NCBI GenBank assembly: GCA_016873845.1
Contig: VGVX01000025.1
Span: 1 to 34,070 of the forward strand
Source: Ignavibacteria bacterium
Lineage (GTDB): Bacteria > Bacteroidota > Ignavibacteria > Ch128b
Direction: 5' to 3'
DNA length: 34,070 nucleotides
Part shown: positions 1 to 34,070 of the stretch, piece by piece
Position numbering within the stretch: position 1 is the first letter of the stretch
Layout of the letters: the number at the start of each line of letters is the position of its first letter
Notes under the pieces: model-generated
The model's input: the letters and a program-made list of their open reading frames with translations, nothing else
Told to the model about the DNA's origin: nothing
The model's database searches: none
Made by a program: the position numbers and the translations under genes

Positions 1-284
1 CACGTGTAATGATGAATGCTGAACTCATTAGTAAAAATCAAAGTAAGATCATTATCCCGACAGTCTATCGAGATGATTATCTGCTTACATTAAAGAGATT
101 GACTAACCTGCCTGTCCGACAGGCAGGTCAAAAAGATCCTGCACCTTATGTTGATATGCTTTCGAGAGCACACCAGTTTAGTGAAAACCTTCATTTTGAA
201 AATTATGATAATTTCTATGACTACTTAAATGTTCACAATGCATTTTATGAATCCGAGGAAGGTAAACATCTAAAAGTTGATTAA
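1..284 (+). CDS. Fic-family protein, C-terminal fragment (5' end outside window)
   Basis: The frame is open to the left edge of the window and ends at the TAA at 282-284. The visible residues begin R-V-M-M-N-A-E-L, which fits the segment just after the GNGRxxR part of the Fic catalytic motif. It continues with IIIPTVYRDDYL and DPAPYVDML, both typical of the C-terminal helices of Fic proteins. Fic proteins usually transfer AMP or another phosphate-containing group to target proteins. The catalytic HPFxxGNGR itself lies outside the window, so activity cannot be judged. About eight residues (LPVRQAGQ, near 108-131) look like an insert: they are encoded by a perfect palindrome at 106-128 and interrupt a stretch that is otherwise colinear with the family. 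The family call is confident; the exact subfamily is unknown. Confidence 0.75.
   Translation, partial: RVMMNAELISKNQSKIIIPTVYRDDYLLTLKRLTNLPVRQAGQKDPAPYVDMLSRAHQFSENLHFENYDNFYDYLNVHNAFYESEEGKHLKVD
106..128. repeat. Perfect 23-base palindrome inside the Fic gene
   Basis: The arms ACCTGCCTGTC (106-116) and GACAGGCAGGT (118-128) are exact reverse complements around a single central base. It is GC-rich against an AT-rich background. It keeps the reading frame open and adds about eight residues. It resembles a small dispersed REP-like palindrome rather than part of the original gene; this is an inference from composition and from the family alignment. Confidence 0.65.
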
Positions 285-521
285 TCTTTTTGACATTTAC
301 TTGGCGTTCTTGGCAATTAATTGCCGAATAAATGTCCGTAATGGTGGTTACTTAGCGGATAAAACATTTGCACATGAATTGTCCTAATTGTATATCAATC
401 GCACAATACCCATTCCCCATTGGTAGAATAGACCCCGCCTTCGCATTAACGGAGAAAGAGTACCTGTCCGGCGAAGCTATAAGCGAAGACGGATGAAAAA
501 TTTCAGATATGAGAGTATTTT
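285..521. other. Spacer of about 240 bases with a GC-richer imperfect palindrome
   Basis: No supportable gene is seen. The segment at about 451-493 is richer in G and C than its surroundings. It contains TCCGGCGAAGC and GCGAAGACGGA, which form an imperfect dyad with matching TCCG/CGGA ends and a GCT/AGC core. It begins with CCTGTCCG, which partly resembles the palindrome in the preceding gene. This looks like dispersed repeat debris. Confidence 0.4.
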
Positions 522-1457
522 TTATGGTCGTTTTATAGGTAACTGTATCTGGAACTGTTTAATGAAAGCATTTCCATTTTGATTACAAATAACTTTTACA
601 GCGGTTGTATTTAAGGTATGCATAGTAGCGTGAAAAACAGATAGAACTTTTTCCTGCAAATCTTGATCCCTTTCCAAGTCCACAATCTTTAATCCTATAG
701 CTTTAGCTTGATTGATACTTATATGTTTACCGTGTGTTTTAAAATTACCATGGTTAGATAAAAATTCAGAAATTTCTTCAGCCTTCTTTCCATCTTCACC
801 TTTGAACATATAATTTCCAAGCCAAGTTTTTACTAAGTCTCTGCCAAAGTCAATTTGATTCTGGCATTGAACAAGTAAAGCTGGTCCATATTGGCTCAAC
901 ATTGGCAGCCAAGAACTTAAATTCTTAGGATTATCAGCGCAATCTTTTTGTGCTTTCTTAAATTGTTCCATAATTGCCTGTGCCGGCACTGCCTGCACAC
1001 CAACTGGTGTGTTTAAAATAAATTGAGGGTCTATTGGTCCTATAAAAGAATGCTTTCCCATTATCATTTCATCTGCAGCTAATGCAAGCATAGTTCCTGC
1101 AGACATTGCGGCTTGAGGAATTATAACCCGAATATCAATAAATTTTTGTCTTATATAAGTAACAATAGCATCTGTTGCCTCTGCCGAACCGCCGCCTGTA
1201 TGTAATATTAAATCTAACTTATCACCTTTTAAACCGTGGATAGCTTCCATAAATGCCTGCAAATCTTCATCAGTAATTGATATAATATTTGCCGGAACAT
1301 CGCCGGTTGTCCAACGAGCTGCATATATGATGGTGTTTCTATGAGTTTTCTCTGTTAATTCTTTTAAGTATTTATTTCGAACAGTGTCAAAAGCGGCGGG
1401 ATTATTATTCTTTATTTCTTTTTGGATTTCAGCTAATATTTTTCCCCAAGTAGGCAT
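522..1457 (-). CDS. SDH-type serine protease, ClpP/SppA fold
   Basis: A 311-residue protein of the serine dehydrogenase proteinase family (formerly DUF114, PF01972), a ClpP-crotonase-fold serine protease group. The family signatures are visible in order: LILHTGGGS (residues 83-91), which forms the oxyanion-side glycine loop; PQAAMSAGTMLALAADE (114-130), with Ser119 as the likely nucleophile; and GPIDPQ (140-145). There is no signal peptide or obvious membrane segment, so it is probably cytoplasmic or peripheral. The ATG directly follows the stop codon of the small gene upstream (1458-1460) and has no clear ribosome binding site of its own, which suggests translational coupling. The natural substrate is unknown. 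The family call is strong; the physiological role is not established by the sequence. Confidence 0.85.
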   Translation of the reverse strand: MPTWGKILAEIQKEIKNNNPAAFDTVRNKYLKELTEKTHRNTIIYAARWTTGDVPANIISITDEDLQAFMEAIHGLKGDKLDLILHTGGGSAEATDAIVTYIRQKFIDIRVIIPQAAMSAGTMLALAADEMIMGKHSFIGPIDPQFILNTPVGVQAVPAQAIMEQFKKAQKDCADNPKNLSSWLPMLSQYGPALLVQCQNQIDFGRDLVKTWLGNYMFKGEDGKKAEEISEFLSNHGNFKTHGKHISINQAKAIGLKIVDLERDQDLQEKVLSVFHATMHTLNTTAVKVICNQNGNAFIKQFQIQLPIKRP

Positions 1458-1661
1458 TTATTCTATACAAGTTTGATTAGATGCTTTTGGAAGTGGTTGT
1501 TCATTTAATAATGAGAGATAATTTAAATAGCTCTCCTGTTCAACCCTCATAGAGTTAAATGTTTCTATATCCTTATCTATAGTTGGGTAAATTTCTTTAG
1601 CTCTTTTCTCAAGTTCTTCAAATACTTCAAAGATTTCTTTTTGATTATTCTCATTTTTCAT
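1458..1661 (-). CDS. Small acidic/helical protein coupled to the SDH protease
   Basis: I do not recognise the family. The product is 67 residues, charged and mostly helical (KEIFEVFEELEKRAKEIYP), with no signal peptide or membrane segment. I place the start at the ATG at 1659-1661. A GGAGAG ribosome binding site (complement of 1667-1672) sits about six bases before it, and that site overlaps the ATG four codons upstream (1671-1673), making the longer form unlikely. Its stop abuts the start of the protease gene, so the two are almost certainly made together. The geometry suits a protease with a small adaptor, inhibitor or substrate, but nothing in the sequence proves that. A TATATTTG sequence resembling a Bacteroidota -7 element lies about 80 bases upstream (complement of 1740-1747), without a convincing -33 partner. 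Confidence 0.6.
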   Translation of the reverse strand: MKNENNQKEIFEVFEELEKRAKEIYPTIDKDIETFNSMRVEQESYLNYLSLLNEQPLPKASNQTCIE

Positions 1662-1848
1662 TTCACTCTCCATCTGAACTTGTTGATTTTTAGTGTAGCT
1701 TATTATCGATTTAAAATTACAAATTCGTTTAACTAATTACAAATATATATTAGAAAAAGATTATGCTACTAAGCAAATAACTACCCGAAATTGAAATAAA
1801 CTATTTACCAAACATCTAAACACCGATGTATTTTAATTAATTCCACCT

Positions 1849-3504
1849 TCACAATTCCGGCCGCCTCTTATGAAACTCCGTCGCCTCTTGAAATTTCTTT
1901 GCAACTGCTAATAGTTCTCCTTCTCCAAATAATTTTCCTACAAAACTTATGCTTGTCGGACTCCCCTTTTCGTTAAATCCATTTGGAACTACTACAGATG
2001 GATGACCAGTAAGATTTGTCAACAATAAACTGCTCCCTCCGAAAGTCGGCACAACATAAACGTCAATCTCATTAAATATTTTTTGCATTTCGTTTATTAA
2101 GAGTGTACGGATTCTATTTGCTTGGATATACTCAACGGCTGGGATAAAACGATGTGCACGCAAAACATTTGGCCATGAGTTTTTGATCTGACGCACTAAT
2201 TCATCTTCCCGACCGCTTCTTATTAATTCATCAAATGCTGCTGATGCCTCAGTACTTAAAATAAAACTGAGATCATTCACGGGTAAATTTGGCAATTCAA
2301 TTGGTTTAAGCTCTGCTCCAAGTGATGTTAGAACTTTGAGAACATCGTCGTCAGATTCTTTTTGAGGTCGTTCTTTATCAAATTCACTTTTGATATATCC
2401 TATTTTTATTTTTTTCAAATTTACTTTCGGTGAATAGTTGAAAGGCGCATCGTAAAGTGTTGGGTCAACTCCATCCTTTCCATAAATAGCATTGAAAACG
2501 ATTACACAATCTTCAGCACTTCTGCAGATTGGACCGATTTTATCCATCGACCAGCTTAATGCCATTGCTCCAACTCTGCTTACTCTTCCATAAGTTGGAC
2601 GTAATCCAGTTACGCCGCATCGTGTTGAGGGAGAAATTATCGAGCCCCAAGTTTCCGAGCCGATTGCAAATGGAACTAATCCAGCAGCAGTGGCAGAAGC
2701 AGAACCAGCCGATGAACCGCTTGAACCCTGTTCCAAATTCCACGGGTTGCGAGTGTAACCACCAAACCAGGTTTCTCCCCAAGCTAACTCTCCCATACTT
2801 AATTTTGCAACAAGCACTGCACCTGCTTTTTCTAATCTTTTAACAACCTCAGCATCTTCGTCAATTAATTGTTCTTTGTATGGCAGTGCACCCCAAGTTG
2901 TTTTGTACTTTTTTGTTGAGAACAAATCTTTTATCCCGTAAGGAATTCCGTGTAGGAGACCTCTATATTTTCCTGATGCAATTTCTTCATCTGCACGCTT
3001 TGCTTGCTTGATTGCTAATTCCTCAGTCAGCGTGACTACACACTCAAGCTTTCGTCCAATTCTTTTCAATCTATTAAGATACATCTCGGTAAGTTCTAAG
3101 GATGTTACGAGGCGGTTTTTCAACAAGTAAGCTAATTCAAGAATCGAATAGAATGCTGCATCCTCCAGATTTTTAGGTCTAGTTATTTTTACCGGTTCAA
3201 CCTTGAATGGAATTTTTTTCGTTTCGAAAGAAAAATTTTGTGGGATTGGATTAAACAATAAAGAGGGCATAACACTGTTATTCAATTTAATCTCACGAAG
3301 CTTCTGAAAACTTTTCAAATTATCGTTCAACTCGTCGAGCATTGAATCTCTTTTTGCTTCAGTAAATTTCAAACCAAAAAGTTTTTCTGCTTGCTCAATT
3401 GTTGATAGAGTTATCTCGTTACTTTCATTTATAAAAAAACCAGTGATCAGGGTAAGAATCAAAAGCATTATGAATACAATTGGATTTACTCTTATCGATT
3501 TCAT
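1849..3504 (-). CDS. Exported or membrane-anchored amidase (amidase-signature family)
   Basis: A 551-residue enzyme of the amidase signature family, which hydrolyses C-N amide bonds with a Ser-cisSer-Lys triad. Visible elements are GIPYGIKDLF with Lys192, the serine-glycine loop GSSGSSAGSA (residues 260-268, cis-Ser near 264/265), and IGSETWGSI with the probable nucleophile Ser288. The usual D-T-G-G-S around the nucleophile reads E-T-W-G-S. The start is the ATG at 3502-3504, because AAAGGA lies seven bases upstream of it; a longer form beginning 14 codons earlier lacks such a site. The first 25 residues (MKSIRVNPIVFIMLLILTLI) form a signal peptide or anchor, so it acts outside the cytoplasm. 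That and the roughly 110-residue N-terminal extension separate it from GatA. The substrate is unknown. Confidence 0.85.
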   Translation of the reverse strand: MKSIRVNPIVFIMLLILTLITGFFINESNEITLSTIEQAEKLFGLKFTEAKRDSMLDELNDNLKSFQKLREIKLNNSVMPSLLFNPIPQNFSFETKKIPFKVEPVKITRPKNLEDAAFYSILELAYLLKNRLVTSLELTEMYLNRLKRIGRKLECVVTLTEELAIKQAKRADEEIASGKYRGLLHGIPYGIKDLFSTKKYKTTWGALPYKEQLIDEDAEVVKRLEKAGAVLVAKLSMGELAWGETWFGGYTRNPWNLEQGSSGSSAGSASATAAGLVPFAIGSETWGSIISPSTRCGVTGLRPTYGRVSRVGAMALSWSMDKIGPICRSAEDCVIVFNAIYGKDGVDPTLYDAPFNYSPKVNLKKIKIGYIKSEFDKERPQKESDDDVLKVLTSLGAELKPIELPNLPVNDLSFILSTEASAAFDELIRSGREDELVRQIKNSWPNVLRAHRFIPAVEYIQANRIRTLLINEMQKIFNEIDVYVVPTFGGSSLLLTNLTGHPSVVVPNGFNEKGSPTSISFVGKLFGEGELLAVAKKFQEATEFHKRRPEL

Positions 3505-3677
3505 TACAATTCCTTTCAAGTTGTTAGTCAAACATAAATTATTCATCTCTTTTTATCAAAATTGATTTTGAATTGGTTGAGAAAGAAACCAAGTTAAATT
3601 TAGTTCGCAGTACATAGATAATAAATTCAATCTCTGAAAAAAAATTAGTAACTTCGTTGCGAAAATTTGATTGAAAC

Positions 3678-4799
3678 ATGATATTAAAATACGACTGCAA
3701 ACATTTTCCAGGCGATAGGCCTTGTTCATTTCACAAATCTGAAGGTGTGAAATGCGATACTTGTCCACATTATGAACCTGTTGAGTTTAAAATTTTAATA
3801 ATAAAGCTCGATGCAATCGGTGACGTTTTAAGAACGACTTCAATTCTTGAGGGGCTGAAAGAAAACAACCCAAATTCCGAAATTACTTGGTTAACGCGAA
3901 GCAACGCACTACCGCTATTTGTAAATAATCCTTTTGTTGACAAATTGCTTGCACTCGAATCATTCGATACAAATTATTTTTTAGCTGCTGAAAATTATAA
4001 TGTTGTTTTAAATTTAGATCCTTCTCCTATTAGTTCTGCTATTTGCACTAAAGCCCAGGGTTATGAAAAACTTGGCTTCGGACTTGATGAAAAAGGAAAA
4101 GTAGTTGCACTTAATCATGAAGCAATCGAGTGGTTTGAGATGGGAGCTTTTGACGATGTTAAGAAGAAAAACACAAAAACTTATCAGTCAATTATTCAAA
4201 AGATAGCTAAAATAAATCCAAAGGAATTTGAGATTATTCTAAAACTTACTGAGGATGAATTAGATTTCGCGAAAAATTTTAGAAATAAAATTAAGATCGC
4301 CAACAATAAAAAGATAATCGGAATGAACACGGGTGCAAGCCCAAGATGGCAGTACAAGCAATGGACTTATCATGGATTCGAAAATCTAATTAAGAAAATT
4401 TTAGATGAAACAGATTTTTACGTTTTTCTTTACGGCGGACATTATGAGAAAGAAAGAAACTTGAGATTGAGCTTGATTGATTACAATCGCGTTATAAATA
4501 CCGGCACTGATAATTCTCTGCGACAATTTTTTTCTCTTCTAAATCTTTGCGACTTGCTTGTTACTGGCGATACATTGGCAATGCACGCAGCAACTGCGTT
4601 AAATAAAAAAGTTGTTTTGCTTTTCGGACCGACTTCCTCTGCCGAGATTGAAACATACGGCAGGATCATCAAAGTTACTTCAGAGCTCGACTGCCTTGGC
4701 TGTTATAAAATGACATGCGATTTCAATCCAAACTGCATGAGCAGTATTTCACACTTAAGAGTTTTTAACGAAATTCAAAAATCTCTTCTTAATTCTTGA
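3678..4799 (+). CDS. GT9 glycosyltransferase, ADP-heptose:LPS heptosyltransferase-like
   Basis: 373 residues with the GT-B architecture of family GT9, which adds heptose or related sugars to lipopolysaccharide or other surface glycans. KLDAIGDVLRTT (43-54) is the N-terminal acceptor-side motif. The donor-binding half has MNTGASPRWQYKQW (216-229), VTGDTLAMHAATAL (295-308) and LFGPTSSAE (315-323). Two cysteine clusters flank the fold: C7, C16, C26 and C29 in the N-terminal extension, and C339, C342, C347 and C353 near the C-terminus, suggesting a metal or disulfide element. It leads a plus-strand group: its TGA overlaps the next ATG. The start is the only nearby ATG and has no strong ribosome binding site. 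The sugar specificity cannot be read from the sequence. Confidence 0.85.
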   Translation: MILKYDCKHFPGDRPCSFHKSEGVKCDTCPHYEPVEFKILIIKLDAIGDVLRTTSILEGLKENNPNSEITWLTRSNALPLFVNNPFVDKLLALESFDTNYFLAAENYNVVLNLDPSPISSAICTKAQGYEKLGFGLDEKGKVVALNHEAIEWFEMGAFDDVKKKNTKTYQSIIQKIAKINPKEFEIILKLTEDELDFAKNFRNKIKIANNKKIIGMNTGASPRWQYKQWTYHGFENLIKKILDETDFYVFLYGGHYEKERNLRLSLIDYNRVINTGTDNSLRQFFSLLNLCDLLVTGDTLAMHAATALNKKVVLLFGPTSSAEIETYGRIIKVTSELDCLGCYKMTCDFNPNCMSSISHLRVFNEIQKSLLNS

Positions 4800-5620
4800 T
4801 GCATTACGATCCGGTCAAAAATGTTTTTGCTTCTTTCATAAGAAAGAGTCCCATCTTAAGAAAATTATTCTATAAAATTTTAGATATAATGTTCCTTCGT
4901 TCTTGGTATGTTCGAAGAGAGATACTGCTCGCAGTGGAAGAAATTAAGACTTCTGATTTTTCAGTTTATGATGCCGGAACCGGCTTTGGACAGTATTCTT
5001 ATTACATTACAAAAAAAATTCCCAACGCTAATATTTACGCAATCGACGTCAAAGATGATTACATATCAGATTGCAAAAAATTTTTTGAAAATCACAATTT
5101 TCAAAACGTCTCTTTCGGCATTGAAGACCTCACAAAGATAAACCACACCGACAAATTTGATCTTATTATCTGCATCGATGTGATGGAGCATATTGAGGAA
5201 GATGTAAAAGTATTTCAAAACTTTTATACCGCTTTAAAGCCGGACGGGATTGTTATAATAAATACTCCATCCTTGTTCGGTGGAAGCGATGTTCATGCCC
5301 ACGATGAAGAGAGTTTTATCGGTGAACATTTTCGGGATGGTTATTCAAAAGAGGATTTTACACAGAAGCTTGAATCAGTCGGATTCAAAATGAGGAAGTT
5401 GGATTATACCTATGGTTTCTGGGGAGATAAGGCTTGGAGGCTTGGAATTAAAATCCCTATTATGTTAGCAAATCTTTCAAAACTTCTAATTTTACTTTTA
5501 CCAATTTATTATTTAGTGACTTTTCCATTCACTCTATTGATGATGTATCTGGATTTCAAAAGCAATATTAATATTGGGACAGGCATCATCATCTCAGCAG
5601 TGAAACCATCGAAAAGTTAA
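4799..5620 (+). CDS. Class I SAM-dependent methyltransferase with hydrophobic C-terminal tail
   Basis: About 273 residues. The Rossmann-fold SAM-binding motif DAGTGFGQ is at 58-65, followed by the acidic ribose-contact strand AIDVK (81-85), then DVMEHI (127-132) and LKPDGIVIINTPS (146-158), the usual order in small-molecule or glycan methyltransferases. Residues about 216-250 are strongly hydrophobic, so the protein is likely membrane-attached. I chose the ATG at 4799, which overlaps the preceding stop as TGATG; the TTG one codon earlier is also possible. The neighbours are envelope glycosyltransferases, so methylation of a glycan or lipid-linked sugar is likely, but this is inferred from context. 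Confidence 0.75.
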   Translation: MHYDPVKNVFASFIRKSPILRKLFYKILDIMFLRSWYVRREILLAVEEIKTSDFSVYDAGTGFGQYSYYITKKIPNANIYAIDVKDDYISDCKKFFENHNFQNVSFGIEDLTKINHTDKFDLIICIDVMEHIEEDVKVFQNFYTALKPDGIVIINTPSLFGGSDVHAHDEESFIGEHFRDGYSKEDFTQKLESVGFKMRKLDYTYGFWGDKAWRLGIKIPIMLANLSKLLILLLPIYYLVTFPFTLLMMYLDFKSNINIGTGIIISAVKPSKS

Positions 5621-5633
5621 TGTTTTAAATCGT

Positions 5634-7667
5634 ATGAGCAAAAAATTTCAAAAGAAACACGCTAAGCAAAAAGAAATATCGAAAAAAGAGAAGCCAGCAC
5701 TCTATTTATCGAAGTCGCTGAATAAGAAGCAAAACATTTTTTTCGTGATAGGAGCGGTGCTGCTGAGTATTATAATCGGGATGTGGTATGTTATCCAATC
5801 ATATAGTCAGAACAATTCGTATGGATTTACTTTGGATGATCCATGGATACATTTAACATTTGCGAAAAATTTGATTGAATATGGTGCATATTCATATTTC
5901 AAGAGTGATGTCATCACATCCGGTTCAACTTCACCGCTTTACACTTTAATCTTAGCTTTATTCTATCTTATAATTAAAAATGAATTCATATTAAGTTACT
6001 TTATTGGTATCTCATTTTTAGCACTGACTGTTTTTTTCACATACAGAATAGTCTATATCGATTTTCCATCAAAGACGATTTTGGCAATAGCTGCAACAGT
6101 GATGATCGCAATTCAGCCAAAATTAAATTTGATTTCAGTCTCCGGAATGGAAACAACGATGTTCATATTTTTCTTAGTTTCCACGATTTATTTTTACAAG
6201 AAGAATAATTCTATTCTTACTGGAATATTTTTAGGATTAAGTGTTTGGGCAAGGCCGGAAGGATTAATTCTATGGATTGCTTTAACTATCGATTATTTTT
6301 ATAAATTTTTTGTCGCTTCTAGAAGCAAGAACGATGAATTTTCAACTCCGATGTTCAACAAAGAGCAGTTAGCTAAATTGTTAGCAATTGGACTTGGATT
6401 AGTCGCACTTTACTTCATTTTTAATTTTTTGCTTTCGGGCTCTTTGCTTCCAAATTCATATGCAGCAAAAATTGAGTATTACTTCGGATCAAATCGAGAA
6501 AGCTTTCTCCAACGTGATGTGCTGGAATATTTTTCCAAGGGGGAATTAGTTTTGATAGGGGTGACTTTCTGTATTAGTATCATAAATTTATCAGTAAGTA
6601 TGTTTAAAAGAAGCTACAATCCGATTTTAATTTTTGTATTATTCACAATCGGATTAATCGTCATTTACTATTTAAAGCTCCCCTTCGCTCACCGTTTTGG
6701 AAGATATTTGATGCCTGTAATCCCGATGATGATATTAACGTCGCTCTATACCTTTGCAATTATTCTTGAATTTATTCAACAACGATCAAAGTCTGATCAA
6801 AGTTTTGGATTGAATCTATTGTTCGCTTTGTTTATCGGTATAACAATTATTTTCAGCTTGGATGAAAATTTCAAAAAAATGGATGAGACAAGTGAAGTTT
6901 GGAATTACCACAATGTTCGTCACGTTGCGATTGCCAACTGGCTGAAAAATAACACTCCAAAAGATGCTGTAATTGCAACTCACGATATCGGAGCGCTTGC
7001 TTTCTATTCTGAGAGAAAAATTGTTGATATGGTTGGATTAGTAAATCCTGAAGTTATTTCTCATTTAAATGAAAAGAATTTCACAGATTACATGCGAAAG
7101 TATTTTTCGGAAAATAACGTTTCATATTTTGCATCAATAAGAAATTGGTTCGAAGCAGTAAATCAAAAACCAGTTTACGTCCCGATCGACGAATTTGAAT
7201 ACTTCGAAGTTTTTAAATTCGAACCGGAAAAATTACATTTTCATCCTAAAGAGGTTTCATATTTAAATGAGCAGGCAGTTTATCACTTGCAAAACAACCA
7301 ACCTAAAAACGCTGTTCAAGTACTAAGCAAATCTGTATTACTTGATCCTAAATCATCTCGGACTCATTTTTTATTGGGAAGTTCATACGAAATGCTTCGT
7401 GATAATAACAGTGCTGAACGAGAATTTCGAAGAACGCTTGAGCTTTTTCCCGAATCCGCGGATGGACTTTATGGGTTAGGAAAAGTCTCATTTAACAGGG
7501 GTGATTTTGACAATGCGAAAAAGTATGCAACAAACTGTCTTGAGCTTAATCCCAATTATGCACCAGCAATGCAATTGATGGTAATTATTCTTGAAGATAT
7601 CGAGAAGAATCCGACTGCAGCTTTTCCTTTACGGCAAAAATTAACCGAACTGCTGGAAAATCGCTAA
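5634..7667 (+). CDS. GT-C polytopic glycosyltransferase with C-terminal TPR domain
   Basis: 677 residues: a basic N-terminus, about ten or more membrane segments between residues 34 and 408, then a soluble region. FTLDDPWIHLTF (65-76), in the first outside loop, contains the acidic pair expected for the metal/donor site of GT-C enzymes, which use polyprenyl-phosphate sugars. SGMETTMF (170-177) and WARPEGL (205-211) are typical of the bacterial arabinosyl/mannosyl-transferase-like branch. Residues about 540-650 form two to three tetratricopeptide repeats. It begins 14 bases after the methyltransferase and is probably co-transcribed with the GT9 gene. Likely role: transfer of a sugar to a surface glycan or glycoprotein on the periplasmic face, with the TPR domain binding a partner. 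Donor and acceptor are unknown. Confidence 0.75.
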   Translation: MSKKFQKKHAKQKEISKKEKPALYLSKSLNKKQNIFFVIGAVLLSIIIGMWYVIQSYSQNNSYGFTLDDPWIHLTFAKNLIEYGAYSYFKSDVITSGSTSPLYTLILALFYLIIKNEFILSYFIGISFLALTVFFTYRIVYIDFPSKTILAIAATVMIAIQPKLNLISVSGMETTMFIFFLVSTIYFYKKNNSILTGIFLGLSVWARPEGLILWIALTIDYFYKFFVASRSKNDEFSTPMFNKEQLAKLLAIGLGLVALYFIFNFLLSGSLLPNSYAAKIEYYFGSNRESFLQRDVLEYFSKGELVLIGVTFCISIINLSVSMFKRSYNPILIFVLFTIGLIVIYYLKLPFAHRFGRYLMPVIPMMILTSLYTFAIILEFIQQRSKSDQSFGLNLLFALFIGITIIFSLDENFKKMDETSEVWNYHNVRHVAIANWLKNNTPKDAVIATHDIGALAFYSERKIVDMVGLVNPEVISHLNEKNFTDYMRKYFSENNVSYFASIRNWFEAVNQKPVYVPIDEFEYFEVFKFEPEKLHFHPKEVSYLNEQAVYHLQNNQPKNAVQVLSKSVLLDPKSSRTHFLLGSSYEMLRDNNSAEREFRRTLELFPESADGLYGLGKVSFNRGDFDNAKKYATNCLELNPNYAPAMQLMVIILEDIEKNPTAAFPLRQKLTELLENR

Positions 7668-7728
7668 CCTCAACGCCGATTTTTTCTCTGTGTTTTTTGT
7701 GTTCTCTGTGGTGATGAAATTATTTTGA

Positions 7729-9087
7729 CTAAAAATATTCTCTTGATTTGAACTTAACACCAAGTTCTTTTTCAACAAAATGTTTTGCATTCTTTTCATC
7801 GACTTCGTTCAGTCCAACAATTGTCATCACAATTTCTGGAATATTTTTTTTGGCTTCTTTGGTGAAATTGATCATTTCATAAAACATTGATTCATCGATA
7901 TTCATCAATTGTGCGTATTGCTTCGGCTCGAATGAATTTAAGCTAATTGAAATTGAATCGATTAAACCGACGAGTTCCGGAATAATATTCCTCTTATTTA
8001 TAACATTTCCATGTCCGTCTGTGTTTAATCTTGTTCTTCCTCCATTGTCCTTCACATATCTTGCAACTTGTTTAACGACATCCAATCGGATTGTCGGTTC
8101 ACCGAATCCACAAAAAACGATTTCGGAAAATCTTTTTGGATCGCCAATTTCCTTAAAGTAAACTTCAGCCGGAGGTTCCAAATCTTTTGGCATTTTCAGA
8201 TTATAGCCGTTCACGATTGCTTCCCCTTTCCTATCGCAGAAAACACAATCAGCATTACATCTATTTGTAATATTGATGTATAAAGCTTCTCCGATTTGAT
8301 AAGTGAATGCAACTTCGGGTTTAGTTCCAATACCAAAAACTTTAAATGCACTGTAATTTGTTGATTGAATTACATCTTCAATTCTTAATTCATGGACTTC
8401 GGCAATTTTCTCTGCAATATATTTTAAATTCGCAGGTGAATTTCGTTTGCCTCTGAACGGCACCGGAGACATAAATGGCGAATCTGTTTCAAGCAAAAGA
8501 TTCTCAAGTTCAATTCGCTTTATCAGCTTCCTTAATTCTTCATTCTTGGGGTAAGTAATGTTTCCCGTAAAAGAAATAAACGACCGAAGTTCAACTATTC
8601 TTCTTGCCATATCAAGATCGCCATCGAAACAGTGGAACTGTCCGATCAACTTTCCATCAACCTCGGATTCAAAAATTTTCATCAAATCTTCACTTGAATC
8701 TCGATTGTGAATAATTATTGGCAGATCGTGATCCTTTGCCAACTTAATTTGTTCGCGGAACGCAAAATGCTGTTTATCTTTTGGAGAATAATCGTAGTAA
8801 TAATCGAGTCCAATTTCTCCAACTGCAACAACTTTCGGATGCTGAAGTAATTTTTCAATTTCAATAAGCTTATTGTCATCAAAATCTGAAGTATCATGAG
8901 GATGAATACCAACAGCAGCATAAACGTTTTCGAAACGCTCAGCAATTTCGATAGACTGTTTCGCCGTTTCAAGATTGGTTGCGGGGCAAATTAAATAATT
9001 TACTCCATTTGCTATTGCATTATCGATAACTTCATCGATCTTAAAATAAAGTTCATCAAAGAATAAATGACAGTGTGTATCGACCAT
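7729..9087 (-). CDS. TatD-family metal-dependent hydrolase fused to a radical SAM domain
   Basis: A 452-residue two-domain protein. Residues 1-255 are a TatD-type TIM-barrel nuclease/hydrolase with its metal ligands in place: H5 and H7 (THCH), E91 (VGEIGLDYYYD), H127, H152 and D202 (ETDSPF). Residues about 260-452 form a compact radical SAM domain with the cluster cysteines C277, C281 and C284 (NRCNADCVFC) and the SAM-contact GFGEPT (327-332). The second half matches what is known as the TatD-associated radical SAM family (TIGR04038). TatD proteins are 3'-5' DNA/RNA exonucleases; the reaction of the radical SAM half is unknown. The gene follows an ATPase gene on the same strand, 36 bases away. 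Both catalytic sites look intact. Confidence 0.9.
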   Translation of the reverse strand: MVDTHCHLFFDELYFKIDEVIDNAIANGVNYLICPATNLETAKQSIEIAERFENVYAAVGIHPHDTSDFDDNKLIEIEKLLQHPKVVAVGEIGLDYYYDYSPKDKQHFAFREQIKLAKDHDLPIIIHNRDSSEDLMKIFESEVDGKLIGQFHCFDGDLDMARRIVELRSFISFTGNITYPKNEELRKLIKRIELENLLLETDSPFMSPVPFRGKRNSPANLKYIAEKIAEVHELRIEDVIQSTNYSAFKVFGIGTKPEVAFTYQIGEALYINITNRCNADCVFCDRKGEAIVNGYNLKMPKDLEPPAEVYFKEIGDPKRFSEIVFCGFGEPTIRLDVVKQVARYVKDNGGRTRLNTDGHGNVINKRNIIPELVGLIDSISISLNSFEPKQYAQLMNIDESMFYEMINFTKEAKKNIPEIVMTIVGLNEVDEKNAKHFVEKELGVKFKSREYF

Positions 9088-9123
9088 ACTTATTAATTTA
9101 TATTTTTGAGAAAAAAGTATGAG

Positions 9124-10287
9124 TTAATTCGCAAAGATCTCATTTGCAGCATACCATGGAATCATTTCATGCGACAAAAATGAATACGATTTATCACCAC
9201 CATAAATAACATAAGATTTAAGCTTTCTTTTTCCTGATAGCTCTTGATAGTGATTGAGCCCTTTTAAATAATCATCTGTAATTGTCATACCTCCTTTGAT
9301 CTCAATTATTATTTTACCGAGTCCGTCATCTATTAAACAATCAATCTCTCTTCCAAGTTTATCTCTCCAAAAATAAATATTACTGCTCAACCCTCTATTT
9401 AAACGGAATTTTAATAATTCAGTTATTATTAGATTTTCAAACAGCGAACCAAATTGATAATGCACTTTGACCTGGTTTGAGTTTGTTATTCCTAATAATG
9501 AGCAGGCTAATCCAGTATCATAAAAATAAATCTTGGGCATCTTAACCAGACGTTTGTTAAAATTTTGATGATGAGGTTGAAGACGATAGATAACAAAGCT
9601 TGATTCCAAAATAGAAATCCAGGATTTTGCGGTGTTCACCGCAATTCCGGAATCAGCAGCAAGCGATGAAATATTCAAAAGTTGTCCAATTCTTCCAGCA
9701 CAAAGTTTCACGAAAAGTGTAAACGAATTCAAATCGGTTACGTTTTTTAATTGCCGGACATCTCGCTCCACATAGGTTCGAATATAATTTGGGTACCAAT
9801 CGGTTGGTTCAATTTTTCTATCATAGATTGGCGGATAAAATCCTCGATAAATGTATTCCGAAAAATCTTTCTCTGAACCGACAATAGATAATTCACGAAA
9901 GCTAAATGGAAGCAGATTCAAAATAGAAACTCTCCCGGCTAATGTCTGCGAAATATTTTCATGCAGTAAAAAATTCTGTGATCCTGTTAAAATATACTGC
10001 CCCGATTTCTTAGAAGAATCAGAGAAAGCTTGAATGTATGAAAATATCTCTGGAACTCTTTGAGCTTCGTCTATTATCAATCCATGTGAATGTGAAGCTA
10101 GAAAGGAACGTGGATCTTTTTGAGCAAATAATCTAACATCAGGTTCCTCGAGATTCACATAATCCATTCCTGCGAAAGCAGATTTCACGAATGTTGTTTT
10201 ACCTGATTGTCTCGGTCCAATTACAGCAAGAATAGGAAACTTATCAGCAAGTTGATGTGCTTTAGTTGTTATTTCTCTATTAATCAC
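9124..10287 (-). CDS. AAA ATPase with DUF4143 domain (first copy)
   Basis: About 387 residues. The N-terminal P-loop AAA core has Walker A GPRQSGKT (24-31), Walker B LIIDEAQ (70-76) and sensor-like LTGSQNFLL (100-108). The C-terminal half has the DUF4143 layout: a winged-helix stretch, IYFYDTGLACSLLG, and FWRDKLGREIDCLI, which resembles the E-x-D core of a restriction-endonuclease-like fold. I chose the GTG at 10285-10287 (then INREI) because family members begin there. The next in-frame upstream start, a TTG at 10330-10332, lies inside a long dyad (10308-10340) and would add an atypical hydrophobic leader. These proteins are widespread and often associated with mobile or defence regions, but no biochemical role is firmly established. 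A paralogue with a comparable upstream dyad is at 32395-33525. Confidence 0.8.
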   Translation of the reverse strand: MINREITTKAHQLADKFPILAVIGPRQSGKTTFVKSAFAGMDYVNLEEPDVRLFAQKDPRSFLASHSHGLIIDEAQRVPEIFSYIQAFSDSSKKSGQYILTGSQNFLLHENISQTLAGRVSILNLLPFSFRELSIVGSEKDFSEYIYRGFYPPIYDRKIEPTDWYPNYIRTYVERDVRQLKNVTDLNSFTLFVKLCAGRIGQLLNISSLAADSGIAVNTAKSWISILESSFVIYRLQPHHQNFNKRLVKMPKIYFYDTGLACSLLGITNSNQVKVHYQFGSLFENLIITELLKFRLNRGLSSNIYFWRDKLGREIDCLIDDGLGKIIIEIKGGMTITDDYLKGLNHYQELSGKRKLKSYVIYGGDKSYSFLSHEMIPWYAANEIFAN

Positions 10288-10307
10288 AACCAAATATATA
10301 AGTAACT

Positions 10308-10340
10308 GGACAAATTTGCAATCCGAATGCAAAATTGTCC
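10308..10340. promoter_or_regulatory. 33-base dyad upstream of the first DUF4143 ATPase
   Basis: GGACAA at 10308-10313 and TTGTCC at 10335-10340 bound an almost perfect inverted repeat: 14 of 16 base pairs match around one central base, including the inner arms TTTGCA and TGCAAA. It ends 20 bases before the proposed GTG start. A TATATTTG sequence lies between dyad and start. The position suits an operator or a recognition site for the gene product. The outer sequence AAATTTGT-C (minus strand) recurs in the dyad before the second ATPase. Confidence 0.6.
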
Positions 10341-10419
10341 ACTAGTAACAAGTAAATATTGAAAACGAACTAAATACTTCATAATTAGCTTCAATTGTTG
10401 TTTAAAACTGAGATGAAAA

Positions 10420-12606
10420 TTACAGAATTCCCTCTAGAGTAAGAACAAAATGTCTAATCGGTGCAACGTTGCCTATCAATTCTACATAATTGTAATTAAA
10501 CAAATTATTAACGCTGAAATAAGTCCGGACAGGAATACCTAAATGAATTAAATCGAAAGTTAAATGCAGATCTGTTACGAAAACTTTTTCTCTTAAATCT
10601 CCATCTTTGATAATGTTCAGTTGAACAAACTCTTGATCAATATTTTCGATTCGATTCCAGTATCGAAAATCAATTCCAAGCTCGACAAAATCAACTTTCC
10701 AAATTGAGTTGAGGTACATTAAATGACGAGGTCTGTATTTTAAAAAGCTTTTCTCTTTCAGATCGCGTGCCCATAAATAAGTGTATCCAATATTTACATC
10801 CCAAAAATTATTAAATAAATTCACGCTGAGTTGTGTTTCAGCTCCCTGAATTCTTGCTCGCGTGATATTATCAAAGATGATTTCACCTTTGTAATCAAAT
10901 CCAGGTTCAATCAAATCATAATATTCACTTTGAAAAATTGCGGCATCTAACTTAACTAAATTTGCTAGAGTAAAATTTCCACCGCACTCAAACGACCAGC
11001 TTGTTTCAGATTTCAACTTTGGATTTGGAACAACATTTATTCCAGCAACACTCGTTGTCGTAAAAAGTTCAGCTGCACTTGGTGCTCTGTAACCACGTCC
11101 AACAGAAGCCCTAAAAAATAGGTCTTCGTTGACTGAATAATTAAAACCAAGTTTGGGATTGAAGTGATATTCCGAAACAAGTGTATCAACTTTTTGAAAA
11201 TCAAATCTTCCGCCAATTGTAGTTTTAAAATCCTTGAATAGTTTAAATTCGTCTTGAGCAAAGAGCGCCGCTCCATAAGCAATCGGTTCACTGAAAATAT
11301 TTGATTTCACGCGCGAAATATTTGCCTCGATTCCTGCAGTAAGTGTATTATTCTCACTGAGCAAATAATTCGCTTGAATTTCACTTCGAATCATATCGCT
11401 TTTTGATTGATTGAAAGACTCTGTGTTATCTCGCCAATCGTTATGAAAGAGTGATAGCTTGCTGCTTAGTAAAAAATCATCAGCGAATGCTTTTTGATGT
11501 ATCAAATGAGTATTGAATCTAAACGCATCTACAGTTTGTCCGATATCATCTACCGGAGGTATGAGTGCATTTCTCGAATCCCGCCAAAAAACATAATTAC
11601 CGCTGTTGTAGGAAATCATATTTAGTAGGAACGAGAGATTTTCGGATGTTGATATATTGTATTTTGATTTTAAGAAAAGACTGTATCGCTTGGTAAAATT
11701 ATTCTGCCTGTAGGAATCGTTCTCATATCTGAAAAAGGAAAGACTCAGTCCGAGATCACTAATACGTCGTGAATGCGATAATATTAAGCCATTGAACATT
11801 CTTGTCCTTTCAGACCAATTCCATTGATCGTAAAATGGTTTGTCGTAAACTCCCGCATAAGTTTTAAAATAATAGATCGGATTACCGCTAGTTTCTTTTG
11901 AAATGATATTTATCACTCCGCCCATTGCACTAGAGCCATAAAGCGCCGAACCAGATCCTTTAACAATCTCAACTCTTTCAATTTCATGAATAGGAATAAT
12001 CTGAAAGATAATTTCGCCAGTGTCTCCACTGAATAATGGAATTCCGTCGAATAAAATCATCACTCTCGAACCAGCTCCCCTGCTGTAACCATTAGAACCA
12101 CGAATACTAACTTGATCATAAGTTACATTAACTCCGGGGACATATCGCAGCGCATCATCAAACTCATAAATATTTTTTCGGCTAAGTTCGTGCGAGTTGA
12201 TGAGATTGAGACTTACAGGAATTTCAGAAATCTTTTGTTCATATTTACCTGCAGTAACAACTATTTCACTTGTTTCAATTGGTGTTGGTTTGAGTTGTAC
12301 ATCAATCTTCGTTTCTTCATTAAGATTAATAGAAATATTTTCAACAAACTTGGTTTCAAATCCAATCATCGAAATTCTGACTGTTACCACACCAACCGGA
12401 ACTTTTGTTATTCGAAAAGTGCCTTTTGCTGTAGTTGCGGAACCCAACAAGGTTTTTTCTACTCGAACATTCGCACCGATGAGTGGAGTGCCGTTTTCTT
12501 CTGTGACTTCTCCGGTTAGCTGTCCAAATTTTTGCGCCAAAACATTTTGAAATAATAGTAATAAAACAAAAAGGGTGAAATATATTTTACAGCTTTTGAT
12601 TTTCAT
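10420..12606 (-). CDS. TonB-dependent outer-membrane receptor with CarboxypepD_reg-like domain
   Basis: 728 residues. A signal peptide (residues 1-24, ending NVLAQ) is followed by a carboxypeptidase-regulatory-like beta-sandwich (about 27-110; LTGEVTEENGTPLIGANV). Next come the TonB-dependent plug (about 125-235, with RVMILFDGIPL and GSGSALYGSSAMGGVINI) and a 22-strand barrel to the C-terminus. It imports a scarce ligand across the outer membrane using TonB-ExbBD energy. The plug resembles colicin I/vitamin B12-type receptors, but the ligand cannot be deduced. It starts one base after the stop of a small lipoprotein gene, so the two are probably one transcript and may act together, with the lipoprotein as a surface-exposed or periplasmic accessory. 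No frameshift is seen. Confidence 0.9.
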   Translation of the reverse strand: MKIKSCKIYFTLFVLLLLFQNVLAQKFGQLTGEVTEENGTPLIGANVRVEKTLLGSATTAKGTFRITKVPVGVVTVRISMIGFETKFVENISINLNEETKIDVQLKPTPIETSEIVVTAGKYEQKISEIPVSLNLINSHELSRKNIYEFDDALRYVPGVNVTYDQVSIRGSNGYSRGAGSRVMILFDGIPLFSGDTGEIIFQIIPIHEIERVEIVKGSGSALYGSSAMGGVINIISKETSGNPIYYFKTYAGVYDKPFYDQWNWSERTRMFNGLILSHSRRISDLGLSLSFFRYENDSYRQNNFTKRYSLFLKSKYNISTSENLSFLLNMISYNSGNYVFWRDSRNALIPPVDDIGQTVDAFRFNTHLIHQKAFADDFLLSSKLSLFHNDWRDNTESFNQSKSDMIRSEIQANYLLSENNTLTAGIEANISRVKSNIFSEPIAYGAALFAQDEFKLFKDFKTTIGGRFDFQKVDTLVSEYHFNPKLGFNYSVNEDLFFRASVGRGYRAPSAAELFTTTSVAGINVVPNPKLKSETSWSFECGGNFTLANLVKLDAAIFQSEYYDLIEPGFDYKGEIIFDNITRARIQGAETQLSVNLFNNFWDVNIGYTYLWARDLKEKSFLKYRPRHLMYLNSIWKVDFVELGIDFRYWNRIENIDQEFVQLNIIKDGDLREKVFVTDLHLTFDLIHLGIPVRTYFSVNNLFNYNYVELIGNVAPIRHFVLTLEGIL

Positions 12607-12607
12607 T

Positions 12608-13123
12608 TTATTTCGGCGGTTGTATAGGTGGATTCTTGAAATCTACAGTTATGTTAATGTTTGTCAAAAATATTCCTTCTTTGATTTCTATTTGTCCATA
12701 CTTTGTTGAATCATATGGAGTAAAATAAATTCCTGCAACTCGCCAATCTTTTCTATCTAACGAAACATGCGGGACGGTTGATTGAGCGATGCAAATGTAT
12801 TTAAATACACCCGGACTGATTGCAAAGGCCGGATTTTGATCTGATTCGTAATTATAATTTTTCAGATTCATTGGGATCGTATCGCTAACAAATCCGATAT
12901 TTAGAATATTGAAGTCGGCTGGAATTTTAATTGTGTCTTTAAAGACAACAATATGTGTTCGATAAACATCTTTAGGCCAATCATTTATGAATTTGATTGT
13001 TCCAGAAAAGCCCGTTCTCGGTGGCTCAACTCTCGGTTCAATGCCATGTTCACAAGATAAAGTACTTAAACCAACAAGAATAGAAACGATTAGCAGCGAG
13101 AAATATTTAATTTTAGAATTCAA
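12608..13123 (-). CDS. Small lipoprotein preceding the TonB-dependent receptor
   Basis: 171 residues. An N-terminal hydrophobic segment ends in a lipobox (LSTLSC, Cys24), so it is a lipoprotein. The rest is beta-rich (GFSGTIKFINDWPKDVY, AGIYFTPYD, NINITVDFKNPP) and resembles a small immunoglobulin- or transthyretin-like sandwich; I do not recognise a named family. The start is a TTG, because the nearest upstream in-frame ATG is cut off by a stop two codons later. The gene lies between a TPR lipoprotein (23-base gap) and the receptor (1-base gap), so it is probably an accessory of the receptor. The pairing is an inference from position. Confidence 0.7.
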   Translation of the reverse strand: MNSKIKYFSLLIVSILVGLSTLSCEHGIEPRVEPPRTGFSGTIKFINDWPKDVYRTHIVVFKDTIKIPADFNILNIGFVSDTIPMNLKNYNYESDQNPAFAISPGVFKYICIAQSTVPHVSLDRKDWRVAGIYFTPYDSTKYGQIEIKEGIFLTNINITVDFKNPPIQPPK

Positions 13124-13146
13124 TAAAAAAATCTATCGCATGTTAT

Positions 13147-15708
13147 TCAATTACTCATGAAGAAATAATTTCCCCAAAATCGTTGATGAGAATATTTTGG
13201 ATTTTCCATCATAAGTTTTATTGTGCTATAAAAAGCTTCCTCTCTCTCATTATTCTTCAACCCTCTGGCATAATTATACAAAAAGAATTTGGAAGATTCT
13301 TTCTCTTTTTTTATGAGGGGGAAAATCACACTCTTTCCTTTCAATAAATTGTACAAAGAAAAGAAATTTCTCACACCCAATAATTCATCTGAATAATTAT
13401 CAGAAATATAACTGTTTTCAGATCCTATACTCATAAATTTACTGAGGGATAATTGTCCCTCAATATCAATAATTGTATCCGGATTTAATTCGATGTAACT
13501 AGAATTTGGATTATTTGAATTCAAGATCAGACTCGCAAAAACAAATACGTTCTTAACTTTATCAGGTTCTAATGAGCTTTTGTTAAATTGCTGGTAATCA
13601 AGCTCTGCAGAATTTAGGGATTTCAACTCGTCATTATGCTTAGTTAAATTTATTTCGCTGCTGAACACAACTGAGCCGCTTGAATTATTTTTTTCATCTG
13701 AAAATAGTCCAGCGCTATAGCTTACGTTGACCATTCGGCAAAAATATTTTTCATCATCCGTAGAATACAACAAATGCGGATAAAAGTTAGAAGAATAATC
13801 ATTCAGAATGAAGTTAACGTTTTTGTAGCCGGAAATTTTTTTCTTGATATTTCCAAATACAGCACTGAAAAGTCTTCCGGAAATTTTTTTAAATTCTTGG
13901 ATAGAATATGCCTGAAAGTTTCGAGATAAATCTGCTGAAAGAAACTCGAAATCATCTCTAGTAATATTTTGTTTACTCATTTCAATTCCAAATTTTGAGA
14001 TTAAGAATATCATAAGCTCTTTTTCAGTTGGCACAATTTCAATGTATATTTTTTTTGAATCTATGGACGAAGTAGCTTCCAGAGGATTGTACGTAAGATC
14101 TAAAAGTAACGAATATTTTTTTCCATTTTTCGATTTAAGCTCATTTTTAAGTTCATTTATTTTCTCATCTGAATTATCAATTTCATCTTCCAGAAGCTCT
14201 ATTTTATTATCGTCTCGTTGAGCAGTGGGAAGTGATAATTCTTTAATTAACAGTTCATGATAGTTTTCAATTCTGTGCAGTTCGTTTTTCAGTGAGATAA
14301 CAATACCCGATTCTTCCTTATTGAGAAACGAGAAGTCATTAAATTTCATGAACCATCGCCTTAACTGTGATAATTTTTCGATCGATAAAGTTTTATAAGC
14401 TGCATTCAAATCTTTTTTCATGAAGAACGCTTTAATAATGTCTATTGAATTATCGTTTTCAAAATTTTTCGCTATGTGATACGACCACTCTTTAAATCTC
14501 CAAGGAGCGTATGGATTTAACTCATTATATAATTTTAACAACGCAAATATTTTTTCGGACGTTCCAATATTCTGATATAGATTCAAGAGCCGTGATATTG
14601 CAGATTTTTGCCCCTCGATATTTTTAGATTCCGTGAAGCGTTCAAGCGCGTAGTTAAAGTACATCTCTGCGGATGAATTTGAACTGCCATCATTAAATAG
14701 TTCACTCAGCTTCTGATCGCATTTTCCAACTTTCAATTGAACATACGGTGCTAAATATTTATAATAGCTTAGCTCAGCTACAGTTAATGCAGAGATATAA
14801 TATTCTCTTGCTTTCGAATACTGGTTTAATTCAAATGCTGCATCACCAAGATTAATTTGCAAAATGATTTCGAGATATTCGTCCCTCTCAGCAGATCTAT
14901 TTTTTTCAATTGCTGTTTTGAATGATTCAAATGCAAGTAAAAATTTCTTTTGGTGAAAATATGCTAATCCAATATTGTTGAAAATCGAAGATGATAAATA
15001 ATCCGAGTTTACCTTGGCATTAAGCCCAATTGCAAATTCAAATGATTCGAGTGCTGCCAACTGATTACCTGAATGAAGATGAAGCTCACCAATTCTGTTT
15101 GCCACATAAACTTTACCTCGATAGTCATCTAAAACAGTATAAGATTCAAATGCCTTTTGATATTGTTTCAACGCTTCGCTTGTTTTATAAATTTCTTTAT
15201 ATAGCGATGCCAGATTTACATGCGCGATTGCCTCTGCTTCTTTATCTGCCGAAAGTAAACTCAGCGACAAAACTTTTTTATACGTAATTTCAGAAGAATC
15301 ATACATTCCAAGAGTTGCTTGTACACCGGCAAGATTATTTAATGCGAGAGATTCTCCTTTTTTATTAAATTGTTTTCGGAATTCAATCTCTGCTGAAGTG
15401 TAATATTTTTTAGCCCCCTCGAAATCGCCCCGATTGAATTTAATTAATCCTATATAAATATAAATGTTTGGTATTCTTTGGGAATTCTTAAGTTCAAGAT
15501 CGATTTCAAGTAATCTATGAAAATATTTTTCAGACTGTTGAAAATATCCTCTGCTGTACAAATCCGATGCTTGACTGAAAAGTTTCTCAGATTCTTGTTT
15601 CAACTCTTCTGTTGATTTGGAGCATGAAACAATCACTAGAGCAAGGAATATCAAAAAAAGGATTTTACTTAAAGTAATTCTCGAAGTTATGAATGTTCTT
15701 AAAGGCAT
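13147..15708 (-). CDS. TPR lipoprotein with degenerate CHAT-like C-terminal domain
   Basis: 853 residues. A signal segment ends in the lipobox VIVSCS (Cys29), so the protein is exported and lipidated. Residues about 40-330 are tetratricopeptide repeats of the NB-ARC/kinesin-light-chain style (alternating LNNLAGVQ, VNLASLYKE, FNNIGLAYF). Residues 470-530 are coiled-coil-like. Residues about 545-850 follow the CHAT caspase-like layout: VNFILNDYSSNFYPHLL (631-647) matches the canonical substrate-side strand, and NPKYSHQRFWGNYFF (836-850) matches the family terminus. The catalytic dyad is missing: the H-x-x-HG strand reads VFVFASL (721-727), and there is no cysteine after 721. It is probably a scaffold or pseudoprotease. 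The CHAT call is my reading of weak similarity. Confidence 0.65.
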   Translation of the reverse strand: MPLRTFITSRITLSKILFLIFLALVIVSCSKSTEELKQESEKLFSQASDLYSRGYFQQSEKYFHRLLEIDLELKNSQRIPNIYIYIGLIKFNRGDFEGAKKYYTSAEIEFRKQFNKKGESLALNNLAGVQATLGMYDSSEITYKKVLSLSLLSADKEAEAIAHVNLASLYKEIYKTSEALKQYQKAFESYTVLDDYRGKVYVANRIGELHLHSGNQLAALESFEFAIGLNAKVNSDYLSSSIFNNIGLAYFHQKKFLLAFESFKTAIEKNRSAERDEYLEIILQINLGDAAFELNQYSKAREYYISALTVAELSYYKYLAPYVQLKVGKCDQKLSELFNDGSSNSSAEMYFNYALERFTESKNIEGQKSAISRLLNLYQNIGTSEKIFALLKLYNELNPYAPWRFKEWSYHIAKNFENDNSIDIIKAFFMKKDLNAAYKTLSIEKLSQLRRWFMKFNDFSFLNKEESGIVISLKNELHRIENYHELLIKELSLPTAQRDDNKIELLEDEIDNSDEKINELKNELKSKNGKKYSLLLDLTYNPLEATSSIDSKKIYIEIVPTEKELMIFLISKFGIEMSKQNITRDDFEFLSADLSRNFQAYSIQEFKKISGRLFSAVFGNIKKKISGYKNVNFILNDYSSNFYPHLLYSTDDEKYFCRMVNVSYSAGLFSDEKNNSSGSVVFSSEINLTKHNDELKSLNSAELDYQQFNKSSLEPDKVKNVFVFASLILNSNNPNSSYIELNPDTIIDIEGQLSLSKFMSIGSENSYISDNYSDELLGVRNFFSLYNLLKGKSVIFPLIKKEKESSKFFLYNYARGLKNNEREEAFYSTIKLMMENPKYSHQRFWGNYFFMSN

Positions 15709-15728
15709 TTACGTAATATTAATAAATG

Positions 15729-16700
15729 TTACTTACAAGCAGGAAGTCTGCAATCAAAATTTTTGTCGTGTGTCAGAATTTTTTTTTGGAAATTGTTTTT
15801 CAACTCGATTTTTACAAGCGCACCATTTCCGAGAGAATTAACTGAAGTGTAATAAAGATATTTTTCCTCACCATCAAAACAGAATTGCGGATAAGCTCCT
15901 TCCGTAAAACCAGCATCCTCAGCAATAATCGTTTTTACCTTTGTTTTGATATCGTATAAAATAATGTTACTGCTAATAAGATCAGATTCAACATTTGAAT
16001 TCTTGGAATGAAGTATCATGTATGCAATATAGTTTTGCTTCGGTGACCAGATCGGAACTACGGCGTTCTCATTAATGCTTGTTATATAATTAACTGGAGT
16101 CCCTTCTTTCCATGAAGAGTCGACAACTGCAACACGAAAATTTGCATCCATTTTTCCAGTGTTAAACAAAATCTGCATTCCATCTGGCGACCAGACTGGA
16201 TGATAAATATTTTTTCCGAATAAACGATTTGTTTCATTCTTCCAGTTGAAAAGATAACATGCTTCACGATCTTTATCGAAATAAGAAATACTCTCTTCAT
16301 CGAAAGAAAAAGTCGGTGTAACCTTTTCCCAAAAATTAACTTCAAGTTTTTTTAGAACTTTTCCACTTGAGTCTACAATCGTTATTCCTTGCTTAGAGTA
16401 TCCAGCAATCAAAGAGTTCGATTTTGAAACAACGGGTTTAAGTCCTTCAAAAATAATTCGTTGATCTTTAGTACTTTTATCCGACATCCAAATGTGATTG
16501 CCAAAGTTAAAAACTATCTTATCCCCGATCCAAGTTGGTAAATAAGATCTATTTAAAGATATTTCAATTATTTCATGAGTTGAATCATTAAGCATGCAAG
16601 CTCTAATATCGTTTTCCGAGTGATCAATTGCTGTAAATAATATTTGTGCTGAAAGTGATATAGGAAAGAATAGCAGTATCGAGTAGAACAAGAATCTCAT
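15729..16700 (-). CDS. Secreted TolB-like beta-propeller protein
   Basis: 323 residues with a signal peptide (residues 1-19, ending SLSAQ) and no lipobox. The mature part contains PD40/WD40-like repeats as in TolB: YLPTWIGDKIVF, HPVWSPDGMQILF, VPIWSPKQNYIAY and YPQFCFDGEEKYLYY, spaced about 45-60 residues apart, which suggests a 6- to 7-bladed propeller. Such proteins bind peptides or glycans in the periplasm. The ATG overlaps the purM stop by four bases (ATGA), so it is translated with purM. It is followed 20 bases later by the TPR lipoprotein. The run of three exported proteins suggests a shared envelope role; the specific function is unknown. Confidence 0.7.
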   Translation of the reverse strand: MRFLFYSILLFFPISLSAQILFTAIDHSENDIRACMLNDSTHEIIEISLNRSYLPTWIGDKIVFNFGNHIWMSDKSTKDQRIIFEGLKPVVSKSNSLIAGYSKQGITIVDSSGKVLKKLEVNFWEKVTPTFSFDEESISYFDKDREACYLFNWKNETNRLFGKNIYHPVWSPDGMQILFNTGKMDANFRVAVVDSSWKEGTPVNYITSINENAVVPIWSPKQNYIAYMILHSKNSNVESDLISSNIILYDIKTKVKTIIAEDAGFTEGAYPQFCFDGEEKYLYYTSVNSLGNGALVKIELKNNFQKKILTHDKNFDCRLPACK

Positions 16701-17689
16701 TCAACTCTTCCAATCAAAACAGGAACTTCCCCATTTGCATTTAATTCTGATACTAATTTACTTTTTTCACTCTCTGAGATAATGATAATCATTCCGATTC
16801 CAAGATTAAACACCTCTCGCATTTCATCTTCGCTGATATTACCGGTTTTTTGTATAAGATGGAAGATCGCAGGTCTCTCCCAGCTATTCCAATCAATAAT
16901 TAATTTTAATTCGTTTGGCAGAATCCTTTTAGTATTTCCAAGAATTCCTCCTCCAGTGATATGAGAAATTCCTTTTATATCAAATTCACCAAGTAATGGA
17001 AAGATTGTGTTTAGGTAAGATTTGTGAACTTTTAGCAGCTCATTTGCTAAAGTCGAATCAAGTTCGTGTAAATAATCAGTCAAAGAAAAATTCTCCAAAA
17101 GGATTTTTCGAGCGAGCGAATATCCGTTTGTATGAAGTCCATTTGATTTCAGTCCGATCAACACATCGCCAGGCTGAATTCTTTTACCGTCAATAATTTT
17201 TTTCTTTTCTACAACTCCCACAATTGTACCAGAAATGTCATATTCATTTTCAGCATAAAGTCCTGGCATCTCTGCAGTTTCTCCACCGATTAGTGCACAT
17301 CCATTTTCTCTGCATGCGGTTGAAAATCCATTAATAATTTGCTCGGCAACTTCAAGATTCAGCTTTCCAAATGCGAGATAATCGAGAAAGAAAAGAGGTT
17401 TAGCACCTGCACATAAAATATCATCTACACAGTGATTTACTAAATCTTGTCCAATCGTATCGTGACGGTTTGCATTAATTGCAATCTTTAATTTAGTCCC
17501 AACTCCATCAACACTCGAAATAAGAACAGGTTCATTGTATTCCTCAAAGCGTGCATCGAAGAAACCGCCAAAGTGTCCGATTTCGGATAAAACATTCGAG
17601 GTAAAAGTTGACTTAGCATGAATTTTAATTTTACTAACAAGCTCTTCAGCTTTTTGAATATTTACGCCAGATTTTTCGTATGCTTTCAT
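16697..17689 (-). CDS. purM: Phosphoribosylformylglycinamidine cyclo-ligase (AIR synthase)
   Basis: 330 residues, the normal length for PurM. It closes the imidazole ring of FGAM with ATP to make aminoimidazole ribonucleotide in de novo purine synthesis, in the cytoplasm. The diagnostic motifs are all present: YEKSGVNI at the N-terminus, SSVDGVGTKLKIA (58-70), GGETAEMPG (135-143), SNGLHTNGYSLARK in the second half and GISHITGGGILGNT near the ATP site. It is the first gene of a tightly packed minus-strand run and overlaps the next start by four bases, an odd pairing with envelope genes. A candidate promoter lies about 20-50 bases upstream. Confidence 0.97.
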   Translation of the reverse strand: MKAYEKSGVNIQKAEELVSKIKIHAKSTFTSNVLSEIGHFGGFFDARFEEYNEPVLISSVDGVGTKLKIAINANRHDTIGQDLVNHCVDDILCAGAKPLFFLDYLAFGKLNLEVAEQIINGFSTACRENGCALIGGETAEMPGLYAENEYDISGTIVGVVEKKKIIDGKRIQPGDVLIGLKSNGLHTNGYSLARKILLENFSLTDYLHELDSTLANELLKVHKSYLNTIFPLLGEFDIKGISHITGGGILGNTKRILPNELKLIIDWNSWERPAIFHLIQKTGNISEDEMREVFNLGIGMIIIISESEKSKLVSELNANGEVPVLIGRVE

Positions 17690-17707
17690 AGTTTTTCAGA
17701 GTAGATT

Positions 17708-17737
17708 CAAATTAATTAAATGAGAAATTTTTTCAAA
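17708..17737 (-). promoter_or_regulatory. Candidate Bacteroidota-type promoter for purM
   Basis: On the minus strand TTTG (complement of 17734-17737) is followed after 18 bases by TTAATTTG (complement of 17708-17715). This differs by one base from the -33/-7 pattern TTTG and TAnnTTTG known for Bacteroidota. The predicted transcript would begin roughly 10-15 bases before the purM ATG. It is a short-motif match only. Confidence 0.3.
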
Positions 17738-17754
17738 CTATTAGTGGAAAGATT

Positions 17755-17788
17755 TGATACAAAAAAGGCTGCCCTTTCAGTGGCAGCC
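17755..17788 (-). terminator. Intrinsic terminator (minus strand)
   Basis: A perfect seven-base-pair GC-rich stem GGCTGCC/GGCAGCC (17767-17773 and 17782-17788) with an eight-base loop is followed on the minus strand by six Ts (complement of 17761-17766). On the plus strand no T-tract follows, so it acts on minus-strand transcripts. No recognised gene precedes it on that strand, which implies a short transcript from the region 17790-17930. Confidence 0.75.
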
Positions 17789-17905
17789 GATTATTAAAAA
17801 ACATAAACAAAAGGAGACTTTTTTCAGTCGTTACCAACCTTAAATCAGCACAAGTGCAACAGTTGAGTTAAGGTGTCCCTCAAATTTCATAGGATACTTC
17901 ATGCT
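17789..17905 (-). ncRNA. Candidate small structured RNA upstream of purM
   Basis: The segment just before the minus-strand terminator has an outer stem ACCTTAA/TTAAGGT (17837-17843 with 17868-17874) enclosing a short hairpin GCAC-aa-GTGC (17848-17857) and an AAC/GTT pair (17858-17864). On the minus strand the same DNA also encodes a possible 20-residue peptide (ATG at 17900-17902, stop at 17840-17842; MKYPMKFEGHLNSTVALVLI) without a well-placed ribosome binding site. An independently terminated small RNA or leader peptide is the simplest reading. I do not recognise a known RNA family. Confidence 0.35.
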
Positions 17906-18082
17906 CTTTAACAATAGACTAAAAATTTATTTCAAAGTAACACTTGTAATGAAAAAAAATTTGTTAATTTTTGTCGGATTTTGTGCCCAGAAAATCAGCA
18001 AAAAATTTGTAAATACTGACTAAACTAAATTGTTTCAATCACCGATAATGTACTTAGAAAAACTCTGAGAAATATAGAAATA

Positions 18083-19900
18083 TTGGAATCTGCTGAAAAA
18101 AATATCTACGCACCGGTAGAAACAACTCCTCTAATTAGCATCTTAAAATCTCTTCCGGATGTAATTTGGTCTTATTCACCAATTGAGAATAGGCTGATTT
18201 TTATAAGTCCTTCTTGCGAAAAGCTCTTGGGATATTCCTCAACCGAATTTTATAATAATAATTCACTTTGGAAGTCAATTCTCGTTGATGAAGATGTTAA
18301 TAAACGCAAATCCGCTATGCTTCAAATCAATGAAGAAAAAGTTGTAGTGGAAACAAATTATCGAATCCGAACCAAGACCGGTGAAATGAAATGGATTAAA
18401 GATATTTTTGTGCCAGTGATAGATGAAAATGATTCCTTAATTCGAGTTGATGGAATAATCAAAGACATTACAGAAGTCATTGAGAAAGAAAATAAATTCA
18501 AGCGGATTTTTAATCTTTCATCGAATCTGATGTTTTTTATCGATTTGAGGGGTAAAGAATTTTATTTTGAAAACGTGAATCGTCAGTTTAGAAAACTATT
18601 AAGATACAGTCCAATTGAGTTGACATCAGTACCGCTTAAAAATTTTGATGACGAAATTATCAGAGCGATAATTCATAATTCAAACACGTGCATGCGCGAG
18701 GGGAAGGAAATCAGGTTTGAGTTTGAATTAAATGACAATTCAAATCCGAAAAACTTCCTTTTCACTCTTACACCTTTTTATCATTCACAAGATGATATTT
18801 CTAAATTAATTGGAACCGGTGAAGATATTACCGAACTCAAAGCCGGAGAAAACCGACTTAAAAAACTTAACGAAGATAAAAATCGACTTTTATCAATCGT
18901 TTCGCATGATCTTAAATCTCCTTTTAATACTATGCTTGGATTCATCGAATTATTATCAAACGATATTGAATTAGAGGAGACTGAAAAATCTGATTATCTA
19001 CGATTCCTTTATGAATCTTCAAAACGGCAAGTGGAACTCATAAATGATTTGCTCGATTGGTCAAAAGTTGAATCAGGTTTACTCGAGTTCTCGCCGAGAT
19101 ATCTTTCTCTTAGAAAAATAATTGATAAAGTCTTAATGAGCTACAAAGGACAGGCATTCCAAAAGAAAATCGAATTTGAAGTAAACATTGATAAACACAT
19201 CCATCTTTTTTTCGATAAGAATTATTCCAAAGTAGTCATTTCGAATTTAATCTCTAATGCTATCAAATTCTCTCACAAAAATGGTAAAATCATCATTTTA
19301 GCTGAGGATGATGATGAATTTATTAAGCTTAAAATTCAAGATTTTGGAATTGGTATTTCTGAAAGATATTTGAAAAATTTATTCGTTTCAAAAGAAAATC
19401 ATTCGAGAACTGGAACTGCTGGAGAAAAAGGGACCGGACTTGGATTGAAGTTATGTTATGATATAATGACAAGCAACCATGGACAGCTTTTAGTCAATTC
19501 ATCTTCGAATGAAGGAACTACAGTTAAGCTGGAATTTCTGAAACCCAAAACCAATATTTTGTATTTCGATGATCATAATTCCACAGGTGAATTAAAGAAA
19601 TTCGCCAACTCGCTCTTACCTGAAAGTTATGTGTTTGTCACATCGGATATTTTCGAAGCAAGTAAATATTCAGAGGAATTTAATGTCCATCTTGCATTTA
19701 TTAATCTAGATGTGATAAGAAATTTTCAAATTGTTTTTCTTTTGAAAGTATTTAATCACCTATTAAGTTCACAGACACCACTGATTGGTCTTGCAGAAAA
19801 TGTTAATGACGACTTTACATCGCTCATGGAGATTCTGCCAATTCAAAAAATCATTCCATCTCATAGCAATATTTCTGATATCATCTCGCTCATAAACTAA
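18083..19900 (+). CDS. Soluble PAS-PAS histidine kinase with receiver-like C-terminus
   Basis: 605 residues, no membrane segment. PAS domain 1 with PAC spans about 17-132, ending VDGIIKDITE. PAS 2 spans about 136-252, ending GTGEDITELK. The dimerisation/phosphoacceptor domain contains SIVSHDLKSPF with His275. The ATP-binding domain has NLISNAIKFS (388-397), DFGIGIS (420-426) and GEKGTGLGL (448-456). Residues 488-605 look like a response-regulator fold: ILYFDD (492-497) gives the acidic pair and LAFINLDV (538-545) the phosphoacceptor strand, but the lysine usually present before the last helix appears replaced (IIPSHS). It starts at a TTG; no in-frame ATG is available. It precedes the polysaccharide cluster and may feed the regulators encoded there. 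Its signal is unknown. Confidence 0.85.
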   Translation: MESAEKNIYAPVETTPLISILKSLPDVIWSYSPIENRLIFISPSCEKLLGYSSTEFYNNNSLWKSILVDEDVNKRKSAMLQINEEKVVVETNYRIRTKTGEMKWIKDIFVPVIDENDSLIRVDGIIKDITEVIEKENKFKRIFNLSSNLMFFIDLRGKEFYFENVNRQFRKLLRYSPIELTSVPLKNFDDEIIRAIIHNSNTCMREGKEIRFEFELNDNSNPKNFLFTLTPFYHSQDDISKLIGTGEDITELKAGENRLKKLNEDKNRLLSIVSHDLKSPFNTMLGFIELLSNDIELEETEKSDYLRFLYESSKRQVELINDLLDWSKVESGLLEFSPRYLSLRKIIDKVLMSYKGQAFQKKIEFEVNIDKHIHLFFDKNYSKVVISNLISNAIKFSHKNGKIIILAEDDDEFIKLKIQDFGIGISERYLKNLFVSKENHSRTGTAGEKGTGLGLKLCYDIMTSNHGQLLVNSSSNEGTTVKLEFLKPKTNILYFDDHNSTGELKKFANSLLPESYVFVTSDIFEASKYSEEFNVHLAFINLDVIRNFQIVFLLKVFNHLLSSQTPLIGLAENVNDDFTSLMEILPIQKIIPSHSNISDIISLIN

Positions 19901-19978
19901 TCCTCAATTTCTTTTCTATTTTTTTTCAATCTGATTTTTTAAACAATTCTCAAAGTGATCATCTCATATTAGAGCAAA

Positions 19979-19999
19979 GTCTCATTTTGAAAAAGTGAC
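19979..19999. promoter_or_regulatory. 21-base dyad upstream of the sigma54-like promoter
   Basis: The inverted repeat has GTC and GAC ends and a TTTT/AAAA core, with eight of ten pairs matching around a central base. It is centred about 45 bases upstream of the -24 element. It could be an enhancer-type site for an NtrC-family activator such as the one at 25784-27169, though such sites are usually somewhat further upstream. Confidence 0.3.
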
Positions 20000-20034
20000 A
20001 TATAGTTATTATCCAAAATTTAATGTTTTTTCAA

Positions 20035-20050
20035 TGGCACACTAGTTGAA
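20035..20050 (+). promoter_or_regulatory. Candidate sigma54 (RpoN) promoter
   Basis: TGGCAC (20035-20040), five bases, then TTGAA (20046-20050). The -24 box is a perfect match to TGGCAC and the spacing is correct for TGGCACn-N4-TTGC. The -12 box reads TTGA instead of TTGC. Transcription would begin near 20060. It is the only such match I found in the window, and a sigma54 activator is encoded in the cluster downstream. Confidence 0.5.
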
Positions 20051-20076
20051 TTTTCTAAGTAAAAACTTAACATAAA

Positions 20077-20349
20077 ATGAAAATTGATAGATATGAAATA
20101 GAAACATTATTTGAACTGGGACTTGGAGACCTGGTTAAAGAGAGAACTTTCACTCATTATTTCTTCCTACAAATCCTTCACTCCCCTCACCAAAAAATAC
20201 TAAGTAACTACTCCTCCTGCACGAGTTTGTGCTCTCCTGAATGCATTGATATTAGAATACCCTCGGGGGAGATATTCTATTATCCGGGAACTGCAGCCAA
20301 TCTCATTGATTGGCCTGCAGTTCATTTATTTCGCACCTCGATTAATTGA
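20077..20349 (+). CDS. Doubtful 90-codon open frame in the leader
   Basis: The first 30 codons (beginning MKIDRYEIETLFELGLGDLV) look like natural protein and begin 16 bases after the predicted sigma54 start, but no ribosome binding site is visible. The later half runs through the hairpins at 20254-20323 and has unusual composition (CTSLCSPECIDIRIPSG), so it is probably not conserved protein sequence. It may be a short leader peptide, a decayed gene or chance. I recognise no family. Confidence 0.2.
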   Translation: MKIDRYEIETLFELGLGDLVKERTFTHYFFLQILHSPHQKILSNYSSCTSLCSPECIDIRIPSGEIFYYPGTAANLIDWPAVHLFRTSIN

Positions 20350-20371
20350 CTTTGAGGGCTTTCCCAGCCCT
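20254..20371 (+). ncRNA. Structured leader or small RNA: three consecutive hairpins
   Basis: Hairpin 1 pairs AGAATA (20254-20259) with TATTCT (20273-20278). Hairpin 2 pairs GAACTGCAGCCAATC (20288-20302) with GATTGG and CTGCAGTTC (20308-20323), a 15-pair stem with one bulged base and a five-base loop. Hairpin 3 pairs AGGGCT (20355-20360) with AGCCCT (20366-20371) exactly. Hairpin 2 shares its GAACTGCAG arm sequence with the terminator stem that follows, so arms can be exchanged between them. No known RNA family is recognised. Confidence 0.5.
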
Positions 20372-20379
20372 TTATCCCG

Positions 20380-20423
20380 GAACTGCAGCGCCTAGCTCCC
20401 TTCGGCTGCAGTTCTCTTTTTTT
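20380..20423 (+). terminator. Strong intrinsic terminator before the polysaccharide genes
   Basis: GAACTGCAGC (20380-20389) and GCTGCAGTTC (20405-20414) form a perfect ten-base-pair stem, followed by TC and seven Ts (20417-20423). It lies about 90 bases before the first glycosyltransferase gene and downstream of the sigma54-like promoter, so it either ends a separate RNA or works as an attenuator. Confidence 0.8.
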
Positions 20424-20515
20424 CCCAAATTGAGATTCTCATTATGAAATTTTTAAAGTTTATACCGATAATAATTAAGTAATAATGGATTTATAAAATA
20501 AACAAAAAGAGTCCA

Positions 20516-21712
20516 ATGGATTTAACATTACTACTTATAGAACTTTTTCTTTTGATAATTTTTACTTACTCAATTGCATTAGCTTTAATGTCATTGCTTT
20601 TCGGTCGAACTGATTCAGAAAAAATTGCACTCTTTGTAGAAAAATTTGCAATCATAATTCCATCTTATAAAGAAGGAGGAGTACTGTTACACAACGTCGA
20701 GTCAATAAAGAAGCAAAATTATCCCTCTGATAAGTATGAAATTTTTATTATTAACGATAGATGTGAATTATCAGTTATTGAAAAGCTTAGAAGTACCGGA
20801 GTAAAAATTATCGATGTGGAATTTAATAGAAGCTCAAAAGTTAAATCGCTTCATGCAGCAGAAAAATACATTGGGGACGAATTCGACTCAGTCATAGTTT
20901 TAGATGCAGACAATTTAATTCATCCTAACTTTTTAGATGAAATTAATTTAAGTCTTGTTAACGGAAACAAAATAGTCCAAGGAAAAAGAATTGCAAAAAA
21001 TCTTGAGACAAATTTCTCTCGGCTGGATTCCCTGACAGATACGTTTTATAATTTTCTTGATAGATATAGTCCTAATAGATTAAAGCTATCTGCAACAATA
21101 AGTGGATCAGGATTTGCGGTTAAGAAAGATTTATTTTTTTCCGTGCTCAAAGAAATAAACGTTTTTGGCGGATTCGACAAAGCGATGCAAATGATTTTAA
21201 TCTGCAGTGGTTATCGCATTAAATTTAGTCCCAATGCTTTAGTATACGATGAGAAAGTTTCTACCTCTGCGGAATTCATAAAACAAAGAAGACGCTGGTT
21301 GTTTGCTCATGCAAAAATGATCTTTAAACATTCAATTAGCATCATGAGATCTTTGCTAACTGATTTTAACCTTGATAAACTTAATCTTTTGTTTATTCAA
21401 TTAAGACCGCCGCTAACCACTATCATTTTATTCACCCTTTCATTTATTTTATATAATTTTATTTCAGGCTTTTACATTATGGCCTTGCTGTGGTTGAGTG
21501 TATTAATTTCTTATGGTTTTTTTCTAATCCTAACAATGATTTTAGACAAGTCAAATATTAAAATTTATTTCACACTATTTACGACGCCAATTCTTTTTGC
21601 GAATCACTTTCTCTCATTATTTGGAATTTACAAAGCATCAGGTGATTCACTTCATACGTCCCACTCATCTTTGAGGAAAATTGAAGAAATTTTATCCGTG
21701 GAGAAGCGTTGA
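20516..21712 (+). CDS. Membrane GT2 glycosyltransferase
   Basis: 398 residues. One N-terminal membrane segment (5-28) is followed by a GT-A domain of family 2: FAIIIPSYKE (44-53), nucleotide-contact Asp81, DADN (130-133) as the metal-binding D-x-D, GGFDKAM (218-224) in place of the more usual acidic catalytic motif, and QRRRW (257-261). Three or four membrane segments follow (about 295-370). This arrangement is that of inner-membrane enzymes which polymerise or extend surface polysaccharides from nucleotide sugars. It is the first gene of the long plus-strand cluster and overlaps the next start by four bases. The sugar is unknown. Confidence 0.85.
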   Translation: MDLTLLLIELFLLIIFTYSIALALMSLLFGRTDSEKIALFVEKFAIIIPSYKEGGVLLHNVESIKKQNYPSDKYEIFIINDRCELSVIEKLRSTGVKIIDVEFNRSSKVKSLHAAEKYIGDEFDSVIVLDADNLIHPNFLDEINLSLVNGNKIVQGKRIAKNLETNFSRLDSLTDTFYNFLDRYSPNRLKLSATISGSGFAVKKDLFFSVLKEINVFGGFDKAMQMILICSGYRIKFSPNALVYDEKVSTSAEFIKQRRRWLFAHAKMIFKHSISIMRSLLTDFNLDKLNLLFIQLRPPLTTIILFTLSFILYNFISGFYIMALLWLSVLISYGFFLILTMILDKSNIKIYFTLFTTPILFANHFLSLFGIYKASGDSLHTSHSSLRKIEEILSVEKR

Positions 21713-22833
21713 ATAAGATCAAGATACTTCACACAATAAGGCAGGCGGATTTCGGCGGCGGCGAAACACACCTTCGCTATCTCATAAACAACTTAGATAA
21801 AAGGAAATTCGAATCAATTATTTTGACCTTTGCTAAAGGCAGTCTTCTTACGGAATTGATGAACAAAGGGATGAAAACATACTGTCTCGAATCGCAAATA
21901 CCTTTTGATTTTAGATTAAGAAATAAGATCAATTCAATTATTGCTGAAGAACAAATTGATATTATTCATGCGCACGGAACAAAAGGCGCATCAAATGTAG
22001 TACTTTGCGCAGCCGTCAACAATCTCCCATTAATTTATACAGTTCATGGCTGGTCAACGCATAAAGGAATTGGAAAAATTAATTTAAAAATCAGGCAAAG
22101 GATTGAAGCTTTCCTATGTAAGAAAGCTGATAGGATTATCTGTGTATCCAAAGCTAATTACAACTCTGCCCCTGTTAATGACAAAACCAATTTCACTGTA
22201 ATATATAATGGAATTGATACTGAAAAATTTTGCGTTAAAAATCGAAACAAAGTGCGGGAGGAACTGAGTATAGAGCGAACAACATTTGTTATTGGATTCC
22301 TCGCCCGTTTAACTCATCAAAAGGATCCATTAACACTTTTGAAAGCGTTTAAGTCGTTAGCTGATAAGAATAACGATATCCAACTCTTAATTGTTGGAGA
22401 GGGAGAACTCCGGAACGAAGTGGTTAAGTTCATAAATAAAAATCATCTAAATGAAAAAGTGATTATTCTTCCCTATCGATCAGATATTGCATATCTTCTT
22501 AATGCAATTGATTGTTACATTCTTCCCTCTCTATGGGAAGGATTGCCTTATGGCTTACTGGAAGCAATGTCTGTTGGCATTCCATCTATCGCATCTAATG
22601 TTGACGGGAACTCAGAAATAATTGACGACAATGTGAATGGATTTCTTATAAAACCTTACGACTACAAGAAAATAGTATCCCTAGTGGAAAGAATTAGAAT
22701 TGATAATAATTTTTATTCTTATATTTCCACAAATGGAAGGCATACAATTGTTTCAAAATTTAATTTGAAACAAATGATAAGTAAAACTGAAGACGTTTAC
22801 TTTAAAATGATGATAAACAAAAAATCAAATTAA
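21709..22833 (+). CDS. GT4-family glycosyltransferase
   Basis: 374 residues with the GT-B fold of family 4. The N-terminal half has the acceptor-side glycine-rich loop QADFGGGETH (12-21) and IIHAHGTKGA. The C-terminal half has GFLARLTHQKDP and the donor-binding E-x7-E region LPSLWEGLPYGLLEAMSVG, with both glutamates present. It starts at a TTG overlapping the previous TGA; GGAG five bases upstream supports this start. It probably adds one sugar to a lipid-linked polysaccharide repeat on the cytoplasmic face of the inner membrane. Confidence 0.88.
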   Translation: MNKIKILHTIRQADFGGGETHLRYLINNLDKRKFESIILTFAKGSLLTELMNKGMKTYCLESQIPFDFRLRNKINSIIAEEQIDIIHAHGTKGASNVVLCAAVNNLPLIYTVHGWSTHKGIGKINLKIRQRIEAFLCKKADRIICVSKANYNSAPVNDKTNFTVIYNGIDTEKFCVKNRNKVREELSIERTTFVIGFLARLTHQKDPLTLLKAFKSLADKNNDIQLLIVGEGELRNEVVKFINKNHLNEKVIILPYRSDIAYLLNAIDCYILPSLWEGLPYGLLEAMSVGIPSIASNVDGNSEIIDDNVNGFLIKPYDYKKIVSLVERIRIDNNFYSYISTNGRHTIVSKFNLKQMISKTEDVYFKMMINKKSN

Positions 22834-22834
22834 C

Positions 22835-24214
22835 TTGTCCGAGATAAAAAAATATTGGTTCCCTAGCGGAATTTACTCTTTCCTCCAAAATGTAGTGCTA
22901 CTAATTTCCGGATTTACGAGCTTTATATTACTTGTTAGATTTTATTCAAAATCTGAATTTGGTGCATGGGCACTTTATCTTGCTGTAACAACATTTGCAG
23001 ATGTAACAAGAAGCGGATTTGTGAACAATGCATTGATTAAATTTAGCACACCAGCAAATAGTGAAGATTACAAGAATATATTAACTGCATCATTATTTTT
23101 ACATTCGGTTATGACACTGTTGGGAATTACTTTGATAATTTTTCTCGCACCAACTCTTGGTAAAGTTTGGGAGAGCAGGGAATTTTATTATCTTTTAATG
23201 CTCTATCCTGCTTATGCAATCTGTCAAGTTCCTCACATTTTCATGTCTGCAGTCGAACAAGCTCGATTCAATTTCCGTGGACAATATTACAGCAACCTTG
23301 TACGTAACTTTATTTTTATTGGAACTATTGCATACTTTACTATTGTTCTTAAATTTCTTCCGCTTTATATGCTTCCAGTTATTCAGGCAATCTCTGTATT
23401 GGGTGCGGGAATTGTCATTTATGTATTTGCTAAGGACTTTTTGAAATTCACGAAAAAAATAAATTGGGATTGGGTTAAAAAATTATATCACTTTGGCAAA
23501 TATGCTCTGGGCGGGAATGTGCTTTCAATACTTTTTACTAATATTGATCAAATTATGCTCGGTTACTTTTTTAATACGACTTATGTTGCTGTTTACAATA
23601 CTGCAATGAGAGTTGGCAATTTTTCTGATATTCCAATGACTTCAGTTGCAACTATCGTTTACCCAAAATCAACTCAAAGATTAAACCAGATTGGTGACAA
23701 ATCATTAAGACATTTGTATGAGCGTTCGGTTGGAGTGATCTTGGCTTTTGTTGTCCCGGGAATAATCGTACTATCAATTTTTTCAAAGGACATCATTCAC
23801 ATTATAGCTTCCCAACGTTATGGAGATGCACTTCCTGTTATTTATTTCATTTTATTGTTTAGTCTGTTTAAACCATTCATCAAGTATTTTGGACTTAGCA
23901 TGGATACGCTCGCGAAGCCAAGCACTCACTTTTGGTTAGTAATGTCTCTATTGGCTTTCAATTTTATACTCAATGTATTTTTAATTCCAACTTACGATTT
24001 AATTGGCGCATCCATTTCATCTTTAATTTCATTATTGATTGGTGCAGCTATTTGTTTTTGGTTCTTAAAAAAAGAATTGGGCGTTAGTATCTTAAGGATT
24101 TTAAAATACATGTTCACTTTTTATTTTGAAGGTATAAGATTGATAGTTGCATTCAATGAATTCAAAGTCTATCTCGATAGTGAAATCAAATCAGAAAATG
24201 GAAGCAACCAATGA
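22835..24214 (+). CDS. Wzx-type polysaccharide flippase (MOP superfamily)
   Basis: 459 residues with about 12-14 membrane segments and the features of polysaccharide exporters: an N-terminal LVRFYSKSEFGAWALYLA and a second repeat beginning YHFGKYALGGNVLSILFTNIDQ-like near residue 220. It would flip undecaprenyl-linked repeat units to the periplasm. The start is a TTG one base after the preceding stop, without a visible ribosome binding site, so it is coupled to the gene before it. No Wzy polymerase or Wza/Wzc export gene is seen in the window; they may lie elsewhere. Confidence 0.85.
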   Translation: MSEIKKYWFPSGIYSFLQNVVLLISGFTSFILLVRFYSKSEFGAWALYLAVTTFADVTRSGFVNNALIKFSTPANSEDYKNILTASLFLHSVMTLLGITLIIFLAPTLGKVWESREFYYLLMLYPAYAICQVPHIFMSAVEQARFNFRGQYYSNLVRNFIFIGTIAYFTIVLKFLPLYMLPVIQAISVLGAGIVIYVFAKDFLKFTKKINWDWVKKLYHFGKYALGGNVLSILFTNIDQIMLGYFFNTTYVAVYNTAMRVGNFSDIPMTSVATIVYPKSTQRLNQIGDKSLRHLYERSVGVILAFVVPGIIVLSIFSKDIIHIIASQRYGDALPVIYFILLFSLFKPFIKYFGLSMDTLAKPSTHFWLVMSLLAFNFILNVFLIPTYDLIGASISSLISLLIGAAICFWFLKKELGVSILRILKYMFTFYFEGIRLIVAFNEFKVYLDSEIKSENGSNQ

Positions 24215-25407
24215 TCAATTCACTAAATGAAAAATCAAACTCATCGATAAATCCATTGGCACATTATCGAAGTGATGAATTAGTAATTATTACCGATTGG
24301 TCGGGAAAAATTGAACTTTATAACAATCTGCTTTCTCAATTATGTAATTCGGCAAACAAGGACGAAATACTGAATGTCAAAGTCAAGATAGATAAACTTT
24401 TCAGAGCTGATGGGATTGATTTTAATAAAGTTTTTAATTCTGTGAATAAACATGGCCATTGGTCAGGAAAATTAATTTTCATTTTAAATTTCAATCAAAT
24501 AATTCCATTTGATGCAAAAGTTTTATTACTCTCTTCAGAGCCGGAATCGAATTTAAAATATCTTTTTAGGCTTGAATTAATTGAAGTGGATGAATTCGAA
24601 CGAGATCCAGTTGCTCAAAGAGATGAGATGCTGCCCATGGATGTGGATTCTTATCTCCTTTCGGTTGAAGATAGCTTTGCAGCAGAACCATACGAAGAAT
24701 TGAAGAGGATGAAAGATGATTTTCTCTCAAGCGTTTCACATGAACTGCGAACTCCACTCGCATCGATAATCGGTTTCACTGAAACAATTAAAAATGATCC
24801 TCAGATGCCGTCAAATGTGAGAGGTGAATTTGTTGATATAATTTTTAATGAAGGGAAGCGTCTTGCCTCGCTGATTAATGACTTGTTAAACATCTCCGAT
24901 CTCGAAAAAAGAAATGTCAAACTTGAATTGAAAGAACATTTAATTAACAATATTGTCACGGCTTCATTTAATAATTACAAATCGATCGCTGATGAAAAAT
25001 ACATCGACTTCAATTTAGTTCTTCCAAATTCTGCCGTAATCTCTTGCGTAGATGCTGAAAAAATTCAACAACTAACCTCAAATCTTATCAGTAACGCTTT
25101 AAAATTTACTCCCACTCGTGGAAAAGTAGTTATAGAATTAAAATCTTCAGAATCTGATTTTATTATTACTATAACTGATACTGGTATTGGAATTCCAAAG
25201 AAAGATTTGAATAGAATATTCAATAAATTTTATCGAGTGTATAGACCGGGCTTTGAGTTTAGAGGAACTGGATTAGGTTTAACTATTTGCCAGGCTATTG
25301 CTCAACTTCATGGCGGAAATATTATCGTGGAAAGTGAGTTAAGCTCTGGAACAACATTCACTGTAAGAATTCCAATTCGACTTGGTGAGGGAAGGAGCAA
25401 AGGATGA
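24211..25407 (+). CDS. Soluble histidine kinase
   Basis: 398 residues, no membrane segment. Residues about 18-128 look like a PAS-type sensor domain (ELVIITDWSGKIELYN). The dimerisation domain has SSVSHELRTPLASIIGF with His177. The ATP-binding domain has NLISNALKFT (291-300), DTGIGIP (323-329) and RGTGLGLTIC (351-360); all are intact. The ATG overlaps the flippase stop (ATGA) and the kinase stop overlaps the next receiver gene in the same way, so kinase and receiver are made in equal amounts. Probable partners are the receiver at 25404 and the sigma54 activator at 25784. Sensing is intracellular. Confidence 0.9.
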   Translation: MINSLNEKSNSSINPLAHYRSDELVIITDWSGKIELYNNLLSQLCNSANKDEILNVKVKIDKLFRADGIDFNKVFNSVNKHGHWSGKLIFILNFNQIIPFDAKVLLLSSEPESNLKYLFRLELIEVDEFERDPVAQRDEMLPMDVDSYLLSVEDSFAAEPYEELKRMKDDFLSSVSHELRTPLASIIGFTETIKNDPQMPSNVRGEFVDIIFNEGKRLASLINDLLNISDLEKRNVKLELKEHLINNIVTASFNNYKSIADEKYIDFNLVLPNSAVISCVDAEKIQQLTSNLISNALKFTPTRGKVVIELKSSESDFIITITDTGIGIPKKDLNRIFNKFYRVYRPGFEFRGTGLGLTICQAIAQLHGGNIIVESELSSGTTFTVRIPIRLGEGRSKG

Positions 25408-25781
25408 AGAGAAAAAAAATTCTACTGGTTGAAGATGAAAAAGCAATTCAAATCTTAATTGTGTACAACCTTAAGAAATTTGGACTCGAGGTTGAGTTGA
25501 AGGAAAATGCAGAATCAGCATTAGAATATCTTAATCATCAAACAGATTATCCTGACTTAATTATTTCCGACGTACTGCTGCCCGGTATGAATGGCGTTAA
25601 CTTCTGCAAGGTATTAAAAAATACTTCAGAAATATCTGAGATCCCCTTCATTCTTCTTTCATCGGTGGATTACGATTTTTATCGGGACGGTGCTGCATCA
25701 GCTGGGGCAGATTTATTCATGACCAAACCATTTAGAATAAAAGATTTTTTAAATGCAATTAATGAGCTAGGAATAAACTAA
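25404..25781 (+). CDS. Single-domain response regulator
   Basis: 125 residues, consisting only of a CheY-like receiver. The acidic pair is at E10-D11, the phosphoacceptor is Asp56 ([13 protein letters not shown]), the switch residue lies in LLSSVD (85-89) and the conserved lysine is Lys108 (MTKPF). A good ribosome binding site (AAGGAG within the kinase end) precedes the ATG. Without an output domain it probably relays phosphate or binds a partner protein. The cognate kinase is most likely the overlapping upstream gene. Confidence 0.92.
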
Positions 25782-25783
25782 AG

Positions 25784-27169
25784 ATGGATGATAAATTAAT
25801 TTTTCTTGTTGACGATGAAGAAAATTTAACTAAACTAATTTCTCATTGGGTTTCCGACAGATGGGGATATCAAATTAAAGTATTTAAAGATGCGAATTCA
25901 TTCTTCTCATATTCAGATACCGAACCAGATTTAGTTTTGCTTGATATTATGCTTCCTGGTACAAATGGAATTGAAATACTGAAAGGTATTAAAGAGAAGA
26001 ATTTCGATCTCCCAGTTGTAATGCTTTCTGCTCAAGGCAACGTTGAAACTGCAATTGAGACATTAAAGCTCGGTGCTTTCGACTATCTATCAAAACCAAT
26101 CGATCTTCCAAAACTTGAAGTCACAATAAAAAATGCCATTAAGAATTATGATCTTGCACGTGAACTAAAAGGTTTATTAGAAGAAAAACAGCGTTCGTAT
26201 AGTTTCGATAACATCATTGCAATTGATAACAAAATGGAAGAAGTTTTCCGTCTCATGCAAAAGGTGTTAAACACATCTGTGAATGTAATAATCTATGGCG
26301 AAAGCGGAACAGGAAAAGAATTGATTGCGAGGGCCATTCATTTCAACAGCGAAAGAAAAAGCGAACCATTTGTTGTAGTTAATTGTGCATCAATTCCGCG
26401 AGATTTGCTCGAGAGCGAACTCTTTGGTCATGAAAAAGGAGCGTTTACAGGTGCACATATTCGCAAAATCGGAAAATTCGAAATGGCTGATGGTGGAACG
26501 ATTTTCCTTGACGAAATTGGCGAGCTTGAGTTAAGTCTGCAATCAAAATTGCTAAGAGTTCTTCAAGATAAAACTTTTGAGCGGGTTGGAGGAACGGAAC
26601 CAATTAAAACCGATGCACGAATTATTTCTGCAACAAATCGTGAATTGAAAAAAGCTGTTGATGAAAAACTTTTCCGAGAAGATCTATATTATCGCCTTTC
26701 AACATATCCGATAACTGTTCCACCGCTAAGAACTCGTAAAGGAGATATTTTGCTTCTCGCTGAGTCATTCACAAAAAAATTTGCCGAAGAAGCGAAAATT
26801 CCAATTCCGACCTTATCCAAACAAGTTATCCAAATTCTTCTTGATTATCCTTGGCCCGGAAATGTTCGGGAACTGGAGAATTCCATTCAGCGTGCTGTGA
26901 TCATTGCAGAAGCAAATCAAATCCAGATGAAAGATCTTCCCCTCCCAATGCAGGCTTTTGCTAGTGAGCAGGTTGTCCCATCGGATGTTTTAATCGAAAG
27001 TGAACAAACAAATGAAATCCTCCCCTTTGAAGTGATAAAAGAAAAAGCGATTCGAAACGCACTTCGAGCGACAAACGGAAGTATTGTTGACGCAGCAAAG
27101 AAACTAAAACTTGGAAGAGCCACTATTTACAGATTAATCAGTAAATATAAAATTGAGGTCAATGATTGA
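25784..27169 (+). CDS. NtrC-family sigma54-dependent response regulator
   Basis: 461 residues with the full three-domain layout. The receiver (1-120) has Asp54 and Lys104. The AAA+ sigma54-activation domain has Walker A GESGTGKE (172-179), the sigma54-contact loop GAFTGA (219-224), Walker [12 protein letters not shown] (237-247) and the [11 protein letters not shown] segment. A Fis-type helix-turn-helix ends the protein ([21 protein letters not shown]). It activates RNA polymerase carrying RpoN from upstream sites. It begins two bases after the receiver gene and overlaps the next glycosyltransferase by four bases. The sigma54-like promoter at 20035 is the obvious candidate target, which would make the cluster self-activating; this is an inference. 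Confidence 0.95.
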
Positions 27170-28416
27170 CCACAATTATAGAGATAGCGTTTTGGGTCTC
27201 AATTTTTTTTGTGTTCTATACATACTTTGGCTATCCACTATTGATGAACGTTTTTATTAGAATTCCTTTGATGAAATACATAATAAAAATGCCTGAGGGC
27301 TTCGGAAGAGTTTTAATTAATCCAAAAATAGGTGGATACGCCGCTTACAAAGATATCTCAGTTGATAAAAATTTTAAGCCGCAAGTTAGTATTATAATTA
27401 CTGCTTATAATGAAGAAGACTATTTAGAAAAAAAAATTAAAAACTGTCTGGAGTTAATTTACCCGACAGATAAAATTGAGTTCTTATTTATCACAGATGG
27501 TTCTACAGACAATTCAAATAGTATAATAGACAAACATCAAACGGATAATCTGCGTTATCTATTTTTTCCGCAGAGACGCGGGAAGCTTCATGCAATGAAG
27601 AGAGGTGTTGAATTCTCGAAAGGTGAAATACTTATCTTTTCCGATGCTAACGCGATCTATAATCCTGATGCTGTTAGAAAAATTGTACGGCATTTTGCTC
27701 ACTCGAAAGTTGGCTGCGTAGCAGGTGAAAAAAGAGTTTCAAAACATGATGGTTCACTGCCATCTGAAGGATTATACTGGAAGTATGAATCTTTTATTAA
27801 ATCATTGGACTCAGAATTATATTCAGTTGTGGGTGCAGCTGGTGAAATTTTTGCGGTTCGAAAAGATCTCTTCCCCGAAATTCCTGAAGATTCAATCATA
27901 GAAGATTTCGTGATTTCACTAAAAATTTCCATAAAAGGATTTCGTGTCGTATATGAACCCGAAGCATATTCTATCGAAACACCTCCGCGGACATTTGTAG
28001 ATGACTTTAAGCGAAGGGTGAGAATAAGCAAAGGAGGGATTCAATCTATCAAATATTTTAATAAGCTGCTGCGGCTCCGCGACCATAAATTTTTATCATT
28101 TCAATTTATCAGCCATCGAGTGTTGAGGTGGGCAATTGCGCCAATTTGTTTATTACTTGCTTTTGTAAGTAATTATTTATTGATTGAGGCGGAAACTAAA
28201 TTTATTTATTCTGAATTGTTTGCAGCTCAACTAATATTTTACGCTGTAGGATTTATTGGATTGATTCACGAGTTCTTGAAACTGAAAATTTCTGGAATAA
28301 ATTTGATTTTTTCTTTTACGTTAATGAATTTAGCAGCGTTGATTGCGCTCTTTTCGTATCCGTTTTCGCGAAGTTCTAATATATGGGAAAAGACGCAGCG
28401 TGAAATTGCAATTTGA
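27166..28416 (+). CDS. Membrane GT2 glycosyltransferase (second)
   Basis: 416 residues. The N-terminal membrane segment is about 3-25. The GT-A domain has [11 protein letters not shown] (74-84), DGSTDNS (111-117), SDANA (159-163) as D-x-D, and IIEDF (244-248) with the catalytic acid. The usual Q-x-x-R-W is replaced by KRRVRIS (282-288). Three or four membrane segments follow (about 320-405). It is an inner-membrane enzyme of the kind that builds surface polysaccharides. It starts at a TTG overlapping the activator stop, with GAGG seven bases upstream. The modified Q-x-x-R-W suggests single-sugar rather than processive transfer, but that is uncertain. Confidence 0.85.
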
Positions 28417-28456
28417 ATTTTTTGAAGAAGTTTTAATAATTAATAAGAGGTAAAAG

Positions 28457-28801
28457 ATGAATTTCATCGAACAGAAAAGAGATAATGTCCTAATCGAGAC
28501 AATTAATATTTCGAGGGCAACACTGAAAGAAGCTGAAGATTTCAAAAACATGCTTATCAAAGCTATTGACGAAGGCGAGAGAAAGATCATTGTTGATTTT
28601 TCTCAATGCGATTTCGTTGATAGTACTTTCTTAGGTGGACTTGTGGTAAGTCTTAAACGAATGACTGCGGTTAAGGGAGACATTCGGTTGGTCGGCTTTC
28701 GTCCTCCTGTACGTTCTATGTTCGAACTCACTCGTATGCATAAAGTTTTTGAGGCGTTCGAATCAGTTGAAGATGCTGTAAATAGTTTTGCCAGCAAATA
28801 A
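28457..28801 (+). CDS. STAS-domain anti-sigma factor antagonist
   Basis: 114 residues forming one SpoIIAA/RsbV-like STAS domain. The phosphorylation-site motif is VDSTFLGGLV (residues about 54-63), where the usual DSSGLG reads DSTFLG; a hydroxyl residue is kept. In partner switching such a protein, when unphosphorylated, binds an anti-sigma kinase; it is reset by a PP2C phosphatase, and one is encoded at 30677. A clear ribosome binding site (AGAGG) precedes the ATG. It lies 40 bases after the glycosyltransferase and is probably on the same transcript. No RsbW-type kinase gene is seen nearby. Confidence 0.88.
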   Translation: MNFIEQKRDNVLIETINISRATLKEAEDFKNMLIKAIDEGERKIIVDFSQCDFVDSTFLGGLVVSLKRMTAVKGDIRLVGFRPPVRSMFELTRMHKVFEAFESVEDAVNSFASK

Positions 28802-28898
28802 CTCTATGCAAACAATTTATAGTGAATTTTATTGAGAACAAGGTGCAGATTTTAATTGTCAAATCGATAAAGCGACATAACTTAAATTTGGCTTTTTA

Positions 28899-30680
28899 AT
28901 GAAAGGATTCATTCTTGGTGCTGGAAGAGGAAAGCGGATTCAGCCACTCTCAAATGAGCTTCCCGCACCGATGCTGCCCATCCTTAATCGCCCCCTCCTG
29001 CTTTACATTATTGAGCATTTAAAAAAATTTGATATCAGAAATATCAAAATAAACCTTCATCACCTTCCTGAATACATTGATTCGTATTTTGAAAGCGGGG
29101 AAAGTTTTGGAGTAGAAATTTCTTATTCACTTGAAAAAAATCTCTTGGGGACAGCTGCTGCTCTTAAGCGAGTTGAAAGTTTTTTTGATGATACAATCTT
29201 AGTCCATGCAGGTAATTGCCTCGCTGACATTGATTTAACCGAACTTCTTTATTTTCACAAAATTAAAAAATCGCCAATCACTTTAGTTCTTGCTGAAAAC
29301 AGTATTAAGGAATTGACTGCAGAATATAATGTGAATTCCAGCGGACAGATTATTAAGAGTAATTTTCGGATTTCAAAAAACGATTCGTTTTATAGTACGA
29401 TTCCAATTGGAATTTATATGGTTGAAAAAGAAATACTAAAATTGGTTCCAAACCAAACTCAATTTAATCTTGAAACCGATCTAATCAATTTGTTGCTGCG
29501 TGAAAAGATAAATCCATATGCTTATTACTTTAAGAAAGATTACTATAGAATTCAGAACCCGAGTGATTTGTTAAACGCAAATATTAAACTTTTAGACGAG
29601 ATTTCACTTGATCAAAATATGTTAATTCATTTGCATGATTCATCAAGTATTCACAAATCTGCTGTTACATCAATCAAGAATCCAATTTTGATTGGCGACA
29701 ATTCTCACATCGGAAAAAATGTAGAGTTTCTCGGTCAAGCTATTATTGGAAATAATGTGCGCATTGACGACGCTGCTGTAATTTCAGATTCTTTAATTCT
29801 TGACGATACCTATGTCGGAAAAAATATTGAAATTAAGAATTCGATTATTTATAAAAATCTTCATTTGAGCATAACGCATGGTTACAGTCTCTATCTTAAT
29901 GATGAGTTTATCATCTCAGAGCAGAAAAAATTTTCTCCTCTATCAACAGTAAAAAAAATCTTTTTCAGAATAATTGATTTTACACTTTCCCTCCTCGCTT
30001 TAATTCTGCTTTCCCCCGTTTTTTTGATTATATCTATTTTAATTAAAATTGATTCTTCCGGCTCAATTTTTTATCACTCAAGGAGAATTCGAAAACCGCA
30101 AATAATTCAAAAGACTGAAAAGTGGTATAAATATCAGCCCGAAAGTATAGTCGAATATTTGAAATTTCGTACTATGATCGTCGATCAAAATCAATATAAA
30201 AGTTCACTCAACGATTTGAATATTTACAATGGCGGACCATTCTTTAAGGCAAAGGACGATCCTCGAATTACTCGAATTGGCAAATTCCTTAGAGCTACAA
30301 GCTTGGATGAGCTTCCATTGCTGATAAATGTACTTAAAGGAGATTTGAGCTTTGTGGGAATTTGGGGATTACCACAAAAGGAAGCTAATGGTTTACAATC
30401 AACCCAAATTGCTGATGGTGATTTTGAAATTTCTGAAACTGCTAAAATCAGATTTAGAGGAAACTTAGGACTTGCAGGATACTGGCAGTCACGAGGACGC
30501 TCGGAACTTTCAGCAGAAGAGAGAATTGTTCACGATGCAATCCAATCACTTTCTGACATAGATGATAAAATTCTCTCAAAACATTTATCGGAGTATAAAA
30601 AAAGTCGTTCTGTTAAAGGTTATATTTCATTAATTTTAGATACCGTTAAATCTGTTTTAAAAAAGAAAGGTTCTTATTGA
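28899..30680 (+). CDS. Nucleotidyltransferase-like domain fused to a phosphoglycosyltransferase
   Basis: 593 residues with three parts. Residues 1-230 follow the sugar-nucleotidyltransferase fold (FILGAGRGKRIQPLS, LGTAAALKR). Residues about 250-325 are left-handed hexapeptide repeats (IGDNSHIGKNV, IIGNNVRI). Residues about 352-590 are a polyprenyl-phosphate phosphoglycosyltransferase: membrane helix FTLSLLALILLSPVFLII, KFRTM (422-426), DDPRITRIG and the catalytic pair D470-E471 in SLDELP. The transferase starts a lipid-linked sugar on the membrane. In the N-terminal domain the catalytic lysine of the P-K-P-M motif is Ala23 and the metal-binding Asp is Asn106 (AGNCLAD), so that half probably no longer makes nucleotide sugars. 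The VGPRP signature reads VGIWGLP. The ATG has no clear ribosome binding site. Confidence 0.85.
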   Translation: MKGFILGAGRGKRIQPLSNELPAPMLPILNRPLLLYIIEHLKKFDIRNIKINLHHLPEYIDSYFESGESFGVEISYSLEKNLLGTAAALKRVESFFDDTILVHAGNCLADIDLTELLYFHKIKKSPITLVLAENSIKELTAEYNVNSSGQIIKSNFRISKNDSFYSTIPIGIYMVEKEILKLVPNQTQFNLETDLINLLLREKINPYAYYFKKDYYRIQNPSDLLNANIKLLDEISLDQNMLIHLHDSSSIHKSAVTSIKNPILIGDNSHIGKNVEFLGQAIIGNNVRIDDAAVISDSLILDDTYVGKNIEIKNSIIYKNLHLSITHGYSLYLNDEFIISEQKKFSPLSTVKKIFFRIIDFTLSLLALILLSPVFLIISILIKIDSSGSIFYHSRRIRKPQIIQKTEKWYKYQPESIVEYLKFRTMIVDQNQYKSSLNDLNIYNGGPFFKAKDDPRITRIGKFLRATSLDELPLLINVLKGDLSFVGIWGLPQKEANGLQSTQIADGDFEISETAKIRFRGNLGLAGYWQSRGRSELSAEERIVHDAIQSLSDIDDKILSKHLSEYKKSRSVKGYISLILDTVKSVLKKKGSY

Positions 30681-32242
30681 CTTCGCAAGAAAAGAAAATA
30701 CTTCTCATTGACGACGATCCGACAATACGAAAATTAATTGCCTATAATTTAAAGAAGGTCGGTTACGGAATTATGGAAGCTGATGGGCCGGATCAAGGAT
30801 TTGTTCATCTAAAAGAAACAACACCTGACTTAGTGCTGTGCGACATAATGATGAGCGGAATGGATGGATTTGATTTTTGCGAAAAAGTCCGTGCTGATGA
30901 AAAATACAAAGCACTCCCCTTTATTTTTGTTTCAGCAAAAAGTTCGATAGAAGATAAATCTAGAGCAGTTGCATTAGGAGCTGATGATTTTATTTCTAAA
31001 CCTTTTATCCTTGAAGAACTACTATTAAAAATAAAATCAGTTTTAAAACGATCAGATATCTATAAATCCTATGGTGCAAAAAAAGTATTCGAAGCGGAAA
31101 CAAAACCATTCAAAGCAAAAGTTTTAATCGTTGACGATGATCCAGCACTTACCCGCTTGCTTGAGAAAAGTCTTACTAAGCAAGAGTATAGTGTTAAGCT
31201 TGCTCACAATACTTTTGACGGATTCAATGCCGCAAAAGAATTTCAACCCGATCTAATTCTTTCTGATATCTTAATGCCAGATGCGGATGGATTTGAGTTC
31301 AAAAAATTGTTATCTGCTGACAGCGGATTGAAGTCAATTCCTTTCGTTTTTCTTACATCAAAAACCGAAGAGGCTGATATTCTTAAGGGTTACGATGTCG
31401 GTGTTCAGGATTATGTTTTAAAAACTTCAGGAATTAATATTGTTGTAGCAAAAGTCTCTGCAATTATTCAATCCGTACAGCGTGAGAGAAAGAAAGTCGT
31501 GGATGAATTGCACCAGGCGGCAGACTCAATTAAAATGAAAGTTGTCCCAGATGCAGCACCTAAATTTAATGGATATGCTGTCGATCAATGGCACAGTGCA
31601 TACCAAGGAATTCCAGGTGGAGATTTTATTGATTATATAAAATTGAACTCTGATACGTATGCAATAGTTTTTGGAGATGTGATGGGTAAAAAATGGGGTG
31701 CCTGGTATTTTGCATTTGCCTATGCAGGTTATATTCGGAGTGCAATTAGATTCGTGGCACATGGAGGCGGAGATGCATTCTCACCTGCTAAAATTATGGA
31801 AAGAGTTAACCGTGCAGTTTATGACGATGCGAAAGTTTCAGAAATTTTTGCCACCCTCTCATTGATCGTCTTGAACACTACAACAAACGAAATGAAATAC
31901 ACAGGTGCTGGTGATCTTCCGGTTCTTTTGAAAAAAGCAAAAACAAATGAGATCGTTAAAGTTGAGTCTGAAGGTTTGCTCTTGGGATTTATAGAACAGA
32001 GCGATTACGAAGATGTTAATATAAAACTTGAACTCAACGACGAGCTTTTACTCTTCACCGATGGAGTTGTTGAAGCAAAAAATGAAAACGGCGAACAATA
32101 TGGACATGATAGAATAACAGAAGTGTATGCGAACAGTAAATCCGATGCTTTCTTAAATGACCTAAAAGAGAAGCTTCTGAATTTTACCAACTTTAAACTT
32201 GATGACGATACAAGTGCGATTTGGATTAAACGAGTAAATTGA
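30677..32242 (+). CDS. REC-REC-PP2C (RsbU/SpoIIE-type) phosphatase
   Basis: 521 residues. Receiver 1 (1-125) has Asp56 and Lys108. Receiver 2 (147-265) has Asp197 and Lys249. Residues about 290-521 are a PP2C-type serine/threonine phosphatase with metal-binding PGGDFIDY (313-320), GDVMG (333-337) and LLLFTDGVVEAKN near the end. Phosphorylation of the receivers probably controls dephosphorylation of a STAS protein, the natural candidate being 28457-28801. It starts at a TTG overlapping the preceding stop. It is the last gene of the run, before a short terminator-like hairpin. The double receiver could integrate two kinases, for example those at 18083 and 24211. Confidence 0.92.
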   Translation: MTSQEKKILLIDDDPTIRKLIAYNLKKVGYGIMEADGPDQGFVHLKETTPDLVLCDIMMSGMDGFDFCEKVRADEKYKALPFIFVSAKSSIEDKSRAVALGADDFISKPFILEELLLKIKSVLKRSDIYKSYGAKKVFEAETKPFKAKVLIVDDDPALTRLLEKSLTKQEYSVKLAHNTFDGFNAAKEFQPDLILSDILMPDADGFEFKKLLSADSGLKSIPFVFLTSKTEEADILKGYDVGVQDYVLKTSGINIVVAKVSAIIQSVQRERKKVVDELHQAADSIKMKVVPDAAPKFNGYAVDQWHSAYQGIPGGDFIDYIKLNSDTYAIVFGDVMGKKWGAWYFAFAYAGYIRSAIRFVAHGGGDAFSPAKIMERVNRAVYDDAKVSEIFATLSLIVLNTTTNEMKYTGAGDLPVLLKKAKTNEIVKVESEGLLLGFIEQSDYEDVNIKLELNDELLLFTDGVVEAKNENGEQYGHDRITEVYANSKSDAFLNDLKEKLLNFTNFKLDDDTSAIWIKRVN

Positions 32243-32258
32243 ATTAGATTTACTTTTC

Positions 32259-32278
32259 AAAAAGGCTTGTCTTTTTTT
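32259..32278 (+). terminator. Weak intrinsic terminator after the phosphatase gene
   Basis: AAAAAG (32259-32264) and CTTTTT (32271-32276) can pair across a six-base loop, and the T-tract continues to 32278. The stem is A-T rich and thus weak, but it is well placed 17 bases after the stop codon. Confidence 0.45.
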
Positions 32279-32298
32279 CGATTTGCAAATCACTCCTC

Positions 32299-32373
32299 TT
32301 GAACAAATTGGAAAAATTTCATTTTTCGATTATTATGTTGAATGATTGAACGAATTTAGCTAAATTTGTTCAA
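32299..32373. promoter_or_regulatory. 28-base dyad and an extra half-site before the second DUF4143 ATPase
   Basis: TTGAAC (32346-32351) and GTTCAA (32368-32373) bound an inverted repeat with 13 of 14 pairs matching, centred on AGCT. A third copy of the half-site, TTGAACAAATT, lies at 32299-32309. The dyad ends 21 bases before the ATG, almost the same distance as the dyad at 10308-10340 from its ATPase. It is likely an operator or a recognition site. Confidence 0.6.
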
Positions 32374-32394
32374 CGAAAAGACGGTATTAATAAA

Positions 32395-33525
32395 ATGTAC
32401 ATTGATAGAGTCATAACCAGAAAAATACTTGAGTCGATGATTCCTGGTAAAGTTGTAGTATTGCTTGGCGCAAGAAGAGTAGGTAAAACTGTATTACTAA
32501 GACATATCAGTGAGAAAATCAATGAATCTTTTCTAATGCTCAATGGTGAAGATTTTACAACTCATGATTTACTCGCTAAGCGCTCAACACAAAGCTATAA
32601 AAATCTACTTGGTGATAAGCGAGTACTTTTCATCGATGAAGCTCAGAAGATTCCGGAAATTGGTGCAAAACTTAAATTGATGGTAGATGAGATTCAAAAC
32701 TTAAAGATAATGATTACTGGATCATCAGCGTTTGATATTCAAGGGCAGATAGGTGAACCACTAACAGGCAGACAAAAAGTTTTTACATTGTATCCAATTT
32801 GTGAAAAAGAGTTTACAAGTTTTGAATCGATAACTGAAAGAGACGATAATCTTCGATTGCGTTTGGTATATGGTAATTATCCTGAAGTCATACAACTTTC
32901 AAATCTAACTGTGAAGACGGAGTATCTGAAGGAGATTATTAACTCTTATCTCTTAAAAGATATATTGGCATTTGAGAACATTAAGAATTCATCAAAAATA
33001 ATTAATCTGCTTCGATTAATTGCGTACCAGGTGGGTAGTGAAGTTTCGCTGAATGAGATTGGTAAACAACTGCAGATTAGCAGAAACACAGTTGAAAAAT
33101 ATCTCGACATTTTATCTAAAGTTTTTATTCTATTTAAACTTACTGGATTCAGTAGAAATTTACGAAAGGAAATCGTAAAAAATTCAAAATGGTATTTTTA
33201 CGATAATGGAATTAGAAATGCTGTTGTTGCTAATTTTAATCAATTTAATGTTAGAGATGATTGTGGAGCTTTATGGGAAAATTATATTCTGAGCGAAAGA
33301 ATTAAGTTTCAGAACAACAACAGCATAATTTCTAACAATTACTTTTGGAGAACATATGATCAGCAAGAAATTGATTTGATAGAGGAGAGAGAAGGCAGCC
33401 TATTTGCTTATGAATTGAAATGGAAACTAACTCGCAATAATCCACCGAAAGCTTGGATTAACGCATACCCAAAATCAAATTTTAAAAATATAACAAAGCA
33501 AAATTACTTTGAATGGGTTGTTTGA
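32395..33525 (+). CDS. AAA ATPase with DUF4143 domain (second copy)
   Basis: 376 residues. The P-loop core has Walker A GARRVGKT (25-32), Walker B VLFIDEAQ (77-84) and ITGSSAFD (107-114). A winged-helix stretch follows (LNEIGKQLQISRNTVEKYL), then KWYFYDNGIRNAVV and a nuclease-like C-terminus with WRTYDQQEIDLIEE and AYELKWK, consistent with the D-(E/Q)-x-K layout of restriction-endonuclease-like folds. It is a distant paralogue of the gene at 9124-10287 (GARRVGKT against GPRQSGKT). The ATG 21 bases after the dyad is the natural start. The role is unknown; the nearby insertion sequence suggests an accessory location. Confidence 0.85.
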   Translation: MYIDRVITRKILESMIPGKVVVLLGARRVGKTVLLRHISEKINESFLMLNGEDFTTHDLLAKRSTQSYKNLLGDKRVLFIDEAQKIPEIGAKLKLMVDEIQNLKIMITGSSAFDIQGQIGEPLTGRQKVFTLYPICEKEFTSFESITERDDNLRLRLVYGNYPEVIQLSNLTVKTEYLKEIINSYLLKDILAFENIKNSSKIINLLRLIAYQVGSEVSLNEIGKQLQISRNTVEKYLDILSKVFILFKLTGFSRNLRKEIVKNSKWYFYDNGIRNAVVANFNQFNVRDDCGALWENYILSERIKFQNNNSIISNNYFWRTYDQQEIDLIEEREGSLFAYELKWKLTRNNPPKAWINAYPKSNFKNITKQNYFEWVV

Positions 33526-33856
33526 TATTAGTTATTCTGGTTGTACTTCTACAAATGAAGAGCTAATTTTTTAACACCTTTATAACTTCCGCAGCGCTTA
33601 ACTTAGCCCGAATAGATTTTCCTATTTGCTGCTATAACTGGCCGGCCGGTCACTGAATATAGTTGCTGTGGCAGATAGGTGACAGCAATTAAATTTACAA
33701 TCACACCTAAATTTCATAAAATTTCCTTGACTTTTGATTTTTAACGATTAAGTTTGCGTATGAAGTAAATTAAAAATTAACATGAATTCGGGTCTTGAAA
33801 GTAAATGCTATTCGGACACCTGCAACGGTTTAATAATTTTTCTAAGGGGAGAGTTC
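33526..33856. other. Noncoding spacer with imperfect inverted repeat
   Basis: No gene is seen. The stretch at 33621-33679 can fold as a long imperfect inverted repeat: CCTAT...AACT at one end and AGTT...ATAGG at the other around ACTGGCCGGCCGGT (33637-33650). A seven-base stem TTGCTGT/ACAGCAA (33663-33669 and 33682-33688) competes with it. The rest is plain AT-rich sequence. Confidence 0.4.
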
Positions 33857-33898
33857 TACTTACTACTTACTACTTACTACTTACTACTTACTACTTAC
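33857..33898. repeat. Six-copy heptanucleotide tandem repeat (TACTTAC)
   Basis: Six perfect head-to-tail copies of TACTTAC. It lies 92 bases upstream of the transposase start codon, outside any coding region. Such repeats change copy number by slippage. Confidence 0.95.
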
Positions 33899-33990
33899 TA
33901 TAACCTTTCCTCGAAAAGACTTACTTGTAAAGCCTGAGTTGGGAATGGAATTTCTCAATAATAAATTAAGTTATAAAATAGGAGAAATTC

Positions 33991-34070
33991 ATGAGCCAAC
34001 GAAAACACTTAACCCCAGAACAGAAGACAATAATTCTAAGGGAGTTATTAGAAAACCAAGTTCCAATTAG
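33991..34070 (+). CDS. Insertion-sequence transposase, N-terminal part (runs off window)
   Basis: The frame begins MSQRKHLTPEQKTIILREL and runs open to the window edge. This is the usual N-terminal helix-turn-helix of IS3/IS911-type OrfA or related transposases, which bind the element ends. AGGAGA (33980-33985) is a good ribosome binding site five bases before the ATG. Only 26 residues are visible, so the family is a tentative call and the left end of the element was not identified with certainty. Confidence 0.65.
   Translation, partial: MSQRKHLTPEQKTIILRELLENQVPI

Follow-up and report, generated by a model that had tools for sequence, protein, structure and literature searches.

What occupies the stretch between a sensor kinase gene and the first gene of a polysaccharide cluster in an Ignavibacteria bacterium, and why does it hold two hairpins with the same arms? 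We analysed the whole stretch of DNA around it, 34,070 nucleotides long (the window). The original prediction, made from the letters of the window, was that two stems about 90 bases apart, with interchangeable arms and ending in a terminator, form either a switch between termination and readthrough into the polysaccharide genes or a stable small RNA. The arms are indeed as described: by sequence counts, both stems have GAACTGCAG on the left and CTGCAGTTC on the right, and the left arms lie 92 nt apart. The window holds four copies of GAACTGCAG (20288-20296+, 20315-20323-, 20380-20388+ and 20406-20414-), CTGCAGTTC being read on the forward strand at 20315-20323 and 20406-20414; shuffled windows held a mean of 0.10 copies of GAACTGCAG, and none held four. 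The hairpin region is more stable on folding than its shuffles (z = -4.98), and the array does end in a terminator-like hairpin (hairpin 2 in Table 1), because a T-tract comes directly after it; a simple terminator scan overlooked this hairpin because its loop is 15 nt long. Nothing at or above the gathering threshold was returned by an Rfam scan of the window, in agreement with the statement that no known RNA family is recognised. No other GAACTGCAG-N4-30-CTGCAGTTC hairpin was found in the window's genome, and the reversed control likewise gave none; a dispersed palindromic (REP-like) repeat was ruled out, a second genomic copy of the hairpin being absent.

The comparison set comprised six genomes of one Ignavibacteria family (G000, that of the window, to G005), the only ones from which the window's RNA, here called RNA-A, is known. 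In each of the six, the histidine kinase is followed by the small ORF, hairpin 2 and the glycosyltransferase, in that order, and then, where the contig is long enough, by GT4, a flippase, a kinase, a receiver and the NtrC-type activator. The polysaccharide/signalling cluster as a whole spans 18083-32242, with its order kept across the family; it holds two histidine kinases and the NtrC-type regulator and further includes a STAS protein, a nucleotidyl/sugar transferase fusion and a receiver-SpoIIE phosphatase.

Table 1. Features of the RNA-A locus and its surroundings, in window positions.
Feature	Position	Strand	Remarks
PAS histidine kinase	18083..19900	+	Upstream; Pfam HisKA, HATPase_c, PAS; syntenic, 38-41% identity between genera
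Two TCTCAT-type repeats	19962..19992 (19962-19974, 19980-19992)		18 bp apart; upstream of the sigma54-type promoter; read from sequence
sigma54-type -24/-12 element TGGCACACTAGTTGAA	20035..20050	+	TGGCAC-N5-TTGA; predicted start of transcription about 20061
Small ORF	20077..20349	+	90 codons, fast-evolving; start and stop kept in family; no Pfam match
C/U-rich motifs	20204..20238	+	CTCCTCCT at 20211-20218, CTCTCCT at 20232-20238; second conservation peak
Small stem AGAATA/TATTCT	20254..20278	+	First element of the original prediction; inside small ORF; from sequence and fold of 20250-20430
Hairpin 1	20288..20323	+	Arms identical to terminator arms; inside small ORF
Small hairpin just 5' of terminator	20354..20372	+	Folds in all six genomes
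Hairpin 2 / terminator	20376..20423	+	CCCGG; stem 20380-20389 with 20405-20414; loop 20390-20404; T-tract 20415-20423
Third TCTCAT-type repeat	20437..20449		Between terminator and glycosyltransferase; similar element in G001
CGATAAT, -10-like element	20466..20472	+	Weak sigma70-like match
Family 2 glycosyltransferase	20516..21712	+	Downstream, first polysaccharide gene; Pfam; 35-41% identity between genera
NtrC-type sigma54 activator	25784..27169	+	Receiver, AAA+ with GAFTGA, HTH_8; Pfam Sigma54_activat E = 1.5e-71

Conservation of the terminator hairpin

Hairpin 2 is the top conservation peak of the region. Among the six genomes its pairwise identity is 0.78-0.90, against a mean of 0.48, and 31 of 50 alignment columns are invariant, while the two flanking proteins, kinase and glycosyltransferase, reach only 35-41% identity across genera. 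The 15-nt loop contains CUCCCUUC (20396-20403), which is kept in the family, with the variant CCCCCUUC in G003. The small hairpin just before the terminator has the stems GGGCU/AGCCC, GGGGC/GCCCC, GGGAC/GUCCC (twice), GGGAG/CUCCC and GGAGU/ACUCC in the six genomes; the stem is thus kept while its sequence differs in most of them, which is what the alignment would show under selection on structure. Unlike it, hairpin 2 is under selection on its sequence. Compensatory changes, which the original prediction had set as a check, were not found in hairpin 2 among the six genomes, because hairpin 2 hardly varies.

Such strict conservation argues that hairpin 2 does more than terminate transcription, since a hairpin serving termination only would drift like the small one that precedes it. 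An ordinary terminator of a small-protein gene, conserved in sequence without further function, would fit the T-tract and the position of the hairpin (the ORF stop lies 23-26 nt 5' of CCCGG in all six genomes). It would not readily explain why stem and loop are kept nearly letter for letter while the surrounding proteins and the preceding small hairpin diverge, why the loop is long for the type and matches the theme of the related RNA-B (see below), or why the T-tract is less conserved than the loop. We consider this account unlikely.

A hairpin model, R1, gave one strong copy per family genome (E 2e-15 to 3.5e-14); beyond these copies it matched hairpin 1 and, weakly, six other class genomes of 391 scanned. 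These six were rejected as RNA-A outside the family, two of them (G156 and G182) being RNA-B beside nadA and four lying in other contexts. CM matches with high E (G004:C84, G000:C6, G002:C4, C1, C5 and G005:C1:507858) were also discarded, as they lie in or beside genes and the features are absent. A DNA-pattern scan for the arms in 84,980 species genomes returned 17 stretches, and the YCCCUUC loop occurred in only four records, from Ignavibacteria/Bacteroidetes.

The promoter-like element, the C/U-rich tracts and the small ORF

We noted that TGGCACACTAGTTGAA has the highest sigma54 consensus score in the 34-kb window, and that each of the six family genomes has TGG[CT]A-N6-TTGA in the corresponding position, where it forms a local conservation peak. 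The -12 part of TGGCACACTAGTTGAA is TTGA, deviating from TTGC, and the motif count given below hints that the family's sigma54 accepts TTGA at -12. RpoN is encoded in all six genomes, so that the locus combines a spaced -24/-12 element, RpoN in the genome and an AAA+ activator in the cluster. We infer from the sequence that RNA-A is transcribed from this sigma54-type promoter, and the NtrC-type protein of the cluster is the candidate activator; its GAFTGA motif reads GSFTGA in the other genus, and in the four other genomes with a contig extending to it, its orthologues are 67-87% identical. The upstream TCTCAT repeats (19962-19992), whose 18-bp-spaced pair has an equivalent in G001, are possible activator-binding sites. 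TCTCAT-WW-TGA elements were seen to flank the RNA gene on both sides (19962-19992 and 20430-20449 in the window), and also in G001. In a separate count over G000-G005, TGGCAY-N5-TTGM occurred 80 times, mostly with TTGA, versus 34 times for the reversed control.

C-containing pyrimidine tracts are enriched about 4-6 times on the transcribed strand of RNA-A in all six genomes (14.8-22.1 per kb in the RNA versus 2.7-4.9 in the cluster). The second conservation peak is the CUAAGUAACUACUCC stretch within the small ORF, and the loop sequence CUCCCUUC is both kept and predicted to be single-stranded; enriched tracts and an exposed, conserved loop are as expected of C/U-rich seeds. Rho-loading sites are C/U-rich tracts too. 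The C/U-rich, G-poor tracts of RNA-A resemble them, and the hairpin might be a site for an RNA- or DNA-binding protein, the action in either case being in cis, on the mRNA of the small ORF or on the gene that follows. A protein site would account for palindromic CTGCAG arms and for a stem whose sequence is more invariant than base-pairing requires. However, DNA operators do not usually occur as a single copy per genome, conservation extends to the asymmetric loop, and RNA-B retains its loop while its stem varies with compensation. Binding in cis, by a protein or by Rho, thus seems to us quite improbable.

The small ORF is open in all six family genomes (90-109 codons), whereas the remaining two frames of its region hold 3-19 stops, and it is therefore very probably translated. 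A Pfam search of its product gave no match, and structure prediction gave no confident fold (pLDDT 43). Between G000 and G001 it has 32 non-synonymous and 5 synonymous differences (pN/pS 1.79, from few events), and pN/pS among the other four genomes is 0.59-0.72. One could hold that the element is merely the coding sequence of this protein, its RNA features being by-products of codon use, given that frame, start and stop are kept throughout while the other frames are full of stops. We regard this as very improbable: hairpin 2 lies outside the ORF, and constraint on the protein is weaker than on the RNA around the C/U tracts, because amino-acid changes outnumber silent ones within the genus.

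Arm exchange and the proposed transcription unit

Each left arm can, as predicted, pair with either right arm: the local structure has -50.9 kcal/mol and the swapped one -49.3. At this gap of 1.6 kcal/mol, local pairing is favoured in the folding model, with an ensemble swap probability of about 0.017 (~1.7%). Hairpin 1 was found only in G000 and G001, the genus of the window, and is absent from G002-G005; by this distribution it is a genus-specific addition within the small ORF. The AGAATA/TATTCT stem is retained in G001, where it is longer. Downstream, five of the six genomes have CGATAAT 44-52 bp 5' of the start of the glycosyltransferase, however far away the terminator is; in G004 it stays with the glycosyltransferase at 308 bp from the terminator, some 260 bp intervening. 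CGATAAT is likely an independent, -10-like promoter element of the glycosyltransferase, and its tie to that gene argues against readthrough control; an independent promoter here was half of what the original prediction had named as speaking against a switch.

A termination/readthrough switch by partner exchange between hairpins 1 and 2 is, for all the interchangeability of its four arms at so small an energy gap, the least probable of the accounts, as hairpin 1 is missing from four of the six genomes, the glycosyltransferase has a promoter-like element of its own, and the right arm before the T-tract remains paired after the swap, so that the swapped structure contains no antiterminator and termination would go unrelieved. 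Assignment to the riboswitch/attenuator class was rejected as well: this class calls for an antiterminator that excludes the terminator, whereas the terminator arm stays paired on swapping, and hairpin 1 is not conserved.

Our preferred reading, to which we give about an even chance, is that 20061-20423 is a sigma54-type unit that serves both as a small-protein mRNA and as a trans-acting small RNA with C/U-rich seeds. It builds on what the comparison of genomes reveals, namely conservation, a promoter-like element, the ORF, C/U enrichment, synteny and a related class-wide RNA. For transcription, activator, base-pairing in trans and targets, we propose the following. The stretch from about 20061 to 20423 would be one transcription unit, with a predicted RNA of about 360-405 nt in the family. 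Its promoter would probably answer to an NtrC-type activator, and the prime candidate is the protein encoded in the polysaccharide cluster. The transcript would encode a small, fast-evolving protein and close with the terminator hairpin of near-invariant stem and 15-nt loop. The loop CUCCCUUC and the other C/U-rich tracts may then act as single-stranded seeds that pair with G-rich, Shine-Dalgarno-like stretches of mRNAs, the candidate partners of the loop seed being mRNA leaders with GAAGGGAG-like stretches; with such seeds, the terminator-proximal part would have the role of a regulatory small RNA, in the form of the full-length transcript or of a fragment from its 3' end. Several points speak against this reading. 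The T-tract is poor in G003, G004 and G005, and the polysaccharide cluster yielded no target of the loop that is conserved. In the window, clear Shine-Dalgarno sequences are confined to few genes, and an anti-Shine-Dalgarno mode would therefore reach only a subset of mRNAs.

Set against the original prediction, these results support its small-RNA half better than its switch half. Conservation, the sigma54-type promoter, the C/U tracts and the class-wide relative speak for a small RNA, though in a different and richer form than was proposed; the arms were seen correctly, the switch falls away, and the informative parts, namely the small ORF, the promoter and the loop, had been overlooked.

RNA-B and the likeness to known systems

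RNA-B came to light through three weak hits that the hairpin model gave in relatives. It is a distinct conserved unit in which a sigma54-like element is followed by about 85 nt with repeated C-rich motifs and by a terminator hairpin with the loop UUUGCCCUCCAC. A model, R2, built from five RNA-B sequences and no RNA-A sequence, matches 86 of 391 class genomes at E<=0.1; the copy in the window's own genome is L112 (G000:C38:10863-10909(-)). Upstream of each of the 30 best R2 matches, at a distance of 54-139 nt, lies a sigma54-like element (score at least 7, versus 47 of 600 shuffles); the weaker matches are mixed, some of those inspected having the element and others not. The stem covaries, both partners being changed in 8 of 10 pairs, a count reached by 0 of 500 shuffles and far above the slid controls; these counts lean towards R2's own structure, and a five-sequence MAFFT alignment made before the model already has three compensated pairs. 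An Rfam scan of the RNA-B loci gave no match. With a covarying stem, a C-rich loop and a sigma54-like element upstream, RNA-B has, as far as sequences can tell, the hallmarks of a true small RNA family, and it is probably a more important find than RNA-A. Among the 30 best matches (L104-L133) the left neighbour is nadA in 13 and a putative sensor histidine kinase (MKMTGGPASMNIKL type, the identity being taken from the copies inspected) in 11.

RNA-B resembles RNA-A in its sigma54-like promoter, C/U-rich tracts, C-rich-loop terminator hairpin and AACUGC/GCAGUU outer stem. It differs in the loop (GCCCUC), in the covarying stem, in that no ORF was noticed, and in its spread over many families of the class, where it is often divergent from nadA or placed after a sensor kinase. 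On the six RNA-A loci (50 kb) R2 gave E = 1.1e-4 (G003), 0.0024, 0.0032, 0.013 (the window), 0.09 and 2.1 (G005), a weak match, and its genome scan picked RNA-A only in G003 (E = 0.0057). We read the two RNAs as having a common architecture and perhaps common descent; homology rests on this weak match, and the likeness could be convergence. Although RNA-A would operate in the manner of RNA-B, we do not file it under RNA-B because its promoter-hairpin gap of about 340 nt, versus 54-139 nt, and its 90-codon ORF set it apart. A third conserved hairpin RNA, RNA-C, was seen in one genus (L134, G004:C42:14625-14671 -; L135, G005:C2:223153-223199 -; L136, G002:C46:20019-20066 -). Its anti-Shine-Dalgarno repeats CCUCCUCCUUAGACCUCCUU are near-perfect and its loop CCCUCCUC is C-rich; within 160 nt of it, no sigma54 site was found. 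Tandem RNA-B-like hairpins with the loop UUGUGCCCUCUACC, about 110 nt apart and without a sigma54 site, occur at L152 (G279:C89:32801-32949) and L153 (G221:C51:36614-36767).

Tentatively, RNA-B may represent class-wide, sigma54-controlled small RNAs with anti-Shine-Dalgarno-like C/U loops, and RNA-A a paralogue that acquired or evolved the gene of a small protein and came to control extracellular polysaccharide under an NtrC-type regulator; the arrangement would parallel Qrr, but outside Proteobacteria. If this is true, Ignavibacteria possess a layer of post-transcriptional control that is driven by sigma54 and has C/U-rich seeds, and one of its branches is located at the exopolysaccharide cluster. 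The sigma54 link predicts when the RNAs are produced, which opens the way to a test in a cultivated relative with a copy of RNA-B; models and loci of both RNAs are ready for use. A literature search for a characterised small RNA in Ignavibacteria found none.

RNA-A and RNA-B are both new to Rfam, and the kind to which RNA-A belongs is already known from other systems. The 'cuckoo' RNAs carry a C-rich anti-Shine-Dalgarno motif in their loops. Among them, ccaF1-CcsR1-4 of Rhodobacter sphaeroides (CIN1 loci) is one precursor RNA with a coding and a small RNA part, which demonstrates that a small-protein mRNA can bear hairpin small RNAs at its 3' end; like RNA-A, it combines an alternative-sigma promoter, a small-protein gene, hairpin small RNA(s) and a terminator (PMC10253847). 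Its promoter is RpoHI/RpoHII and its protein DUF1127, whereas RNA-A has a sigma54-type promoter and a product with no Pfam match, and CUCCCUUC of RNA-A lies within the terminator loop itself. In the alpha-r14 small RNAs (NfeR1), C/U anti-Shine-Dalgarno motifs silence mRNAs, and NfeR1 shares with RNA-A such motifs in unpaired form, differing stems and a link to NtrC signalling (PMC10746234). Unlike RNA-A, NfeR1 is NtrC-repressed, lacks a sigma54 signature and carries its motif CCUCCUCCC in three hairpins, no ORF being described in the source passages. RepG of Helicobacter pylori uses a C/U-rich terminator loop as the seed that binds a G-rich mRNA leader and affects surface polysaccharide, and so provides a published precedent for the loop of RNA-A as a seed (PMC8295292). 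It comes from an unrelated organism, and the source passages describe neither sigma54 nor a small ORF. By the Rfam scan, Qrr sequences are unrelated to RNA-A and RNA-B. Qrr RNAs are ORF-less and Hfq-dependent, and SypG belongs to a symbiosis-polysaccharide system. In Vibrio fischeri, Qrr1 is a sigma54-dependent small RNA activated by the NtrC-type SypG, and there, as we propose for RNA-A, an NtrC-type protein drives a small RNA through sigma54 (PMC10162802).
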